Below, one piece after another: positions 1-64,000 of a stretch of DNA of 64,000 nt. A program made the translations under genes and the position numbers. The stretch's first letter is position 1; each line of letters starts with the position of its first letter. A model generated the notes under the pieces. It was not told the origin of the DNA, did no database searches, and worked only from the letters and a program-made list of their open reading frames with translations. Where the stretch lies: assembly GCF_000403435.2 (NCBI RefSeq), contig NZ_KE159703.1, positions 861,033-925,032 on the forward strand, written 5' to 3'. Source of the DNA: Oscillibacter sp. 1-3. GTDB taxonomy: Bacteria; Bacillota; Clostridia; Oscillospirales; Oscillospiraceae.

Positions 1-3000
1 AACCGGGGCGGGAGCCTGCTGGTGTCCGCCGCCGCCGGCTCCGGCAAGACCAAGGTGCTGGTGGAGCGGCTGTTCCGCTATGTGACGGAGGAGCGCTGCA
101 ATGTGGACGACTTCCTCATCATCACCTACACCAAGGCCGCGGCGGCGGAGCTGCGGAGCAAGATCGCCGCGGAGCTGACGAAGCGTCTGGCGGAGAACCC
201 AGGGGACGGGCATCTGAAGCGTCAGCTCCTGCGGGTGTATCAGGCGGACATCAAGACCGTGGACGCCTTCTGCACGGCGCTGCTGCGGGAGAACACCCAC
301 CTCCTGGCCCGGGAGGGGGACCGCCACGCCCTGACGCCGGATTTCCGGGTGCTGGACGAGAGCGACGCCGTTCTCCTCCGCCGGCGGGTGCTGAACCGGG
401 CGCTGGAGCGGTTTTACGACGGGCTGACTCCCGGCGGGGAGCTCCTGGCGGACACCCTGGGGGCGGGGCGGGACGACTCCCGCCTTGCGGATCTGGTGCT
501 GGAGGTCTACGGCAAGCTCCAGAGCCACGCCTACCCGGAGCGGTGGCTGGCGAAGAGCCGGGGGGCCTGGGCCGGCCTGGGAGCTGACTTTGACGGCACG
601 CCCTACGCCGGGGAGCTGCTGGGCTTCGTCCGGCGGAAGGCCCTCCACTGGGCGGAGCTGCTGCGGCGCTCCGCGGCGCGGATTGAGGGGGACCCGGCTC
701 TCTCCTCCGGCTACGGAGAGAAGTTCCTAGCCGCCGCCTGGGGCTTCCAGGCCCTGGGGGAGGCGGGGGCCTGGGAGGCGGCCCGCCGGGCGGCCCTGGA
801 GATCGTTTTCCCCCGGCTGACCACGCCCAAAGGCCGCAGGGACGACCCGGAGGTGACCGCCCTGAAACAGGTCTGGGACGGCTGCAAGGCGGAGACGAAA
901 AAACTTTTGGCCCTGCTGGATGTCAGCGGGGAGGAGGCCATGGAGGACCTGCGCTCCACAGCCCCGGCCATGGAGGCCCTGCTGTGCCTGACGGCGGACT
1001 TTGGCGAGGCGTACCGGACGGAGAAGCTGCGGCTGAACGCGGCGGATTTCTCAGACCAGGAGCATCTGGCCCTGGCGCTGCTGGTAGGGCCGGAGGGCGG
1101 CCCTACGGAGCTCGGGGAACAGATTGCGGGACGGTACCGGGAGATTCTGGTGGACGAGTACCAGGACACCAACGAGGTGCAGAACGCCATCTTCCGGGCC
1201 GTCTCCAGGGACGGGCAGAACCTCTTCACCGTGGGGGACGTGAAGCAGAGCATCTACCGCTTCCGTCTGGCAGACCCCACCATCTTCCTGGAGAAGTATG
1301 ACCGCTTCAAGCCCTGGGAGGAGGCGGAGGAGGGGGAGGAGCGGAAGATCCTCCTGTCCAGAAACTTTCGCTCCCGGCGGGAGATTCTGGACGCCGCCAA
1401 TTTCATCTTCGCCAACATCCTCTCCCCGGAGATGGGGGAGATGGCCTACGGGGAGGACGAGGCACTCCACTTCGGCGCGGCCTACTACCCGGAGCGGCGG
1501 GACTGTGAGACGGAGTTCCATCTGATCTCCGCCCATCAGCGGTCCGCGGCAAACGGCCGCCCGGTGAAAAAGCTGACGGCGGAGGCCCGGTTCATTGCCG
1601 GGCGCATCCGTGATCTGCTGGACGGGGAATACCCCGTCACCGAGGAGGACGGGACCTTCCGCCCCTGCCGGCCGGAGGACATCGTGATCCTCATGCGCTC
1701 CCCCGGCAGCCGCCTGGCCGCCTTTGCACAGGCCCTGGCGGAGCGGGACGTGCCCTGCTCCTTTGAGGAGAGCGAGGACTTTTTTGAGACCATGGAGGTC
1801 TCCGTCATGGTGGCCCTTTTGTCCCTGGTGGACAATCCCCGGCAGGACGTGCCGCTGATCGCCGTGCTGCGCTCGCCCCTCTTCGGCTTCACGGCGGACC
1901 GCCTGTCGGAGATCCGGGGCGCCAGCCGGGAGGGGGACTTCTACGACGCGGTGAAGGCCGCCGGCGGGGAGGACTGCGCCGCCTTTCTGGAGACCCTGGG
2001 GGAGCTGCGGCAGGCGGCCCGGGACATGGACGTCCACCGGCTGGTGTGGCACATCTACAACACGCTGAACGTCCTGGGCGTCTTCGGCGCCATGGACCGG
2101 GGCGCGGAGCGGCGGGAGAACCTCATCGCCCTGAGCCGTCAGGCGGAGCGGTTTGAGAGCGGCGGCTACCGGGGGCTCTTCGCCTTTGTCACCCACCTGC
2201 GGCGGCTGCTGGAGGCGGACGAGGCGCCCGCCGCCTCCTCCGCGGCGGCGGCAAACGGCGTGCGGATCATGAGTATCCACAAGTCCAAGGGCCTGGAGTT
2301 CCCCATCGTCATCCTGGCGGACCTGGACCACGCCTTCTCCCGGCAGGACTTTGACACGCCGGTGCTGGTCCACCCGGAGATGGGCCTGGGGCCCCGGCGG
2401 GTGGATCTGGAGCGGAAGATCCAGTATCCCACCCTGGCCCGGCGGGCGGTGGAGGAGAAGCTGCGGCGGGAGAATCTGGCGGAGGAGCAGCGGATTCTCT
2501 ACGTGGCCATGACCCGGCCCAAGGAGAAGCTGATTCTGGTGGACGCCATGTACCACGCCGAGGGGCGGCTGCAGAAGCTCTGCGCCATGGCCTCCTGCCC
2601 GGTTCTGCCGGAGACGGCGGCGTCGGCGAAGTCCTTTGGAGACTGGCTTCTGCTGCCCCTGCTGTGCCGCCCGGAGGCCGCGCCTTTGCGGGATTTCGCC
2701 GCGGCGGAGACGGCGGCATGCTATGGGGGGGACGACGCCCCCTGGCAGGTGTTCGTCCACGACGGCGAGGACTTCCGCCCGCCCGCCGCCGGGACGGTTT
2801 TCCGGGAGGAGGCGCGGGAGGAGACCGGGGACTTTGACCCCGGCCTGCTGGAATTTGCATACCCCTATGGGCGGGAGACCCGCCTCCCCGCCAAGATCAC
2901 CGCCACCCAGCTCAAGGGCCGGGCGCTGGATGAGGAGATTGCGGAGAACGCCGCCCATACGCCCTATCTCCGGCCCTTGTCCCAGCCGAAATTCCGGCGG

Positions 3001-3516
3001 GAGAGCTGCGGCCTGACCCCGGCGGAGCGGGGCACCGCCACCCATCTGGTGCTCCAGTACCTGGACTTTGGGAGCAGGGACGCGGCGGCCCAGACGGCGG
3101 CCATGGCGGAGCGGGCGCTGCTGACGCCGGAGCAGGCCGCGGCGGTGGACGTCCCGGCTCTGGAGCGGTTCCTGGCCTCCCCCCTGGCGGAGGAGATCCG
3201 GGGCGGGAAGAATGTTTTGCGGGAGTACCGCTTCACCCTGCTGATGGAGGCCCGGGCCTATGATCCTCAGGCCGCGGCGGAGGACGCCATGCTCCTCCAG
3301 GGCGTGGTGGACTGCTGCTTTGAGACGGAGGCGGGGCTGACGGTGGTGGACTTCAAGACCGACCGCGTGGAGACGGCGGCGGAGGTCCGGGCCAGGGCGG
3401 AGTACTACCGTCCCCAGCTGGAGGCGTACAGCCGGGCTCTGGAGCAGGTTCTGGAGAGGCCCGTGGCCCGGCGGGCGCTGTACTTCCTGCATCCGGGGAC
3501 GACGGTGGAGGTGTAG
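1..3516 (+). CDS. addA: ATP-dependent helicase/nuclease subunit AddA (5' partial)
   Basis: AddA is the UvrD-type helicase and RecB-type nuclease subunit of the AddAB complex that processes double-strand breaks for RecA recombination. The reading frame is open from base 1, so the first few residues lie outside the window. Visible motifs in order: Walker A AAAGSGKT about ten residues in, motif II DEYQDTNEVQ, RNFRSRREIL, the SIHKSKGLEFP motif, LYVAMTRPKEKL, and near the C-terminus the nuclease signature GVVDCCFE with VDFKTD. The length of about 1170 residues is close to the family norm. AddB would be expected just upstream. The stop is two bases before the start of the next gene, so the two are probably co-transcribed. 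Confidence 0.96.
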   Translation, partial: NRGGSLLVSAAAGSGKTKVLVERLFRYVTEERCNVDDFLIITYTKAAAAELRSKIAAELTKRLAENPGDGHLKRQLLRVYQADIKTVDAFCTALLRENTHLLAREGDRHALTPDFRVLDESDAVLLRRRVLNRALERFYDGLTPGGELLADTLGAGRDDSRLADLVLEVYGKLQSHAYPERWLAKSRGAWAGLGADFDGTPYAGELLGFVRRKALHWAELLRRSAARIEGDPALSSGYGEKFLAAAWGFQALGEAGAWEAARRAALEIVFPRLTTPKGRRDDPEVTALKQVWDGCKAETKKLLALLDVSGEEAMEDLRSTAPAMEALLCLTADFGEAYRTEKLRLNAADFSDQEHLALALLVGPEGGPTELGEQIAGRYREILVDEYQDTNEVQNAIFRAVSRDGQNLFTVGDVKQSIYRFRLADPTIFLEKYDRFKPWEEAEEGEERKILLSRNFRSRREILDAANFIFANILSPEMGEMAYGEDEALHFGAAYYPERRDCETEFHLISAHQRSAANGRPVKKLTAEARFIAGRIRDLLDGEYPVTEEDGTFRPCRPEDIVILMRSPGSRLAAFAQALAERDVPCSFEESEDFFETMEVSVMVALLSLVDNPRQDVPLIAVLRSPLFGFTADRLSEIRGASREGDFYDAVKAAGGEDCAAFLETLGELRQAARDMDVHRLVWHIYNTLNVLGVFGAMDRGAERRENLIALSRQAERFESGGYRGLFAFVTHLRRLLEADEAPAASSAAAANGVRIMSIHKSKGLEFPIVILADLDHAFSRQDFDTPVLVHPEMGLGPRRVDLERKIQYPTLARRAVEEKLRRENLAEEQRILYVAMTRPKEKLILVDAMYHAEGRLQKLCAMASCPVLPETAASAKSFGDWLLLPLLCRPEAAPLRDFAAAETAACYGGDDAPWQVFVHDGEDFRPPAAGTVFREEAREETGDFDPGLLEFAYPYGRETRLPAKITATQLKGRALDEEIAENAAHTPYLRPLSQPKFRRESCGLTPAERGTATHLVLQYLDFGSRDAAAQTAAMAERALLTPEQAAAVDVPALERFLASPLAEEIRGGKNVLREYRFTLLMEARAYDPQAAAEDAMLLQGVVDCCFETEAGLTVVDFKTDRVETAAEVRARAEYYRPQLEAYSRALEQVLERPVARRALYFLHPGTTVEV

Positions 3517-3518
3517 AG

Positions 3519-3914
3519 ATGGCAAGAGCGAAAATCACGGCGGAGCTGGCCTGTCCCCCGGAGCGAGTCTGGGAGACGGTGACGGACCTCGCCCGCCAGG
3601 GCTGGCGGGGAGATGTGGCGCGGGTGGAGGTCACCGGGGAGCGGACCTTTACGGAGTATGCGGCGGGCGGCTTTCCCACCGTCTTCACCGTCACCCGGCG
3701 GGAGCCGCCCTGCCGCTGGGCCTTTGACCTGGAGAATGAGAATATCAAAGGCAGCTGGGCCGGGGAGTTCCGTCCCGCCTCCGGCGGCTGCCGGGTGACG
3801 TTTACCGAGGACGTGACGCCGAAAAAGGCGTGGATGCGCCCCCTGGCGGGGCTGTACCTGAGACATCAGCAGCGGCAGTATTTGAAGGACCTGAAAAAAG
3901 CGCTGGACCTGTGA
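3519..3914 (+). CDS. SRPBCC family protein
   Basis: A 131-residue protein with the SRPBCC (START/polyketide-cyclase-like) pattern: an N-terminal strand followed by PPERVWETVTD, a run of beta strands (FTEYAAGGFPTVFTVT, CRWAFDLENE, GSWAGEFRPA) and a long C-terminal helix ending LKDLKKALDL. This fold binds hydrophobic ligands; the ligand here cannot be told from sequence. The ATG lies two bases after the addA stop, so it reads as the last gene of that operon. The hairpin that follows closes the unit. Confidence 0.8.
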   Translation: MARAKITAELACPPERVWETVTDLARQGWRGDVARVEVTGERTFTEYAAGGFPTVFTVTRREPPCRWAFDLENENIKGSWAGEFRPASGGCRVTFTEDVTPKKAWMRPLAGLYLRHQQRQYLKDLKKALDL

Positions 3915-3919
3915 CAAAA

Positions 3920-3950
3920 GCCCCCGGCGGACAAATCGTCCGCCGGGGGC
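3920..3950. terminator. Hairpin between convergent genes
   Basis: A perfect 13-bp GC-rich stem (GCCCCCGGCGGAC and its complement) around a 5-base loop lies between the plus-strand SRPBCC gene and the minus-strand amylase gene. On the minus strand it is followed by CTTTTGTC, on the plus strand by AGTTTGTC, so the T tract is weak on both sides. It probably works as a shared terminator. Confidence 0.7.
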
Positions 3951-4036
3951 AGTTTGTCAAAAAGTGCCGAAGAACTTCGTCAACGGAGAGGAAGGGTGTG
4001 CGCGGGAAACCCAAGAGGGGTTTCCTTGCGTCATAT

Positions 4037-5347
4037 TCACCGTTCACACTTCCAATAGGCCACGCTGTAAGGGGGCAGCTCACTGCCGCCGCCGAAGTCG
4101 TGGAGCTTCCCGGTAAGGAGATCCACCGCCTGGCCGCAGCCGGCGTCAAAGTGGGCGGTGTAGGGCTGGCTGTCGGCGTTTACCGCCACCAGCACCCGTT
4201 CGCTATCCGTCCGGCGCTGGAACACGGTCTGCCGGTTGGTGAGCACCAGCTCATGGAAGTCCCCGAAGCACAGAGCCTCGCTCTCCCGGTGGGCCTTTAT
4301 CATGGCGGCGATCCGGTCCGTCAGCTCCGTCCACTGGGGCGCGTCAAAGCAGGGCCGCAGGGCGTCGTCTCCCTGGGACTTGTCCCCCAGGGCGCCCCAC
4401 TCGCTGCCGTAGTAGACGCAGGGAATGCCGGGCATACCGAAGAGAATACCGTACATCAGCGGCAGGTGGGCGGGATTTTGCAGGATGGAGGCCGCCCGGG
4501 TGACGTCGTGGTTGTCGGCGAAGCACAGCAGGTGCTTGCCCTTGTACAGCGTCCACTGCTCCGGGCCGAACTGCCGCTTGAGGCTGTGTACGATCTCGAA
4601 GAGGTTCATGGAGTTCAGGGCGGAGTACAGGCCCTTGTAGCACTCGTAGTTGGTGCAGGAGTGGAGCATCTCGCCGCCCACCCACTGGTTGTAGTCCCCG
4701 TGGAGTGTCTCGCCCAGCAGGAAGAACTCCGGCTTCAGTCCGTCGCAGAAGGAGCGCAGGCGGCGCAGAAAGTCCTTGTCCAGACAGTAGGCCACGTCCA
4801 GCCGCAATCCGTCGATGCCGAAACTATCCGCCCAGAACTTCACGCACTCCAGCAGGTAATCCGCCACCGCCGGGTTCCGCAGGTTCAGCTTCACCAGCTC
4901 GTAGTGGCCCTCCCAGCCCTCGTACCAGAAGCCGTCGTTGTAGTTGGAGTTGCCGTCGAAATTGATGTGGAACCAGTCCTTGTAGGGGGAGTCCCATTTC
5001 TTCTCCTGCACGTCACGGAAGGCCCAGAAGCCCCGGCCCACGTGGTTGAACACCCCGTCCAGCACCACTTTGATCCCATGGCTGTGGAGGGTCCCGCAGA
5101 CTTTGGCGAAGTCCTCGTTGGTGCCCAGGCGGCAGTCGATTTTCCGGTAGTCCCGGGTGTCGTAGCCGTGGCGGTCGCTCTCAAAAATGGGGGAGAGATA
5201 CACTGCGTCCGCACCCAAACGCCGGATCTGTTCCGCCCAGTCCCCGATTTTGCCGATGCGGCTGGCCAAGATGCCGTCATTCTCCCTGGGGGCCCCGCAG
5301 AAGCCCAGGGGATAGATCTGATAGAATACGCTTTTGTCCGCCCACAT
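4037..5347 (-). CDS. Alpha-amylase family glycosyl hydrolase (GH13)
   Basis: A 436-residue GH13 protein without a signal peptide, so probably a cytoplasmic maltodextrin or cyclodextrin hydrolase. The N-terminus begins the catalytic barrel (FYQIYPLGFCG). The catalytic set is visible: nucleophile Asp184 in GLRLDVA, acid/base Glu213 in LLGETLHGD, and Asp281 in FADNHDVTR. The start is the ATG at 5347, preceded on the minus strand by GGAAAGGAAGG; the frame stays open further upstream, but that stretch does not look like protein and contains the promoter. The missing signal peptide and the malQ-containing sugar locus elsewhere in the window fit intracellular maltodextrin use. The exact substrate is not resolved. 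Confidence 0.9.
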   Translation of the reverse strand: MWADKSVFYQIYPLGFCGAPRENDGILASRIGKIGDWAEQIRRLGADAVYLSPIFESDRHGYDTRDYRKIDCRLGTNEDFAKVCGTLHSHGIKVVLDGVFNHVGRGFWAFRDVQEKKWDSPYKDWFHINFDGNSNYNDGFWYEGWEGHYELVKLNLRNPAVADYLLECVKFWADSFGIDGLRLDVAYCLDKDFLRRLRSFCDGLKPEFFLLGETLHGDYNQWVGGEMLHSCTNYECYKGLYSALNSMNLFEIVHSLKRQFGPEQWTLYKGKHLLCFADNHDVTRAASILQNPAHLPLMYGILFGMPGIPCVYYGSEWGALGDKSQGDDALRPCFDAPQWTELTDRIAAMIKAHRESEALCFGDFHELVLTNRQTVFQRRTDSERVLVAVNADSQPYTAHFDAGCGQAVDLLTGKLHDFGGGSELPPYSVAYWKCER

Positions 5348-5387
5348 ATAAAAAACCTTCCTTTCCGGCGTGATGCCGATAAATAAC

Positions 5388-5416
5388 AGTATATCACAGA
5401 TTGTTCCCCAGGTCGA
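5388..5416 (-). promoter_or_regulatory. Extended -10 promoter for the GH13 gene
   Basis: On the minus strand TCGACC is followed after 17 bases by TATACT, which is preceded by TGA and so forms an extended -10 (TGATATACT). It lies about 40 bases before the GH13 start. The -35 match is weak, which is usual for extended -10 promoters. Confidence 0.5.
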
Positions 5417-5484
5417 GGGATTGGCAAAATCTCCGGCCGTTTTGCCGGATTTTGAAAAAAATTGGATTTCCAGAAGAAAAAGAC

Positions 5485-5513
5485 TTGCATTTCCGCTTTC
5501 TCTGTGGTACACT
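5485..5513 (+). promoter_or_regulatory. Sigma-A promoter for rpmE
   Basis: TTGCAT (5485-5490), a 17-base spacer and TACACT (5508-5513) lie about 70 bases before the rpmE start. This promoter is divergent from that of the GH13 gene. Confidence 0.6.
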
Positions 5514-5581
5514 TATTATCGCCTTTGTGAGGTGAAAGCTTTTCGGAGGTAGTCTGAAAGCGAAAGAGGTGAACGAGAGCA

Positions 5582-5785
5582 ATGAAGGAAGGAATCCATC
5601 CCAATTATCAGCAGACTACGATTACTTGCGCCTGCGGTAATGTGATTGAGACAGGTTCTACCAAGAAGGATATCAAGGTGGAAGTCTGCTCTAAGTGTCA
5701 CCCCTTCTTCACGGGTAAGCAGAAGCTGGTGGATACCGGCGGACGCGTGGCCAAGTTCAACAAGCGTTTTGGCCTGGACAAGTGA
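5582..5785 (+). CDS. rpmE: 50S ribosomal protein L31, zinc-binding form
   Basis: A 67-residue large-subunit ribosomal protein starting [10 protein letters not shown], the standard L31 N-terminus. Four cysteines (C16, C18, C36 and C39) form the zinc-binding site, so this is the C+ type used in zinc-replete cells. AAAGAGGTG precedes the ATG. It is monocistronic: its own promoter is upstream and a strong terminator follows directly. Confidence 0.97.
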
Positions 5786-5794
5786 GAAGCGCGC

Positions 5795-5823
5795 AAAAGG
5801 GTCTGCTGCGGCAGACCCTTTTT
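5795..5823 (+). terminator. Rho-independent terminator of rpmE
   Basis: A perfect stem AAAAGGGTCTGC with its complement around the loop TGCG, running into a T tract, starts nine bases after the rpmE stop. Confidence 0.9.
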
Positions 5824-5980
5824 CTTTGTGCGGGAGTGTCCGCTTCGCGGATTTTATGCGGGGGCCGGGCTCTGTCCCGTCCACCGGAAACCGGGCGTTT
5901 TGGGGAGAACGGGCGGGGACGGAGCCCCGCCCCTGCAAAGCCGAAATCGCGGTTGGACACCTCCTCTTTGCGCTTCGGTG

Positions 5981-6009
5981 TTTACTTTTTCCACCGGAGC
6001 GCATATACT
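5981..6009 (+). promoter_or_regulatory. Promoter for the flavin reductase gene
   Basis: TTTACT, a 17-base spacer and TATACT lie about 35 bases before the GTG start of the next gene. The GC-rich stretch at 5824-5980 upstream shows nothing else recognisable. Confidence 0.55.
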
Positions 6010-6042
6010 GAATATGCGTTTATTTGAGAGGAGCTGGTAACT

Positions 6043-6558
6043 GTGAAACTGCACCCTGTGGACCCCAAGGAGCTGACCCCCGGATTGCTCCAGGCCTTCG
6101 GCACGAAGAACGCCCTGCTGACCGCCGGAGACTGGGAGCACTGCAACACCATGACCATCGGCTGGTGTCAGGCGGGCCGGCTGTGGAACCTGCCGGTGTG
6201 CACCGTCTATGTGCGCCCGGAGCGGTACACATATCAATTCATGGAGGATCAGGACTATTTCACGGTGTCCGTCCTGCCGGAGGGAGAAAAGAAGACCATG
6301 GCCCTCTGCGGCTCCAGAAGCGGCCGGGACATGGACAAAATCAAGGAGTGCGGCCTGACGGTCCGCTATGGCGCCGGAGGCGCCCCCTTCTTTGAGGAGG
6401 CGGAGGCCGTGCTGGTGTGCCGGAAGCTGTACGTCCAGGACATGGCGCCGGAGTGCGTCGTGGCCGGACAGGAGAAAATCCTCCCCTATTACGGCGAGAA
6501 GGGCGGCTGGCACCGGATCTACACCGGCGAGATCGCGGAGGCCTATTCCGCCGACTGA
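6043..6558 (+). CDS. Flavin reductase-like domain protein
   Basis: A 171-residue protein of the flavin reductase-like / FMN-binding split-barrel type. The pattern NTMTIGWCQAGRLWNLPVC, then VYVRPERYTYQFME and YFTVSVLPEGEKK, is typical of Firmicute members that bind FMN and pass electrons from NAD(P)H or ferredoxin partners. The start is GTG, with GAGAGGAGCT eight bases upstream. It stands alone with its own promoter. The physiological substrate is unknown. Confidence 0.8.
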   Translation: MKLHPVDPKELTPGLLQAFGTKNALLTAGDWEHCNTMTIGWCQAGRLWNLPVCTVYVRPERYTYQFMEDQDYFTVSVLPEGEKKTMALCGSRSGRDMDKIKECGLTVRYGAGGAPFFEEAEAVLVCRKLYVQDMAPECVVAGQEKILPYYGEKGGWHRIYTGEIAEAYSAD

Positions 6559-6680
6559 GAAGTTGTATTCACAGGCGTTCGGCACTTATAAATACAGCTT
6601 CTGGAAAACAGAAATTGGGATTGGGCGCGGAGTACGGGATAGATTCCAAAGGCCCCATTCCCGATCGATAAAGAGGTATT

Positions 6681-7952
6681 ATGCGGCAAACAGAAGAGAT
6701 TCGAGACAAAGTGGTGCTGGTGGGTCTGAACTCGCCGGTGCTGAAAAAAGAGGAGAACGCCAGCGAGGAGACCATGGAGGAGCTCTCCGCCCTTGTGGAG
6801 ACCGCCGGGGGCGAGACGGTGGGCATCGTGCTTCAGAACCGCCCCGCGCCGGACCCCCGGACCTTCATCGGCGAGGGGAAGGTGGCGGAGGTGCAGCTCT
6901 ACTGCGAGAATGTGGAGGCCACCATGGTCATCTTCGACAACGACCTCTCCCCCTCCCAGCAGCGGGTGCTGACGGACCTGCTGGGCGTCCAGGTGCTGGA
7001 CCGCTGCGGCCTGATTCTGGACATCTTCGCCCAGCGGGCCCAGACAAAGGAGGGCCGCCTCCAGGTGGAGCTGGCCCAGTACCGCTATCTGCTGCCCCGG
7101 CTCACGGGCATGTGGACCCACCTGGAGCGTCAGGCGGGCACCAGCGGCAAGGGGCCCATCGGCTCTAAGGGCCCCGGCGAGACCCAGCTGGAGACGGACC
7201 GCCGCCACATCCGGCGGAAGATCGACAAGCTCCGGGAGGACCTGGAGGACGTGCGCCGGGTGCGGGGCACCCAGCGCCAGCAGCGGCGGAAGAACGAGAT
7301 TCCGGTGGCGGCCATCGTGGGCTACACCAACGCCGGCAAGTCCACGCTTTTAAACCGCCTCACCGGGGCGGGCATTCCGGCCAACAACCGTCTCTTTGAC
7401 ACCCTGGACACCACCAGCCGCCTGCTGGCGGTGAACGACACGCTGGACGTGGTGCTCTCCGACACGGTGGGCTTCATCCGTAAGCTCCCCCACCAGCTGG
7501 TGGAGGCCTTCAAGGCCACGTTGGAGGAGCTGGAGTACGCCGATCTGCTGCTCCACGTCATCGACGTGTCCAACCCGGAGTGGCAACTCCAGGCCCAGGT
7601 GGTGGAGAGCTTGATCGCCGAGCTGGGGGCCGGGGAGCTGCCCCGGATCGACGTGTTCAACAAGTACGACCGGCTTCCCGTGGGGGAGATCATGCCCCAC
7701 GGGGAGGACATCTGCGCCATCTCCGCCAAGACCGGCGAGGGTGTGGACAGGCTTCTGGAACTCATTGGCCGGAAGCTGGACAAGGGCGTCCGCCGGGTGG
7801 TGCTCCGGATTCCCTACGACAAGGGCGGTCTGGTGGACACGCTGTACCGGGAGGCCAAGGTGGAGAATGTGGAGTACGGCGAGACCATCGTTGTGACGGC
7901 GGTCTGCGGCCCCAGGACACTGGGGCGTATGGAGCCCTTCATTGTGGAGTGA
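6681..7952 (+). CDS. hflX: GTPase HflX
   Basis: HflX is a ribosome-binding GTPase that rescues or splits stalled and hibernating 70S ribosomes. At 423 residues it has the HflX N-terminal domain (RTFIGEGKVAEV, FDNDLSPSQQR), the linker with GPGETQLETDRR and a long basic helix, then the GTPase domain: G1 at about residue 214 (VGYTNAGKST), G3 in SDTVGFIRKLP, and FNKYDR as G4. The ATG follows GAGGTATT. A possible TTGTAT-18-TATAAA promoter lies at 6563-6592. The 3' end overlaps an antisense reading frame described separately. Confidence 0.95.
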   Translation: MRQTEEIRDKVVLVGLNSPVLKKEENASEETMEELSALVETAGGETVGIVLQNRPAPDPRTFIGEGKVAEVQLYCENVEATMVIFDNDLSPSQQRVLTDLLGVQVLDRCGLILDIFAQRAQTKEGRLQVELAQYRYLLPRLTGMWTHLERQAGTSGKGPIGSKGPGETQLETDRRHIRRKIDKLREDLEDVRRVRGTQRQQRRKNEIPVAAIVGYTNAGKSTLLNRLTGAGIPANNRLFDTLDTTSRLLAVNDTLDVVLSDTVGFIRKLPHQLVEAFKATLEELEYADLLLHVIDVSNPEWQLQAQVVESLIAELGAGELPRIDVFNKYDRLPVGEIMPHGEDICAISAKTGEGVDRLLELIGRKLDKGVRRVVLRIPYDKGGLVDTLYREAKVENVEYGETIVVTAVCGPRTLGRMEPFIVE

Positions 7953-8212
7953 GGGGGGGCCACCCTCGGCCCAGAGGAACGAGCCTCGGGAGACCCGGCG
8001 GGAGTATGCCGGGCTGGTCCCTTTCTGGTGCGGAAGCTCAGGACGAAGGCGTGGACGGCGGTGAACTCCAGGCACTTGTCCAAATCTTTCGGGACGGAGG
8101 GCGGCAGATCGTTTTTGACAAGGTCGAAATGAGAGCGGTAGTCCTCCGGCGGAACGGCGTCCAGCTGGAAGCGGATGAAGTTGGCGTGGAGCCAGAGCAT
8201 GAAGCCGAACAT
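7814..8212 (-). CDS. Possible small hypothetical protein, antisense to the hflX end
   Basis: The ATG at 8212 on the minus strand has a good ribosome binding site (GGAGGG, 8 bases upstream). The first ~65 residues (starting MFGFMLWLHANFIRFQLDAV) have protein-like composition. The second half, over the hflX 3' end, looks like shadow sequence, so a true gene may have lost its proper C-terminus here. The 164-bp repeat element lies 42 bases upstream of its start. No family was recognised; this could equally be a gene remnant or chance. It is the only candidate for 7953-8253. Confidence 0.3.
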   Translation of the reverse strand: MFGFMLWLHANFIRFQLDAVPPEDYRSHFDLVKNDLPPSVPKDLDKCLEFTAVHAFVLSFRTRKGPARHTPAGSPEARSSGPRVAPPHSTMKGSIRPSVLGPQTAVTTMVSPYSTFSTLASRYSVSTRPPLS

Positions 8213-8253
8213 GAAAAATCCCTCCAATACAGATGATGATTTCTGGTCAACAT

Positions 8254-8417
8254 TAGGCCATGTTTGAAAAGAGTCAAAACGCCCAAACGGTGGATCTTGA
8301 TCCGCCACTCTGCGTTAAATGTTCTTGCCGGGCGTCAGCCCGCCTGCAAAAATTTGCCTTGATTGGCGAAAACATCTCTCGCCGTTGGGCATTCCGCCAT
8401 TTTTCAAACAAGGCCTA
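8254..8417. repeat. 164-bp inverted-repeat (MITE-like) element, copy A
   Basis: A non-coding element bounded by terminal inverted repeats: the left end reads TAGGCCATGTTTGAAAA and the right end is the complement of TAGGCCTTGTTTGAAAAATG. A second copy of identical length lies at 29428-29591; by eye they differ at about a dozen positions. Both ends carry TA, compatible with a TA target duplication. Inside are smaller hairpins (GGCGA...TCGCC and GGTGGAT...ATCCGCC). It carries no transposase, so movement would need one in trans. The outer 20 bases can be read as coding in both directions (IFQTRP), extending neighbouring frames spuriously. Confidence 0.85.
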
Positions 8418-8449
8418 ACTGTGTTTTTGCATGCTGCCAAGGGGGTCAC

Positions 8450-8686
8450 ATGGAAATTGGAAAAAGATTAAAAGCGCTTCGCAAGGAGCTGAAGGCATCA
8501 CAGGAAAAGGCTGCCAGGGCAATTGATATTACCGCTCGCAACTATTACAGAGTTGAATCCGGAGAGGGGCTTCCGGTTCTCTGCGCCTTGGCGGATCGCT
8601 TTCAGGTGAACGCGGATTACCTGCTTGGCCGGACCGGCGTGCGGGAGATGCTTCCTTCCTCTGTCCAGGGGGAGGATGTCCCATGA
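8450..8686 (+). CDS. XRE-family HTH regulator (small)
   Basis: A 78-residue helix-turn-helix protein: MEIGKRLKALRKELKASQEK, then ITARNYYRVESGEG and a C-terminal ALADRFQVNADYLLGR, the classic Cro/CI-type HTH ending. The start is the ATG at 8450 behind GGGGGT. The frame stays open into the 164-bp repeat, but that upstream part is repeat sequence and not part of the family. Its stop overlaps the next start (ATGA), so it is translationally coupled to the YigZ-family gene. The repeat ends only 32 bases upstream, so its promoter may lie in or have been altered by the repeat. Confidence 0.8.
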   Translation: MEIGKRLKALRKELKASQEKAARAIDITARNYYRVESGEGLPVLCALADRFQVNADYLLGRTGVREMLPSSVQGEDVP

Positions 8687-9318
8687 GCGGCTATCTGGTG
8701 CCATATCAGGACAGCGAGAGCGAGTTTGTGGAAAAGCGTTCCCGCTTTATCAGCCAGCTCTGGCGGGTGGAGACCGAGGCGGAGGCCCGGGCCCATCTGG
8801 AGGCGGTCCGGAAGAAGTACTATGACGCCCGCCACCATTGCTGGTGTTACCTACTGAAAGACGGGGCCGTCCGTTACTCCGACGACGGTGAGCCCCAGGG
8901 TACCGCCGGCCAGCCCATGCTGAACGTATTCCAGCGCCAGGAGGTCACCAACGTCTGCTGTGTGGTGACCCGGTACTTCGGAGGAATTCTGCTGGGGACA
9001 GGAGGATTGACCCGGGCCTATACCCGGGGGGCCAGGGATGCCCTGGAGGCGGCGGGGGTGTGCCGGGTGAGCCTTTGGACGCTGTGGGACGTCCCCTGTA
9101 CGTATCCGCTGCTGGAGCGGGTCAAGCTGGAGATCGCCGCCTGCGGCGGCGTGGTGCGGGACACGGTTTACGGCGCGGACGTGACGCTGCGGGCGGCCTT
9201 TCCCGCCGGGGGAGCGGAGGACTTCATCCCCAGGCTGACGGAGCTCTCCGCCGGTACGCTGGAGATGGCGGCGGCGGGAGAGGAGTACCTGCCCGGTTCC
9301 AGAGAAGAGGCGAAATAG
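8683..9318 (+). CDS. YigZ/IMPACT family protein
   Basis: A 211-residue protein with the UPF0029/IMPACT N-terminal domain (EFVEKRSRFISQLWRV, ARHHCWCYLL, YSDDGEPQGTAGQPML, VTRYFGGILLGTGGL) and a C-terminal DUF1949-like ferredoxin fold from about residue 135. The family is widespread; its bacterial role is thought to touch translation, but the substrate is not established. It overlaps the upstream XRE gene by four bases and is followed by a strong terminator. Confidence 0.92.
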   Translation: MSGYLVPYQDSESEFVEKRSRFISQLWRVETEAEARAHLEAVRKKYYDARHHCWCYLLKDGAVRYSDDGEPQGTAGQPMLNVFQRQEVTNVCCVVTRYFGGILLGTGGLTRAYTRGARDALEAAGVCRVSLWTLWDVPCTYPLLERVKLEIAACGGVVRDTVYGADVTLRAAFPAGGAEDFIPRLTELSAGTLEMAAAGEEYLPGSREEAK

Positions 9319-9321
9319 CGG

Positions 9322-9352
9322 CGGCGCGTGCCAAAGGCACGCGCCGTTTTTT
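9322..9352. terminator. Bidirectional terminator
   Basis: An 11-bp perfect stem (CGGCGCGTGCC and complement) with an AAA loop and a run of six T lies between the convergent YigZ gene and the small minus-strand gene. Confidence 0.85.
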
Positions 9353-9587
9353 ACTCTCCGTCCAGATGATCCCGCAGCTGAAATCCCAGCTCCTGGACCT
9401 TTTGCATAATCTGTTCCTGCCGGACGCCGGAAGTGTCATAATCCACCGCCAGGCACCCTCCACCGCTGACGCTGACGGAGGTGACTCCCGGCAGGGTATC
9501 CAGCTCCCGTTTCAGCAGCGCCGCGTCGTGTTTTCCGGCGGCGTCCTCCAGAGAAAAATAAGCGCTCAGACGAGCCAAAGCAATCAC
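9351..9587 (-). CDS. Small heavy-metal-associated-domain-like protein
   Basis: A 78-residue protein with the beta-alpha-beta-beta-alpha-beta plan of HMA (CopZ-like) domains: LARLSAYFSLEDAAGKHDA, LLKRELDTLPGVTSVSVS, LAVDYDTSG and IMQKVQELGFQL. The metal-binding CxxC is missing; an unrelated single Cys sits in SVSGGGCL. It may therefore be a non-metal-binding relative. The GTG at 9587 merges with GGAG; a TTG three codons later (9578) has better spacing and may be the true start. It converges with the YigZ gene and shares its terminator. Confidence 0.6.
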   Translation of the reverse strand: MIALARLSAYFSLEDAAGKHDAALLKRELDTLPGVTSVSVSGGGCLAVDYDTSGVRQEQIMQKVQELGFQLRDHLDGE

Positions 9588-9683
9588 TCCTTTGAGGATA
9601 GGATGTCCCGCGGGAGCGAAAAGATGTAAATGAGGAGCGCGTGAAGCTGATATACTGTAACCGGTGCAATTGAAAAGGCGCAG

Positions 9684-9712
9684 TTGTTCTTCAACAGCGC
9701 TGACTATATTAT
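9684..9712 (+). promoter_or_regulatory. Candidate promoter upstream of the spore-protein gene
   Basis: TTGTTC, a 17-base spacer and TATTAT lie about 170 bases before the start. Spore-protein genes are normally read by sigma-G; no clear sigma-G site was recognised in 9588-9882, so this sigma-A-like match is tentative. Confidence 0.3.
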
Positions 9713-9882
9713 ATGAAGATTCGAAAGAAACAGCGGGCAGCGGAAAACCTAGGCTTGGTTCACAAAAATTTCCGGCAGAAAGAGCGGATATTCCCGATAG
9801 TTCGAGTCAAACTATGCAGGCGATACCCAATGGACCCGCACGCGAATCAACGAGTATGATTGATGAAAAGGAGAAATTGACT

Positions 9883-10146
9883 ATGTCCAGCAAGAACAAC
9901 AACAAGATCAATGTTCCCGAGGCCCGTGCCGCTATGGATAAGTTCAAGATGGAGGCTGCCGCTGAGGTTGGCGTCAACCTGAAGGAGGGCTACAACGGCG
10001 ACCTCACCAGCCGTGAGGCCGGCTCCGTGGGCGGCCAGATGGTCAAGAAGATGATACCCATAAGAACTGCGAGCTTTGCGCGGGCGGACAGAACGGCTAT
10101 AGGGCATCGGGTGATGGTTACATATCGGGCGGGACTATACCTGTAA
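9883..10146 (+). pseudogene. Alpha/beta-type small acid-soluble spore protein, C-terminus replaced
   Basis: Spore DNA-coating protein. Residues 1-58 are standard for the family: MSSKNNNKINVPEARAAMDK, then FKMEAAAEVGVNLKEGYNGD, LTSREAGSVGGQMVKKM. Normally a short helical tail would follow KKMI. Here, from about base 10057, the frame runs into unrelated sequence (PIRTASFARADRT...) and stops at 10146. The unrelated sequence makes sense in another frame as the end of a different gene, so this is a recombination junction. The gene has a good start (AAAGGAGAAATTGACT before ATG). The product may still fold because the core is intact, but the true 3' end was not found in the window. Confidence 0.75.
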
Positions 10147-10151
10147 AGTGA
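10057..10151 (+). pseudogene. 3' remnant of an unknown gene
   Basis: Read in the frame starting at 10059, the bases after the spore-protein junction give HKNCELCAGGQNGY, then RASGDGYISGGTIPVK and a stop at 10149-10151. The CxxC and regular composition suggest real coding sequence cut from its own 5' part. A terminator-like hairpin follows. No family was recognised. Confidence 0.45.
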
Positions 10152-10164
10152 ATAGAAAGAGAAC

Positions 10165-10196
10165 TCACCCGCAGGGAAACAGCTCTCTGCGGGTGA
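10165..10196 (+). terminator. Hairpin after the gene remnant
   Basis: TCACCCGCAG and its exact complement CTGCGGGTGA flank a 12-base loop. The following sequence is AATTGTGCATTTT, so the T run is delayed. It probably ended the gene whose 3' remnant lies just upstream. Confidence 0.5.
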
Positions 10197-10211
10197 ATTG
10201 TGCATTTTCGA

Positions 10212-10240
10212 TTGATTTTTCTTCTCTTGTCTGTTATGAT
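10212..10240 (+). promoter_or_regulatory. Promoter for the AlbA/Schlafen-type gene and hsdM
   Basis: TTGATT, a 17-base spacer and TATGAT lie about 100 bases before the first gene of the restriction locus. Confidence 0.6.
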
Positions 10241-10255
10241 GTTTCTAGGAACACA

Positions 10256-10313
10256 ACAACATAAGAACTAATATAAGAAAAGTCTTACTTATCCCCTTTC
10301 TTTCTTATGTTCT
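10256..10313. promoter_or_regulatory. Inverted repeat in the leader of the AlbA/Schlafen-type gene
   Basis: AACATAAGAA (10258-10267) and TTCTTATGTT (10302-10311) are exact complements 34 bases apart, just downstream of the promoter. A smaller imperfect repeat (ATAAGA...CTTAT) lies between them. This could be an operator or an mRNA fold. The bases at 10256-10264 (ACAACATAA) equal the 9-bp arm of the recombinase sites at 16090 and 16310. Confidence 0.4.
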
Positions 10314-10338
10314 TGCGGCTTAAATAAGGAGTGTGCTT

Positions 10339-11817
10339 ATGCTGGAAGAAGAATTTGGAAAACTGCTTTTAAGAGTTCAGCAGCGAAATTGCGAGGAACA
10401 GACCCTGGAGGTCAAGGCCGCCAACAAGGGATGTCCGGAGCGGCTCTATGACACGTTTTCTGCCTTTGCCAACCAGAACGAGGGCGGGATGCTTTTATTT
10501 GGTCTGGATGAAAAACAAAGGTTTGCCAAGGTCGGGGTCTATGATGCCCAGGACCTGCAAAAGAAGCTGATGGAGGTGGGCGAATCCATGACACCGGTGG
10601 TGCGTCCTGTTTTGTCTGTCTATGTGGAGGGGGCTATGCTGTTTGTGGCGGCGGAGATTCCCCCCCTGGATCTGGCAGAGCGGCCCTGCTTCAAAACAGC
10701 CCGGGGCCGGCTCAAGGGTTCCTTCATCCGGGTAGGAGACGCGGATAAGCCTATGACGGAGTATGAGGTTTACAGCTACGAGGCCTACCGCAAGCGGAGC
10801 CGGGACGATCTGCGTCCGGTGGAGGGGATCTCATTGTCCGCACTGGATCCGGTTCAACTGGAGCAGTACCTGCTGAAGCGCAAGCTGGATCGCCCCAATT
10901 TTGCCTCTGTTCCGACGGAACAGCTCTATGAACTGACCGGACTGCAAAAGGAGGGACAGTTTACCCTCACAGCGGTCCTGCTGTTTGGCCTGTATCCCCA
11001 AGCCTATTTTCCGCAGCTCAGCATTATTGCATCCCGTGTGCCGGGTACTGAGATGGGTGAAGTGGATGAAACAGGGCAGCGGTTTCTGGACAGCAAACGC
11101 ATTGAGGGCAGTCTGGTGGAAATGCTGGAGGGTGCGGTCAGCTTCCTGCGAAGTAATATGCGCATGGCTGTGCGCATTGATCCTAAAACAGGAAAGCGGC
11201 AGGATATGCCGGAATATCCCCTTGACGCCCTTCGGGAAGCGGTTTTGAACGCGCTGGTCCACCGGGATTACAGTACCCATACAGAAAATATGCCCATCCA
11301 GCTGATCATGTTTTATGACCGGGTGGAAATTCGAAACCCTGGCGGACTTTATGGGCGTTTGACGGTGGATCAACTGGGAAAGATCCAGCCGGATACCCGA
11401 AATCCGGCCGTGATCACCGCAATGGAAGCCTTGGGACAGACGGAAAACCGCTATTCCGGTATCCCAAGAATCCGCCGTGCCATGGCGGAGGCCGGCCTGC
11501 CCGAACCGGTATTCCGGGATGACCGCTGGGAATTTTCCGTCTGCCTCTATAACAAGGAGGCGGCAGAACAGCCTCCAGAACGCAAACCGGCGCTTTCCGC
11601 TGAAAAACTGCCCTTGGACGACCGCGGACTGCTTGACTTTTGCAGGACGCCCCGCACGCGAAAGGAAATTGTGCGTTTTTTGGGGATTGCCTCCGGTCAG
11701 TACGCTACCCGGCGCTACCTGGAGCCGCTGGTGAAATCCGGGATGATTTTGATGACCCTCCCGGACCGGCCCAAAAGCCCGAAGCAGACCTACCAGACAA
11801 ATCCGGATATCCGGTGA
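10339..11817 (+). CDS. AlbA_2/Schlafen-domain ATP-binding protein
   Basis: A 492-residue protein. The N-terminal AlbA_2 domain (about residues 15-140; EEQTLEVKAAN, NQNEGGMLLFGLDE, KGSFIRVGDADKPM) is followed by a GHKL-type ATPase-like C-terminal part (PLDALREAVLNALVHRDYS, MFYDRVEIRNPGG) and an end with winged-helix character (RTRKEIVRFLGIASGQYATR). Such proteins are common in defence islands and beside type I restriction genes, sometimes annotated as transcriptional regulators; the function is not settled. The ATG at 10339 has AGGAG seven bases upstream and is preferred to the GTG two codons earlier. hsdM follows after 32 bases, suggesting one operon. Confidence 0.85.
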   Translation: MLEEEFGKLLLRVQQRNCEEQTLEVKAANKGCPERLYDTFSAFANQNEGGMLLFGLDEKQRFAKVGVYDAQDLQKKLMEVGESMTPVVRPVLSVYVEGAMLFVAAEIPPLDLAERPCFKTARGRLKGSFIRVGDADKPMTEYEVYSYEAYRKRSRDDLRPVEGISLSALDPVQLEQYLLKRKLDRPNFASVPTEQLYELTGLQKEGQFTLTAVLLFGLYPQAYFPQLSIIASRVPGTEMGEVDETGQRFLDSKRIEGSLVEMLEGAVSFLRSNMRMAVRIDPKTGKRQDMPEYPLDALREAVLNALVHRDYSTHTENMPIQLIMFYDRVEIRNPGGLYGRLTVDQLGKIQPDTRNPAVITAMEALGQTENRYSGIPRIRRAMAEAGLPEPVFRDDRWEFSVCLYNKEAAEQPPERKPALSAEKLPLDDRGLLDFCRTPRTRKEIVRFLGIASGQYATRRYLEPLVKSGMILMTLPDRPKSPKQTYQTNPDIR

Positions 11818-11849
11818 TCAATCATAAAAACCAGAAAGAGAGAACCGCT

Positions 11850-13346
11850 ATGATTACAGGCGAACTGAAAAACAAGATCAACGCCCTCTGGGAGATCTTC
11901 TGGACGGGCGGCATTACCAACCCTCTGGACGTGGTGGAGCAGATGACCTACCTGATGTTCATCCACGATCTGGATGAGACAGACAATCTGCGCGCCAAGG
12001 AGAGCGCCATGCTGGGCTTGCCCTACAAGAGTATGTTCGGGGAGGAGGTCCAAATTGGGGAGCGGACTGTCCCGGGCAATCAGCTCAAGTGGTCGGTATT
12101 CCACGACTTCCCCGCCGGGAAGATGTACACCGTGGTGCAGGAGCAGGTGTTCCCCTTCATCAAGAACCTCCACGGGGACAAGGGCAGCGCCTACGCCAAG
12201 TACATGGACGACGCCATCTTCAAAATCCCCACACCGCTGATGCTGGACAAGGTTGTCACCGCCCTGGACGAGATCTACGCCCAGATGGCCCAGCTCCGGG
12301 ACGGCGACGTGCGGGGAGACGTGTATGAGTTCCTTCTGTCCAAAATCGCCACCGCCGGGGTGAATGGCCAGTTCCGCACGCCCCGGCATATCATAAAAAT
12401 GATGGTGGAGCTGATGGCCCCCGGTCCAGACGAGGTCATCTGCGACCCGGCCTGCGGTACGTCGGGCTTTCTGGTGGCGGCTGGGGAGTACCTGAAAGCC
12501 AACCGCAAGGAGGAAATCTTCTTCAACCGGGAGAAGAAAGCCCACTACATGAACGCCATGTTCCACGGCTTCGACATGGACCGCACCATGCTACGCATCG
12601 GGGCCATGAACATGATGACTCACGGGGTGGACAACCCCACCATCGAGTACCGGGACAGCCTGTCCGACCAGAACCCGGACCGTGAAAAGTACTCCCTCAT
12701 CCTGGCCAATCCCCCCTTCAAGGGCAGCCTGGACGCGGATATCGTGTCCGCCGACCTGCTGAAGCTGTGCAAAACCAAGAAGACTGAACTGCTGTTTTTG
12801 GCCCTGTTTTTGAAAATGCTCAAGGTGGGCGGGCGGTGCGCCTGTATCGTTCCGGACGGCGTGCTGTTCGGGTCGTCCAAGGCCCACCGGGATATCCGCC
12901 GGGAGCTGGTGGACAACCACCGCCTGGAGGCGGTTATCTCCATGCCCTCGGGGGTGTTCAAGCCCTACGCCGGGGTGTCCACCGGGGTACTCATCTTCAC
13001 CAAAACCGGCCACGGCGGAACGGACAAGGTGTGGTTCTACGATATGCGGGCGGACGGCTTCTCCCTGGATGATAAGCGGTCCCCCGTGGCGGAGAACGAC
13101 ATCCCCGATATCGTCGCCCGGTTCCATGACCTGGCCGGGAAGGAGGCCCGGGAGCGCACCGAGCAGTCCTTCCTGGTGCCCAGGGAGGAGATTGTGGAGA
13201 ATGGCTACGATCTGTCCATCAACAAGTACAAAAAGACCGAGTATGTCCCCGTGGAGTACCCGCCCACCAGCGAGATTTTCGTCCAGCTGCGCCAGCTGGA
13301 AGCCGAGATTCAGAAGGGACTGGAGGAATTGGAGGGGATGGTGTGA
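11850..13346 (+). CDS. hsdM: Type I restriction-modification N6-adenine methyltransferase subunit
   Basis: HsdM methylates adenine in the bipartite site chosen by HsdS. At 498 residues it is full length. The N-terminal helical domain (LWEIFWTGGITNPLDVVEQM) precedes the methyltransferase fold, with SAM motif I DPACGTSGFL at residue 199 and the catalytic NPPF at 287. The frame is open upstream of 11850, but that part overlaps the previous gene in another frame; the ATG starting MITGELKNKI is the family start. Its stop overlaps the hsdS start (TGATG). hsdS is truncated and hsdR survives only as a remnant 5 kb downstream, so methylation would need specificity from elsewhere. Confidence 0.93.
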   Translation: MITGELKNKINALWEIFWTGGITNPLDVVEQMTYLMFIHDLDETDNLRAKESAMLGLPYKSMFGEEVQIGERTVPGNQLKWSVFHDFPAGKMYTVVQEQVFPFIKNLHGDKGSAYAKYMDDAIFKIPTPLMLDKVVTALDEIYAQMAQLRDGDVRGDVYEFLLSKIATAGVNGQFRTPRHIIKMMVELMAPGPDEVICDPACGTSGFLVAAGEYLKANRKEEIFFNREKKAHYMNAMFHGFDMDRTMLRIGAMNMMTHGVDNPTIEYRDSLSDQNPDREKYSLILANPPFKGSLDADIVSADLLKLCKTKKTELLFLALFLKMLKVGGRCACIVPDGVLFGSSKAHRDIRRELVDNHRLEAVISMPSGVFKPYAGVSTGVLIFTKTGHGGTDKVWFYDMRADGFSLDDKRSPVAENDIPDIVARFHDLAGKEARERTEQSFLVPREEIVENGYDLSINKYKKTEYVPVEYPPTSEIFVQLRQLEAEIQKGLEELEGMV

Positions 13347-13491
13347 TGGCGAGATTGGGGGACATTTTTACAATATCTTCTGGTGGAACACCAGATAAAA
13401 GACAGGCGAAGTATTATGAAAATGGAACTATTCCATGGGTGAAAACAGGAGATTTAAAAGAAAAATATGTTTCACATATAAATTCTACAAT
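13346..13491 (+). pseudogene. hsdS: 5' fragment of the type I specificity subunit gene
   Basis: Starting with ATG inside the hsdM stop, the first ~48 residues (MARLGDIFTISSGGTPDKRQ, YYENGTIPWVKTGDLKEKYV) are the beginning of the first target-recognition domain of HsdS. At about base 13491 the sequence switches to relaxase-like coding sequence in another frame. Both recognition domains and the conserved helices are lost, so it cannot be functional. Confidence 0.85.
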
Positions 13492-13779
13492 TCTCCTGCC
13501 GATTACGCCCGTATGCGTGAGGTGTCAGACCGGCTTTGCCGGGAGTACGCTATTTCTGTGATAGAGAACCCCGGCGAGCGGGCCAAAAACTACGCAGAAT
13601 GGCAAGCCGAGCAGAACGGCAAGCCCACCCACCGGGGCACCATCCGGGCCGACATTGACCGGGCCATCCTCGCCTCCACCACCGAGCGCGACTTTCTGCA
13701 GGTGATGGCTGGCAGTATCACCGCCGATATGAACCGGCTCTTTGCCGCCCAGGAGAAAGCGCAGAAATACTCTTTCTGA
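13492..13779 (+). pseudogene. Internal relaxase gene fragment joined to hsdS
   Basis: In the frame that ends at 13779, from about 13496, the translation reads PADYARMREVSDRLCREYAI, SVIENPGERAKNYAEWQAEQ, NGKPTHRGTIRADIDRAI, which matches the middle of MOBP-type mobilization relaxases just after the HUH domain. From about 13710 the sequence (AGSITADMNRLFAAQEKAQKY) no longer looks like the relaxase, a possible second junction. There is no start or catalytic domain. This is a different relaxase lineage from the intact one at 22090 and a scar of an earlier mobile element. Confidence 0.7.
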
Positions 13780-13820
13780 TATTGTTATCCATGGCCAGAC
13801 CCAGGACAGGGCGGCTTTTT

Positions 13821-13940
13821 TCATTCCTCAAGCAGCTTTGAAACGGGAACTTCGAGCGCATCCGCAATTCTGAACAGCGTCTTCATCGACACGCCAAAAG
13901 TCTGTGTCTTTGACGCTGCCTTGATGCTTTCCAATACATA
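13821..13940 (-). pseudogene. 3' remnant of an XRE-type regulator gene
   Basis: On the minus strand the bases translate as VLESIKAASKTQTFGVSMKT, then LFRIADALEVPVSKLLEE and a stop at 13821. The end LFRIADALEVPVSKLLEE is the usual last helix of Cro/CI-type HTH proteins. The first half is absent, cut where the AT-rich promoter region of the next gene begins. Confidence 0.6.
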
Positions 13941-13946
13941 AATTTA

Positions 13947-13975
13947 TTGACACTCCTGATGTTCAACTATATAAT
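13947..13975 (+). promoter_or_regulatory. Consensus sigma-A promoter for the HU gene
   Basis: TTGACA (13947-13952), exactly 17 bases, and TATAAT (13970-13975): a perfect consensus promoter, so strong expression of the HU gene is expected. The leader is about 78 bases. Confidence 0.85.
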
Positions 13976-14059
13976 GCAGATTTGTCCAGTCTTTTACTTG
14001 ATTGGACACACAAAATGTTATTGGCAAAGGGGTACTCTTTGCCAGAATAGGAGGAAAAT

Positions 14060-14371
14060 ATGAATAAGCAGGAATTGATCGAACGTATGGCGGGCAAGAC
14101 CGGGATGGCAAAAAAGGACTGTGGTATTGCCTTGGATGGTATGCTGTCTGCAATCACAGAGGCTTTGCAAAAGGATGACAAAATAAAGCTGACTGGCTTT
14201 GGCACTTTTGAGGTGAAGCACCGGGCCGCCAGAACAGGCCGCAATCCGCAAACCAAGGAGACTGTGGAAATTCCGGCGCAGAGCGTTCCGGTGTTTAAGG
14301 CGGGAAAGGTCTTGAAAGAAAGCATTCTTGGTAGCAGCGAGAAAAGAGTATTGTCAAAAGCTGCGCTTTAG
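14060..14371 (+). CDS. HU family DNA-binding protein
   Basis: A 103-residue HU/IHF-type protein: MNKQELIERMAGKTGMAKKD, the beta-arm region KLTGFGTFEVKHRAARTGRN, then PQTKETVEIPAQSVPVFKAG. The DNA-bending arm with the conserved RxGRNP is intact. AGGAGGAAAAT precedes the ATG. It lies beside a tyrosine recombinase and its sites, where DNA bending by HU often assists synapsis, so a cassette-specific architectural role is possible. The C-terminal tail (ESILGSSEKRVLSKAAL) is slightly longer than in chromosomal HU. Confidence 0.92.
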   Translation: MNKQELIERMAGKTGMAKKDCGIALDGMLSAITEALQKDDKIKLTGFGTFEVKHRAARTGRNPQTKETVEIPAQSVPVFKAGKVLKESILGSSEKRVLSKAAL

Positions 14372-14425
14372 TATATAATTCCTCTGTGAATAGGTGACAG
14401 GAGAAGTGGTTATTGCAGGGGGGAA

Positions 14426-15049
14426 GTGATTACACTGGATGACACCAAGACCCGGATCATCGTTGCCGCAATCAAGGCTGTACGGCAGTATGGCCTGGAA
14501 GGGGTGCGCATCCAGAACGTCAGCGAGCTGGCGGGGATTTCATCAGGAGCGATTTACCGCCACTTTGACGGCAAGGATCAACTGCTGGTGGAGTGCTTCA
14601 CTTATGTGGACAAGCAGGCGGCGGCAATCTTTGAACATTTGAAATTCAACCCGCTGCTTATGCTCACTGACCCTATGGGTGCGGTAAAGGCGCTGTGGGT
14701 GCCCTATTTTCGGTTTTGGACATCCCGCCCGGACGAAACAGTTTTTTATCACCGCTTTCGGGACAGTACGTTTTTCCCCCAGTATGACAAGAGCCGGGAT
14801 GTGACCTATTTCAAGACGTTTATTGGAATGGTTGACGTTTTCAAAAAGGTATTTCCAAGCCTGGACAAAATCAATCAGGATTTATTGTGGCTCCACGTCC
14901 TCACATCCACTGTTATGTACGCAAAGTATGTGGTGGAAGGGACGCTTCCAGACAATCAGGAAACCGAGGACACTGTGTTTCAGTTGTTAACCACTGGACT
15001 GAGCGGCTATTTGAAACCGGAGAAGCCTAAAAAATCAAGACGAAAATGA
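14426..15049 (+). CDS. TetR/AcrR family regulator
   Basis: A 207-residue regulator. The N-terminal HTH is typical: TRIIVAAIKAVRQYGLEGVR, then IQNVSELAGISSGAIYRHFD, GKDQLLVECF. The C-terminal ligand/dimer domain is of unknown type. The GTG at 14426 is the only plausible start, though its purine-rich ribosome site (GGGGGGAA) is very close. It lies between the HU and recombinase genes, with two palindromes just downstream in front of the recombinase gene, so it probably represses the recombinase. The signal it senses is unknown. Confidence 0.88.
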   Translation: MITLDDTKTRIIVAAIKAVRQYGLEGVRIQNVSELAGISSGAIYRHFDGKDQLLVECFTYVDKQAAAIFEHLKFNPLLMLTDPMGAVKALWVPYFRFWTSRPDETVFYHRFRDSTFFPQYDKSRDVTYFKTFIGMVDVFKKVFPSLDKINQDLLWLHVLTSTVMYAKYVVEGTLPDNQETEDTVFQLLTTGLSGYLKPEKPKKSRRK

Positions 15050-15079
15050 AAATGTGCCGCTGGAGGCGGTTCATTTTTA
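15043..15079 (+). terminator. Weak hairpin after tetR
   Basis: AAAATG...CATTTTT outer pairing with an inner CCGC/GCGG stem just behind the TetR stop and a short T run. It is imperfect and may only attenuate. Confidence 0.4.
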
Positions 15080-15085
15080 GTAGTT

Positions 15086-15107
15086 TGATAATGAACGTTC
15101 ACTATCA
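15086..15107. promoter_or_regulatory. TetR-type operator, near-perfect 22-bp palindrome
   Basis: The 11-base half-sites (TGATAATGAAC and GTTCACTATCA) are complements with a single mismatch, centred on TGAACGTTCA. The site follows a TTGATA hexamer, so a bound dimer would cover a promoter spacer, the classic position for a TetR repressor of the downstream recombinase gene. Confidence 0.6.
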
Positions 15108-15157
15108 TACCGGTTAAAGGCACGCTCGGTTCTCAAATTTTTTTGGCGCTAAGGGGG

Positions 15158-15172
15158 GGTGAACATTCACTA
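15158..15172. promoter_or_regulatory. Second TetR-type half-palindrome
   Basis: GTGAACATTCACTA repeats the TGAAC/TTCACTA signature of the operator at 15086-15107, about 64 bases further on (roughly six DNA turns, centre to centre 68). It lies 65 bases before the recombinase start. Confidence 0.5.
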
Positions 15173-15237
15173 ACTTTGGAATAACCTTCTTTCTATTCGG
15201 AAAACTATCTGCATCGAATACAAAGGAGATTATTGCC

Positions 15238-16098
15238 ATGTTCAGCCAGGAAGCAGCTTTCACAATTACCGCCGACCACATTTCCCAATATGCGGCGCAC
15301 CTCCAGGAACAAGAGAGAGCCAAGAACACTGTAAAGAAATATGTTCATGACCTTAACGATTTCATGTTGTTTCTGAATGGGAAAGCCGTCACAAAGGTGG
15401 CCGTGATTGCGTGGAAAGAGCATCTGGCTGATACCTATACCCCAGCCACAGTCAATTCCATGCTGGCAGCGGTCAACAGTTTTTTCCAGTTCATGGACTG
15501 GCCGAAGCTGTCTGTCAGGCCGCTGAAAGTACAGCGTCCCCTTTTCTGTGATGAAAGCCGGGAAATGACCCGCGCTGAATATGTCCGTTTGGTGAACGCG
15601 GCCCAGCGGCAGGGAAATGAACGGCTGTCCCTGCTCCTTCAAACAATTTGCGCCACAGGCATCCGGGTATCAGAACTCCGATTTATCACCGTGGACGCTG
15701 TGACCCTGGGCCGTACAGTGGTCACGAACAAGGGAAAACGGCGAACTGTCTTTCTGCCTGGGAAGCTGTGCGGGCTGCTGAAAAAGTATCTGAAAAAACA
15801 AAAAATCACCGACGGATCGGTGTTTGTGACGCGGACGGGCAAACCCCTTGACCGCTCCAATATCTGGCGGGATATGAAGGCTCTGTGTGAAAGCGCCGGG
15901 GTTGAGCCAGACAAGGTGTTCCCCCACAACCTGCGGCATCTGTTCGCCCGGACGTATTACTCGCTGGAAAAGGATTTGTCCCGGCTGGCGGATATTCTGG
16001 GCCATTCCAATGTCAGCACCACCCGCATTTATACCGCAGAGAGCGGTTTTGTTCACGCCCGACAGATGGAACGGCTGGGTCTGATCCTTACAACATAA
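15238..16098 (+). CDS. Tyrosine recombinase (probable site-specific invertase)
   Basis: A 286-residue XerD-like recombinase, complete. An N-terminal SAM-like core-binding domain (AAHLQEQERAKNTVKKYVHD, FFQFMDWPKL) precedes the catalytic domain, with Arg143 (ATGIRVSEL), a Lys in VTNKGKRR, His230-x-x-Arg233 (HNLRH), His in LGHSNVSTTR and the nucleophile Tyr265 (RIYT). AAAGGAG precedes the ATG. The last codons and stop lie inside the left inverted repeat at 16090-16113, so the gene abuts its likely substrate. The two repeats have opposite spacers, which predicts inversion of the 16114-16309 segment rather than excision. Confidence 0.92.
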   Translation: MFSQEAAFTITADHISQYAAHLQEQERAKNTVKKYVHDLNDFMLFLNGKAVTKVAVIAWKEHLADTYTPATVNSMLAAVNSFFQFMDWPKLSVRPLKVQRPLFCDESREMTRAEYVRLVNAAQRQGNERLSLLLQTICATGIRVSELRFITVDAVTLGRTVVTNKGKRRTVFLPGKLCGLLKKYLKKQKITDGSVFVTRTGKPLDRSNIWRDMKALCESAGVEPDKVFPHNLRHLFARTYYSLEKDLSRLADILGHSNVSTTRIYTAESGFVHARQMERLGLILTT

Positions 16099-16113
16099 TT
16101 TTTGTTATGTTGT
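16090..16113. repeat. Left recombination site (24 bp)
   Basis: Two perfect complementary 9-bp arms, ACAACATAA and TTATGTTGT, flank the 6-bp spacer TTTTTG. This is the standard layout of a tyrosine-recombinase core site. The site contains the stop codon of the recombinase. It is repeated in inverse orientation at 16310-16333. Confidence 0.85.
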
Positions 16114-16309
16114 TGTTTAGACCGCAACAGGTCAATATACATATCGCATTATACAGGAAAAACGGCTTTCTGACAAGTCCTTTTACAACTTAGGCATGAA
16201 GAAACTGACGGGATGCTCTCTATATTTATCTCGCCTGTCTTTTCTTGCACTTTTTTCAGATTCTCTGCGTCCTTACAGTGAAATTGGGGCGGTTGGGCTT
16301 CACTCTAAT
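16114..16309. promoter_or_regulatory. Candidate invertible promoter segment
   Basis: A 196-bp non-coding segment between the two inverted sites. It holds a strong promoter on the minus strand (16148-16176) and only a weaker plus-strand match (TTGTTT-17-TATACA at 16113-16141). Between the right site and the cyclase start there are only 40 bases without a clear promoter, so transcription of the downstream genes should depend on the orientation of this segment or on read-through. Confidence 0.75.
16148..16176 (-). promoter_or_regulatory. Strong promoter inside the invertible segment, pointing left
   Basis: On the minus strand TTGTCA (16171-16176), 17 bases, TATAAT (16148-16153): 11 of 12 consensus positions. 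As assembled it reads into the 3' end of the recombinase gene (antisense). After inversion about the spacer centres it would sit near 16270-16298 on the plus strand, with a start point about 90 bases before the cyclase gene. Confidence 0.75.
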
Positions 16310-16333
16310 ACAACATAACAAAAATTAAGTTGT
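16310..16333. repeat. Right recombination site (24 bp)
   Basis: ACAACATAA, spacer CAAAAA, and TTAAGTTGT. It is the inverse complement of the left site with one mismatch in the outer arm; the spacer is the exact complement of TTTTTG. It ends 40 bases before the GGDEF gene start. Confidence 0.85.
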
Positions 16334-16373
16334 TAATAGGCAGCTTGAGTTAAATATAGTGAGGGATATGAGT

Positions 16374-17294
16374 ATGGAAAAAATATTGATCGTGGACGAC
16401 AGCATTGTGCAGGCAGCACAGCTAAAGTCAATTATAGAAGATGAGTATGATATTACCGTCGCACAAACTGCGGAGGACGGGCTGCGTTTAGTGAGCGAGG
16501 GGGATTTTTCCCTCATTCTGCTGGATGTCGTGATGCCTGGAATGGACGGTTTTACGCTGCTGAAAATGTTGCAGGAGCAAATCGTGACTCAAAGCATCCC
16601 GGTCATCTTGATTACCAGCCTTGCAGATGTGACGAATGAGCAGCGTGGACTTGTTTTAGGAGCTGTGGATTATATTACAAAGCCATACATTCCCCTGATC
16701 GTTAAGGCAAGGGTCAACACACATATCAAACTCTACAAATATCGCAGACAGATTGAGCAGCAATCCATGACCGACCAACTGACAGGAATTGCCAACCGGC
16801 GTCGGTATGAACAATACAGCGCGACAAAATGGAGAGAAGCGATCCGCCTGCACGTTCCGTTCTCCATCTGTATGTTTGATATTGACCGCTTCAAAGTGTA
16901 TAACGATACCTTTGGCCATCCTGCCGGAGATAAGGTGATCGCTTCCGTTGCTCAGACAGCGGCGTCCTATTTGAAACGCAGTACGGATTTTCTTGCCCGC
17001 TATGGCGGCGAGGAATTTGTGGCATTGTCCCTGGGCGACAGTTCGCAGCAGATTTTTGAACACTTGAAGAAAATCCGACAGGCAGTAGAAAACCTGCACA
17101 TCCCCCATGATCCGTCTGTGGCTGAATGGGTCACGGTCAGTGTCGGAGGGGTCACGATTGTTCCTGATACGGAAAGCGCCTATGATTTTTACTTAAAAAT
17201 CGCGGACACCATGCTGTACGATGCAAAGAAAAACGGCCGGAACCGGGTCGTTTGGGCCAATGAAAGGCTGAAACAGTTGTGGGAAAAAAGGTAG
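16374..17294 (+). CDS. Response regulator with GGDEF domain (diguanylate cyclase)
   Basis: A 306-residue, two-domain cytoplasmic protein. The receiver domain (residues 1-120) has KILIVDDS, the phospho-acceptor Asp51 in LLDVVMPGMDG, and the TKPY lysine. The GGDEF domain has DQLTGIANRRRY, FDIDRFKVYNDTFGH and the active-site GGEEF at 211-215, with a product-inhibition I-site R202-S-T-D205 five residues before it. It should therefore make cyclic di-GMP under phosphorylation control with feedback. The start is the ATG at 16374, with GAGGG eight bases upstream; an earlier GTG/ATG is possible. No cognate histidine kinase is nearby. It is the first gene after the invertible promoter and is followed by a PilZ gene 42 bases later. 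Confidence 0.93.
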   Translation: MEKILIVDDSIVQAAQLKSIIEDEYDITVAQTAEDGLRLVSEGDFSLILLDVVMPGMDGFTLLKMLQEQIVTQSIPVILITSLADVTNEQRGLVLGAVDYITKPYIPLIVKARVNTHIKLYKYRRQIEQQSMTDQLTGIANRRRYEQYSATKWREAIRLHVPFSICMFDIDRFKVYNDTFGHPAGDKVIASVAQTAASYLKRSTDFLARYGGEEFVALSLGDSSQQIFEHLKKIRQAVENLHIPHDPSVAEWVTVSVGGVTIVPDTESAYDFYLKIADTMLYDAKKNGRNRVVWANERLKQLWEKR

Positions 17295-17336
17295 TCTGAC
17301 TGACATCAAAATATCAATTCATATGGGAGGTATATT

Positions 17337-18032
17337 GTGAGCTTATTGGAGCTTTTCAGAAAAAGGGCAAAAGAACGGCCACCTCAAGAGGATAAAGATA
17401 CAAATGGCACAGAAGAACTCGATATTTATTCGGGTATGCGGGTGGAAGTAACAACCGCCGCAGGACAGATACTCTTTGTGGCAAAGCTGATGGGCCTGCA
17501 TGGGGACAAGGCGGAGCTGCACCAATATTCGGAGGCCGCGATTGTCAAGGATGTTGAAACCATCCATGCCAGGATCAGAGGATATAGCGACTATGAGCGC
17601 AAAGCGGTCTATATGGAGGGCATAATTACACCCGGCCCCAAGCATATATGGCAAGTGGAGGAGCTGACCATCGTCCGCGTGGGAAATGACCGTGCCTTTT
17701 TCCGCCTGACCACAAACCTTGACGCCACCGCCACCATGTTCAGCGGATTGGCAATGGGAGAAAAGCCCTGCAAGCTGCTGAATATCAGTGTGGGCGGGGC
17801 CAGCGTCAGCTCGGAGTACAGATACCACGAGGGAGACAAATTTCTGCTGAAGGTCAGGCTGTTGGAGGACAGGCCGGAATCGGCCATGTTCAGCCAAATC
17901 GTGCGCGTTGTAGAAAAGGACGAGGGAAAATTCGAGTACGGGTGCCGATTTTTGGAATTGACCGAAGTCGATCAGGAACAAATAACACGGAATATTTTTG
18001 CAGCCCAGCGCCAAAAAAGGGGACGTTCCTAA
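17337..18032 (+). CDS. PilZ domain protein, probable cyclic-di-GMP receptor
   Basis: A 231-residue protein with YcgR-like plan. The N-terminal half (MRVEVTTAAGQILFVAKLMG, EGIITPGPKHIWQVEELT) resembles the YcgR-N beta-barrel. The C-terminal PilZ domain carries both ligand motifs: R119-AFF-R123 (RxxxR) and N149-I-S-V-G-G154 (NxSxxG). GGAGGTATATT precedes the GTG start. It directly follows the cyclase gene, so producer and receptor are co-expressed. Its target is unknown; flagella, secretion or surface structures are usual partners. Confidence 0.85.
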   Translation: MSLLELFRKRAKERPPQEDKDTNGTEELDIYSGMRVEVTTAAGQILFVAKLMGLHGDKAELHQYSEAAIVKDVETIHARIRGYSDYERKAVYMEGIITPGPKHIWQVEELTIVRVGNDRAFFRLTTNLDATATMFSGLAMGEKPCKLLNISVGGASVSSEYRYHEGDKFLLKVRLLEDRPESAMFSQIVRVVEKDEGKFEYGCRFLELTEVDQEQITRNIFAAQRQKRGRS

Positions 18033-18063
18033 ACATTCGTGAAAACATAAAGGAGAGTAGAAA

Positions 18064-18357
18064 ATGAGTATGTTCTATCGCCATAATCGCGGCGGCAAGC
18101 GGCTCCAAAGAAAACCAAAGTCTGAAAACAATTCAGGAGCACGGCTTGCCGCGCTCCTTTTGTGTTTGTCCATGCTGATGGGCTTTCTCCCCGCGCTGGC
18201 ATCTGCGGCAGACGATGAGGAAAAACTTTCCAGCATTGTGACGTTTGAAAGCATTTCCCTTCACTACGCTGGTGCTGACGGTCAGCCGGAGGCTGCTGCC
18301 ATTCAAAATGGCGCATTGATCGGACGAGATAAACAGTTAGCTTTGCGTTATACATAG
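18064..18357 (+). pseudogene. 5' end of a secreted surface protein gene, truncated
   Basis: After AGGAGAG the frame starts MSMFYRHNRGGKRLQRKPKS, followed by a long hydrophobic stretch ARLAALLLCLSMLMGFLPAL and the signal-peptidase-like ASAADDEE. This is an extended N-terminal signal of the kind seen on large cell-wall proteins. Only about 50 mature residues follow (IVTFESISLHYAGADGQPEA) before a stop, where the sequence joins hsdR remnant coding. The rest of the gene appears deleted. It is the third gene after the invertible promoter, so the phase-variable output was probably a surface protein. Confidence 0.65.
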
Positions 18358-19041
18358 TGTAGCCAACATCCCGGCGATTCAGAAGCAGGCTCCGCTGATT
18401 GACAAGCTCCTCCATACCAACTAACTGGACGATGCGGAGATCTATGAGTTTGAACACATCCGGGAGAGACTGCGGGATCTGATCAAGTATATCCCGTGGA
18501 ACTGGCTCATTATACCACTAATTTTGACGATGAAGTTTTGTCCATGGACTGGAAGAAGTCAGAGCTGGAGAACAATGATTTACAGAACTACAAAGCCAAA
18601 GCGGAGTTCTATGTCCGCCAGCACCAGGACGAGGTGGTGATTGCCAAGCTGAAAGGAAACGTCCCACTGACCCAGGAGGACGTTGGAGCGCTGGAGCGCA
18701 TCCTCTGGAGCGAGGTGGGCTCCAGAGAGGACTATGAAGCGGAGGTCGGCGCCAAGCCCTTGGGGGAGTTCGTCCGGGAGATCGTGGGCCTGGACATGAG
18801 AGCGGCGAAAGAGGCCTTTGCGGATTACCTCAATAACGCAAATCTGGACAGCCGGCAGATTTACTTTGTCAACCAGATCGTGGAGTACATTGTGCGCAAC
18901 GGTATGATGAAAGACCTGTCCGTTCTCCAGGAACCACCCTTCACCGACCAGGGCAGCGTGGTGGAGGTGTTCACCGACCTGTCCCTGTGGCTGGGAATCA
19001 AAGCGGTGATCGACAGGATCAACTCCAATGCCGCAGTGTGA
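18341..19041 (+). pseudogene. hsdR: 3' remnant of the type I restriction endonuclease gene
   Basis: From 18359 the translation reads VANIPAIQKQAPLIDKLLHT, then a stop (TAA at 18422-18424), then LDDAEIYEFEHIRERLRDLI. A frameshift near 18494 leads to ELAHYTTNFDDEVLSMDWKK and on to the end GSVVEVFTDLSLWLGIKAVI. This is the EcoEI-type C-terminal domain of HsdR, which contacts the methylase core. The nuclease and DEAD-box motor are gone. With hsdM and the hsdS fragment upstream it shows that 13491-18358 has replaced most of hsdS and hsdR. A GTG at 18496 could start a 181-residue fragment. Confidence 0.85.
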
Positions 19042-19052
19042 ATGTAACAATT

Positions 19053-19098
19053 TAAAGACCTGGGGCTGGATCACATTGATCAAAACCCCAGGTCTTTA
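19053..19098. terminator. Terminator after the hsdR remnant
   Basis: TAAAGACCTGGGG and its exact complement CCCCAGGTCTTTA flank a 20-base loop, followed by TACTTAATC. It lies between the hsdR remnant and the convergent minus-strand gene. Confidence 0.7.
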
Positions 19099-19137
19099 TA
19101 CTTAATCACAGATCTGATTCGGTGAAACGTATTCCGG

Positions 19138-20373
19138 CTATTTGCTGTATTGATCTTTCAAACTCTGGTGTCCCTCCTGATCCTTCCGGATTAGTTCCTC
19201 CGCAGTCAAATACTGCCACTGTGGATCGTCACTCGGCTTACTGAGATCAAGGAGCATTAGCGATGAGGGGTATTGCCGCTCAGGGTCAAAGTCCAGATCG
19301 GCAGCTACCCGTTTTTGCCAAATGCTTTCCTCTGGCGGCAGCTCCTGCTTGAGCGTATCATAGCTGGTCAGCTCGTGAGTGGTGTCGATACGGCGCAGAA
19401 ATTCTCTGGCCTCAATTTTTCCGGCCATATAATCCCGGCGTGCTTGACGGGCGTTTTTCTCCCACACATCGTACTGTATCACTGTCATAGGAATCAGCCG
19501 GTCCCGCTGATTCTCCGGCGCGTCCTGATAGCGCAGCATTCTGGCATACATCCGGTCCCGCAGCTGCTTGAACAGTTTGAGGGCATCGTCCTGCTCCGGA
19601 CCTTTTTTGCGTTTGAGGTTGGCCCCCCGCTTTTTACAGCTTTGACCGTCAAAGATTCGGTCACAGTAGCGGGTTGCCGCCTGAGTTCTGGGGATGAAAT
19701 AATTCCAGCAGTAATCACACCGGGCAATGCGCTGTTTCTCCTGCCGAAAGTACAGCAGAAGTTCGATCAGGCGAAGCTGGAACACAGAACCAACACAAAG
19801 TTGTAGAGGAGCATCCCCGTACCCGTCCAGATGGGCGGGGTCACAGAATGCGGCAATCTCAGGATACGCGTTATGCAGTTTCGCAAACCGCTCCTGCTGG
19901 GTGGCCCGCTCCGTCCCGTCGAAGGTCATCTCCATGATATTGCGAAGCCGGATCTGTGTGCGGATGGGAAGTTCCAAAACCTGGAGCAGGCGCTGTCCGG
20001 CCCGGAGGAGAAAGATGGGCGAACCGTCATCCTGCATCCGCAGCGCCTGATCCAGCAAGCTCCCCAGTACAAAAAAGCTGAGTGGGTCGATTTCCCGGAG
20101 CGTGGAGGGGAGCAGCAGCGCCTCAGCGGTCAAGTCCTCCAAATCCGATTCCGGTACATCCAGCCGTTCTGCAAAGAGCGGATGTTCCTCATACAGCCGC
20201 TGGATTTCCCGGCGGTAGGCTGTGTAGTCCATCTCCGCTGCGGCAACCAGGTCTTCCGCGGGAGTGATCAAAGGAAGGTGCTTCTCTGGTCCATACGCTC
20301 CGGACATCACAACACAAAATTTTCCGTCAACCCCGGTCTCGATCCAGAGGCCGGGGGATTTTTTGTCTGCCAT
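19138..20373 (-). CDS. DUF6076-like protein with zinc-finger motif
   Basis: A 411-residue protein common on Firmicute mobile elements and, as far as recognised, of the DUF6076 type. A cysteine cluster RCDYCWNYFIPRTQAATRYC followed by GQSCKKRG forms a probable zinc finger at about residues 215-250, similar to the CGNR-type finger. No enzyme motif was seen. GGGAGGGAGCGGT precedes the ATG. It diverges from the ATPase gene; a TTTCTT-17-TACAAT promoter lies just upstream on the minus strand (-10 at 20422-20427). The function is unknown. Confidence 0.65.
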   Translation of the reverse strand: MADKKSPGLWIETGVDGKFCVVMSGAYGPEKHLPLITPAEDLVAAAEMDYTAYRREIQRLYEEHPLFAERLDVPESDLEDLTAEALLLPSTLREIDPLSFFVLGSLLDQALRMQDDGSPIFLLRAGQRLLQVLELPIRTQIRLRNIMEMTFDGTERATQQERFAKLHNAYPEIAAFCDPAHLDGYGDAPLQLCVGSVFQLRLIELLLYFRQEKQRIARCDYCWNYFIPRTQAATRYCDRIFDGQSCKKRGANLKRKKGPEQDDALKLFKQLRDRMYARMLRYQDAPENQRDRLIPMTVIQYDVWEKNARQARRDYMAGKIEAREFLRRIDTTHELTSYDTLKQELPPEESIWQKRVAADLDFDPERQYPSSLMLLDLSKPSDDPQWQYLTAEELIRKDQEGHQSLKDQYSK

Positions 20374-20635
20374 ACCGCTCCCTCCCCAAAGTCACTTCAT
20401 GATGTAAAGACGGCTGAAATTATTGTAGCATGACAGCGAGGAAAAAGAAAGTCCGGACGAACCTCGACAACTGAATACCCGCCACCAGAGAGGATATGTC
20501 TCCGGCCCAAGTATCGCCACAACTCCGCAGACACGGACGAGCGTACCAGGAGAGAACACTACGCGGCAGGAAAGGCCCTGGCGCAGGAACAGGTATGGTG
20601 TGTGGCCAAAACAAATAAACAGAGGAGGAGCAAAT

Positions 20636-21622
20636 TTGAACAAGCTGAAACTGCTCACCATGAGCGACATTCCGGCGGAGGAGGTGCGGTGGCTCTGGTA
20701 TCCGTATCTCCCCAGAGGCAAGATCACGATTATCCAGGGTGACCCCGGAGAGGGCAAGACCACCTTCGTGTTGGCGCTGGCGGCTCTGCTTACACGGGGA
20801 CTGCCAATGCCTGGCTGTACGGAAAGTAGACCGCCCATGAACATCATCTATCAGACGGCGGAAGACGGCCTGGCGGATACGGTCAAACCCCGGCTCACAG
20901 CGCTGGGAGCGGATTGTTCCAAAGTGCTGGTCATTGACGAGAGTGAGCGGGAGCTGACGCTGAGTGACCGACGTCTTGCCCAGGCCATCCAAGAAACGGA
21001 TGCGGGACTGTTCGTCCTCGACCCCATCCAGGCGTACCTGGGAGACGGCGTGGATATGCACCGGGCCAACGAGGTGCGCCCCATCTTCAAACGGCTGGGG
21101 CAGCTGGCGGAGCAGACCGGATGCGCCATCGTACTGGTGGGGCACATGAACAAAATGCAGGGTGTCAAGTCCGCATACCGTGGGCTGGGATCCATCGACT
21201 TCCGGGCGGCGGCGCGGAGCGTACTGCTGGTGGGGCGCTCCAAGGATGACCCCGAAACCCGAGTGGTGGTACACGACAAGAGCAGTCTGGCTCCGGAGGG
21301 GGCGTCCATTTTGTTTTCTCTGCATTCAGATACAGGTTTTTCCTGGAGCGGGTTTTGCGATACCACCGCCAGCGAACTCCTCTCCGGCAGCGGCCCCGGT
21401 GTGACCAAGACAGAACAGGCGGAGCGTCTACTGTTGGAGCTGCTGAAAGGTGGTGAGGTCGCTTCTGAAGAACTGCTGAAACAGTCCTCTGCCCTTGGCA
21501 TCTCTGAGCGAACACTGAAGATCGCCAAGCAGAACCGTGGCGTGATCTCCCTCCGAAGGGGCGACCGCTGGTATGCCAAGCTGCCGGACACAGGTCAAGA
21601 GGGTAAGGGGGTAACGTGTTAA
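20636..21622 (+). CDS. RepA-like AAA/RecA-fold ATPase
   Basis: A 328-residue protein with a RecA-type ATPase core: Walker A GDPGEGKTTF near residue 33, Walker B LFVLDPIQAYLG, and VLVGHMNKMQG with RAAARSVLLVGR. The C-terminal tail (TERTLKIAKQ-like helices) resembles a winged helix. This is the RepA/AAA_25 helicase-loader type found on plasmids and integrative elements. The start is TTG at 20636 because GGAGGAG lies at a proper distance; no ATG fits. It begins the mobilization operon. Bases 20374-20635 hold only promoter-type sequence. Confidence 0.85.
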   Translation: MNKLKLLTMSDIPAEEVRWLWYPYLPRGKITIIQGDPGEGKTTFVLALAALLTRGLPMPGCTESRPPMNIIYQTAEDGLADTVKPRLTALGADCSKVLVIDESERELTLSDRRLAQAIQETDAGLFVLDPIQAYLGDGVDMHRANEVRPIFKRLGQLAEQTGCAIVLVGHMNKMQGVKSAYRGLGSIDFRAAARSVLLVGRSKDDPETRVVVHDKSSLAPEGASILFSLHSDTGFSWSGFCDTTASELLSGSGPGVTKTEQAERLLLELLKGGEVASEELLKQSSALGISERTLKIAKQNRGVISLRRGDRWYAKLPDTGQEGKGVTC

Positions 21623-21671
21623 AGACACTGCCCGGTTGCCCTCTTATGCAGCAGGCTGGGAGGAGCGAAAT

Positions 21672-21763
21672 TTTCTCCTTTAGGAGAAAGCCAGCATCGC
21701 GTTTGTCTGGACGCCGGCTTCCGCCGCCGCCCACCAAATGCCAATGTGGGGCGCCGCCCCACA
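21672..21763. other. Candidate origin of transfer
   Basis: Between the ATPase and mobC genes lie two inverted repeats: TTTCTCC/GGAGAAA (21672-21689) and TGTGGGGC/GCCCCACA with a 3-base loop (21745-21763), the second followed by CCCCG. A GC-rich hairpin just upstream of mobC is where MOBP-type elements usually have oriT. The nick site was not identified. Confidence 0.45.
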
Positions 21764-21784
21764 CCCCGTAGAACAGGAGGAACA

Positions 21785-22102
21785 ATGAACAAAGATACCA
21801 CTTTCAGTATCCGGATTGCCTCCAGGGATTTGGATACCATCAAGAAGAAAGCAAAGCAGGCCCGACTGTCCCAAAGCGATTACGTCACTCGGTGCTGTCT
21901 GGGCCGCCAGGTGGTGGTGATCGAGGACTTAAAAGAGGTTGCCAAGCAACTCCGGGCCATTGGCAACAATCTGAACCAGCTGACCGCGCTGTCCAATATG
22001 GGCCGCGTCAGTATCGTCAACCTGGACGGCATGACACAGGAACTGGCCGGGATCAGTGCCGCCCTGCGGGAGATCCAGGAGCGTGGGAGGTGGAGCAGAT
22101 AG
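21785..22102 (+). CDS. mobC: Relaxosome accessory protein MobC
   Basis: A 105-residue protein with a ribbon-helix-helix-like start (TTFSIRIASRDLDTIKKKAK, QARLSQSDYVTRCCLG) and the MobC signature KQLRAIGNNLNQLTALSNMG. MobC opens DNA at oriT for the relaxase. ACAGGAGGAACA precedes the ATG at 21785. Its stop lies 13 bases inside the relaxase gene, so the two are coupled. Confidence 0.88.
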   Translation: MNKDTTFSIRIASRDLDTIKKKAKQARLSQSDYVTRCCLGRQVVVIEDLKEVAKQLRAIGNNLNQLTALSNMGRVSIVNLDGMTQELAGISAALREIQERGRWSR

Positions 22103-23391
22103 CCATTATCCACTTTACCAACTATCCCAAGGGCCAGAGCCGCGCCTGTATGGGAGCGGTGATAAGGTACACACAGCAGGAGAAAAAAACACTGTGGGAA
22201 GATCGCCGGCTGGTCAGCGGAATCAACTGCCGTCCGGAGAGCGTCTACGATGACTTCCTGCGTACCAAGCTGCTGTACCACAAGGAGGGCGGCACGATGT
22301 TCTATCACATGGTGCAGTCCTTCCCGGCGGACGAGAAGGTTGACCCTGTCGTCGCTCACGCCGCCGCACTGGAGCTGGCCGAGTGGTTCCAAGGGCGGGA
22401 GGTGCTGGTCTGTACCCACGTGGATCGGGACCACATCCACTCCCACTTCCTCGTTAACAGTGTCAGCTTCGAGGACGGAAAGAAGCTGCACATTAGTGAA
22501 CCGGAGCTGGCGGAGTTACGTCAGCGCAACGACCAAGTGTGTATGGATTTCGGTCTGCCGGTGTTCCAACCTCAGAAAAAGCGAAAGGGTAAGTCTATGT
22601 CCGGGGCGGAGTACCACACTGCCGTCAGGGGAGAGAGCTGGAAGTTCCGGCTGATGAACACCATCGACGCATGTATGCGGTACGCCCGCAGCAGGGAGGA
22701 GTTCATCACACTCATGCGTAGTGAGGGCTACGATGTCCGCTGGACGGACAGCCGAAAGAATATCACCTACACTACCCCCAGTGGCATGAGGTGCAGGGAC
22801 GACCGACTCCACGACGAAAAATATTTGAAGGAGAGGATGGAGCTTGAGTTCAGAATCCGACAGGCAGTTATCCATGGAGGAGCTGCGCCGGCGGAATATG
22901 CAGAAGCCGCCAACAGAGACACTGCATCCCACAGCGGAGGAGTGGCAGAGGTTGACCGCTGCACTGACGGCAATGGGAGAACTCCTGGCGGAGCAGGTGC
23001 TTCTGCTGGAGAAGATAGCCGCAAGGCCCAATCCCTGGGCGACACAGGAACAGATGACGGAATTGATTCGAGAGGCAAGGGAGATACACCGCCTGTTGGA
23101 ACAGGCTGGGAAGAAGAGAGAGCGGCGCTTTTCTCTGCCAACGATCCGACTTCCCCGTCCTTCATCGGAGTGGCTATTGATTCCGGCGGTGCTGGTGGGA
23201 TTGCTGGCGCTGTGGTACGGTTGGGCCGCGCTCTGGAACGGTCTGACAATCCTGTTCCCATAAGCGACGCCACAACTGCACACAAGCACGCCGACAGCAA
23301 GACACTCCGCAGAGAGCGAGAAAAGAAAATTGCCCTCGGTCACAAAGAGGACGACCACGAAGATACGCAAACCTGGCAGCAGACCATGTGA
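22090..23391 (+). CDS. MOBP-type relaxase
   Basis: A 433-residue relaxase that nicks oriT and leads the strand in transfer. The N-terminal catalytic domain starts VEQIAIIHFTNYPKGQSRAC and carries the HUH motif in CTHVDRDHIHSHFLVNS, which coordinates the metal. The start is taken as GTG 22090 behind GAGCGTGGGAG. The C-terminal ~170 residues are low-complexity and probably disordered (GGAGASAGEDSRKAQSLG, SGGAGGIAGAVVRLGRALER); over that part a second frame is also coding-like (22844-23263). This relaxase is distinct from the fragment at 13492. Confidence 0.85.
   Translation: MEQIAIIHFTNYPKGQSRACMGAVIRYTQQEKKTLWEDRRLVSGINCRPESVYDDFLRTKLLYHKEGGTMFYHMVQSFPADEKVDPVVAHAAALELAEWFQGREVLVCTHVDRDHIHSHFLVNSVSFEDGKKLHISEPELAELRQRNDQVCMDFGLPVFQPQKKRKGKSMSGAEYHTAVRGESWKFRLMNTIDACMRYARSREEFITLMRSEGYDVRWTDSRKNITYTTPSGMRCRDDRLHDEKYLKERMELEFRIRQAVIHGGAAPAEYAEAANRDTASHSGGVAEVDRCTDGNGRTPGGAGASAGEDSRKAQSLGDTGTDDGIDSRGKGDTPPVGTGWEEERAALFSANDPTSPSFIGVAIDSGGAGGIAGAVVRLGRALERSDNPVPISDATTAHKHADSKTLRREREKKIALGHKEDDHEDTQTWQQTM
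22844..23263 (+). CDS. Membrane protein overlapping the relaxase gene (MobB-like arrangement)
   Basis: Wholly inside the relaxase gene in another frame, 139 residues. An N-terminal soluble part (MEELRRRNMQKPPTETLHPT) and a coiled-coil-like middle (ALTAMGELLAEQVLLLEKIA, MTELIREAREIHRLLEQAGK) are followed by one transmembrane helix, SSEWLLIPAVLVGLLALWYG. It starts with TTG at 22844 after GGAGAGGATGG, or ATG at 22874. In RSF1010, mobB likewise overlaps mobA and is membrane-anchored; the likeness is in layout only. It probably helps couple the relaxosome to the secretion channel. Confidence 0.6.
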   Translation: MSSESDRQLSMEELRRRNMQKPPTETLHPTAEEWQRLTAALTAMGELLAEQVLLLEKIAARPNPWATQEQMTELIREAREIHRLLEQAGKKRERRFSLPTIRLPRPSSEWLLIPAVLVGLLALWYGWAALWNGLTILFP

Positions 23392-23503
23392 TGATGGTCT
23401 GCTTTTTGTTATCCCGTTGGTGCGGGAAGAAAGGAGAAGCCTATCGACAGCCGTATAAATCAGGTAAAATACGGAAATTATTTTATAGAATGGAGGGACA
23501 GTC

Positions 23504-23665
23504 ATGTCTGAGCAAAAGTCCACTGAACAGCGCAGGAAAGAGACAGCGGCAAAGATCTGGCTGTCCTACTACAACCGGGTGCTGTATGAAAAGGGAGTCA
23601 TCACGGAGCGGGAGCGCAACAAGATGGCGCTGAAAATCGACGGCTGGAAAATGACCATGAGCTGA
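23504..23665 (+). CDS. Small conserved mobile-element protein
   Basis: A 53-residue protein, MSEQKSTEQRRKETAAKIWL, SYYNRVLYEKGVITERERNK, MALKIDGWKMTMS. TGGAGGGACAGTC precedes the ATG. Such charged helical proteins often sit just before large serine recombinases on Firmicute elements; a directionality-factor role is possible but unproven. A strong terminator follows at once. Confidence 0.65.
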   Translation: MSEQKSTEQRRKETAAKIWLSYYNRVLYEKGVITERERNKMALKIDGWKMTMS

Positions 23666-23670
23666 CAAAC

Positions 23671-23702
23671 AGGGGGACCGCAATTGTTGCGGTCCCCCTT
23701 GC
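23671..23702 (+). terminator. Rho-independent terminator
   Basis: A perfect 13-bp stem (AGGGGGACCGCAA and complement) with the 3-base loop TTG, then TTGCTTTGC, six bases after the small gene. It ends the mobilization operon before the recombinase gene. Confidence 0.85.
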
Positions 23703-23770
23703 TTTGCTTCATATTCTGTGATATACTGCAAGATAAAAAATGATAAAACGAACTACAAAGGAGACGAGCC

Positions 23771-25438
23771 ATGGATATACACAGCATTCGTCAGGCCTTG
23801 CGCACAAAATCCGTCTACGATATCCCTCTTCGGGTGACCTTCTACGCCCGGGTATCCTCCGAGAGCGACGAACAGCTCAACTCCCTGGGCAATCAGGTGA
23901 GCTACTACGAGGAGTTCATCCGCAAAAATTCCGCCTGGGAGTATGTGCCAGGCTATGTAGACGAGGGTCTGTCCGCCGCCACCACCAAGAAGCGGGAGGA
24001 CTTCCACCGCATGGTGGAGGACGGTAAGGCGGGACTCTTTGACCTTATCATCACCAAGGAAATCACCCGTTTCGCCCGAAACACCTTGGACTCCATCCTC
24101 TACACCCGGGAGCTGCTCAGCGCCGGAGTAGGGGTGTTCTTCCAAAACGACAACATCAACACCTTTGACGAGGACTCCGAACTGCGCCTGACCATCATGT
24201 CCGGAATCGCCCAGGATGAATTGCGCAAGCTGTCGGGCCGTGTGAAATTTGGCCATGCGCAGGCAATCAAAAACGGCGTGGTGCTGGGCAACAGCCGCAT
24301 CTTCGGCTACGTCAAGGATGGCGGGCGGTTGATAATCGACGAGGACGAGGCCCCTATGGTCCGGGAGCTGTTCGAGCTGTACGCCTCCGGGGACTACTCC
24401 ATGAAGCAGATCGAGACGCTATTCTGGGATAAGGGCTATCGCAACCACAACGGAAAAAAGATTGCCCACACCACCATGTCGGGTATGATCTCCAATCCGA
24501 AATACAAGGGTTACTATGTAGGGAACAAGGTGAAGGTCATCGATCTGTTCACCAAGAAGCAGAAATTCCTTCCCCCGGAGGAGTGGGTGATGTTCAAGGA
24601 TGAGAGCGGCGAGATCGTCCCGGCCATCGTCTCTGAGGAGCTGTGGGACAAGGCCAACGCCGTCCTGAAAAAGCGCAGCGAGGACGTGAAGGGCCGCCAG
24701 GGCATCTGCAACCACGCCAACCTCCTCACAGGCAAGCTCTACTGCACCCACTGCGGCGCGGCTTACTACCGGCGGGAGTCGGTAGACCGTCAGGGGAACA
24801 AAAACAGCAAGTGGGTGTGTTCTGGTAAGATCAAAAACGGGGCGGACAGCTGTCCCTCCTTTGCCGTCTATGAGGAGGAGCTGAAGCCCCTGCTCTTTGA
24901 GGTGTTCCGGGAGACCGAGGCAGACGCCCAGGCCCTGGTGGAGGAGTACATCGAGATGTACAAGGCACTGGGGGATGGGGAGGACACCGCCAAGCAGATC
25001 GCCGCACTACATCAGCAGATCGAGCTGGCCCAGAAGAAAAAAAGCAAGCTCCTGGGGTACAACGCCTCCGGCCAGCTCTCCGACCGGGATTTCCTCTCCA
25101 TGAACAAGGACTGTGACCGGGAGATCAGCGAGGCGGAGCGGCAGATCTACGACCTGGAGCAGCAGCAAATGTCCCGAGAGGATTTCCGCAAGCAGATTGA
25201 GACCATCCGACGGGTGCTCCGGGAGGCGGCGCGGGATGCCGCTCAAGGGCTTATCAGCAAGGAGTTTGTGGACAGGTATATCGACAAAATCTTTGCCACC
25301 CCGGAGGAGGACGGTTCCCTGAGATTGCAAATCAAGGTTTTCACCGGCGAGACCACCGACAAATACCTTGCAAATCTCCGAAGTCGTACGGGTCACACGT
25401 TCAAGAGGATGATTGAGTCCTACGAGAAGTCCCTGTAA
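23771..25438 (+). CDS. Large serine recombinase (TndX/TnpX-like)
   Basis: A 555-residue integrase. The catalytic resolvase domain has VTFYARVSSESDEQ with the nucleophile Ser in ARVSSES, then GLSAATTKKREDF and TKEITRFARNTLDS. A recombinase domain follows (GNSRIFGYVKDGGR, SGMISNPKYKGYYVG), then a zinc ribbon (LYCTHCGAAYYR...CPSF) and a coiled coil (about 405-470). It integrates and excises the element through short att sites. AAAGGAGACGAGCC precedes the ATG. It is complete, so the element may still excise. The att dinucleotide was not identified. Confidence 0.93.
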   Translation: MDIHSIRQALRTKSVYDIPLRVTFYARVSSESDEQLNSLGNQVSYYEEFIRKNSAWEYVPGYVDEGLSAATTKKREDFHRMVEDGKAGLFDLIITKEITRFARNTLDSILYTRELLSAGVGVFFQNDNINTFDEDSELRLTIMSGIAQDELRKLSGRVKFGHAQAIKNGVVLGNSRIFGYVKDGGRLIIDEDEAPMVRELFELYASGDYSMKQIETLFWDKGYRNHNGKKIAHTTMSGMISNPKYKGYYVGNKVKVIDLFTKKQKFLPPEEWVMFKDESGEIVPAIVSEELWDKANAVLKKRSEDVKGRQGICNHANLLTGKLYCTHCGAAYYRRESVDRQGNKNSKWVCSGKIKNGADSCPSFAVYEEELKPLLFEVFRETEADAQALVEEYIEMYKALGDGEDTAKQIAALHQQIELAQKKKSKLLGYNASGQLSDRDFLSMNKDCDREISEAERQIYDLEQQQMSREDFRKQIETIRRVLREAARDAAQGLISKEFVDRYIDKIFATPEEDGSLRLQIKVFTGETTDKYLANLRSRTGHTFKRMIESYEKSL

Positions 25439-25456
25439 CTTCCCGCTGGAATCAAA

Positions 25457-25484
25457 GGGCGGGCCGGCAAAAGCTGGCCCGCCC
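25457..25484. terminator. Hairpin between convergent recombinase and nifJ genes
   Basis: GGGCGGGCC and its complement GGCCCGCCC around a 10-base loop lie between the two stop codons. On the minus strand it is followed by TTTGATTCC. It probably ends nifJ transcription. Confidence 0.7.
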
Positions 25485-25490
25485 GCTTCG

Positions 25491-28400
25491 TTATGCTTCT
25501 GCCGCGCCCGCTGCCGGCTCCGCAATGGGATAGTCCTCCAGCACATCCAGCAGGCGGGAGTAGTCCTGGGCCGCCAGATGGGTATACCGGGCCCAGCGGT
25601 TGCGGCACTGGTTCCGGGCCTCCGCCAGCAGGGCCTCCGCCGCCTCCGGGAAGGTCCTGTGCAGGGAGTTGAACCGCACCTCGCCCATGAAGAACTCCCG
25701 CAGGTCGTATTTGGGGTCCGTGAAATCCAGGGTGAAGGGATTTTTCCCCTCCTTTTTCCGCTTGGGATCGTAGCGGTAGAGGACCCAGTAGCCGCTTTTG
25801 ACCGCCAGTTTGGCCTCCTCCTGGGCCCAGGCCATGCCCTTGACGATGCCGTGGTTGATGCAAGGGGCATAGGCCACGATCAGGGACGGTCCGTCGTGGG
25901 CCTCTGCCTCCCGCAGGGCCTTAATGTACTGGGCGGGGTCCGCCCCCAAGGCGACAGACGCCACATAGACGTTCTGATATTGCGAAGCCAGCATCCCCAG
26001 GTCCTTCTTCTCCGTCCGCTTGCCCGCGGCGGCGAACTGGGCCACCGCGCCGAAGGGCGTGGCCTTGGAGGACTGCCCGCCGGTGTTGGAGTAGACCTCC
26101 GTATCCACCACCAGAATGTTGACGTCCTCCCCGGAGGCCAGCACATGGTCCAGCCCGCCGTAGCCGATGTCGTAGGCCCAGCCGTCGCCGCCGTACATCC
26201 ACATGCTCTTTTTCACCAGCTGGTCCTGGGCTCTGCGGACGGCCTCGATCCGTTCTCCAGTCTCAGAGGTGGCCTTCAGGGCGGAGATCACCATATCGCT
26301 GACCTCAACGGTCCGCTCCTTGTTCTCAAAGTTGGCCTGCCAGGCAAAGAGGGCGTTTTTCAAATTCTCGTCCTTCGTTTCCTTCAAGAGCGCCAGGACC
26401 TCGTTCAGGAGGCGGAGCCGCTGCTGGCGGACGCTGAGGACCATGCCCAGGGAGTACTCGGCGTTGTTCTCAAAGAGGGAGTTGGACAGGGCCGGGCCCC
26501 TTCCGTTGGGCTTGGTGGTATAGGGGTAGCTGGGGACGCTGAATCCCCACGCCTGGGTGCAGCCCGTGGCGTTGGCAACCACCATGCGCTCGCCGAAGAG
26601 CTGGGTGAGGAGCTTCATATAGGGTGTCTCGCCGCAGCCGGCGCAGGCACCGGAGAACTCCAGCAGGGGCTGCTCGTACTGACTGCCCCTGACGGTGAAC
26701 TTGTCCATGGGGTTTTCCTTGGGGGACAGGGAGAGGCTGTATTCCCAGTTGGCTTGCTCTGGCATCTGGCTTTCGATGGGCTTCATAACGATGGCCTTTT
26801 CTTTGGCGATGCAGGCGGAGGCGCAGGTGCCGCAGCCGGTGCAGTCCAGGGGATCGATCTGGATGCGGAAACGCAGACCCTCGAAGCCTTTGCCCCTGGC
26901 CGCCTTGGTTACATAGCCCGCCGGGGCCGTTTGAGCCTCCTCCTCATTTAAGAGGAAAGGACGGATGGCGGCGTGGGGACACATGAGGGAGCACAGGTTG
27001 CAGCCCACGCAGCTCTCCGGAAGCCACTTGGCCACATGGGAGGCGAAGCCCCGCTTTTCGTACTTGGAGGTGCCCATGGGGACGCTGCCGTCCGCTGCGT
27101 CCTTGAAGACGCTCACCGGCAGGCTGTCGCCCTTCTGTGCGTTAACCGCCCCCATGACCGTGCGGACATACCAGGGGGAGGCGGTGTCCTGGGGTTCCGG
27201 TTCATCGGGGAGTCCCGCCCAGGCGGCGGGGACGGGGATCTCGCGGAGTCCGGTGAGCCCCGCGTCCACGGCGGCGCAGTTCATATCCACCACCTTGTTG
27301 CCCTTGCGGCCGTAGGTCTTCCGGATGGCGGCCTTCATGTACTCCACCGCCTCCTCCACCGGCAGCACGCCGGAGAGCTTGAAGAAAGCTGCCTGGAGGA
27401 CGCTGTTGGTCCGGTTTCCCAGGCCGATGGATTCGGCGGCGGCATTGGCGTCAATGGTGTAAAACCGGGCCCGGCGCTCCGCCAGAAGGCGCTTGACCTT
27501 GTTGGGAAGACGGGCCTCCAGATCTGCGGCGGACCAATTGCAGTTCAGAAGGAAGGTTCCGCCCTCTTTCAGCTCGTTTACAATATCATATTTGGCGATG
27601 TAGCTCTGGTTGTGACAGGCGATGAAGTCCGCCATGGTGACGTAGTATGTGGAGAGGATCGGGGTGTGTCCAAAGCGGAGATGGCTTTTCGTCACGCCGC
27701 CGGACTTCTTGGTGTCGTACTCAAAGTACGCCTGGACGTACTGGTCCGTGTTGTCGCCGATGATCTTGATGGAGTTTTTGTTGGCCCCCACAGTGCCGTC
27801 GGACCCCAGGCCCCAGAACTTGCAGCTGATGGTCCGGGCGTCCGCGGTAACCACGTTCTCCCCCACGGGCAGGGAGCGGTGGGTCACATCGTCGGTGATG
27901 CCCACGGTGAAGCAGTCCCGCTGCTGGCCGGCCATGTTGTCGTAGACGGCGATCATCTGGGCGGGGGTGACGTCCTTGCTGGAGAGGCCGTACCGTCCCC
28001 CCAGGACCCGGATCTGCCGCCCGCCCTGCTGGAGGACAGAGCACACGTCCTTATAGAGGGGCTCGCCGCCGGCACCGGGCTCCTTGGTGCGGTCCAGCAC
28101 GGTGAGAAGTTTGCAGCTCTCCGGCAGGGCCGCCAGGAAGCGGCTGGCGCTGAAAGGCCGGTACAGCCGGACCTGGAGGAAGCCCACCTTCCGGCCCCGC
28201 TGATTCAAATATTGAACCACCTCCCGGAGGCAGCCGGATACGCTGCCCATGGCCGCTACAACCTGCTCTGCCTCCGGGTCGCCGTAGTAGTTGAAGAGCC
28301 GGTAATCCCGGCCCGTCAGGGCGGACATTCGGGCCATGTACTCCTCCACGATTCCGGGGACGGCGTCGTAGTAGGGGTTTACCGCCTCCCGCAGCTGGAA

Positions 28401-29069
28401 GGCCGTGTCCGGATTAATGACGGTGGAGCGCATGAGGGGGTGCTCGCTGTTCAGCGCGCCTGTCCGAAAGCGGTTTAGGGCCGCTTGGTCCACCATTTTG
28501 GCAAGATCGCCGTAATCCAGCACGTCGATTTTCTGGATCTCGTGGGAGGTGCGGAAGCCGTCGAAGAAGTGCATGAAGGGTACCCGGCTTTTGATGGCGG
28601 AGAGGTGGGCCACGGCCGCAAGATCCATGCACTCCTGCACGCAGGAGGAGGCCAGCTGGGCAAAGCCCGTCTGGCGGCAGGCCATCACGTCGGAGTGGTC
28701 GCCGAAGATGGAAAAGGCGCTGGTGCCCACGGTCCGGGCCGCCACATGGATGACGCCGGGCAGCAGCTGCCCCGCAATGCGGTACAGCGGCGGCACCATC
28801 AGCATCAGGCCTTGGCTGGCGGTGTAGCTGGCGGCGAGGGCTCCGGTTTCCAGGGAGCCGTGCATGGCTCCGCAGGCTCCGGCCTCGCTCTGCATCTCCA
28901 TGAGCCGCACGCTCTGGCCGAAGATGTTTTTCATCCCGTTGGCCGCCCAGGTGTCCACGTGCTCCGCCATGGGGCTGGAGGGCGTGATGGGATAGATCGC
29001 CGCAACCTCGGTAAAGGCGTAGCTGGCGTAGGCGGCGGCCTCGTTTCCGTCCATAGTCTTGCGTTTCAT
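25491..29069 (-). CDS. nifJ: Pyruvate:ferredoxin (flavodoxin) oxidoreductase
   Basis: It oxidises pyruvate and CoA to acetyl-CoA and CO2 while reducing ferredoxin, the central anaerobic step. The 1192 residues match the homodimeric type with all domains on one chain: TPP pyrimidine domain (YPITPSSPMAEH), middle CoA domain, ferredoxin insert with two [4Fe-4S] motifs (CVGCNLCSLMCPHA and CTGCGTCASAC), and the C-terminal TPP domain with the proximal cluster (CAGCGETPYMKL), GDGWAYDIGYGG and EVYSNTGGQSS. CAGGGGGAGCAAT precedes the ATG. It is monocistronic. The serine recombinase element ends 52 bases past its stop, so the element borders but does not cut this gene. Confidence 0.97.
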   Translation of the reverse strand: MKRKTMDGNEAAAYASYAFTEVAAIYPITPSSPMAEHVDTWAANGMKNIFGQSVRLMEMQSEAGACGAMHGSLETGALAASYTASQGLMLMVPPLYRIAGQLLPGVIHVAARTVGTSAFSIFGDHSDVMACRQTGFAQLASSCVQECMDLAAVAHLSAIKSRVPFMHFFDGFRTSHEIQKIDVLDYGDLAKMVDQAALNRFRTGALNSEHPLMRSTVINPDTAFQLREAVNPYYDAVPGIVEEYMARMSALTGRDYRLFNYYGDPEAEQVVAAMGSVSGCLREVVQYLNQRGRKVGFLQVRLYRPFSASRFLAALPESCKLLTVLDRTKEPGAGGEPLYKDVCSVLQQGGRQIRVLGGRYGLSSKDVTPAQMIAVYDNMAGQQRDCFTVGITDDVTHRSLPVGENVVTADARTISCKFWGLGSDGTVGANKNSIKIIGDNTDQYVQAYFEYDTKKSGGVTKSHLRFGHTPILSTYYVTMADFIACHNQSYIAKYDIVNELKEGGTFLLNCNWSAADLEARLPNKVKRLLAERRARFYTIDANAAAESIGLGNRTNSVLQAAFFKLSGVLPVEEAVEYMKAAIRKTYGRKGNKVVDMNCAAVDAGLTGLREIPVPAAWAGLPDEPEPQDTASPWYVRTVMGAVNAQKGDSLPVSVFKDAADGSVPMGTSKYEKRGFASHVAKWLPESCVGCNLCSLMCPHAAIRPFLLNEEEAQTAPAGYVTKAARGKGFEGLRFRIQIDPLDCTGCGTCASACIAKEKAIVMKPIESQMPEQANWEYSLSLSPKENPMDKFTVRGSQYEQPLLEFSGACAGCGETPYMKLLTQLFGERMVVANATGCTQAWGFSVPSYPYTTKPNGRGPALSNSLFENNAEYSLGMVLSVRQQRLRLLNEVLALLKETKDENLKNALFAWQANFENKERTVEVSDMVISALKATSETGERIEAVRRAQDQLVKKSMWMYGGDGWAYDIGYGGLDHVLASGEDVNILVVDTEVYSNTGGQSSKATPFGAVAQFAAAGKRTEKKDLGMLASQYQNVYVASVALGADPAQYIKALREAEAHDGPSLIVAYAPCINHGIVKGMAWAQEEAKLAVKSGYWVLYRYDPKRKKEGKNPFTLDFTDPKYDLREFFMGEVRFNSLHRTFPEAAEALLAEARNQCRNRWARYTHLAAQDYSRLLDVLEDYPIAEPAAGAAEA

Positions 29070-29427
29070 ATTGCTCCCCCTGTTCTGATTTTCCCGGAAT
29101 CCGTATTCACAACCGTTGAACGCCGCCTGAATGGGAGCCCCGCCATACTGCGCCAGATCCCCCGTGGTCTGTCAGCCTCAGCGGACTTCAAAGCTCTTAG
29201 AGCAGTGTCCCAAAATACTGAGAAACGTTCGGCGGTCCGGAAGACGCATGACTGTATTGACGTCTTTGACGGGCGGCAGCCTGCCTGCATCCTCCGTCTT
29301 GTTCTGCGCGCCCCGTTCTCGCTCCCCTTTTTCTCGCGATTTCCGGGAACTGCGGGAAAGGCGTGAATCCCTGCGGAAAATTTCCCTGTCTGGCGGGAAA
29401 ATTCCCGGTTCGTCCGGCATCTCTGGT
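29070..29427. other. Non-coding region upstream of nifJ
   Basis: About 360 bases without a credible gene. Apart from the nifJ ribosome site at its left end, no clear promoter was recognised. Open frames here start inside the adjacent repeat element and have no family-like content. Confidence 0.5.
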
Positions 29428-29591
29428 TAGGCCTTGTTTGAAAAATGTCAAAACGCCCAAACGGCGGATCTTTTTCCGCCACTCTGCGTTAAATGTTCTT
29501 GTCAGGCGTCAGCCCGAGTGCAAAAATTTGCCTGGATTGGCGAAAACATCTCTCGCCGTTGGACATTCCGCCATTTTTCAAACAAGGCCTA
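29428..29591. repeat. 164-bp inverted-repeat (MITE-like) element, copy B
   Basis: Same length and same ends as 8254-8417, in the same orientation. Here the terminal repeats are perfect over 20 bases (TAGGCCTTGTTTGAAAAATG and its complement at the right end). The internal hairpins GGCGGAT...TCCGCC and GGCGA...TCGCC are kept. It carries no gene. It lies in the nifJ-sugar transporter intergenic space, where it could affect either promoter region. Confidence 0.87.
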
Positions 29592-29816
29592 GGAATACTG
29601 GTTCTCAGTTTCCGCGGATTGCAGGCTGTGTTATCATATGTCCATTATAGAAGTCTGACATCATACTGTCAAGGGGAAAAGAGCGCGTCAAGGGAAATGT
29701 CGGAGATATTTTACGCACAGTTCCGTACGGCTTGCGTAAGGATCAGCAAATTGTACAAAATAGATGGGGCGCTTTTTTCTGATTCTCCGAATTTGGAGAA
29801 ATCGCTCAGTTTTTTC

Positions 29817-29845
29817 TTGCATCCTGCGCCTAGATGCAGTATTAT
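29817..29845 (+). promoter_or_regulatory. Promoter of the sugar transport operon
   Basis: TTGCAT, a 17-base spacer and TATTAT. The predicted start point near 29852 lies just before the LacI operator at 29857. The stretch 29592-29816 shows nothing else definite. Confidence 0.65.
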
Positions 29846-29856
29846 AGTCACAAGGA

Positions 29857-29884
29857 TTGGAAACGTTACCGGTAACGTTTCCAA
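29857..29884. promoter_or_regulatory. LacI-family operator, perfect 28-bp palindrome
   Basis: The half-site TTGGAAACGTTACC is followed directly by its exact complement. The centre ACCGGT and the AACGTT core are typical of MalR/LacI-type operators. It starts about 11 bases after the -10, so a bound repressor would block transcription. The LacI gene four genes on is the likely ligand. Confidence 0.8.
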
Positions 29885-29925
29885 AGCGCGTCCAGCCTTA
29901 AAACAATAAACAGGAGGAACATGAA

Positions 29926-31245
29926 ATGAAGAAGAGACTCTTGACCCTGGCCCTGTGCGGCGCCATGGCGCTGTCCCTGGCCGCCTGCGGCGGCGGAAAC
30001 AGCGGCAGCAACCCGCCCGCCGACAGCGGAAGCTCCGACGGTGGCAATTCCGCCTCCGGCTCCGTGTACTACCTGAACTTCAAGCCCGAGCAGGACGGCG
30101 ACTGGCAGGCCCTGGCCCAGGCCTACACCGCCGAGACCGGCGTAGAGGTGAAGGTCCAGACCGCCGCCTCCGGCCAGTATGAGGCTACCCTCATGAGCGA
30201 GATGGCCAAGACCGAGGCCCCCACGCTGTTCCAGGTCAACGGCCCCGTGGGCCTTGCCAACTGGAAGGATTACTGCTATGACATGTCCGGCTCCGCTCTG
30301 GCAGGTGAGCTCTCCAGCGACGACTTCGCCCTGATGGACGGCAGCTCTATGTCCGGTATTGCCTACGTCATCGAGACCTACGGCATCATCGTCAACACCA
30401 AGCTGCTGGGCGACGCCGGCTACACCATGGATGACATCAAGTCCTTTGCCGACCTGAAGCGGGTGGCCGAGGACATCACCGCCCGCTCCGGCGAGCTGGG
30501 ATTCTCCGCCTTCACCTCCGCCGGCATGGACGGTTCCTCCGACTGGCGCTTCAAAACCCACCTGGCCAACCTGCCCATCTACTTTGAGTATGAGGCCGAC
30601 GGAATCGGCGACACCGACGCCATCAAGGGCACCTATCTGGACAACTACCGGGCCATCTGGGATCTGTATATCAACAACTGTACCTGTGCGCCCACCCTGC
30701 TCTCCGCCAAGACCGGCGACGATTCCGTGGCGGAGTTTGTCACCGAGCAGGCCGTGTTCTATCAGAACGGCACCTGGGCCTACGGCGACGTGGCCGACGT
30801 GGGCGAGGAGAACCTGGGGATGCTGCCCATCTACATCGGCGTGGGCGACGAGGCCAACCAGGGCCTGTGCACCGGCACCGAGAACTACTGGTGTGTGAAC
30901 AAGAACGCCTCCCCGGAGGATATTCAGGCCACCCTGGACTTCATGTACTGGTGCGTCACCTCCGAGACCGGCCTGGAGTACCTGTGCTCCGGCGACCACA
31001 TGGGCTTCGTCATCCCCTTCAAGGGCAACCTGGAGTCCAGCAACCTGCTGGTAAACATCGCCAACGACTATGTGGCCAACGGGACCACCAGCATCAAGTG
31101 GTGCTTCCCCACCATGCCCTCTGAGGAGTGGAAGAACGTCCTGGGTTCCGCCCTGACCAACTACGCCGCCGATCAGACCGACGCCAACTGGGAGACCGTG
31201 CGGGCCGCCTTCGTGGACAACTGGGCCGCTGAGAAATCCAAGTAA
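29926..31245 (+). CDS. Sugar ABC transporter substrate-binding lipoprotein
   Basis: A 439-residue extracellular binding protein of family 1 (MalE/UgpB type). The signal peptide MKKRLLTLALCGAMALSLAA ends in the lipobox LAAC, followed by a Gly/Ser/Asn linker, so it is tethered to the outer membrane face by lipid. The mature protein starts VYYLNFKPEQDGDWQALAQA and has the GIIVNTKLL and WAYGDVAD elements of the family. AGGAGGAAC lies upstream. With malQ and a GH13 enzyme in the window the ligand is probably a maltodextrin, but this is inference. A strong stem-loop separates it from the permease genes. Confidence 0.92.
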   Translation: MKKRLLTLALCGAMALSLAACGGGNSGSNPPADSGSSDGGNSASGSVYYLNFKPEQDGDWQALAQAYTAETGVEVKVQTAASGQYEATLMSEMAKTEAPTLFQVNGPVGLANWKDYCYDMSGSALAGELSSDDFALMDGSSMSGIAYVIETYGIIVNTKLLGDAGYTMDDIKSFADLKRVAEDITARSGELGFSAFTSAGMDGSSDWRFKTHLANLPIYFEYEADGIGDTDAIKGTYLDNYRAIWDLYINNCTCAPTLLSAKTGDDSVAEFVTEQAVFYQNGTWAYGDVADVGEENLGMLPIYIGVGDEANQGLCTGTENYWCVNKNASPEDIQATLDFMYWCVTSETGLEYLCSGDHMGFVIPFKGNLESSNLLVNIANDYVANGTTSIKWCFPTMPSEEWKNVLGSALTNYAADQTDANWETVRAAFVDNWAAEKSK

Positions 31246-31260
31246 GAGACAATGCCATGT

Positions 31261-31291
31261 CGGGGCGGACGGAAATGATCCGCCCGCCCCG
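31261..31291 (+). terminator. Intra-operon stem-loop after the binding-protein gene
   Basis: GGGGCGGACGGA pairs with TCCGCCCGCCCC over a short loop, followed only by GGCCGTTTTC. Such hairpins between binding-protein and permease genes usually stabilise the upstream mRNA and reduce read-through. Confidence 0.55.
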
Positions 31292-31339
31292 GCCGTTTTC
31301 GCCTCACTACACTCTGAGATCAAGGAGGCTGCGTAAGCC

Positions 31340-32182
31340 ATGGAAAAATCAATCAAGCGCTATTTTCCCGTCTTCCTGGGCCCCACGTTTCTGGCCTTCA
31401 TCATCGGCTTCATCGTTCCCTTCATCATGGGGCTGTACCTGTCGCTGTGCGACTTCCGCACAGTGACGGACGCCAAATTCGTGGGCCTTTCCAACTTTGC
31501 CAAGGCGTTCCAGGATGCGGAGTTTCTCCACGCCTTCCTCTTTACCGCTGCCTTTACCGTGGTGACGGTGGTGCTCATCAACGTTGTCGCCTTCGCGGTG
31601 GCCATGGTGCTGACCCAAAACATCCCCGGCACCAACATCTTCCGCACCACGTTTTTCATGCCCAACCTCATCGGCGGCATTGTGCTGGGCTACATCTGGC
31701 AGCTGATCTTCAACGGAATTCTGGCCCGGTATGACCTGGCGCTGAAAATCAGCGCGAAGTACGGCTTCTGGGGCCTTGTGATTGTGCTGTGCTGGCAGCA
31801 GATCGGCTACATGATGATTATCTACATCGCAGGGCTCCAGTCCATCCCCGGGGACCTGAACGAGGCCGCCCAGATCGACGGCGCCAACGGCTGGCAGCGG
31901 CTGTGGAACGTGACTATCCCCAACATGATGCCCTCCATCACCATCTGCACGTTCCTGACGCTGACCAACGGCTTCAAGCTCTTTGACCAGAATCTTTCCC
32001 TCACCGCCGGCGAGCCCATGAAGCAGACCGAGGGGCTGGCCCTGAACATCTTCAACACGTTCTACACCCGTGTGGGCTGGCAGGGCGTGGGCCAGGCCAA
32101 GGCCGTGGTGTTCTTCATTCTGGTGGTGGGGCTGGGACTGCTCCAGCTGCGGATGACCCGCTCCAAGGAGGTGCAGCAATAA
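31340..32182 (+). CDS. Sugar ABC transporter permease (MalF-like)
   Basis: A 280-residue inner-membrane permease with six predicted helices, starting KRYFPVFLGPTFLAFIIGFI. The EAA loop that docks the ATPase is visible as NEAAQIDGANGWQRLWNVTI. AAGGAGG lies upstream. Its stop overlaps the next start (TAATG), so both permeases are made in equal amounts. No ATPase is encoded in this operon; a shared MsmX-type ATPase from elsewhere is likely. Confidence 0.92.
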   Translation: MEKSIKRYFPVFLGPTFLAFIIGFIVPFIMGLYLSLCDFRTVTDAKFVGLSNFAKAFQDAEFLHAFLFTAAFTVVTVVLINVVAFAVAMVLTQNIPGTNIFRTTFFMPNLIGGIVLGYIWQLIFNGILARYDLALKISAKYGFWGLVIVLCWQQIGYMMIIYIAGLQSIPGDLNEAAQIDGANGWQRLWNVTIPNMMPSITICTFLTLTNGFKLFDQNLSLTAGEPMKQTEGLALNIFNTFYTRVGWQGVGQAKAVVFFILVVGLGLLQLRMTRSKEVQQ

Positions 32183-33015
32183 TGAAAGCAAAGAGAAAGG
32201 GCTGGATCGCCACCGCGATTCTCACCATTGTGGCGGTCTTCTACGTCTCGCCCCTCTTCATCGTTCTGATGAACTCCTTCAAGAAAAAGGCCTTCATCAA
32301 TCTGGAGCCTTTCCATATGCCCAGTGAGAAGACCTGGATCGGCGGGGAGAACTACGCCAACGCCATCAACGACTACGGCTTTTTGAAGGCCGTGCTGTGG
32401 ACCCTGGTCATCACTGTGGGCTCGGTGGTGGTGATTCTGATCTGCACGTCCATGTTCGCCTGGTTCATTACCCGGGTGAGCAACCGGACCACCAAGACAC
32501 TGTATACCCTGTGCGTGTTCTCCATGGTAGTGCCCTTCCAGATGGTGATGTTCACCTTGTCCCTGGTCACCGACCGGCTGCGGCTGAACACCCCCTGGGG
32601 CCTTATCATCATCTATCTGGGCTTCGGCGCGGGCCTGGCGGTATTCATGTTCTGCGGGTTTGTGAAGTCCATTCCCATCGAGATTGAGGAGGCGGCCATG
32701 ATCGATGGCTGCTCTCCCCTGCGGACCTTCTTCTCCGTGGTGCTGCCCATCATGAAGCCCACCTATATCTCCGTGGGCATTCTGGAGACCATGTGGATCT
32801 GGAATGACTTCCTGCTCCCCTATCTGACCCTGGACCTGAACAAGTTCAGCACCATCTCCATCGTCATCCAGCGGATGCAGGGCTCCTACGGCCGGGTGGA
32901 CATGGGCGCCATCATGGCCTCTCTGGTGCTGGCCATCATCCCCATCATCATCTTCTACCTCAGCTGCCAGAAATATATCATCAAGGGCGTGGCGGCCGGC
33001 GCCGTGAAAGGGTGA
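32182..33015 (+). CDS. Sugar ABC transporter permease (MalG-like)
   Basis: A 277-residue partner permease: N-terminal helix IATAILTIVAVFYVSPLFIV, EAA loop IEEAAMIDGCSPLRTFFSVV, then the usual LLPYLTLDLNKFSTI segment. It starts one base inside the stop of the first permease. It completes the membrane channel. The LacI gene follows after a short gap with its own promoter. Confidence 0.92.
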   Translation: MKAKRKGWIATAILTIVAVFYVSPLFIVLMNSFKKKAFINLEPFHMPSEKTWIGGENYANAINDYGFLKAVLWTLVITVGSVVVILICTSMFAWFITRVSNRTTKTLYTLCVFSMVVPFQMVMFTLSLVTDRLRLNTPWGLIIIYLGFGAGLAVFMFCGFVKSIPIEIEEAAMIDGCSPLRTFFSVVLPIMKPTYISVGILETMWIWNDFLLPYLTLDLNKFSTISIVIQRMQGSYGRVDMGAIMASLVLAIIPIIIFYLSCQKYIIKGVAAGAVKG

Positions 33016-33018
33016 GGC

Positions 33019-33047
33019 TTGCGTTTTACTAGCCGGTATGATATAAT
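33019..33047 (+). promoter_or_regulatory. Promoter for the LacI regulator gene
   Basis: TTGCGT, a 17-base spacer and TATAAT, starting directly after the permease stop and 36 bases before the regulator start. Confidence 0.65.
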
Positions 33048-33082
33048 TATTGGCCGAATTATAAGGAGGGAGGGGATACGGT

Positions 33083-34099
33083 GTGACCATCAAGGATATT
33101 GCCCGGCTGTCCGGGTGCGGTGTGGCCACCGTGTCCCGGGTGCTGAACCAGCACCCAGACGTCAGCGAGGAGACGAGGCGGAAGGTGCTGGCTGTGGTGG
33201 AGGAGTACGGCTTCCAGCCAAACAACAACGCCAAGCACCTGAAACAGCAGAGCGGAACCGGCATCATCATCCTGGTGAAGGGCACCCAGAATATGCTCTT
33301 CGCCGACCTGGTGGAGCGGGTGCAGACGCTTTTGCAGGAGAACAACCGGGAAGCCGTGGTCTACTATCTGGACGAGGACGCCGACGAGGTGGGCTACGCC
33401 CTCCAGCTGTGCCGGGAGCGCAAGCCCATGGGGATTTTGTTCCTGGGCGGCGACGTGGAGATGTTCGGGGCGGAGTTTTACGGCATCAGCGTGCCCTGCG
33501 TGCTGCTGACCAACACCGCCGCGGAGCTGGAGTTTGAGAACCTCTCCTCCCTCACCACCGACGACGGCGAGGCCGCCGCCCAGGTCATTGCTTTCCTGGC
33601 GAAGCGGGGCCACCGGCGCATCGGGGTCCTGGGAGGCAACTGGGCCTGCTCCCAGATCAGCTACCGCCGGTTAAAGGGGTGCGAGAGGACCTTTGCCCGG
33701 CTGGGCCTGCCCTTTGACCAGGACCGCCAGTGCGAGCCCTGCCGCTACTCCATGGGGGAGGCCTACGCCGCCACGCTGCGGCTGCTGGGCCGCTGCCCGG
33801 ACCTCACTGCCATCTTCGCCATGAGCGACGTGATGGCCATGGGCACCATCCGGGCATTGCGGGACCTGAACAAGCGGGTGCCAGAGGACATCTCCGTGGT
33901 GGGGTTTGACGGCATCTCCATGGCCCGCTACTCCGTGCCCCGGCTCACGACCGTCCGCCAGGACACCCAGAGGCTGGCGGAGCGGGGGGTGGACATCCTG
34001 CTTCACAACATCGAGCGGAAAAACCGCCCGGTTCATGAGGTGGTGCCCTTCCAGCTGATTATGGGCGAGAGCGTGGCCCGGCTGGACGGGGCCGTCTGA
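33083..34099 (+). CDS. LacI-family transcriptional regulator
   Basis: A 338-residue repressor. The N-terminal HTH TIKDIARLSGCGVATVSRVL and hinge KVLAVVEEYGFQPNNNAKHL are standard; the periplasmic-binding-protein-like core follows (AIFAMSDVMAMGTIRAL, VGFDGISMARYSVPRLTT). AAGGAGGGAGG precedes the GTG start. It probably binds the perfect palindrome at 29857-29884 and releases it when a sugar binds. malQ follows 24 bases later and so shares its transcript. Confidence 0.94.
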   Translation: MTIKDIARLSGCGVATVSRVLNQHPDVSEETRRKVLAVVEEYGFQPNNNAKHLKQQSGTGIIILVKGTQNMLFADLVERVQTLLQENNREAVVYYLDEDADEVGYALQLCRERKPMGILFLGGDVEMFGAEFYGISVPCVLLTNTAAELEFENLSSLTTDDGEAAAQVIAFLAKRGHRRIGVLGGNWACSQISYRRLKGCERTFARLGLPFDQDRQCEPCRYSMGEAYAATLRLLGRCPDLTAIFAMSDVMAMGTIRALRDLNKRVPEDISVVGFDGISMARYSVPRLTTVRQDTQRLAERGVDILLHNIERKNRPVHEVVPFQLIMGESVARLDGAV

Positions 34100-34123
34100 T
34101 TTTATAGGAAAGGGGATTCCAAC

Positions 34124-35614
34124 GTGAGAAGAGCCGGAATCCTGATGCCCATATCCGCCCTGCCGTCCCCTTACGGGATCGGGACGCTGGGGGCGGCGGC
34201 CCGGGAGTTTGTGGATTTCCTGGCCGATGGGGGGCAGTCCTGCTGGCAGATTCTGCCGGTGTGCCCCACCAGCTTTGGCGACTCCCCCTATCAGTCCTTT
34301 TCCTCCTTCGCGGGCAACCCCTATTTCATCGACCTGGAGGACCTGGCGGCGGAGGGACTGCTGGAGCCGGGGGAGTTTCGGGACCTGAACTGGGGGGACG
34401 ACCCCGCCCGGGTGGATTACGGGCTGCTGTATGAGACCCGCTATCCCGTGCTGAGAGGGGCCTGCCGCCGCCTGCTGGAGCAGGACCCGCCGGACTTTGC
34501 CCAATTTCGCCAAGAGCACGGGGACTGGCTGGAGGATTATGCCCTGTTCATGGCGCTGAAGGAAAGGCACGGGGGCGTTTCCTGGTTCCAGTGGCCGGAG
34601 GAGGAGCGGCTCCGCCGCCCCGGGGCGCTGGCCGCCGCCCGGGAGGAGCTGGGGGAGGAGCTTGCCTTCTGGCGGGCGGTGCAGTACCTGTTCTTCCGCC
34701 AGTGGAAGAAGCTGAAGGCCTACGCCAACGGCAAGGGCATCTCCGTCGTCGGGGACCTGCCCATCTACGTCTCCGGGGACAGCGCCGACGTGTGGTCGCA
34801 CCCGGAGCAGTTCCAGCTGGACGGGGAGGGACGGCCCACCGAGGTGGCGGGCTGTCCGCCGGACGGCTTCTCCGCCGACGGCCAGCTGTGGGGCAATCCC
34901 CTCTTTGACTGGGAACGGATGGAGGCCGACGGGTACCGCTGGTGGATTCGCCGGATCGCCAGCCAGTTCCAGCTCTATGATGTTTTGCGGATCGACCACT
35001 TCCGGGGCTTTGACGAGTATTACGCCATCCCCTATGGAGAGACCACGGCCCGGAACGGCCGCTGGCGGCCCGGCCCCGGCATCGGATTTTTCCGGGCCAT
35101 CGAGGCGGCCCTGGGGCCCCGGGACATCATCGCCGAGGATCTGGGCTTTCTCACCGGCTCCGTCCGGAAGCTGCTGGCGGAATCCGGCTACCCCGGTATG
35201 AAGGTGCTGGAGTTCGCCTTTGACAGCCGGGACACCGGCGGAGGGTACCTCCCGCATTGCTACACCCCGCACTGCGTGGCCTACACCGGGACCCACGACA
35301 ACGACACCATCCAGGGCTGGATGTCCTCCGCCCCGGCGGAGGACGTGGCCCTGGCAAAAGCCTACCTCCGCCTGAACGAGCAGGAGGGCTACCACTGGGG
35401 TATGATGCGCTCCGCGTGGGCCTCCGCGGCGGATCTCGCGGTGATGCAGTTTCAGGATCTGCTGGGCCTGGGCAGCGAGGCCCGGATGAATATCCCCTCC
35501 ACCCTGGGAGGAAACAACTGGCGCTGGCGGACGCTGCCGGGAACCTGCGGCGGGGAGCTGGCCCGGCGGCTGCGGCGGGAGATGGAGATCTACCAGAGAC
35601 TCCCGGCCCAATAG
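34124..35614 (+). CDS. malQ: 4-alpha-glucanotransferase (GH77)
   Basis: The amylomaltase transfers glucan segments between maltodextrins. At 496 residues it is of usual bacterial length. It starts RRAGILMPISALPSPYGIGT and shows LRIDHFRGF (catalytic Asp), IIAEDLGF (acid/base Glu) and TGTHDNDTI (third carboxylate). AAAGGGGATTCC precedes the GTG. Its place after the LacI gene supports maltodextrin as the transported sugar. A terminator follows. Confidence 0.95.
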   Translation: MRRAGILMPISALPSPYGIGTLGAAAREFVDFLADGGQSCWQILPVCPTSFGDSPYQSFSSFAGNPYFIDLEDLAAEGLLEPGEFRDLNWGDDPARVDYGLLYETRYPVLRGACRRLLEQDPPDFAQFRQEHGDWLEDYALFMALKERHGGVSWFQWPEEERLRRPGALAAAREELGEELAFWRAVQYLFFRQWKKLKAYANGKGISVVGDLPIYVSGDSADVWSHPEQFQLDGEGRPTEVAGCPPDGFSADGQLWGNPLFDWERMEADGYRWWIRRIASQFQLYDVLRIDHFRGFDEYYAIPYGETTARNGRWRPGPGIGFFRAIEAALGPRDIIAEDLGFLTGSVRKLLAESGYPGMKVLEFAFDSRDTGGGYLPHCYTPHCVAYTGTHDNDTIQGWMSSAPAEDVALAKAYLRLNEQEGYHWGMMRSAWASAADLAVMQFQDLLGLGSEARMNIPSTLGGNNWRWRTLPGTCGGELARRLRREMEIYQRLPAQ

Positions 35615-35630
35615 GCGCATGAGAGGCGTA

Positions 35631-35676
35631 AACGGACTGATTTTCAGATGTTTCTCTGAAAGTCAGTCCGTTTTTT
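35631..35676 (+). terminator. Rho-independent terminator of the sugar locus
   Basis: A long stem with AACGGACTGA and its complementary arm TCAGTCCGTT, inner TTTCAGA/TCTGAAA pairing, then a run of T, 17 bases after malQ. Confidence 0.88.
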
Positions 35677-35677
35677 G

Positions 35678-35707
35678 TTGACGGGAGCGGGTGATTGGCG
35701 GTATAAT
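35678..35707 (+). promoter_or_regulatory. Promoter for the methyltransferase gene
   Basis: TTGACG, an 18-base spacer and TATAAT, just behind the malQ terminator and about 68 bases before the gene. Confidence 0.65.
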
Positions 35708-35774
35708 AACATGATTTACTATGTCAACCGTTTCTGCCGTCTCCGGAGAGGCGGCGGGAGAGAGAGGAAACAAT

Positions 35775-36638
35775 ATGTGGATTGCGGACAAGTGGGAGGA
35801 CTATGAGCTGCTGGACTGCGGCTGCGGCGAGCGGCTGGAGCGCTGGGACAGCCGGGTGCTGGTGCGGCCGGACCCCCAGGCCATCTGGGAGACGCCGCGA
35901 AAAAATCCGGCTTGGAAGCAGGCGGACGGGCGCTATCTCCGCTCCCGCACCGGCGGCGGCCACTGGGAGAAGAAGGCTCTGCCGGAGAACTGGAAGATTC
36001 ACTATGGAGAGCTGACCTTCCAGGTCAAGCCCATGAACTTCAAGCACACCGGCCTCTTTCCGGAGCAGGCGGCCAACTGGGATTTTGTCATGGAGAAGAT
36101 CCGCGGCGCCGGGCGGCCCATTCGGGCGCTGAACCTCTTCGCCTACACCGGCGGAGCCACTGCGGCCTGCGCCAAGGCCGGAGCCAGCGTGTGCCACGTG
36201 GACGCCGCCAAGGGCATGGTGGCTTGGGCGAAGGAGAACGCGAAGCTCTCCGGCCTGGAGGAGGCGCCCATCCGCTGGATCGTGGACGACTGCGCCAAGT
36301 TCGTGGAGCGGGAGATTCGCCGGGGGCGGCAGTACGACGCCATCATTATGGACCCGCCCAGCTATGGCCGGGGGCCCGGCGGCGAGGTGTGGAAGCTGGA
36401 GGAAAATCTCTATCCCTTTGTAAAGCTCTGCGCCGGAGTGCTGTCGGACAGGCCACTCTTTGTGCTCATCAACTCCTACACCACGGGGCTGGCTCCGTCG
36501 GTGCTGGGGTATCTCCTGAATATTCTGGTGGCGGAGAAGTACGGCGGGAAGTGCGCCTGGGACGAGCTGGGGCTCCCCGTCACGGAGACGGGGCTGGCCC
36601 TGCCCTGCGGAGCCACAGGAAGATGGTTCAGCGAGTGA
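35775..36638 (+). CDS. Class I SAM-dependent methyltransferase (RlmI/RlmK-like)
   Basis: A 287-residue enzyme with the core of the Methyltrans_SAM family: KPMNFKHTGLFPEQAANWDF, SAM motif I LNLFAYTGGATAACAKAGA, CHVDAAKGMVAWAKENAK and catalytic-type IMDPPSYGRGPGGEVWK. Relatives methylate 23S rRNA; the PUA domain of RlmI is missing here, so the target is uncertain. The start is the ATG at 35775 behind GAGAGGAAACAAT. The next gene begins within its last codons. Confidence 0.85.
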   Translation: MWIADKWEDYELLDCGCGERLERWDSRVLVRPDPQAIWETPRKNPAWKQADGRYLRSRTGGGHWEKKALPENWKIHYGELTFQVKPMNFKHTGLFPEQAANWDFVMEKIRGAGRPIRALNLFAYTGGATAACAKAGASVCHVDAAKGMVAWAKENAKLSGLEEAPIRWIVDDCAKFVEREIRRGRQYDAIIMDPPSYGRGPGGEVWKLEENLYPFVKLCAGVLSDRPLFVLINSYTTGLAPSVLGYLLNILVAEKYGGKCAWDELGLPVTETGLALPCGATGRWFSE

Positions 36639-37156
36639 GGCCGGGGATGCGGGATGCTTTTTATGAGGGCGGCCGGCCGGTTTTGGAGGATTGGCGCCGC
36701 ACCTTCGCCCCGGCGGAGATCATGGTCCGCTGTTTCAAGACGGGGAAGCAGGTGCGGGAGCCGTCCCTGGTGGCCGCCCAGGTCCGGGCGGAGGACGGGG
36801 TGATGGAACGGTGCCTCGCCGCCGGAGAGGCGGCCCGGACCTATGCGGATGTTCCGGGCGCGGTGGTGTTTTCGCCTCTGCGGGAGGGGCAGGTGGCCTG
36901 CTACGACGGGGCGCGGTTTTTGTTCAAGGCGCTCCTGCGGCAGATGGGGCCGCCCCTGCCCAAGCCCCTGGTCTGCGTCCGGGTGCAGGACCGCACCACC
37001 CAGGTGGAGGAGATCGCCCTCACGGACGCCCTGATCCAGGCGGGGGCCCGGAAGGTGCTGCTGTACCGCGGCCCTCTCTCCGAGGCGCTGGACCGGGCGG
37101 CGGAGCGGAAGGAGCTGCGGCACGCCCTTGTGATGCATATTGAATCCGGGATGTAG
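36623..37156 (+). CDS. MreB-like N-terminal-half protein
   Basis: About 177 residues that recall the first half of MreB and other actin/Hsp70-fold proteins: REPSLVAAQVRAEDGVMERC, FSPLREGQVACYDGARFLFK, LVCVRVQDRTTQVEEIALTD, IQAGARKVLLYRGPLSEAL. The last block matches the MreB segment before its second subdomain. The C-terminal nucleotide-binding half is absent, so it is unlikely to polymerise on its own. It starts at ATG 36623 inside the methyltransferase end or at ATG 36647. It may be a degenerate paralogue or a regulator of the true MreB. Confidence 0.65.
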   Translation: MVQRVRPGMRDAFYEGGRPVLEDWRRTFAPAEIMVRCFKTGKQVREPSLVAAQVRAEDGVMERCLAAGEAARTYADVPGAVVFSPLREGQVACYDGARFLFKALLRQMGPPLPKPLVCVRVQDRTTQVEEIALTDALIQAGARKVLLYRGPLSEALDRAAERKELRHALVMHIESGM

Positions 37157-37278
37157 GATTACAGAGAGAAAAATTTGGGTTTATTTTTACCGTTTGTATT
37201 GACAAAAGCTGTCCGCCGCGCTGGCTGGATCCCTCTGGACATTCTGACGGCGGCCGATAGAAAGAGAGAAGACTGCCT

Positions 37279-37887
37279 ATGCGTGTGATTCTCCAGGTTC
37301 TGGAGTACCTGAGGGGCATGCTGCCGGGAGCTGCGGCGGCGCTGGCGCTGTTCGTCTGCCTGCTTCCCTGGAGGAGGCGCTGTCTCAGGAGGCGGGGACT
37401 CACCAGCGGCGGGGCGCGGGAGGCGGGATTGCTGCTGCTGGCGATGTTCTCCGGCGGCATGGCGGTGCTGACGCTGTGTCCGCATCCGGCGTGGCTGCGG
37501 GCCGGGCTCCAGGGATATTGGTCGCCGTATTTCGGCGGCCGGGCTCTCCCGCTGGCTCACCGGGTGAACCTGATCCCCTTCTCCCAGGGGGACAGCCTTT
37601 TCAATATCGTCGGAAATGTGGTGATGTTCCTGCCCTTCGGCTTCCTGGCCGCCCTGCTCTGGCGGGGCTGGACCGGGCGGCGGGCGCTGTGCGCGGGACT
37701 TGGAATCACGGCGGGTATCGAGTGCTGGCAGGTATTGGTGGGCCGTTTTTTTGATATTGACGACATCATTTTGAACGCCCTGGGCGTGTTCTGCGGCTTT
37801 CTCCTCTGGAGAGGGCTGAGGCGGCTGGCTCCGGGGTTGGCGGGGAAATTCCATGTGGATTTGAATGAGGAAAATGTCCATGAATGA
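37279..37887 (+). CDS. VanZ-like family membrane protein
   Basis: A 202-residue integral membrane protein with about five hydrophobic segments (ILQVLEYLRGMLPGAAAALA, VVMFLPFGFLAALLWRG) and the VanZ signatures VNLIPF and NIVGNVVMFLPFGF, then GITAGIECWQVLVGRFFDID and DDIILNALGVFCGF. VanZ was named for low-level teicoplanin resistance, but most members have unknown roles. Its end overlaps the ecfA1 start by eight bases. The 122 bases upstream show no clear promoter. Confidence 0.88.
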   Translation: MRVILQVLEYLRGMLPGAAAALALFVCLLPWRRRCLRRRGLTSGGAREAGLLLLAMFSGGMAVLTLCPHPAWLRAGLQGYWSPYFGGRALPLAHRVNLIPFSQGDSLFNIVGNVVMFLPFGFLAALLWRGWTGRRALCAGLGITAGIECWQVLVGRFFDIDDIILNALGVFCGFLLWRGLRRLAPGLAGKFHVDLNEENVHE

Positions 37888-38734
37888 GATGATCGAAACT
37901 GAGAGCCTGCGCTTCGCCTACCCGGCGGACGAGGGCGGGGAGCCGGTGTTCGCCCTGCGGGGCGTGGACCTGGCCATTGAAAAGGGCAGCTTTGTGGTGG
38001 TCCTGGGCCACAACGGCTCCGGGAAGTCCACCCTGGCCAAGACCTTCAACGCCGTGCTGCTGCCGGCGGGGGGCAAGGTCTACGTGGAGGGCATGGACAC
38101 CCTGGACGAGAGCCTCCTGCTGGCCATCCGCCAGCGGGTGGGCATGGTGTTCCAAAATCCGGACAACCAGATTGTGGCCAACGTGGTGGAGGAGGATGTG
38201 GCCTTCGCCCCGGAGAACCTGGGCGTTCCCTCGGAGGACATCCGGCGGCGGGTGGACGAGGCGTTGAAAACGGTGGGCATGTATGAGTTTGTCCGCCACG
38301 CCCCCCACCTTCTCTCCGGCGGGCAGAAGCAGCGCATCGCCATCGCCGGGGTGCTGGCCATGGAGCCGGAGTGCATCGTTCTGGACGAGGCCACGGCCAT
38401 GCTGGACCCCGTGGGGCGGAAGGAGGTGCTGAGCACCGTCCACCGGCTGAACCGTGAGAAGGGCATCACCGTGGTGCTCATCACCCACCACATGAACGAG
38501 GCGGAGGAGGCGGACCGGGTCATCGTTATGGACGACGGAAAGGTGGCCATGGACGGCGCCCCGGCGGAGGTGTTCACCCAGGTGGCGGACCTGCGGCACA
38601 TGGGCCTGACGGTGCCGGACACCGTGGACCTGCTGGACCGCCTGCGGCGGGCCGGGGTGGACGTGCCCCTGAACGCGCTGACGGTGGAGGCGTGCGCGGA
38701 CGCCATTGCGGCGGAGATTGGAAATTTGAAATAG
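37880..38734 (+). CDS. ecfA1: ECF transporter ATPase A1
   Basis: First ATPase of the shared energy-coupling-factor module for vitamin and metal uptake. 284 residues: Walker A LGHNGSGKSTLAK, Q-loop MVFQNPDNQIVANVVEEDVA, signature LLSGGQKQRIAIAGVLAM, Walker B CIVLDEATAMLDP and switch ITHHMNEA. The ATG at 37880 is chosen because GAGGAAA precedes it; ATGs at 37865 and 37874 are alternatives. A lipoprotein gene separates it from ecfA2. The substrate-binding S component is not in the window. Confidence 0.93.
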   Translation: MNEMIETESLRFAYPADEGGEPVFALRGVDLAIEKGSFVVVLGHNGSGKSTLAKTFNAVLLPAGGKVYVEGMDTLDESLLLAIRQRVGMVFQNPDNQIVANVVEEDVAFAPENLGVPSEDIRRRVDEALKTVGMYEFVRHAPHLLSGGQKQRIAIAGVLAMEPECIVLDEATAMLDPVGRKEVLSTVHRLNREKGITVVLITHHMNEAEEADRVIVMDDGKVAMDGAPAEVFTQVADLRHMGLTVPDTVDLLDRLRRAGVDVPLNALTVEACADAIAAEIGNLK

Positions 38735-38747
38735 GGGGAATTGAGAA

Positions 38748-39134
38748 ATGAAGCGATGGATGCGGGCCGGTCTGCTGCTGGCGCTGGTTCTGGGTCTGTG
38801 CGGCTGTTCCCAAAATCCGGAGGTCACGGTGGTCAATACGTTCGCCGCCACGCCGGAGGAGCTTGTCTCGGAGCGGATCGAGCAGGGCGAGGAAGTTACC
38901 ACGCAGACCTACTACGAGCTGAGCGACGGCACCTGGAAGACGGATGACTGCGCCTATCAATACAGGCTGGTGGTGACGGGGCGGCTGCATAACGCCGTGA
39001 GGGACACCAGCTACACGATTCTCAGCAACATCGAGGAGATTACCTTCGACCAGGCGTGGAAGGCCAGCGGACTGAGCAGCAATTTGGAGGACTACTTTCA
39101 GGCGGAAGACGCGGTTTTTGTGGCCATCCAATAG
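38748..39134 (+). CDS. Small lipoprotein of unknown function
   Basis: 128 residues with a lipoprotein signal, MKRWMRAGLLLALVLGLCGC, lipobox LGLC or GLCGC. The mature part (EVTVVNTFAATPEELVSERI, YYELSDGTWKTDDCAYQYRL, TILSNIEEITFDQAWKASGL) has no family I recognise. It lies between ecfA1 and ecfA2, which normally are adjacent, so it may be linked to uptake or have moved in. GGGGGAATTGAGA precedes the ATG. Confidence 0.75.
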   Translation: MKRWMRAGLLLALVLGLCGCSQNPEVTVVNTFAATPEELVSERIEQGEEVTTQTYYELSDGTWKTDDCAYQYRLVVTGRLHNAVRDTSYTILSNIEEITFDQAWKASGLSSNLEDYFQAEDAVFVAIQ

Positions 39135-39209
39135 GAGGCGCGGGAACTTTTGGAATATCAACGCGCAGGGGACACCCGCGCGGGAAGGGAAGAGACTGCC
39201 TTGGAGACC

Positions 39210-40076
39210 ATGCAGCCCATTTTACAAGTGAAAAACCTGACCCACACCTACGGCGTCGGCACGCCCTTCCAGCGCAGCGCGGTGGAAAACCTGAGCTTTG
39301 ACGTGCAGGCCGGGGAATTTCTGGGTATCATCGGCCACACCGGTTCCGGGAAGTCCACCCTGATCCAGCACCTCAACGGCCTTCTGCGCCCTACCTCCGG
39401 CCAGGTGCTGCTGAACGGCAGGGACATCTGGGCGGAGCCCAAAAAGATCCGGGACGTGCGGTTCCAGGTGGGGCTGGTGTTCCAGTACCCGGAGTATCAG
39501 CTCTTTGAGGAGACGGTGTACAAGGACATCTCCTTTGGCCCTGCCAACCAGGGAAAGACCGGGGCGGAACTGGACCGCGCCGTCCGGGAGGCCGCGCGGC
39601 TGGCGGGCATCCGGGACGAGCAGCTGATGAAGTCCCCCTTTGAACTCTCCGGCGGGCAGAAGCGCCGGGTGGCCCTGGCGGGGGTGCTGGCCATGGAGCC
39701 AGAGGTGCTGGTGCTGGACGAGCCCACGGCGGGCCTGGACCCGGCGGGCCGGGAGAACCTGATGGCCAACATCCGGGACTTCCACCGAAACCGCCGTACA
39801 ACCGTGATTCTGGTGAGCCACAGCATGGACGAGGTCGCCCGGAATGTGGACCGGATTCTGGTTTTGAAATCCGCCCATGTGCTCATGAGCGGCACGCCGG
39901 CGGAGGTCTTTGCCCAGGCGGACGCGCTGATGGCCGCAGGGCTGGACGTGCCCCAGGTGACGAGGGTTGCCATGGCATTGAAGGCCCGGGGCCTGGACGT
40001 GGACCCGGCGGTGTACACCGTGGAGGACCTGGAGCGGCAGCTGCTGGCGCTGCGGAAGGGAGGGGCCCCATGCTGA
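39210..40076 (+). CDS. ecfA2: ECF transporter ATPase A2
   Basis: Second ATPase of the ECF module, 288 residues: QVKNLTHTYGVGTPFQRSAV, Walker A IGHTGSGKSTLIQ, GLVFQYPEYQLFEETVYKDI, signature ELSGGQKRRVALAGVLAM, Walker B VLVLDEPTAGLDP. The ATG at 39210 (GGAG four bases before) gives the family N-terminus; TTG at 39201 with GGAAGAGA at better distance is possible. Its end overlaps ecfT by seven bases. Confidence 0.93.
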   Translation: MQPILQVKNLTHTYGVGTPFQRSAVENLSFDVQAGEFLGIIGHTGSGKSTLIQHLNGLLRPTSGQVLLNGRDIWAEPKKIRDVRFQVGLVFQYPEYQLFEETVYKDISFGPANQGKTGAELDRAVREAARLAGIRDEQLMKSPFELSGGQKRRVALAGVLAMEPEVLVLDEPTAGLDPAGRENLMANIRDFHRNRRTTVILVSHSMDEVARNVDRILVLKSAHVLMSGTPAEVFAQADALMAAGLDVPQVTRVAMALKARGLDVDPAVYTVEDLERQLLALRKGGAPC

Positions 40077-40876
40077 AAGACATCACTCTGGGCCAGTACT
40101 TCCCGGGCGATACCCCGGCCCACCGGCTGGACCCCCGGACGAAGATCCTGCTGGTGCTGCTGTATATCATCGCGCTGTTCTGCGCCAAGGGGGCGGCGGG
40201 CTACGGCGTGCTGGCTCTGACGCTGGCGGCATGCGTCCGCGTTTCCAAGGTGGGCCTCAAGGCGCTGGTGCGGGGGTTGAAGCCGGTGCTGTTCATCATC
40301 ATCTTTACGGGGCTTTTGAACCTGTTCTTTACGCCGGGCACCCGGAACCTGGCGGAGTGGGGGCCGGTGCGCATCTCGGACACCGGCGTTCACAACGCCG
40401 TCTTTATGGTGCTGCGGATCATGCTGCTGATTATGGGCACCTTTCTCATGACCTACACCACCAGCCCCATCAGCCTCACCGACGGGCTGGAGCGGCTGCT
40501 GAACGGCCTGAAACGGCTCCGTGTGCCGGTCCATGAGCTGGCCATGATGATGTCAATCGCCCTGCGGTTCATCCCCACGCTGATCGAGGAGACGGATAAG
40601 ATCATGTCCGCCCAGAAGGCCCGGGGGGCGGACTTTGAGAGCGGGAACCTGGTCCAGAAGGCCAAGGCCCTGATCCCCATTCTGGTGCCCCTCTTTATCA
40701 GCGCCTTCCGCCGGGCCGACGAGCTGGCCACGGCCATGGAGTGCCGGTGCTACCACGGCGGCGAGGGGCGGACGAAGCTCCATGTGCTCAAATACGAGGG
40801 GCGGGATTATATCGCGCTGGCCATGGGGGCCGTCATTCTGGCGGGGGTCATCGTCCTGGGGCACTTCGGCATCTGA
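40070..40876 (+). CDS. ecfT: ECF transporter transmembrane protein T
   Basis: The 268-residue membrane scaffold that joins the two ATPases to exchangeable S components. Several helices (ILLVLLYIIALFCAKGAAGY, VLFIIIFTGLLNLFF, MVLRIMLLIMGTFLMTYTTS) and the coupling motif SAQKARGADF are visible; a second similar motif is more divergent. It overlaps ecfA2, confirming one transcription unit. Confidence 0.93.
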   Translation: MLKDITLGQYFPGDTPAHRLDPRTKILLVLLYIIALFCAKGAAGYGVLALTLAACVRVSKVGLKALVRGLKPVLFIIIFTGLLNLFFTPGTRNLAEWGPVRISDTGVHNAVFMVLRIMLLIMGTFLMTYTTSPISLTDGLERLLNGLKRLRVPVHELAMMMSIALRFIPTLIEETDKIMSAQKARGADFESGNLVQKAKALIPILVPLFISAFRRADELATAMECRCYHGGEGRTKLHVLKYEGRDYIALAMGAVILAGVIVLGHFGI

Positions 40877-40881
40877 GTCCC

Positions 40882-41124
40882 TCAGTCCCGTGGGGGCTGG
40901 TGGAGGGGCTGCAGCAGAGAGAGCCCCAGGCAGAGTCCGGTGGAGAACGCCGCCGTGGACCAGCGGAGGTAATAGCTGGATAACAGGTCGCAGACCTCGA
41001 ACTGACTCCCCTGGTCCAGGGGCAGCTTGTGAGCTGCCAGGATCTCTGCCTTGTCATATATGCCCTGCTCCCGCAGGACCGTGTCGCCATAGGTGTTAAA
41101 CAGCTTTTCCAACAGAGATTTCAT
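40882..41124 (-). CDS. Small hypothetical protein
   Basis: 80 residues starting MKSLLEKLFNTYGDTVLREQ, with GIYDKAEILAAHKLPLDQGS and a weakly hydrophobic end (STAAFSTGLCLGLSLLQPLH). An excellent ribosome site (AAAGGAGGAATTTTC) precedes the ATG at 41124. It converges on ecfT with only five bases between stops. It diverges from a small XRE gene that may control it. No family was recognised. Confidence 0.65.
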   Translation of the reverse strand: MKSLLEKLFNTYGDTVLREQGIYDKAEILAAHKLPLDQGSQFEVCDLLSSYYLRWSTAAFSTGLCLGLSLLQPLHQPPRD

Positions 41125-41215
41125 GAAAATTCCTCCTTTGTGTGGCCGTTGTTCCGGAGTTGATTTTGTGATAAGGTATTTCGAGGAAGATCGATGATAA
41201 CCATTATGCAACGTG

Positions 41216-41260
41216 AATTCTCGTAAATTGATAGAAAATACGATAATTCGCGTAAAATTG
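41216..41260. promoter_or_regulatory. Direct repeats between divergent genes, possible XRE operator
   Basis: AATTCTCGTAAATTG (41216-41230) and AATTCGCGTAAAATTG (41245-41260) repeat in the same direction 29 bases apart in the AT-rich gap between the small minus-strand gene and the XRE gene. This is a plausible binding site for the XRE product; both promoters should lie here but are not clear. Confidence 0.4.
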
Positions 41261-41290
41261 GCAAGCGTACAGACAGGAGGGCGGTTTCTG

Positions 41291-41518
41291 ATGGATAATG
41301 CGCGTTCTGCCGCGCTGATTAAGGCTCGCTGCAAAGAAAAAGGGATTTCTGTCAGTAGGCTTCTGGCGGAATGCGGCGTCCGAAGGGGCTTGATTTACGA
41401 TATGGAGAGGCGGGACTGGACGCCATCTCCCGCGATTTTGGAAGAAATCGCCGACTATCTGGACTGCTCCGTGGACTACCTTCTGGGCCGTACGGACAAT
41501 CCGGATGTTAACCGCTAG
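41291..41518 (+). CDS. XRE-family HTH regulator (small)
   Basis: 75 residues: ARSAALIKARCKEKGISVSR, LLAECGVRRGLIYDMERRDW, then the typical EEIADYLDCSVDYLLGRTD ending. AGGAGGGCGGTTTCTG precedes the ATG at 41291; an upstream in-frame GTG (41213) would run through the repeat region and is less likely. It has the same C-terminal style as the XRE gene at 8450. The 281 bases after it hold only a hairpin (CCGCTTTTCT with its complement, 41724-41755). Confidence 0.8.
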   Translation: MDNARSAALIKARCKEKGISVSRLLAECGVRRGLIYDMERRDWTPSPAILEEIADYLDCSVDYLLGRTDNPDVNR

Positions 41519-41799
41519 AAGAAACCCGCCGTTCCAAACGCCAGAGAAAGACAGCGGGGAGAGAGGTAAACAGAGTCCGGTACCTCCCGGGCCCCAGGGC
41601 CCCCCAAGGCCACCGTGTCCTTGCCTTACTCCCATGCGGAACAGCCAGCCATCCTCCACCGGCGGCCGGAGGTACGCGCCTGGAGCGGACGACCCGTCGC
41701 AGCCTTTTTTCACTGGCCGACAGCCGCTTTTCTGTTTCACGAAAAAGAAAAGCGGGGGGCGGATTCCCTCCGGGAATCTCGGAAGAGTAGGAGACGCTT

Positions 41800-42555
41800 A
41801 TGCGCAACATCGCACTGAAACTCATGTACAACGGCACCGCCTACCACGGCTGGCAGGTACAGAAAAACGCCGACTCTGTCTGCGAGACGCTGCAAAAGGC
41901 CCTGGAGAAGATCACCGGGGAGAAAGTGCACCTCACCGGCTGTGGCAGGACCGACGCCGGCGTCCATGCGGAGCGGTACATCGCCAACTTCCGTACCGAG
42001 AGCCGCATCCCCGTGGACCGGCTGCCCTTCGCCGTCAACACCCACACGCCGGAGGACATCGCCGTGGAGTCGGCCTACGAGGTGGCGGAGGATTTCAACG
42101 CCATCGGCTCGTGCCTGAAAAAGGAGTATACCTACCGCATCTACAATTCCCGGTTCAAAAACCCCTTTTATGTCAACCGGGCCTACTTCTACCCCAAGCG
42201 GCTGGACGAGGAATTTCTCAACCGGGCGGCCCATATGTTCGTGGGCACCCACGACTTTCGGGCGGTGCGCTCCGTGGGGACAGAGACCAGGTCCACGGTC
42301 CGCACCATCTATTGGTGCGACGTCGCCCGCAGCGGGGAACTTTTGGAATTGAAGGTCTGCGCCAACGGATTTTTGTATAACATGGTACGGGCCATCACCG
42401 GCACCGTGCTCTACGCGGCGGAGGGGAAATTCACCCCGGAGGACATTCCCGCCATATTAGAGAGCGGCGACCGGACCCTGGCGGGGCCCACGGTGCCGCC
42501 GGGGGGACTGTACCTCTCAAGACTTTGGTATGAGGATGAACGGCTCAATGGCTAA
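41800..42555 (+). CDS. truA: tRNA pseudouridine synthase A
   Basis: Makes pseudouridine at tRNA positions 38-40. 251 residues; starts NIALKLMYNGTAYHGWQVQK, with the catalytic Asp in GRTDAGVHAERY, then GTHDFRAVRS and NMVRAITGTVLYAAEGK. TAGGAGACGCTT precedes the ATG. The next gene starts within its last codons, so they are coupled. Confidence 0.96.
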   Translation: MRNIALKLMYNGTAYHGWQVQKNADSVCETLQKALEKITGEKVHLTGCGRTDAGVHAERYIANFRTESRIPVDRLPFAVNTHTPEDIAVESAYEVAEDFNAIGSCLKKEYTYRIYNSRFKNPFYVNRAYFYPKRLDEEFLNRAAHMFVGTHDFRAVRSVGTETRSTVRTIYWCDVARSGELLELKVCANGFLYNMVRAITGTVLYAAEGKFTPEDIPAILESGDRTLAGPTVPPGGLYLSRLWYEDERLNG

Positions 42556-43741
42556 CAGGACGAGGGACATCTGGAATGACGACGACGGCGCGGGGAAGGC
42601 GGAGCGGCGCTCCGGACCTCTGCGGCGGTTTCTCATTTTTTTCCTGGCCCTGGCGGCGGTGCTGGCGGTGGCGCTGGCGGCGGCCTACCGGGACGGCACC
42701 GGGTTTGACGTGCTGCGCCGGTATTTGAACTACGGCGGCTCCGCCAGCTCCGGCGAGGAGCGGTACCGCTACGCCGCCTCTCCAACCAGCCGCTTCGCGG
42801 TGCTGGGGGACCAGCTGGTGGTGCTGTCTGAAAACTCCCTGAGCCTTTTGAACCGGGACGGCGGAGAGACCTGGTCCGCCCAGGTGAAGATGTCCGTCCC
42901 GGCCCTGACCTGGGGCGGCGGCCGGGTGGCTGCCTATGACGTCGGCGGCAGGTCGCTGTACGTTCTGGACCAGAAGGGCGAGGTGTTCCACCTGGAGACG
43001 GAGGAGGATGAGCCGCTGATCTCCGCCACGCTGAACGGCAAGGGAATTCTAACGGTGACGGCGGAGCGGCGGAATGCCAAGGGCGCCGTGTACGCCTATA
43101 ACGCGGACATGACGCGGGTGATGTTTGACATGACCTCCGGCGAGCGGTTTGTCACCGAGGCCCGGGTCAGCGACGACGGGAATACCCTGGCGGCAGTGCG
43201 GCTGGGGCAGGAGGACGGCGTGTTTGTCAGCAACGTGGTGCTCTACGACCTGCGGGAGGCGGGGGAGAAGGAGCCCCTTGCCAGTTACAGCATACCCAAT
43301 GGGATGGCGCTCGCCTCCGGCGAGCAGGATGGCAGCCTTGTGGCCGTGACGGACACCTGCGTGGCCTGCGCCTCCTATTCCGGCAGGCTGGAGGCCAGCT
43401 ATGACTACGGCGGGGCCTACCTGCGCAGTTACAGCCTGGGGGAGGAGTTCACTGCGCTGCTGCTGAACCGCTACCAGGCCGGAAACGTGGGACGGCTGGT
43501 CACGGTGGACGCGGAGGGCGCGGAGCTGGGCAGTCTGGAGATCCACGAGGAGGTCCGGAGCCTCTCTGCGGCGGGACGGTATCTGGCGGTACTGTACACG
43601 GACCGGCTGGTGGTGTATAATGAAAACCTGCAGGTATATGCCTCTCTGTGGGGGATCAGCGGGGTCTCCTCGGCGCTGATGCGGCCGGACGGCTCGGCGC
43701 TGCTGCTCTCGTCGGAGTCCGCCAGCCAGTTCCTCCCATAG
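42548..43741 (+). CDS. DUF5711-like membrane-anchored beta-propeller protein
   Basis: About 397 residues. After a basic N-terminus (ANRTRDIWNDDDGAGKAERR) comes one membrane helix, FLIFFLALAAVLAVALAAAY, then a long extracytoplasmic part with repeated four-strand blocks (FAVLGDQLVVLSENSLSLLN, GGRVAAYDVGGRSLYVLDQK, LVAVTDTCVACASYSGRLEA) like a beta-propeller. This is the DUF5711 pattern; function unknown, probably cell envelope. The ATG at 42548 is preferred; 42530 and 42536 are possible. It precedes cvpA and clpE. Confidence 0.75.
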   Translation: MANRTRDIWNDDDGAGKAERRSGPLRRFLIFFLALAAVLAVALAAAYRDGTGFDVLRRYLNYGGSASSGEERYRYAASPTSRFAVLGDQLVVLSENSLSLLNRDGGETWSAQVKMSVPALTWGGGRVAAYDVGGRSLYVLDQKGEVFHLETEEDEPLISATLNGKGILTVTAERRNAKGAVYAYNADMTRVMFDMTSGERFVTEARVSDDGNTLAAVRLGQEDGVFVSNVVLYDLREAGEKEPLASYSIPNGMALASGEQDGSLVAVTDTCVACASYSGRLEASYDYGGAYLRSYSLGEEFTALLLNRYQAGNVGRLVTVDAEGAELGSLEIHEEVRSLSAAGRYLAVLYTDRLVVYNENLQVYASLWGISGVSSALMRPDGSALLLSSESASQFLP

Positions 43742-43798
43742 AAGCGAAAAATTTGCGGTGAGTTCACAAAACGTTTACAGCGTGAAAGGTAGGAAAAT

Positions 43799-44434
43799 GT
43801 GACGGTACCTGTTATAATAGACATCATTGCGGCGGCCCTGCTGCTCGGATTTACGCTCTATGGGGCGAAACGGGGACTGTTTCGCGCCCTGGCGGGACTG
43901 CTGATTATAGTGCTGGCCCTGGTGGGCGCCCGCTTCGCGGCGGAGACTTTGGCGCCAGCCGTGGCAAGGCTGGCAGCGCCCGCCATTGAGCGGCACATTG
44001 AAAAGCGGCTGGACGAGGCTCTGCCGGACACTGCGGGCCAGATGCCGGAGGCGGCCCTCCCGGAGGAGCTGCTGGGCCTTCTGGGAATCACGGGCGGCCG
44101 GTTGGAGGATCTGGCGGAGCAGGCCCGGGCGGGCGTCCGGGAGACCGGGGTGTCCATCCTGTCCGCCGTGGCCCGGAGCGTGACGGAGTCCTTTTTCTAC
44201 GCGGCCCTCTACATCCTGGCTTTTTTACTGCTGGCGGTTTTGCTGAATCTGGCCGCGAAGGCTATGGACCTGGCGTTAAAGCTGCCGGTGCTCCACGGCG
44301 CCAACGCCCTGGGCGGGGCGGCGGTGGGGCTGGCGGAAGGCGCGCTGGCCGTGTTTTTGCTGGTTCTGCTGGCGCAGAGACTGGGCGTCTCCCCGGAAGG
44401 GAGCTACATTTTACAATTCGCGTCCCGGATCTGA
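43799..44434 (+). CDS. CvpA family membrane protein
   Basis: 211 residues with the CvpA plan: VIIDIIAAALLLGFTLYGAK, RGLFRALAGLLIIVLALVGA, then a soluble amphipathic middle and two more helices (ALYILAFLLLAVLLNLAAKA, LGGAAVGLAEGALAVFLLVL). CvpA was found through colicin V production; the normal role is unclear and linked to envelope stress. AGGAAAAT precedes the GTG start. It lies between the DUF5711-like and clpE genes. Confidence 0.85.
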   Translation: MTVPVIIDIIAAALLLGFTLYGAKRGLFRALAGLLIIVLALVGARFAAETLAPAVARLAAPAIERHIEKRLDEALPDTAGQMPEAALPEELLGLLGITGGRLEDLAEQARAGVRETGVSILSAVARSVTESFFYAALYILAFLLLAVLLNLAAKAMDLALKLPVLHGANALGGAAVGLAEGALAVFLLVLLAQRLGVSPEGSYILQFASRI

Positions 44435-44492
44435 CGGACGGGATGCCTTGCAACCTCAGCGGCGTGGCCGCTGGATTTTCTGGAGGTATACG

Positions 44493-46805
<2,313 letters not shown>

Positions 46806-46832
46806 TTTTGATTTTGAAAGGGAAGCGTATAT

Positions 46833-47042
46833 ATGCTGTTTCGCAGGGATATGGACCCCCGGTGCGCCTACTGCCAGCGGGGGCAGCAGATCAACGAGCG
46901 GGAGGTGGCCTGTGTGAGGCGGGGCATTGTGCCGGTGGAGAACAACTGCCGGGCATTCCGCTATGACCCCATGAAGCGGGTGCCGCCCCGTCCGGCGGTG
47001 CTGGAGACCGAGCGGCTGAAACCGGAGGATTTCGCCATTTGA
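46833..47042 (+). CDS. Small zinc-ribbon-like protein
   Basis: 69 residues with four cysteines placed like a zinc ribbon (C11-x-x-C14, C27 and C39 in RCAYCQRGQQ, VACVRRG, NNCRAFRYDP). It starts MLFRRDMDPRCAYCQ with AAGGGAAGCG upstream. Similar short proteins occur in related bacteria without a known role. It follows clpE by 27 bases and precedes the flavodoxin-ferredoxin gene. Confidence 0.65.
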   Translation: MLFRRDMDPRCAYCQRGQQINEREVACVRRGIVPVENNCRAFRYDPMKRVPPRPAVLETERLKPEDFAI

Positions 47043-47072
47043 CCGTGGTTTTCCGGGGAGAGGAGAAGCGAG

Positions 47073-47882
47073 ATGGAATTGAAAAAAGTCTGGGCGGTGT
47101 ATTACAGCGCCACCGGGACTACGGCCAAGGTGGTCCGCTCCATGGCGGAGGCCCTGGCGGAGCGTCTGGGCCTGCCCATGGAGGAGCGGAGCTTCACCCG
47201 GCCCAAAGAGCGGGCAGAGGCGCTGGCCTTCACGGCGGCGGACATTGTGGTAGTGGGTTCGCCCACCTACGCGGGGAAGCTGCCCAACAAGCTCCTGCCG
47301 GATTTCCAGGAGAAGCTCCGGGGAAACGGGGCGCTGGCGGTGCCCGTGGTGCTCTTTGGCAACCGAAGCTATGACAACTCCCTGGCGGAGCTGCGGGCGG
47401 TGCTGGAAGCGGGGGGGTTTTGCCCCGTTGCGGCGGGGGCCTTTGTGGGCCGCCACGCCTTTACGGACGAGCTTGCCTTCGGCCGCCCCGCCTGGAGTGA
47501 TTTGGAGGAGATCAAGGACTTTGCCGGGAAAATCGCGGAGAAAGCGGGCAATCCCGCGCCGGTCCAGGTGCCCGGGGACCCGGCGGCGCCGTACTATATC
47601 CCCAAGGGATTGGACGGGGAGCCAGTAAAGTTCCTGAAGGCCAAGCCCAGGACAGATCTTGCCAGGTGCAGCAACTGCGGGGCCTGTGCCCGGGCCTGTC
47701 CCATGGGCGCCATTGACCTGGAAAACACGGCGGAGGTGCTGGGGACGTGCATCAAGTGCCAGAGCTGCGTGCGCAAGTGTACCCGGGGGGCCAAGTACTT
47801 CGACGATCCGGCGTTTTTGTCCCATGTGGCCATGCTGGAGCGGGATTTCCGGGAGCCCAAGGAGAATCAGGTGTTTTTGTGA
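47073..47882 (+). CDS. EFR1-type flavodoxin/ferredoxin fusion protein
   Basis: 269 residues. An N-terminal flavodoxin domain (VYYSATGTTAKVVRSMAEAL, VVGSPTYAGKLPNKLLPD, FGNRSYDNSLAELRAVLEAG) is joined to a C-terminal 2[4Fe-4S] ferredoxin (CSNCGACARACPMGAI and CIKCQSCVRKCTRGAKY). This EFR1 type is found in anaerobes and carries electrons; its partners are unknown. GGGGAGAGGAGAAGCGAG precedes the ATG. A terminator follows. Confidence 0.9.
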   Translation: MELKKVWAVYYSATGTTAKVVRSMAEALAERLGLPMEERSFTRPKERAEALAFTAADIVVVGSPTYAGKLPNKLLPDFQEKLRGNGALAVPVVLFGNRSYDNSLAELRAVLEAGGFCPVAAGAFVGRHAFTDELAFGRPAWSDLEEIKDFAGKIAEKAGNPAPVQVPGDPAAPYYIPKGLDGEPVKFLKAKPRTDLARCSNCGACARACPMGAIDLENTAEVLGTCIKCQSCVRKCTRGAKYFDDPAFLSHVAMLERDFREPKENQVFL

Positions 47883-47892
47883 GAAAAGGCAG

Positions 47893-47929
47893 AGGGGGCC
47901 GGACGCAAATGCGTCCGACCCCCTTTTTT
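47893..47929. terminator. Terminator between the flavodoxin gene and the cobalamin operon
   Basis: AGGGGG-CGGACGCA pairs with TGCGTCCG-CCCCCT around AA (one C/A mismatch), followed by six T on the plus strand and CCTTTTCTC on the minus strand. It could end both convergent units. Further hairpins (GGGGCTTTGCCCC and CCGCCCTTT...AAGGGCGG at 47976-48011) lie nearer the operon end without a T run. Confidence 0.8.
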
Positions 47930-48029
47930 GAGTGCGGTTAAAATTGGAAAACGCCTGGGCCTCGCCCAAATCCGCAGGGGCTTTGCCCCCACCGCCCTTT
48001 GAAAAGGGCGGCCCTAAACTTTATCGCTG

Positions 48030-48701
48030 TTACTGCCACCCTCGGGCGGCGGGGTCCAGCGTCTCCGTGGCGGCGTACAGCAGCGCATTGCAGATGGCAG
48101 CGGCCACGTTGCTGCCGCCCTTCCGTCCCATGGCCGCGATGGCGGGAACGCCGCGGGCCTCACAGGCGGCGAAGAGGATCTCCTTGCTCTCTTCCACATT
48201 CACAAATCCCACTGGCACGCCGACGACCAGGGCGGGCCGCAGGCCCTCCTCCATCAGCTCCGCAATCCGCAGCAGCGCCGTGGGTGCGTTGCCCACCGCC
48301 AGAAGGGCGCCGGGGTGCTCCCGCGCCGCCCGTTCCATGGAGACCGCCGCCCGGGTGAGGCCCCGCTCTTTGGCCAGTTTTGCCACCTCCGGCTCCGCTA
48401 TGAAGCAGTGGAGCCCGCAGCCCAGCTTTTCCAGGCTGGGTCGGCTGATGCCCGCCTTTGCCATGTTGGTGTCTGTGACGATGGGGACGCCCCGCCGCAG
48501 TGCGGCCTGACCCAGCTCCGCCGCCCCGGGGGTGAAGCGGAGATTTTTCGCATAGTCGAAGTCCGCGGTGGTGTGGATGACCCGCTTTACCACCGCCTCG
48601 TGCTCCGGCGGCAGGACGATGCCCCGCTCCGCAAGCTCCGCAGCGATGATGGACATGCTGGTCCGCTCGATGTCCCCGGGCAGGGTGTGGCGTGTGTTCA
48701 T
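48030..48701 (-). CDS. cbiC: Precorrin-8X methylmutase
   Basis: Moves a methyl group from C11 to C12 to form (hydrogeno)cobyrinic acid. 223 residues: start NTRHTLPGDIERTSMSIIAA, catalytic-type His in VIHTTADFDYAKNLRF, then VTDTNMAKAGISRP and VVGVPVGFVNVEESKEIL. Its start overlaps the cobyric acid synthase stop by four bases. It is the last gene of the operon. Confidence 0.94.
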   Translation of the reverse strand: MNTRHTLPGDIERTSMSIIAAELAERGIVLPPEHEAVVKRVIHTTADFDYAKNLRFTPGAAELGQAALRRGVPIVTDTNMAKAGISRPSLEKLGCGLHCFIAEPEVAKLAKERGLTRAAVSMERAAREHPGALLAVGNAPTALLRIAELMEEGLRPALVVGVPVGFVNVEESKEILFAACEARGVPAIAAMGRKGGSNVAAAICNALLYAATETLDPAARGWQ

Positions 48702-50203
48702 GGCGACATTCCTCCTGTTCCGTATCGGGCGTACCGCTCCATGGCCTTGTAGACGGCGGTCATGTCCAAGCTGGAGCGCACGGCGTCCGCCAGCAGGTCG
48801 TACTGCCGCTCCTGATAGGCCAGGCGGCTCTCCACCGCAGTCTCCGATGGGGAGAGGCCTCTGCGCCCCAGGAGCCAGGCGGCCAGCCGCTCCGTCAGCG
48901 CGCCGCTGTCAAAGAGGCCGTGAAGATAGGTGCCGAACACGTTCCCAACGGCGGCGCCGTCCTCCTGGCCGGTTTCCAGGCGGCAGAAGGGAATGCCCTC
49001 CGTGCGCCGGGTCAGGCCCATGTGAATCTCGTACCCGTCGATTTCCACCCCGGCGAAGGGGCCCGCCGTGACGGCGGCGGCGATCCGGGTGCGGGTCTTT
49101 TGGGGGGAGAACACGGTCTTGCAGGGGAGCAGGCCCATGCCCCGCAGCTCGCCGCCCCGCTCCACGCCCTCCGGGTCGGAGAGGGTCTGACCCAGCATCT
49201 GGTAGCCGCCGCAGATCCCCAGCACCGGCACGCCTGCCGCCGCCAGCTTCAGGACGGCGGCCTCCAGGCCGCTCTGCCGCAGCCAGAGGAGATCGTCCAT
49301 GGTGCTCTTGGTGCCCGGGAGAATCACCAGGTCCGGCGTCCCCAGGGAGGCGGCGCTGTCCGCGTACCGCACCCCCAGGGCGCCGTGGCTCTCCAGGGGG
49401 GAGAAGTCTGTGAAGTTGGAGATGCGGGGCAGGCGGATCACGGCAATGTCCACGGCCCGGCGGACCCGGGTCTCCTCCAGCCGGGGAGAGAGGCTGTCCT
49501 CGTCGTCGATGTCCGCCCGGGTGTAGGGCACCACCCCCAGCACCGGGATGCCGGTTTTCTCCTCCAGCATGGCAAGGCCCGGCTCCAGCAGCGCCGGGTC
49601 CCCCCGGAACTTGTTGATGACAAGGCCCGCGATCCGCTCCCGCTCCCAAGGCTCCAGCAGGGCGGCGGTGCCGTAGAGCTGGGCGAACACGCCGCCCCGG
49701 TCAATGTCCCCCACCAGCAGGACGGGGGCGTTCACCAGCTCCGCCAGCCCCATGTTCACAAAGCTGTCTCCGTCCCGCAGGTTGATCTCCGCAGGACTGC
49801 CGGCCCCCTCGATGACGATGACGTCGTACTGGGCGGCAAGGCTCTCATAGGCCGCCAGTACCTCCGGAATCAGGCTCTTTTTCATCCGGAAGTAGCCGGC
49901 TGCCTCGTACTGGCCCTGCACCTCCCCCAGGACGATGAGCTGGCTTCCGGTGTCGCTGGAGGGCTTGAGGAGCACGGGGTTCATCCGCACGTCCGGCTCG
50001 ATGCCCGCCGCCTGGGCTTGGACTGCCTGGGCCCGGCCCATCTCCAGGCCGTCCCGGGTGATGTAGCTGTTCAAAGCCATGTTCTGGCCCTTGAAGGGGG
50101 CCGTCCGCCAGCCGTCCTGGCGGAAGATGCGGCACAGCGCCGCCGCCAGCAGACTCTTTCCCGCGCCGGACATGGTGCCCTGCACCATGATGCACCGCGC
50201 CAT
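48698..50203 (-). CDS. cbiP: Cobyric acid synthase
   Basis: Amidates four side chains of adenosylcobyrinic a,c-diamide with glutamine and ATP. 501 residues: dethiobiotin-synthetase-like ATPase (VQGTMSGAGKSLLAAALCRI, PFKGQNMALNSYIT) and a class I glutamine amidotransferase with Cys in LGICGGYQMLGQ and His in GTYLHGLFDSG. Its start directly abuts the cobD stop (50203/50204). Confidence 0.96.
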   Translation of the reverse strand: MARCIMVQGTMSGAGKSLLAAALCRIFRQDGWRTAPFKGQNMALNSYITRDGLEMGRAQAVQAQAAGIEPDVRMNPVLLKPSSDTGSQLIVLGEVQGQYEAAGYFRMKKSLIPEVLAAYESLAAQYDVIVIEGAGSPAEINLRDGDSFVNMGLAELVNAPVLLVGDIDRGGVFAQLYGTAALLEPWERERIAGLVINKFRGDPALLEPGLAMLEEKTGIPVLGVVPYTRADIDDEDSLSPRLEETRVRRAVDIAVIRLPRISNFTDFSPLESHGALGVRYADSAASLGTPDLVILPGTKSTMDDLLWLRQSGLEAAVLKLAAAGVPVLGICGGYQMLGQTLSDPEGVERGGELRGMGLLPCKTVFSPQKTRTRIAAAVTAGPFAGVEIDGYEIHMGLTRRTEGIPFCRLETGQEDGAAVGNVFGTYLHGLFDSGALTERLAAWLLGRRGLSPSETAVESRLAYQERQYDLLADAVRSSLDMTAVYKAMERYARYGTGGMSP

Positions 50204-51253
50204 TTACAGCACCTCCTCCATGATTTTCAAAAAGAGATCGTTTTCCGCCTCTGTGCGCACCGCCGAGCGGTACCAGCCGGGGCCGAGACCATAGTAATTG
50301 GAGCAGTTCCGGATCAGAACGCCCCGCTCCGCCAGCCGCCGGGGCAGATCGGGAACGCCGCAGAAGAACAGCAGGTAGTTGGCCTCCCCAGGGCAGACCC
50401 GGCAGCCCAGGGCTGCCAGCCCTGCCGAGAGGCGCGGCCGCTCCTGCCGGATCAGCCGCCGGAGGGCCTCCGGACCCGCTGTGTCCGCCAGGGCCGCCAT
50501 GCCCGCCGCCTGGGCAGGGGCGGAAACCGACCAGGGCGGACCGCCGCGCCCCATGGCCTCCAGCAGGGCGGCGTCCTGGCTGAGGGCGTACCCCAGCCGC
50601 AGGCCCGCAAGACCCCGGCTCTTGGTGAAGGCCCGCAGGATCAGCAGGTTCTCATAGCGCCGGAGGGATTTCAGCAGGGTATGCGCCTCCGGGTCGGCCA
50701 GAAGATCGTTGAAGCACTCGTCCACCGCCAGGAGCGTACCGCAGGCGGCGCAGTGCTCCAGAATCCGCTCCAGCAGCGAAAGGCCTGTGGTGCGGCCTGT
50801 GGGGTTGTTGGGCTCGCACAAAAACAGCAGATCCAGCCCGGGGACGATGGCGGTGAGGATGTCCTCTGTGACGGCAAAACCGTTCTTCTCATACAGAGGA
50901 AATCGGGACACGCGGCACTCCCACAGGGTCAGGGCGTTTTCGTACTCAGAGAAAGTGGGGGCGGTGACCAGAGCCCTTCCGGGCCGCCGGGCCGCCGCCA
51001 GACGGTAGATCAGATCCGCCGCCCCGCTGCCGCAGAGAATCCAGTCCGCCGGTACGCCGTGGTACGCCGCCAGCTTTTCCCGCAGGGCGCGGCACAGGGG
51101 GTCCGGATACCGCCCCGCCTCCGCCAGAGCCGCCTCCGCCGCCCGCCGGACGGGCTCCGGCGTCCCCAGGGGGCTGACGTTGGCGGAGAAGTCCAGAGGC
51201 GTACTGCCGTATGTTTCTGCAAAGCCGGCCCAGTCGCCGCCGTGGTCCGTCAT
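50204..51253 (-). CDS. cobD: Threonine-phosphate decarboxylase
   Basis: PLP enzyme that makes the (R)-1-amino-2-propanol phosphate linker. 349 residues of the histidinol-phosphate aminotransferase fold: DFSANVSPLGTPEPVRRAAE, GSGAADLIYRLAAA, CEPNNPTGRTTGLS, PLP lysine in RAFTKSRGLAGLRLGYAL, and ECFNDLL. The ATG at 51253 overlaps the cbiB stop (ATGA); an earlier in-frame start at 51292 lies inside cbiB and is unlikely. The operon context distinguishes it from HisC. Confidence 0.9.
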   Translation of the reverse strand: MTDHGGDWAGFAETYGSTPLDFSANVSPLGTPEPVRRAAEAALAEAGRYPDPLCRALREKLAAYHGVPADWILCGSGAADLIYRLAAARRPGRALVTAPTFSEYENALTLWECRVSRFPLYEKNGFAVTEDILTAIVPGLDLLFLCEPNNPTGRTTGLSLLERILEHCAACGTLLAVDECFNDLLADPEAHTLLKSLRRYENLLILRAFTKSRGLAGLRLGYALSQDAALLEAMGRGGPPWSVSAPAQAAGMAALADTAGPEALRRLIRQERPRLSAGLAALGCRVCPGEANYLLFFCGVPDLPRRLAERGVLIRNCSNYYGLGPGWYRSAVRTEAENDLFLKIMEEVL

Positions 51254-52221
51254 AGGCTCACTCCTTTGATGATGAGTATCCGCAGTGCGCACAGCAGCGC
51301 CAGACAGAGAACGCTGGCGGCGTACAGCATCCGATTTGCCCGGAGAATGTCCCGGGGCTCCGCTTCCCGCAGGGCGTCGCCGATAAAGGGCTTGCCGTGA
51401 ATCTGCCCGAAGTAGGACGCGGGTCCGCCCAGCCGGATGCCCAGGGCCCCGGCCATGGCGGATTCCGTCTGGGCGGAGTTGGGGCTGGCGTGGCGCCGGC
51501 GGTCCCGCCGCCAGATCCGCCAGGCGCCGGGAAGGCTTTCCCCCGTCAGGCCCGCCGAGAGGACCAGCAGCAGCGCCGCCAGCCGGGCGGGGAGGAGGTT
51601 GACGGCGTCGTCCAGCTTCGCCGCGGCGCGTCCGAAGTGGAGATACCGGTCGTTTTTGTAGCCCACCATGCTGTCCATGGTGTTGACGGCCTTACAGCAC
51701 AGGGCCAGGGGCGCGCCGCCCAGGAGCATATAGACCATGGGGGAGGCCACGCCGTCAGCGAAGTTCTCCGCCACCGTCTCCACCGCTGCCCGGGTCACGC
51801 CCTGGGGGCTGAGAGCGCCGGTGTCCCGCCCCACAATGCGTCCCACCGCCCTCCGGGCCTCCTCCAGCGTGCCGCCGGTGAGGCTCCTGCGCACGTTTTC
51901 GCTCTCCGCCGCCAGGCCCCGCACGGCCAGGGCCTGCCAGCACCAGACGGTTTCCAGCGTGAACGCCAGGACGGGGTGGATCAGGCGGCAGAGGTGGAGC
52001 AGGCCCAGGGAGAGGGCCAGGGTTCCCAGGGGCAGCGCCGCCGCCAGGACCCATCCCGCGGCCCGCTCGCCGCCCGGCGTCCCGGGGAAGAGGGCCCGCA
52101 GGCGGCGCTCCAGGAATGTGATGCACCGGCCCATCCCCACCACCGGGTGGGGCATCCAGGCCGGGTCCCCCAGCAGCAGGTCCAGCGCGAAGCCGCCCAG
52201 AGCGGCATAGATGATCTCCAT
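51250..52221 (-). CDS. cbiB: Adenosylcobinamide-phosphate synthase
   Basis: Joins the aminopropanol linker to cobyric acid. A 323-residue membrane protein: DLLLGDPAWMPHPVVGMGRC, GWVLAAALPLGTLALSLGLL, ENFADGVASPMVYMLLGG, MVGYKNDRYLHFGRAAAKLD, then AMAGALGIRLGGPASYFG. The start is the ATG at 52221 (MEIIYAALGGFALD). It sits between cobC and cobD. Confidence 0.94.
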   Translation of the reverse strand: MEIIYAALGGFALDLLLGDPAWMPHPVVGMGRCITFLERRLRALFPGTPGGERAAGWVLAAALPLGTLALSLGLLHLCRLIHPVLAFTLETVWCWQALAVRGLAAESENVRRSLTGGTLEEARRAVGRIVGRDTGALSPQGVTRAAVETVAENFADGVASPMVYMLLGGAPLALCCKAVNTMDSMVGYKNDRYLHFGRAAAKLDDAVNLLPARLAALLLVLSAGLTGESLPGAWRIWRRDRRRHASPNSAQTESAMAGALGIRLGGPASYFGQIHGKPFIGDALREAEPRDILRANRMLYAASVLCLALLCALRILIIKGVSL

Positions 52222-52225
52222 AGTC

Positions 52226-52816
52226 TCAATCCCTTGTAAACCGTACTTCTTTGATGAGCTCCAGCCGGCGGTGATCCCGCCAGGGGGCGGCGTCCAGCAA
52301 AAAACCGCCGCCGCAGGGGGACTTCCAATCAAAATATCCCCGGGGCGGCAGGGCAAAGCGTTCCAGCGCCGCCATCTGGGTGCCGCTGTGGGCTACGATT
52401 ACAAGACGCTCCGCGCAGGAGGCAAGCTCCTGGTCCACCAGCTGGGCAAATGCTCCGCAGACCCGGTCTGAAAATTCCACGCGGCTCTCCCCGCCGGGAC
52501 AGGGGCCCGTGCAGCCGCTCTCCACCCAGGCCCGGTAATCGGAATCGCGCTCCATCTCCCGCCAGGTCCGGCCCTCAAAGACGCCGAAGTCCATCTCCGT
52601 CAGGGCGGGGACGGGAATCCGCGCCGCGCCGGAGAACAGGGTTGCGGCGGTCTCCGCCGCCCGGGAGAGGGGGGAGACATAGACGCTCTCCGGGGAGAAG
52701 TCCGCCGGCGCCAGGGCCGCCCGGCCCGCGGGGGAGAGAGGAATGTCGCTTCGGCCCTGGTAGCGGCCCTCTGCGTTATAGGACGTAGCGCCGTGGCGCA
52801 GAAGATAGATCAGCAC
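52226..52816 (-). CDS. cobC: Alpha-ribazole phosphatase / histidine phosphatase
   Basis: 196 residues of the histidine phosphatase family: YLLRHGATSYNAEGRYQGRS with the RHG motif, Arg in SPLSRAAETA, and the second His in VIVAHSGTQMAAL. In this context it should dephosphorylate alpha-ribazole phosphate or the final cobalamin phosphate. It overlaps the upstream short CobU-like gene by seven bases. Confidence 0.88.
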   Translation of the reverse strand: MLIYLLRHGATSYNAEGRYQGRSDIPLSPAGRAALAPADFSPESVYVSPLSRAAETAATLFSGAARIPVPALTEMDFGVFEGRTWREMERDSDYRAWVESGCTGPCPGGESRVEFSDRVCGAFAQLVDQELASCAERLVIVAHSGTQMAALERFALPPRGYFDWKSPCGGGFLLDAAPWRDHRRLELIKEVRFTRD

Positions 52817-53148
52817 GGGAGATGTCCTTTCAGCACCTGGGGCAGGCCGCAGCAGACCCGGATTACCGTGTCCGCCCGCTCCGCCAGGAGGCAGCTGAGC
52901 CGCCCTGCGGCCTCCCGGGCGGCCCGTTCCGCCGGGTCCGTGGGCACCAAGCCGCCGCCCACCTCTGTGGCGATGACAATCTCCCGCCGGGAGAGGGCCT
53001 CCGCCAGGGCGGGGAGGTCCGGGGCCGCCGCCGCCAGTTCCTGCACGTCCCGCACGGCCCGCCGGGCGAATTCGTCCGGCGAGATGCCCAGGGCGGCGCA
53101 GATGCAGCTCTGTTTGCCCGCCAGCAGCGGGCCTGTGACAAAGATCAT
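52810..53148 (-). CDS. Short CobU-like protein with altered P-loop
   Basis: 112 residues starting MIFVTGPLLAGKQSCICAAL. The layout follows CobU, and the end (LAERADTVIRVCCGLPQVLK) parallels the CobU end of the neighbouring gene, but the protein is only two thirds as long, the nucleotide loop is GPLLAGKQS rather than GGAASGKS, and the guanylylated-His region is missing. TEVGGGLVPTDPAERAAREA corresponds to the TNEV segment. It may be a partial paralogue with another role. It overlaps cobS (ATGA) and cobC. Confidence 0.75.
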   Translation of the reverse strand: MIFVTGPLLAGKQSCICAALGISPDEFARRAVRDVQELAAAAPDLPALAEALSRREIVIATEVGGGLVPTDPAERAAREAAGRLSCLLAERADTVIRVCCGLPQVLKGHLPC

Positions 53149-53927
53149 GACAGCCTCCTCAAAAAAGGTTCCAGATACTGCGCGGCGCAGGCCGCGGCCA
53201 GCATCCACAACTCGGCGGTCTGTAAAAACCAGCCCGCCAGATCCCCGGAGATCCCGCCGAAGGTGTTCCGGGCCATGGAGCGGTAGAAGAGAAATACGCC
53301 CAGGGCCGCCGCCGCCATGGAGATTCCCGCTGGGCCCCGCAGGCACAGCAGTGCAGCCAACAGGGCAGAGAGCGCCGCCAGCAGGGCGCGGAGCCGCCGC
53401 CGGTCCGCCGCCGCGGCGAAGGTGTGGGCAAGGCCAGTATCCCGGGCCAGGGGAAAGGCGGCGATGGCCAGTCCGGACAGGGCCCGGGACAGGCAGAAGG
53501 ACAAAAGGAAGGCAGGGCCCTCGTACCGGGGCAGGGCCGTCCACAGCGCGAAGGAGGCCAGGAAATAACAGCACAGCCGGATGGCGGCAAAGGCCCCCAG
53601 ATGGGGGTCCTTCAAAATCTCCTGCCGCCGCTGGGGGGAGGCGTGGCTGGCCAGGGCGTCGCAGGTGTCGGCATAGCCGTCCAGGTGGACGCCGCCGGTG
53701 ATGAGCGGAGGCAGCAGGCACAGTCCCGCCCCCCGCAGGATGGCCGGCAGGGTCAGAACGCCGCACAGGGCGTCCCAGGCCCAGCAGGCTCCGCCGGAGA
53801 CAAGGCCCACCAGGGGAAAGGCCGCCAGCATCCAGCGCATATGCTTTTCGTCCCAGGGTACCTGGGGGACGGGCAGGGCCGAGAACATGGAAAACGCGGC
53901 GGCAGCGGCGCCCAGAACGGTTTTCAC
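53145..53927 (-). CDS. cobS: Adenosylcobinamide-GDP ribazoletransferase
   Basis: Cobalamin synthase, joining AdoCbi-GDP to alpha-ribazole. A 260-residue membrane protein: FSMFSALPVPQVPWDEKHMR, ITGGVHLDGYADTCDALASH with the metal-binding Asp, and several Ala/Leu-rich helices. It starts with GTG at 53927, which overlaps the cobU stop (GTGA). Its stop overlaps the next start (ATGA). Confidence 0.94.
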   Translation of the reverse strand: MKTVLGAAAAAFSMFSALPVPQVPWDEKHMRWMLAAFPLVGLVSGGACWAWDALCGVLTLPAILRGAGLCLLPPLITGGVHLDGYADTCDALASHASPQRRQEILKDPHLGAFAAIRLCCYFLASFALWTALPRYEGPAFLLSFCLSRALSGLAIAAFPLARDTGLAHTFAAAADRRRLRALLAALSALLAALLCLRGPAGISMAAAALGVFLFYRSMARNTFGGISGDLAGWFLQTAELWMLAAACAAQYLEPFLRRLS

Positions 53928-54439
53928 GGCAGGGGCCCTCCCTTCAAATAGTTGGGCAGTCCGCAGATCACCTCCGCCACGGTGTCCGCCCGGGCCGCGA
54001 GAAGGCGGTTGATCCGTGCCAGGGCGCGCAGGTAGCGGAGGGTGTCCTCTTCGCAGGCCGTGCCGCCGGAGAATACCTCGTTGGTGACCACGGTCAGATG
54101 GCCGCACCGGGCCAGCAGGGCGTCCACGCCCCGGAGGACCGCCTCCTGGCCGCCGCCCTCCGGGTCATAGAGCTCGTTGGCGGTCAGGTTGCTCATGCAC
54201 TCCAGCAGGACGTTGGCCCCTGCCGGGACCTCCGCCCCCGCCAGGTCCGTGTACCGCTCCAGGGTCTCAAAGCCCTTATCCTGCCGGAGACGGCGGTGGC
54301 GGGCGATGCGGGCGCGGCACTCCTGATCCCAGGGCCGCATGGTGGCGAGATAGATCCGCCGTCCGGGCAGGCGTACGACGCGGGACTCGGCGTACTCGCT
54401 CTTGCCGCTGGCGGCGCCGCCGATGACCAGTGTGAACAT
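53924..54439 (-). CDS. cobU: Adenosylcobinamide kinase / guanylyltransferase
   Basis: 171 residues, bifunctional: phosphorylates adenosylcobinamide, then adds GMP. P-loop LVIGGAASGKSEYAE, YLATMRPWDQECRARIARH with the His-rich RHRRLR region, LLECMSNLTANELY and VVTNEVFSG. The ATG at 54439 follows GGAGGCGCTC. It lies 10 bases after cobT. Confidence 0.94.
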   Translation of the reverse strand: MFTLVIGGAASGKSEYAESRVVRLPGRRIYLATMRPWDQECRARIARHRRLRQDKGFETLERYTDLAGAEVPAGANVLLECMSNLTANELYDPEGGGQEAVLRGVDALLARCGHLTVVTNEVFSGGTACEEDTLRYLRALARINRLLAARADTVAEVICGLPNYLKGGPLP

Positions 54440-54449
54440 GAGCGCCTCC

Positions 54450-55508
54450 TTATTGCGGGACGTAGGCGTCAATGCCCAGACGTCCGAAGGTCTGGCCGCT
54501 GCGATAGACTGCCAGGGCCATGTCCAGCAGGGGAAGGACCGCCGCGGCCCCGCTGCCCTCTCCCAGGCGCATTCCGGCGGAGATCAGGGGACTGAGACCC
54601 AGGGCCTCCAGCATCAGCCCGCCCGCTGGTTCGGCGGAAACGTGGCTGGGAAGCATGGCGAACTCCGCTCCGGGCCGCAGCCGGGCAGCGCACAGCGCCG
54701 CCGCGCCGCTGATGAATCCGTCGATCACCACAGGAACGCGGTACAGCGCGCCCCCCAAAAACACGCCGCACAGACCTGCGATGTCCAGCCCGCCCACTTT
54801 GGAGATGACGTCCACAGGGTCGGAGGGGTCCGGACGGTTCAGTGCGACGGCCCGCTCAATGGCGGCGATCTTCCGGGCAAGCCCGGCGTCGGACAGGCCC
54901 GCCCCCCGGCCGGTGACCTCCCATGGGGACTTATCCAGCAGGACGGATGCCAGGGCGCTGGAGGTGGTGGTGTTGCCGATGCCCATCTCCCCGGTGGCGA
55001 TGATGGACGCGCCGCTCTCCCGGCACTTTCGCACCAGCTCCGCCCCCAGCTCAATGGCGTGGACGCATTCCGTCCGGGTCATGGCGGGGCCCTGGGTGAT
55101 GTCCGCCGTGCCGTTTCGCACCCGGCGGTCCCACACGCCGGGTGTGGGGGAGAAGTCCGCCATCCCCATGTCCACGGGAACGACCCGGCACCGGGCGCAC
55201 CGGGCCATGTGGCAGACGGTGCTCTCCCCTGCGGCCAGGGCCCGGGCCACGGAGGCGGTGACGGAGCTGCCGCACTGGGTGACCCCCTGGGCCACCACGC
55301 CGTTGTCGGCGCACAGCACCAGCAGCGTCCGATGGTCAAGGGTGATGTCCGGGCTCCCGGTCACCGCCGCAATCCGGGCCAGGGAGTCCTCCAGCAGTCC
55401 GAGACTCCCCAGGGGCTTGGCCAGGCCGTCCCATTGGGCCAGACAGGCGGCCCTGGCGGCCTCGTCGGGGCCGGTGATCTGCGCCAGGATTTCCGAAAGC
55501 GTTTTCAT
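54450..55508 (-). CDS. cobT: Nicotinate-nucleotide-dimethylbenzimidazole phosphoribosyltransferase
   Basis: Activates the lower-ligand base to alpha-ribazole phosphate. 352 residues: AQWDGLAKPLGSLGLLEDSL, LLVLCADNGVVAQGVTQCGS, TGEMGIGNTTTSSALASVLL and LPSHVSAEPAGGLMLEALGL near the catalytic Glu region. Its start overlaps the cbiA stop. The base actually used is not shown here. Confidence 0.95.
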   Translation of the reverse strand: MKTLSEILAQITGPDEAARAACLAQWDGLAKPLGSLGLLEDSLARIAAVTGSPDITLDHRTLLVLCADNGVVAQGVTQCGSSVTASVARALAAGESTVCHMARCARCRVVPVDMGMADFSPTPGVWDRRVRNGTADITQGPAMTRTECVHAIELGAELVRKCRESGASIIATGEMGIGNTTTSSALASVLLDKSPWEVTGRGAGLSDAGLARKIAAIERAVALNRPDPSDPVDVISKVGGLDIAGLCGVFLGGALYRVPVVIDGFISGAAALCAARLRPGAEFAMLPSHVSAEPAGGLMLEALGLSPLISAGMRLGEGSGAAAVLPLLDMALAVYRSGQTFGRLGIDAYVPQ

Positions 55509-56848
55509 ATGTGTTCCTCTCTCCAGCGGGCGGCCCGGTCCGCAAAGCGCCGGGCCAGGGGCAGCTGGCCGTTAAAGTGCAGGTGAGGGAAGGCGGCGTA
55601 CAGGGTGGGGGAGGCAAAGCCGCAGCGCCACGCGGTCTCCCGGCCCGCCTTTTGGGCCGCCAGGGCCGTGCCGTTTTCCGTGCAGTCCCAGTAGTGGAAC
55701 TCGTGGGCGGGGACCGTCTCGCCCCGGCGCAGCAGCAGGCTGTCGGAATCCGCTGTCAGCGTCAGGTAGCCGAAGCGCTGCAGGCGCCCGGTTTGGAACC
55801 CTGCGCCCGCCAGCGCGCCGGCCATGGGCCAGGGGGTTCCGGCGTCATCCTCCAGCGTCCGCTGGAGATAGAGGAAGCCGCCACACTCCGCGACAGTGGG
55901 CAGGCCCACCGCGACGGCGCGCCGGATACTCTCCCGCATAGCTGCGTTTTCGCTCAGGGATCGGGCGTGGAGCTCCGGGTATCCCCCCGCCAGATACAGC
56001 CCGTCGATGCCGGAGGGCAGTTCCCGGTCCCGCAGGGGGCTGAAAAAGACCAGCTCCGCGCCGCTTTGACGCAGGGCGTCCAGATTGTCCTCGTAGAAAA
56101 AGCAGAATGCCTCATCCCGGGCTATGGCGATCCGGCAACGGGCCGGGGCGGGGACAGGGGCGGTAAACGGGTCAGACGCGGCCCTTGCCAGAGCCAGCAG
56201 AGCGGGAACATCCACGGTCCGCTCCAGCTGAGCGGCCAGGGCCTCGATCCGGGCGGAGAGGTCCGTGATCTCCCCGGCAGTCAGCAGGCCCAGGTGGCGG
56301 CTGGGAAGGACCGCCTCCTCCATGGGGGGCAGAAAGCCCAGCACCGGCAGGCCCGTCTCCCGCTCCAGGATGGGAGCCAGGTGGGTGTGGAGAGCGGGCC
56401 TGCACGCATTCAGCAGCACTCCTGCCAGATGGCTGGGAGTGCGGAAGGACTGGAGTCCCCGTATCTGGGCCGCCAAGGTCAGGCTGGAACCGGCGGGGCG
56501 CACCACCAGCACCGCCGGAATGTCCGCCGTGTCCGCCGTCTGCCAGGCGCTGGATTCCGCGGTGCCGGCTACGCCGTCGTAAAACCCCATGGCTCCCTCC
56601 AGCAGGGCCAGATCCGCCCGCTGGCAGGCCAGGGTGCGCCGCACGCCCTCCGGCCCCTGTAAGAAGAGATCCAGGTTCCGGCTGGGGGTGCCGAGCGCCT
56701 GCGTGTGAAACATGGGGTCGATGTAGTCCGGGCCGCACTTGAAGGACTGCACGGAGATTTCCCGCCGTTTCAATGCTGCCAGCAGGGCGCAGGCGACGGT
56801 GGTCTTTCCGCTGCCGCTGTTCATAGCGCTGAGCATCAACCGCCTCAA
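55505..56848 (-). CDS. cbiA: Cobyrinate a,c-diamide synthase
   Basis: Amidates cob(II)yrinate at a and c. 447 residues with the same two-domain plan as cobyric acid synthase: LSAMNSGSGKTTVACALLAA, SFKCGPDYIDPMFHTQALGT, a glutaminase Cys in TVAECGGFLYLQ and a conserved end (FASPTLYAAFPHLHFNGQLP). It overlaps both neighbours by four bases. Confidence 0.95.
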   Translation of the reverse strand: MRRLMLSAMNSGSGKTTVACALLAALKRREISVQSFKCGPDYIDPMFHTQALGTPSRNLDLFLQGPEGVRRTLACQRADLALLEGAMGFYDGVAGTAESSAWQTADTADIPAVLVVRPAGSSLTLAAQIRGLQSFRTPSHLAGVLLNACRPALHTHLAPILERETGLPVLGFLPPMEEAVLPSRHLGLLTAGEITDLSARIEALAAQLERTVDVPALLALARAASDPFTAPVPAPARCRIAIARDEAFCFFYEDNLDALRQSGAELVFFSPLRDRELPSGIDGLYLAGGYPELHARSLSENAAMRESIRRAVAVGLPTVAECGGFLYLQRTLEDDAGTPWPMAGALAGAGFQTGRLQRFGYLTLTADSDSLLLRRGETVPAHEFHYWDCTENGTALAAQKAGRETAWRCGFASPTLYAAFPHLHFNGQLPLARRFADRAARWREEHI

Positions 56849-58038
56849 GGCCGCACCCCCGTGATGAGGAACACCGGGTTCTGAGCTGTCAGCAGGTGAA
56901 GCGGTCCCGCCGGTTTTCCCCGGGTGACGGCGATTTGTGTGACCTCCGTTTCCCAGTCCAGAGCCGTGAGAGTCTCCAGAGCGGTGTGCAGCGTCTCCAG
57001 GGCGATGGCGGAGACGCAGACCCGGGCGTTGAGGTTTGCGTCATGGACGGCCTGCAAAATCCGGGGCAGTTCGCCGCCGCTGCCTCCCACGAATACCGCG
57101 TCCGGTTTGGGCAGAGCGTCCAGGGCCTCCGGGGCTGCGCCCTCCACCGGGCGCAGGTTCCAGGCGCGAAACCGCTCCCGGTTGGCCCGCAGCAATTCCA
57201 GGGCCTCCGGATTTCGCTCCACGGCCCAGACCGCCTTGGATTGCAGAGCCAGCTCCACACTGACGCTGCCCGTGCCCGCGCCGATGTCCCAGCACACATC
57301 CTCCGGGCCCGCCGCCAGCTTTCCCAGGGCGGCGGCACGAATCACCTGTTTTGTCATGGGAACCCCGCCCCGCAGAAACGCCTCGTCGGGAAATCCCGGC
57401 GTCCGCCGGGGAAAGGTGGGGGCGGCCTCTGCCAGAAGTACGCTCAAAGGAGCGAAGTCCCGCCGGGCGAACTCCGCCGCCGTGCCGGATTCAATATGTT
57501 CCTCCGGGTAGGAGATATTCTCTCCCACAGTCACGGACAGCGTTCCCAGCCCGGCCTCCGCCAATTGGCGGCACAGCGCCGTGGGGCCCAGGGTCCCGCC
57601 GGTGAGGAAGCAGGCGGGCCTGCCCCGGCACACCGCCTCCACGGCGTCGCACTCCACCCCGTGGGCGGAGCGGAGGACCCAGTCCTGCCAGGGGCGGCCC
57701 AGCCGCGCGGCCAGGTACTGCACGCTGGAGACGCCGGGGAGAACCCGGGCCCCGATGCCCCGCTCTGCCAGCAGGGGCAGGAGACTCCGGGCGCCGGAGT
57801 AAAAGCCGGTGTCCCCGCTGTACAATACGCAGGCGTTTTCACAGCCGGAGTCCAGCAGCAGTTGTACGATCTCCCGAGGCTTGACGGCGCTCCTGCGCCG
57901 GGGGGTGATGCCCTCCGGCAGATGGTCCAGCAGCCGCTCCGCGCCCACCAGGAAGTCCGCCTGGGCCAGGGCCTCCCGAACCTCCGCCGTGACCGTGGCC
58001 GCCGTTCCGCAGCCAAGACCCGCCAGTGTCACCTGCAT
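56845..58038 (-). CDS. cbiET: Cobalt-precorrin-7 C5-methyltransferase / precorrin-8 decarboxylase fusion (CbiE-CbiT)
   Basis: 397 residues joining two enzymes that are separate in some bacteria. The N-terminal tetrapyrrole methylase (VTLAGLGCGTAATVTAEVRE, NACVLYSGDTGFYSGARSLL, RVLPGVSSVQYLAARLG) is CbiE; the C-terminal class I methyltransferase (DVCWDIGAGTGSVSVELALQ, AVFVGGSGGELPRILQAVHD) is CbiT. The ATG at 58038 follows GGAGGAATTATT. It overlaps cbiJ by ten bases. Confidence 0.94.
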   Translation of the reverse strand: MQVTLAGLGCGTAATVTAEVREALAQADFLVGAERLLDHLPEGITPRRRSAVKPREIVQLLLDSGCENACVLYSGDTGFYSGARSLLPLLAERGIGARVLPGVSSVQYLAARLGRPWQDWVLRSAHGVECDAVEAVCRGRPACFLTGGTLGPTALCRQLAEAGLGTLSVTVGENISYPEEHIESGTAAEFARRDFAPLSVLLAEAAPTFPRRTPGFPDEAFLRGGVPMTKQVIRAAALGKLAAGPEDVCWDIGAGTGSVSVELALQSKAVWAVERNPEALELLRANRERFRAWNLRPVEGAAPEALDALPKPDAVFVGGSGGELPRILQAVHDANLNARVCVSAIALETLHTALETLTALDWETEVTQIAVTRGKPAGPLHLLTAQNPVFLITGVRP

Positions 58039-58769
58039 AATAATTCCTCCTTGATCCAGGATAGAACCGCCTCCAGACCGACGCCGCCGTCGGCGGGACG
58101 TTCCACCAGCACCAGACGGGCGCCCGTGTTTTGCGCGGCGGCCAGCTTTTCGCCAAAGCCGCCGGGGCCGCCGCCGTCCTTGGTCACAAGCCACATGATG
58201 CGGTACTGTTCCAGCATGGCCTCGTTCAGCTTTTGCGTGAAGGGGCCCTGGAGGGCCAGAATGTTCCGGTGGGGCAGGCCCAGGGCCTCACAGGCCGCGA
58301 TGCTCTCATGGGTGGGAAGCACCCGGGCGTAGAGCCGCTCCGGCGGCAGGCGCGAGAAGGCCGCAAGCTCCTTAGAGCCGGTGGCCAGCAGGATATTGCC
58401 GGTCTGCTCCGCCAAAAAGGCGGCGGCGCCGGCACAGCTGGACACCCGGACCACGTTCTCCGCGGGACTCGCAGGCCGCAGGAGCCGCCGCAGGGGCGTA
58501 TTCGTGTTTTCGCAGGCCGTCCGGACTGCGGCGGTGACGATCTTTGCGTAGGGGTGGGTGGCGTCTACGCAGCAGTCAAAGCCCGCCAGCAGAGATTCCA
58601 TGGCGCTCTGGTCCAGCCGTCCCGTCAGCACGCGGACGCCGGGCAGTCCCGCCAGCTCCTCGGCTCCCAGGGGCGTCGCCACGCTGACGGCGACCTCCGC
58701 CCCCAGGGCGGCGGCCCGCTCCGCCAGGACGCGGCCCTCGGTGGTACCGCCGAAAATCAGCAGCCTCAT
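58029..58769 (-). CDS. cbiJ: Cobalt-precorrin-6A reductase
   Basis: NADPH-dependent ring reduction. 246 residues: LLIFGGTTEGRVLAERAAAL, CCVDATHPYAKIVTAAVRTA, LLATGSKELAAFSRLP and WLVTKDGGGPGGFGEKLAAA. Its start overlaps the cbiH stop by four bases. Confidence 0.93.
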   Translation of the reverse strand: MRLLIFGGTTEGRVLAERAAALGAEVAVSVATPLGAEELAGLPGVRVLTGRLDQSAMESLLAGFDCCVDATHPYAKIVTAAVRTACENTNTPLRRLLRPASPAENVVRVSSCAGAAAFLAEQTGNILLATGSKELAAFSRLPPERLYARVLPTHESIAACEALGLPHRNILALQGPFTQKLNEAMLEQYRIMWLVTKDGGGPGGFGEKLAAAQNTGARLVLVERPADGGVGLEAVLSWIKEELLCR

Positions 58770-59500
58770 GCCTTGGCCTCATAGCCCCGGGGGGTGACCA
58801 TCCGGCCGCTCACCGTCCGGGTGGCGCTGCTGCCAATGAACACGGTGGTGAACATATCCACCGTCTCCTCCCGCAGCTCGCTAAGGGTCAGCACCCGGCG
58901 CTCCTGTCCCTCCCGGCCGATATTCCGCACCCAGCCGCAGACGGTCTCCGGGCCCTTCTCCCGCAGCAGGATGTCACAGGCCCGCCGCAGATAGTCCGCC
59001 CGCTTTTTGGAGGAGGGGTTGTACAGGCATATGGAAAAATCCCCCCTGGCGGCGCAGAGAAGGCGGCTTTCAATGGTCTCCCAGGGGGTCAGCAGGTCCG
59101 ACAGGGAGATGACGCAGAAGTCGTGCATCAGCGGCGCGCCCAGCGCCGCCCCGCCGGAGAGGGCGGCGGTGACGCCGGGGACCACCTCCACCTCCACCTC
59201 CGGAAATTCCGGGCAGAGCTGGAGAAGAGGACCGGCCATGCCGTAGACCCCGGCGTCGCCGCTGCACAGCATAGCCACTGTCCGCCCGGACCGGGCGGTC
59301 TCCATGGCCCGCCGGCAGCGCTCCCGCTCCCGGGTCATGGGGGTGGTGAAAACCTCCTTGTCCGGGTACAGGGGCCGCACCAGATCGATATACACCGTGT
59401 AGCCGCACAGCACCTCCGCCCGGTCCATGGCCTCCCGGGCCTGGGGCGTGATCTGGTCCGCTCCGCCGGGACCGATGCCCACCACATACACCTTATTCAT
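58766..59500 (-). CDS. cbiH: Cobalt-factor III / precorrin-3B C17-methyltransferase
   Basis: Ring-contraction methylase. 244 residues: KVYVVGIGPGGADQITPQAR, LCGYTVYIDLVRPLYPDKEV, CSGDAGVYGMAGPLLQL, VVPGVTAALSGGAALGAPLM and ICLYNPSSKKRADYLRRACD. It overlaps cbiG by eight bases. Confidence 0.94.
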   Translation of the reverse strand: MNKVYVVGIGPGGADQITPQAREAMDRAEVLCGYTVYIDLVRPLYPDKEVFTTPMTRERERCRRAMETARSGRTVAMLCSGDAGVYGMAGPLLQLCPEFPEVEVEVVPGVTAALSGGAALGAPLMHDFCVISLSDLLTPWETIESRLLCAARGDFSICLYNPSSKKRADYLRRACDILLREKGPETVCGWVRNIGREGQERRVLTLSELREETVDMFTTVFIGSSATRTVSGRMVTPRGYEAKA

Positions 59501-60488
59501 CCCGCCATCTCCAATCCGGGGAGAAGGGCGCCAGGGCCGCCGCCATGGTCACGCCGTCTCCCGCCTGTTTTTTTACAATCAGCGCTCCGCCGCTGCCCAG
59601 AACCGCGGCCCGCTCGCACACGTTGTCCACCCCGGTGACGCTCTGTACGAAAGCGGAGGGGGAGAAGCGGCCCTCCACGTCCCGAAGCGCCTGGGCGGAG
59701 AAGGTCTCAAGGGGGAGGCCGCGGTTTTGGCAGAAGGCCAGAAGTCCGGGTTCCTCCCGTTTTAAGTCAATGCTGCACGCCTTATAAAAGGCCAGCGAGT
59801 TCAGCCCGCTCTTCTCCAGAAGCGCCGCAAAGGCCCGCTCCAGGAGCGCCGCGGGCGTGTCCCTCCGGCACCCCACTCCCAGCACGGCGATGATGGGAAT
59901 CAGGCGCAGGGCGTCCCCGCTCTCCCGGCGGAGAGTGAGCATGGCGTCGCAGCTGTGCTCCGCCGCCGGGGCCGTATGCTCCGGCGGCCGGCCCGTGATG
60001 GGCCAGGGGCTGTAAATGCCGGCGGTCTCGCCGGCGAGCACCTTGGAGGAAACGCGGACAATGGCCTCCGGATTTTCTACCCGGCAGTTCTGCCGCCTGG
60101 CCCACTCGTCCACGGCGAAGAGGCCCCGGACGTCCGTGGCGGTGGTGATGACCGGCACCGCGCCGCACTGGGCGGCGATCCTCCGGGCCAGGTCGTTGGC
60201 CCCGCCCAGATGGCCGCTGAGGATGGGCACCGCGAAGCGGCCCGCCTCGTCCACCACCACCACCGCCGGGTCCGCGGCCTTGTGGCAGACGTGGGGGGCG
60301 ATGGCCCGCACGGCGATGCCCGCCGCCCCCACAAAGACCAGGGCGTCCGCCTGGGCAAAGCCGTCGGTGGTCCAATCCGCCAGTCCCAGGGGTGCGCCGC
60401 AGCGGGCGGCCTCGCCGCCCAAGGCCCCGGCCAGCGTTTGGGCCAGGGCGAATCCACGGGCCGTAAAGGCCAGCAGCCGAAGGGTCAT
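59493..60488 (-). CDS. cbiG: Cobalt-precorrin-5A hydrolase CbiG
   Basis: Opens the delta-lactone and releases acetaldehyde; a marker of the anaerobic pathway. 331 residues: ALVFVGAAGIAVRAIAPHVC, PILSGHLGGANDLARRIAAQ and the C-terminal domain AVLGVGCRRDTPAALLERAF with LPLETFSAQALRDVEGRFSP. It overlaps both neighbours. A stand-alone CbiG rather than a CbiG-CbiH fusion. Confidence 0.93.
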   Translation of the reverse strand: MTLRLLAFTARGFALAQTLAGALGGEAARCGAPLGLADWTTDGFAQADALVFVGAAGIAVRAIAPHVCHKAADPAVVVVDEAGRFAVPILSGHLGGANDLARRIAAQCGAVPVITTATDVRGLFAVDEWARRQNCRVENPEAIVRVSSKVLAGETAGIYSPWPITGRPPEHTAPAAEHSCDAMLTLRRESGDALRLIPIIAVLGVGCRRDTPAALLERAFAALLEKSGLNSLAFYKACSIDLKREEPGLLAFCQNRGLPLETFSAQALRDVEGRFSPSAFVQSVTGVDNVCERAAVLGSGGALIVKKQAGDGVTMAAALAPFSPDWRWRDE

Positions 60489-61240
60489 TGGGAGGCCTCA
60501 CGGAATCCCGTGGTAAAGGATGGATCGTAGAGTTTGCTCCGCTGGTAGTCCGGCTCCAGAAAATCGCCCACCAGCACCAGGGCCGTTTTGGTGATGCTGT
60601 GCTCCCGCCCAGCCTTCGCCAGGGTGCCCACAGTGCAGCGGACCACCTTCTCCTCCGGCCAGGTGGCCTTGTACACCAGGGCCGCCGGGGTGTCAGAGGT
60701 ATAGGCCCCTTTCAGGAGCTCGGCCTGGAGTCCCTCCAGCATCCCCGCCGAGAGAAAGACCGCCATGCTGGCCCCGTGGCGGGCCCAGGCGGCGATGGAC
60801 TCCGCCTCCGGCACCGGCGTGCGTCCGGCCATGCGGGTGATGACCACCGACTGGCTCACGCCGGGCAGGGTGTACTCCGCCCGGGCGGCGGCCGCCGCGC
60901 CGCAGAAGCTGGAGACCCCCGGCGTATCGTCGTAGGGGATGCCTCGGGTGTCCAGGGCGTCCATCTGCTCCCGGATGGCTCCATAGAGACAGGGGTCGCC
61001 GGTGTGGAGACGGACGGTGGTTTTTCCCGCCCGCTCCGCCGCCTCCATGACAGAGAGAACCTGCTCCAATGTCATCTCCGCGCTGTTATGAATCTCACAG
61101 TCTGCCTCGCACAGCTCCAGCAGGGCGGGGTTCACCAGGCTGCCGGCGTAGATGACCACGCCCGCTGCTTTTAAGAGCTCCGCGCCCCGGAGGGTGATGA
61201 GGTCCGGCGCGCCGGGCCCCGCTCCAACAAAATGGATCAT
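60485..61240 (-). CDS. cbiF: Cobalt-precorrin-4 C11-methyltransferase
   Basis: 251 residues of the tetrapyrrole methylase family: IHFVGAGPGAPDLITLRGAE, VIYAGSLVNPALLELCEADC, VRLHTGDPCLYGAIREQMDA, YDDTPGVSSFCGAAAAARAE. It starts three bases after the cbiL stop (on the minus strand). Confidence 0.94.
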   Translation of the reverse strand: MIHFVGAGPGAPDLITLRGAELLKAAGVVIYAGSLVNPALLELCEADCEIHNSAEMTLEQVLSVMEAAERAGKTTVRLHTGDPCLYGAIREQMDALDTRGIPYDDTPGVSSFCGAAAAARAEYTLPGVSQSVVITRMAGRTPVPEAESIAAWARHGASMAVFLSAGMLEGLQAELLKGAYTSDTPAALVYKATWPEEKVVRCTVGTLAKAGREHSITKTALVLVGDFLEPDYQRSKLYDPSFTTGFREASQ

Positions 61241-61243
61241 AGC

Positions 61244-61939
61244 TTACTCCTTTACGATGACGGTTGCAAAATACCCCGTCTCCTCTGGCAGCCGCGTGAG
61301 ATCCCGGCAGACCTGCTCCGTGGGCAGGCCGCAGTCCCGGACCATGGCGGCTTTCTCCAAAAGCCCCTTTTGCCGCAGGACCTCCGCCGCCTGGGGGAGC
61401 TGCCGGCCGGATTTCATCAGCACCTTGGTCCCCGGCAGGTCCAGCTGCTCCGCCAGGGAGCTGCTGCCGCCGGGAAGAATGTGAAGGGGGGAGGAGACGG
61501 TGGTGAGGCTGGCGCCCAGGCGGGCCGCCACGGCGCAGAAGCTGGGCACGCCGGGGACCATGACAGCCTTGTACCCTTCTCCGGTGAGCATGTCCATCAG
61601 GTAGCCGAAGGTGGCGTAGATGGACACGTCCCCCAGGTTCAGCATGGCTACGTCCTGCCCCGCCGAGAGGCGGGCCGCGATGGTCTCCGATGCCCGCAGA
61701 CGGGAGGCGCGGAGAACGGCGGGGTCCCGGGACATGGTGAACTCCAGGGGAAGGATGGTCTTGCCCTCCAGGGGCATGGCCTGCCGGACGATGTCCAACG
61801 CCAGCATCTCGCCGCTCTTTGTCCGGGGCGCCGCGATCACCGAACAGCGCTCCAGTGTCCGCAGGGCCTTGGTGGTCAGCAGCTCCGGGTCGCCGGGGCC
61901 CACGCCTACGCCGTAGAATACGCCTTGTCTCACTTCCAT
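61244..61939 (-). CDS. cbiL: Cobalt-factor II / precorrin-2 C20-methyltransferase
   Basis: First committed methylation after precorrin-2. 231 residues: VFYGVGVGPGDPELLTTKAL, VAMLNLGDVSIYATFGYLMD, VMVPGVPSFCAVAARLGASL, VLMKSGRQLPQAAEVL. The start is the ATG at 61939, which lies ten bases inside the cbiD end. An open frame extends upstream but is shadow of cbiD. Confidence 0.93.
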   Translation of the reverse strand: MEVRQGVFYGVGVGPGDPELLTTKALRTLERCSVIAAPRTKSGEMLALDIVRQAMPLEGKTILPLEFTMSRDPAVLRASRLRASETIAARLSAGQDVAMLNLGDVSIYATFGYLMDMLTGEGYKAVMVPGVPSFCAVAARLGASLTTVSSPLHILPGGSSSLAEQLDLPGTKVLMKSGRQLPQAAEVLRQKGLLEKAAMVRDCGLPTEQVCRDLTRLPEETGYFATVIVKE

Positions 61940-63069
61940 GCCTCCATAATCTCCTTTACAGCTTCCGTCTGCCCCAGGGGGCCGTATTCGTTGGAAAATA
62001 AAATGACGCCGCTTTGGCAGGCCCCGCCGGTCCGGCGAATCAGATGCCTCTGGATGGCAGAGAGCATCCGCTCCAGCACCGCCTCCCGCAGGTCTGCTCC
62101 GTCCAGAATGGCGATGCAGGCGTCGGAGGAGACGGCGTCCATCAGCGCGCGGCACACCTCCGCGGAGGCCCCGCACACTGCCGCGTGGGCGCAGAACAGC
62201 TCCGTGCGGCAGTCGGCAAAGCGGCTGTGGGTGTTCATGATGCCGCCGGAGAGCTTTCCCAGCTTGCCGATGTGTCCCGCCAGCAGGACGGTCTCAAAGC
62301 CAGACCCGGCGCAGGCGTCCAGGGCGTCGCCAATGAAGTTGGAACATTTTACCACGGGAACGCCCAGCCTGTCCAGCCCCTGCGCACTAAGGAAGTCCAG
62401 CCCGAAGTTCCCGGGGGTGAGGATGATATGGCGGCTTCCCAGGGCCGCGGCCTGACGGATCTCCAGGGACACGGTGTCCGCCAGGGCCCGGAGGCTCATG
62501 GGCTCCACGATGCCGGAGGTGCCCAGGATGGAGATGCCCCCCTCGATGCCAAGCTCCGGATTGAACGTCTTTTTCGCCGCCTCCCGGCCGCCGGGGACGG
62601 AGACAGTGATCCGCAGTCCGCCGCCGTACCCCAGCTCGCCGCACACCGCCGCCGCGGCCTCCCGGATCATCTGCCGGGGCACGCGGTTGATGGCGGCGGC
62701 CCCCACCGGCTGGTCCAGACCGGGTTTTGTCACCCGTCCCACGCCCTCGCCGCCCTCGATGACGGTGCCGGGGGCGTCCTGCCGCTCCGCGTGGGCGAAG
62801 ACCAGCAGTCCGGCGGTGGCGTCAATGTCGTCTCCGCCGTCCTTGCGGACGGCGCAGGAGGCCCTGCCGCGCTCCAGACTGCAGGACTCCAGGGGCACCT
62901 CCACGGTGATTCCCCTGGGGGTCTCCAGGGAGACGGAGGCCGGCGGGGCGCCGGTGAGCAGCAGCCGGACGGCCCCCGCCGCCGCCAGAGCGGCGCAGGT
63001 GCCGGTGGTGTAGCCGCACCGGAGACGCCTGCCGCCGGAGAGGACGTAGTGTTCAAATCCCGCGCTCAT
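61930..63069 (-). CDS. cbiD: Cobalt-precorrin-5B C1-methyltransferase
   Basis: 379 residues, specific to the anaerobic pathway: RRLRCGYTTGTCAALAAAGA, VSLETPRGITVEVPLESCSL, INRVPRQMIREAAAAVCGEL, GTSGIVEPMSLRALADTVSL, and KCSNFIGDALDACAGSGFET. It overlaps the upstream transporter-ATPase gene by four bases. Confidence 0.94.
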   Translation of the reverse strand: MSAGFEHYVLSGGRRLRCGYTTGTCAALAAAGAVRLLLTGAPPASVSLETPRGITVEVPLESCSLERGRASCAVRKDGGDDIDATAGLLVFAHAERQDAPGTVIEGGEGVGRVTKPGLDQPVGAAAINRVPRQMIREAAAAVCGELGYGGGLRITVSVPGGREAAKKTFNPELGIEGGISILGTSGIVEPMSLRALADTVSLEIRQAAALGSRHIILTPGNFGLDFLSAQGLDRLGVPVVKCSNFIGDALDACAGSGFETVLLAGHIGKLGKLSGGIMNTHSRFADCRTELFCAHAAVCGASAEVCRALMDAVSSDACIAILDGADLREAVLERMLSAIQRHLIRRTGGACQSGVILFSNEYGPLGQTEAVKEIMEAWK

Positions 63070-64000
63070 AGAAGCTTCCCCGCCTGTTCCGCCAGCTCCC
63101 GCAGGAGCCGGTTTTTTTCGTTCATGGGCCCGAAGGCGGAGAGGGGACAGAGAACCTTGGCGCAGGACGCCATCCGCTCCGCCGCCAGACGGAACCCCTG
63201 GTCTCCGATGGGGGTGAAGGCCGCCTCGGAGATCACCTCCGCCGCCAGGGACTTCGCCACCGGGTAGTCCAGATCGTTTTCATGGAGGACCCCGGCGGCA
63301 AAGGGCACGCCCTGCCGTTGGAGGCGGCGGTACACCGGAATGCCGCTCCCCCCGCCGCCGATGACAAACACCTGGGGAGCTCCGGCGGGGGGCTCCAGCT
63401 CCAGACAGCCGAAGGCCGGGTTGTAGCTGCCCCGGGCGGCTTCGTACAGCTCCAGGATGTATTCGGCGGTGAAGATCTCCTCCGGCGCCCCGCAGCGCTC
63501 AATGGCGTGGTTGTGGACGCAGGCCACGCGGTCGGAGACCTTCTGGGCCAGGTCCAGCTCGTGGAGGCTCATGAGCACCGCCAGATTGCGGCGGCGCACC
63601 ATGTCCTTTAGGATGGAGAGCAGCTCCAGCTTGTAGCGGATGTCCAGAAAGGAGGTGGGCTCGTCCAGCACGATGACCTCCGGCTCCTGACAGAGGGCCC
63701 GGGCCAGCAGGACGCGCTGGCGCTGTCCGTCGCTGATCTGGGAAAAATCCCGGTCTGCCAGATTCTCCCCGTGGACCAGGGCCAGGGCCTCGTCCACCTT
63801 CTTCCAGTCCGCCGCGGTCAAAAGACCCAGCTTTCCGGTGTAGGGGTAGCGCCCGGTGGCCGCCACGTCCCGGCAGGTCATCAGCTCCGGATGAACCCGG
63901 TCTGTCATCAGCACGGAGAGCCGCCTGGCAATGTCCAGGGCCGTCATACGGTCCATGGGGCGGCTGTCCAGGTACACCGCGCCCCGGATGGGGGCCAGCT
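63066..64000 (-). CDS. ABC transporter ATPase with extra C-terminal domain (5' partial)
   Basis: The frame is open to the right edge, so the N-terminus with Walker A is outside. Visible: signature SQISDGQRQRVLLARALCQE, Walker B VIVLDEPTSFLDIRYKLELL, switch SLHELDLAQKVSD. This is the FecE/BtuD group for corrinoid, iron-chelate or cobalt uptake. After the ATPase end (EIFTAEYILELYEAARGSYN) a further ~115 residues follow (VFVIGGGGSGIPVYRRLQRQ, GVPFAAGVLHENDLDYPVAK, SLAAEVISEAAFTPIGDQGF), an added domain of unknown function. It overlaps cbiD, so uptake and synthesis share one transcript. Confidence 0.88.
   Translation of the reverse strand, partial: LAPIRGAVYLDSRPMDRMTALDIARRLSVLMTDRVHPELMTCRDVAATGRYPYTGKLGLLTAADWKKVDEALALVHGENLADRDFSQISDGQRQRVLLARALCQEPEVIVLDEPTSFLDIRYKLELLSILKDMVRRRNLAVLMSLHELDLAQKVSDRVACVHNHAIERCGAPEEIFTAEYILELYEAARGSYNPAFGCLELEPPAGAPQVFVIGGGGSGIPVYRRLQRQGVPFAAGVLHENDLDYPVAKSLAAEVISEAAFTPIGDQGFRLAAERMASCAKVLCPLSAFGPMNEKNRLLRELAEQAGKLL

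What the first reader, a model, noticed from the sequence alone, without database searches (positions are those of the whole stretch)
16090..16333. Invertible promoter switch between a tyrosine recombinase and a diguanylate cyclase gene
Two 24-bp sites are inverse complements with one mismatch, 196 bp apart. Each has two 9-bp arms (ACAACATAA / TTATGTTGT) around a 6-bp asymmetric spacer (TTTTTG left, CAAAAA right), the standard tyrosine-recombinase core. The left site overlaps the stop of an intact tyrosine recombinase; the right site ends 40 bp before a REC-GGDEF gene. The segment holds TTGTCA-17-TATAAT on the minus strand, now pointing away from the cyclase; inversion would place it about 90 bp upstream of the cyclase on the coding strand. 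The sites and promoter are seen directly; inversion is inferred. Known parallels are promoter invertons in Bacteroides and the Clostridioides difficile flagellar and cmr switches.
Basis: partly seen in the sequence, partly recalled or inferred. Interest (0 to 1): 0.95.

Follow-up and report, generated by a model that had tools for sequence, protein, structure and literature searches.

The report
Flippable promoter for c-di-GMP signalling genes
A probable gut bacterium carries a short DNA segment, bounded by two matching inverted sites beside a recombinase gene, that is predicted to flip a promoter toward or away from genes that would make and sense the biofilm signal c-di-GMP; related genomes differ exactly as such flips would leave them, though this operon itself was seen only in the predicted "off" arrangement.

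Summary
Two 24-nt sites (16090-16113, 16310-16333; 23/24 complementary, 9-6-9 layout) flank 196 bp holding TTGTCA-17-TATAAT on the minus strand, between an intact tyrosine recombinase and a REC-GGDEF gene. Among relatives with the same operon, L039 becomes L040 (578 of 582 bases, no gaps) by exactly two inversions through the 6-bp cores; two Anaerotruncus genomes carry a related segment in opposite orientations. Of 72 loci with related recombinases, 64 have such repeats, against 3 of 335 ends of control open frames. In two relatives the full operon is diguanylate cyclase, PilZ protein, sortase-motif adhesin, sortase; here the adhesin stops after 97 codons, so the switch would control only cyclase and PilZ. 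In 12 of 12 assemblies with recombinase, segment and cyclase the promoter faces away, as in 31 of 34 strong calls across the family: the assembled state is predicted OFF. Promoter inversion beside a tyrosine recombinase is a known mechanism; an apparently active cyclase-receptor-adhesin operon as target was not found in print in eight searches. Flipping in this strain, transcription and c-di-GMP effects are untested.

The parts
14426..15049 (+). TetR-family regulator gene upstream of the recombinase
   Evidence: Pfam TetR_N 1.6e-11
15086..15107 (.). TetR-operator-like palindrome TGATAATGAACGTTCACTATCA (predicted)
   Evidence: flagged by the palindrome script; function inferred
15159..15170 (.). 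second operator-like site GTGAACATTCAC before the recombinase (predicted)
   Evidence: read by eye; not flagged by the script. Similar sites before the recombinase read by eye in L039, L040, L041 and flagged in L043 and L081
15238..16098 (+). tyrosine recombinase, 286 aa, intact
   Evidence: Phage_integrase 1.3e-28; GIR, HNLR, GH, IYT motifs
16090..16113 (+). left recombination site ACAACATAA-TTTTTG-TTATGTTGT; left arm includes the recombinase stop codon
16099..16324 (.). segment predicted to invert (core to core)
   Evidence: site anatomy; L039/L040 fit exchange inside the 6-bp core
16148..16176 (-). promoter-like TTGTCA-17-TATAAT, now pointing away from the cyclase
   Evidence: 11 of 12 consensus; same or similar sequence, same direction, in 12 of 12 loci
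16206..16243 (+). hairpin followed by a T run, possibly terminator-like toward the cyclase (weak)
   Evidence: fold z -2.26 on + and -2.67 on - for 16190-16252, not significant in L041 or L121; not among the 9 terminator-like sites of the consensus scan
16310..16333 (-). right recombination site (ACAACATAA-CAAAAA-TTAAGTTGT on + strand)
16374..17294 (+). REC-GGDEF diguanylate cyclase with GGEEF motif and RxxD inhibitory site
   Evidence: GGDEF 4.8e-40, Response_reg 6.6e-23; RSTDFLARYGGEEF
17337..18032 (+). PilZ protein with RxxxR and NxSxxG motifs, predicted c-di-GMP receptor
   Evidence: PilZ 2.6e-13; RAFFR, NISVGG
18064..18357 (+). truncated adhesin (97 aa, N-terminal end only)
   Evidence: 88% identical to residues 1-98 of the L042 adhesin piece used as query, the only match in the own genome; the full protein is 1446 aa in L137

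Best explanation
This is a promoter segment between two inverted tyrosine-recombinase sites that is predicted to be flipped by the recombinase encoded beside it, and that would switch the adjacent diguanylate cyclase and PilZ genes on or off. Shown: the sites, the intact recombinase, the promoter-like sequence facing away, the conservation of the layout, and differences between relatives that match site-specific inversions exactly. Inferred: that this recombinase acts on these sites, with strand exchange in the 6-bp core; that the assembled orientation is OFF; that inversion places the promoter 98 bp before the cyclase ATG; that the ON state raises c-di-GMP, read by the co-encoded PilZ protein and possibly by the genome's paired c-di-GMP riboswitches in front of surface-protein genes. 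In relatives the same flip would also switch an adhesin with a sortase motif and, in two of them, its sortase. The TetR gene and operator-like sites ahead of the recombinase suggest, without test, that the recombinase's supply is regulated.
For: Sites beyond chance; no other match to their pattern in the genome. 64 of 72 related-recombinase loci have such repeats, against 3 of 335 ends of control open frames (200 or more codons, in the same loci). L039 to L040: no inversion 537/623, one inversion 493/617 or 470/605, two inversions 578/582 ungapped. L063 versus L095: the segment matches on the opposite strand over 257 bp (89.9%) while the flanks match on the same strand. Strong promoter calls in 64 segments: 31 away, 3 toward, against 25 and 34 in 640 shuffles. 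Cyclase, PilZ and recombinase motifs present. Cyclase-PilZ-adhesin in L137, L138 and L119, with a sortase in L137 and L119. Own genome has six c-di-GMP-I riboswitches above cut-off as three adjacent pairs, each about 40 bp before a large surface-protein-like gene (my start codons).
Against: No read-level or experimental evidence for this strain. 12 of 12 assemblies with recombinase, segment and cyclase show the same orientation. In L121, which has no recombinase in the fetched stretch, an intact cyclase stands behind the segment in the same 'away' orientation with decayed sites (L128 looks alike but its cyclase is cut by the contig end), so cyclase expression may not depend only on this promoter. 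The promoter is a consensus match, not mapped; promoter-like sites in the region as a whole are no more frequent than in shuffles. 23-24 of 64 family segments gave no clear promoter direction, and 8 of 72 loci had no repeat by the criteria used.
Confidence: 0.82

Rival explanations
1. A once-working switch that is now locked OFF in this strain: sites and recombinase persist, but the operon has lost its adhesin and sortase and the promoter no longer turns.
For: Adhesin cut to 97 aa with a restriction-enzyme gene end (EcoEI_R_C) next to it; 12 of 12 assemblies in one orientation.
Against: Recombinase, both sites, promoter-like sequence, cyclase and PilZ motifs are all intact; the recombinase is 100% identical in L033-L037 and L042; the related L039/L040 pair fits two inversions.
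Confidence: 0.12
2. The promoter facing the recombinase is the working arrangement: it makes RNA antisense to the recombinase 3' end, and the segment mainly tunes the recombinase, not the cyclase.
For: The assembled orientation across the family is mostly 'away' (31 of 34 strong calls), and the promoter points at the recombinase gene.
Against: Downstream genes include many surface and signalling proteins, which a recombinase-only role would not explain; L095 has the promoter toward its downstream side.
Confidence: 0.08
3. The sites are attachment sites used to integrate or excise a mobile cassette, not to invert a promoter.
For: Mobile-element genes lie nearby: relaxase and large serine recombinase in the window, a Tn916-type integrase domain in L137.
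Against: The sites are inverted, 196 bp apart and hold no gene; L039/L040 and L063/L095 fit inversion, not insertion.
Confidence: 0.03

Closest known systems
pdcB and pdcC switches of Clostridioides difficile (PMC9286219; passages read)
   Same: Invertible promoter bounded by short inverted repeats (174 bp, 19-bp repeats for pdcB) before a c-di-GMP enzyme gene; the reference orientation is OFF.
   Different: There the product is a phosphodiesterase with a degenerate GGDEF domain, 840 bp away. Here the target carries an apparently intact GGDEF domain, and the recombinase lies directly beside the switch (that RecV lies elsewhere in C. difficile is recalled).
Inverton group 139 with invertase group 35 in the hCom2 gut community (PMC11892184; passages read)
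   Same: 33 invertons, 32 from Clostridia, linked to a neighbouring tyrosine recombinase; the two listed examples have 205 and 227 bp between repeats (my arithmetic) and change orientation with passage or differ with attachment.
   Different: Membership could not be tested (supplements and figures not held). The main text does not contain 'diguanylate' or 'GGDEF'.
cmr switch of C. difficile (PMC6837544; passages read)
   Same: Invertible element before a signalling operon, tied to c-di-GMP.
   Different: Target is a phosphorelay-type system; a c-di-GMP riboswitch lies 5' of the operon and the switch.
Promoter invertons of Bacteroides
   Same: Promoter flipping by site-specific recombination (recalled; one title and abstract on Bacteroidales).
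   Different: Different phylum and targets; no sequence comparison made.

Membership tests
Promoter inverton with adjacent tyrosine recombinase | Short inverted repeats flanking an intergenic segment | tested here: met
   23 of 24, 196 bp apart; shuffles at most 18 of 24
Promoter inverton with adjacent tyrosine recombinase | Intact tyrosine recombinase beside it | tested here: met
   Phage_integrase 1.3e-28; motifs present
Promoter inverton with adjacent tyrosine recombinase | Promoter inside the segment | tested here: inconclusive
   11 of 12 consensus match, same direction in 12 of 12 loci, but a sequence prediction only; site count in the region not above shuffles
Promoter inverton with adjacent tyrosine recombinase | Signs of site-specific inversion in this recombinase family | tested here: met
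   L039/L040 fit two inversions; L063/L095 opposite orientations
Promoter inverton with adjacent tyrosine recombinase | Both orientations seen for this very segment | tested here: not met
   12 of 12 assemblies 'away'; assemblies show only the majority state and no reads were available, so this lowers but does not settle the claim
Promoter inverton with adjacent tyrosine recombinase | Orientation changes transcription | not testable with these tools
   needs RNA data
Inverton group 139 / invertase group 35 (PMC11892184) | Repeat motif and recombinase sequence of the group | not testable with these tools
REC-GGDEF diguanylate cyclase | GG(D/E)EF active site, RxxD site, receiver aspartate | tested here: met
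   window and 13 relatives examined, 14 of 14; enzyme activity untested
PilZ c-di-GMP receptor | RxxxR and (N/D)xSxxG motifs | tested here: met
   window and 5 relatives examined, 6 of 6; binding untested

The most novel reading that the evidence does not exclude
A transferable 'settle-down' cassette: one DNA flip turns on, in one operon, a c-di-GMP-making enzyme, its receptor, a wall-anchored adhesin and the sortase that anchors it. The flip rate is gated by a TetR-type sensor at the recombinase promoter, the resting state is OFF, and c-di-GMP carries the decision on to riboswitch-controlled surface proteins elsewhere in the genome. The window strain holds a shortened form in which only the signal-making half remains.
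Probability: 0.35. Interest if true: 0.82.

Novelty: new variant of a known kind. Interest (0 to 1): 0.64.

Why it matters
Phase variation usually switches surface structures; here the predicted target is the synthesis of a global second messenger, so a random flip in one cell could shift a whole lifestyle. The C. difficile precedents found flip genes that degrade c-di-GMP; this one would flip a gene that makes it, in likely gut commensals and near mobile-element genes. Other members of the recombinase family sit before surface proteins, chemotaxis proteins (CheW, MCP) and other GGDEF proteins, giving a ready set of testable switches. The strong bias to the 'away' state in assemblies suggests a default-OFF, rare-ON strategy that read data could test at once.

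Tried and rejected
Ideas rejected or left open. Integration sites: disfavoured by the inverted geometry and the two inversion cases. A known RNA element in 13500-19200: no Rfam match up to E = 1. A conserved terminator as part of the OFF lock: hairpin z-scores -2.26 (window, +), -2.67 (window, -), -1.76 (L039, +), but +0.78 (L041) and +0.60 (L121); the consensus scan did not list it. Over 64 segments the better hairpin-plus-T lay on the + strand in 20 of 36 'away', 3 of 5 'toward' and 14 of 23 unclear segments, and on the minus strand in 6, 2 and 8: it does not follow the promoter's direction clearly, so it is suggestive only.

Plasmids and phages: no record covering most of the cassette. Order-level DNA search: 4 of 394 genomes matched including our own, none of the other three over the segment; family-level: 13 of 400, of which G000, G310, G396 and G381 over the whole query. 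Paper searches for a phase-variable active diguanylate cyclase; none seen in the listings, but only open-licence PMC papers are held. No structure prediction was run.

Rows dropped. In one search L001-L003 and L102 (own-locus copies) were skipped, loci identical over the last 250 bp of the recombinase gene were merged, and hits ending before residue 270 or with under 350 bp downstream were left out; L095 was not in the set and was treated apart. L038 and L043 (recombinase 91% and 86%) are not among the 12 assemblies because their contigs end before the segment. In L119 only the last 43 residues of the recombinase are on the contig; L081 has recombinase, segment and cyclase but no PilZ or adhesin match. 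The wide searches score only part of the candidates in a genome. Orientation counts differ slightly between scripts (36/5/23, 35/5/24) because the segment edges differ. One search's output was cut; one search gives the first downstream frames for the whole set.

Full report
What is there. Two 24-nt sites, 16090-16113 and 16310-16333, are inverse complements with one mismatch and lie 196 bp apart. Each is 9 + 6 + 9: ACAACATAA-TTTTTG-TTATGTTGT on the left, its near-complement on the right. The inner arms are identical and the one mismatch lies in the outer right arm, as expected if recombination keeps exchanging inner arms (inference). The left arm includes the recombinase stop codon. In 200 shuffles of the region the best inverted 24-mer had 18 matches, against 23. 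The pattern matches nowhere else in the 4.47-Mb assembly. Between the sites is TTGTCA-17-TATAAT on the minus strand. Inversion would place its -10 end 98 bp before the ATG at 16374.

The genes. Upstream are a TetR-family gene and an intact tyrosine recombinase; downstream are a REC-GGDEF protein, a PilZ protein and a 97-aa remnant. Cyclase motifs (RxxD, GGEEF, receiver aspartate) are present in 14 of 14 copies examined, PilZ motifs in 6 of 6. In relatives the operon goes on: L137 holds a 1446-aa adhesin with a signal-peptide-like start (by eye), collagen-binding and SpaA domains and an IPQTGD end, then a sortase; L138 holds a matching 1408-aa adhesin without a sortase gene found behind it; L119 a 1439-aa protein of the same kind with a VPQTGD end (not scanned with Pfam) and a sortase. 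In the window, L034, L036 and L037 the adhesin match ends after 97 residues, and a 181-aa gene follows that in the window is EcoEI_R_C (near-identical ORFs in the others).

Does it flip? Three lines of evidence. First, related recombinases: 64 of 72 loci with enough sequence have inverted repeats at the recombinase end, against 3 of 335 ends of control open frames of 200 or more codons in the same loci (frames, not proven genes). By my reading of that listing the left repeat starts at or before the end of the stop codon in 35 of 64. Second, L039 and L040 carry the same operon with three sites and a 17-bp piece that lies between sites 1 and 2 in one and, inverted, between sites 2 and 3 in the other. 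Two successive inversions through the 6-bp core turn L039 into L040 at 578 of 582 positions without gaps; no inversion gives 537/623 and single inversions 493/617 and 470/605. The order of events tested passes through a promoter-toward state (inference). Third, L063 and L095, both labelled Anaerotruncus colihominis and 91% identical over 4.46 kb, carry a related segment in opposite orientations, with the promoter-like sequence away in L063 and toward in L095.

Which state is seen? In 12 of 12 assemblies with recombinase, segment and cyclase (window, L033-L037, L039-L042, L081, L119) the promoter-like sequence faces away (in one search L034 and L037 were scored as L118 and L117, the same contigs by length). 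Over 64 segments of the wider family, strong promoter calls were 31 away and 3 toward, while 640 shuffles gave 25 and 34; 24 segments were unclear. Related loci are not independent, and assemblies show majority states, so this indicates a default-OFF bias without measuring it.

Evolution. In four other genera of the family TetR and the cyclase, with PilZ in five of the seven loci as fetched, stand together with no recombinase match (L111, L112, L113, L114, L121, L122, L128; in L112 and L128 PilZ was not seen in the fetched stretch). L121 keeps the segment, away-facing, with decayed sites (73% over 111 bp; sites by eye); L128 looks alike by eye; L111 and L112 have too little space for it. Palindromes of the AACGTT type, some flagged by script and some read by eye, precede the recombinase in the window, L034, L036, L039-L041, L043 and L081, and the cyclase in loci without a recombinase. 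This suggests that TetR once controlled the cyclase directly and now controls the recombinase (inference). The genome also has a separate cyclase-PilZ pair on contig 5, 62% and 40% identical to this one. It has four GGDEF matches, four PilZ matches, one EAL match, and six c-di-GMP-I riboswitches above cut-off in three pairs, each about 40 bp before a large gene (by the start codons I chose). Two of those proteins have SLH domains; the third has no Pfam match but a PKTGD end. So a c-di-GMP change would likely reach the cell surface even without the lost adhesin.

Targets of the family. Genes after related switches include GGDEF (L056), GGDEF-EAL (L064), CheW (L061, L065), MCP (L053, L127), Hpt (L044), histidine kinases (L059, L017; L087 further downstream) and surface proteins such as L046, L051 and L055. 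Seventeen targets were examined by Pfam; they were chosen, not sampled, so no rates are given.

Mobility. A relaxase and a large serine recombinase follow in the window; MobA/MobL lies on the same locus in L033; a Tn916-type integrase domain lies 2.3 kb past the sortase in L137. The operon seems to travel on more than one kind of element (inference). The host's name is not known; the titles of the closest records name Oscillospiraceae, Eubacteriales and Firmicutes.

Literature. The nearest cases, all seen as passages only, are the C. difficile pdcB/pdcC phosphodiesterase switches (PMC9286219), the genome-wide inversion survey (PMC5903667), the cmr switch (PMC6837544), the hCom2 inverton study with a Clostridia group tied to a tyrosine recombinase (PMC11892184), and a review that names phosphodiesterases as the link of phase variation to c-di-GMP (PMC11868660). 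No paper with a phase-variable, apparently active diguanylate cyclase was seen in the eight searches.

Verdict. A real, very probably working invertible promoter of a known mechanistic kind, with an unusual target: a c-di-GMP synthesis, receptor and adhesion operon. Flipping in this strain, transcription and enzyme activity remain to be shown.

Noticed in passing
L039:6040-6330 and L040:5208-5490; also L009, L046, L047, L055, L056, L059, L060 and own-genome L124: Some switches have three sites instead of two, which allows nested inversions and movement of a short piece between ends.
   Followed up: partly
L121, L128, L111-L114, L122: TetR-cyclase loci without a recombinase; L121 keeps a frozen, away-facing segment although the cyclase is intact. 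How the cyclase is expressed there is unexplained.
   Followed up: partly
L133, L134, L135 (own genome): Three pairs of adjacent c-di-GMP-I riboswitches, each about 40 bp before a large surface-protein-like gene (SLH, VWA or a PKTGD-type end).
   Followed up: partly
L124 (own genome, contig 11): Two nearby copies of a 71%-identical recombinase; one has three sites and lies before a surface protein of at least 2474 aa. A run of N follows the other copy.
   Followed up: no
L063:7548-8936 and L095: The first large + strand gene beyond this switch looks like a tryptophanase-type lyase (name recalled, not tested), with a hairpin between; in L095 a stretch of about 300 bp with one site is duplicated.
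   Followed up: no
window 11640-13346 and 18496-19041: Genes of a type I restriction-modification system (N6_Mtase with HsdM_N; EcoEI_R_C end) flank the cassette, as if it replaced the middle of that locus.
   Followed up: partly
L053, L061, L065, L127: Chemotaxis genes (MCP, CheW) lie directly behind switches of the same recombinase family.
   Followed up: partly
window 10333-11817: An AlbA_2 (Schlafen-type) and HATPase_c_4 protein stands beside the methylase gene; possibly a defence or regulator gene.
   Followed up: no
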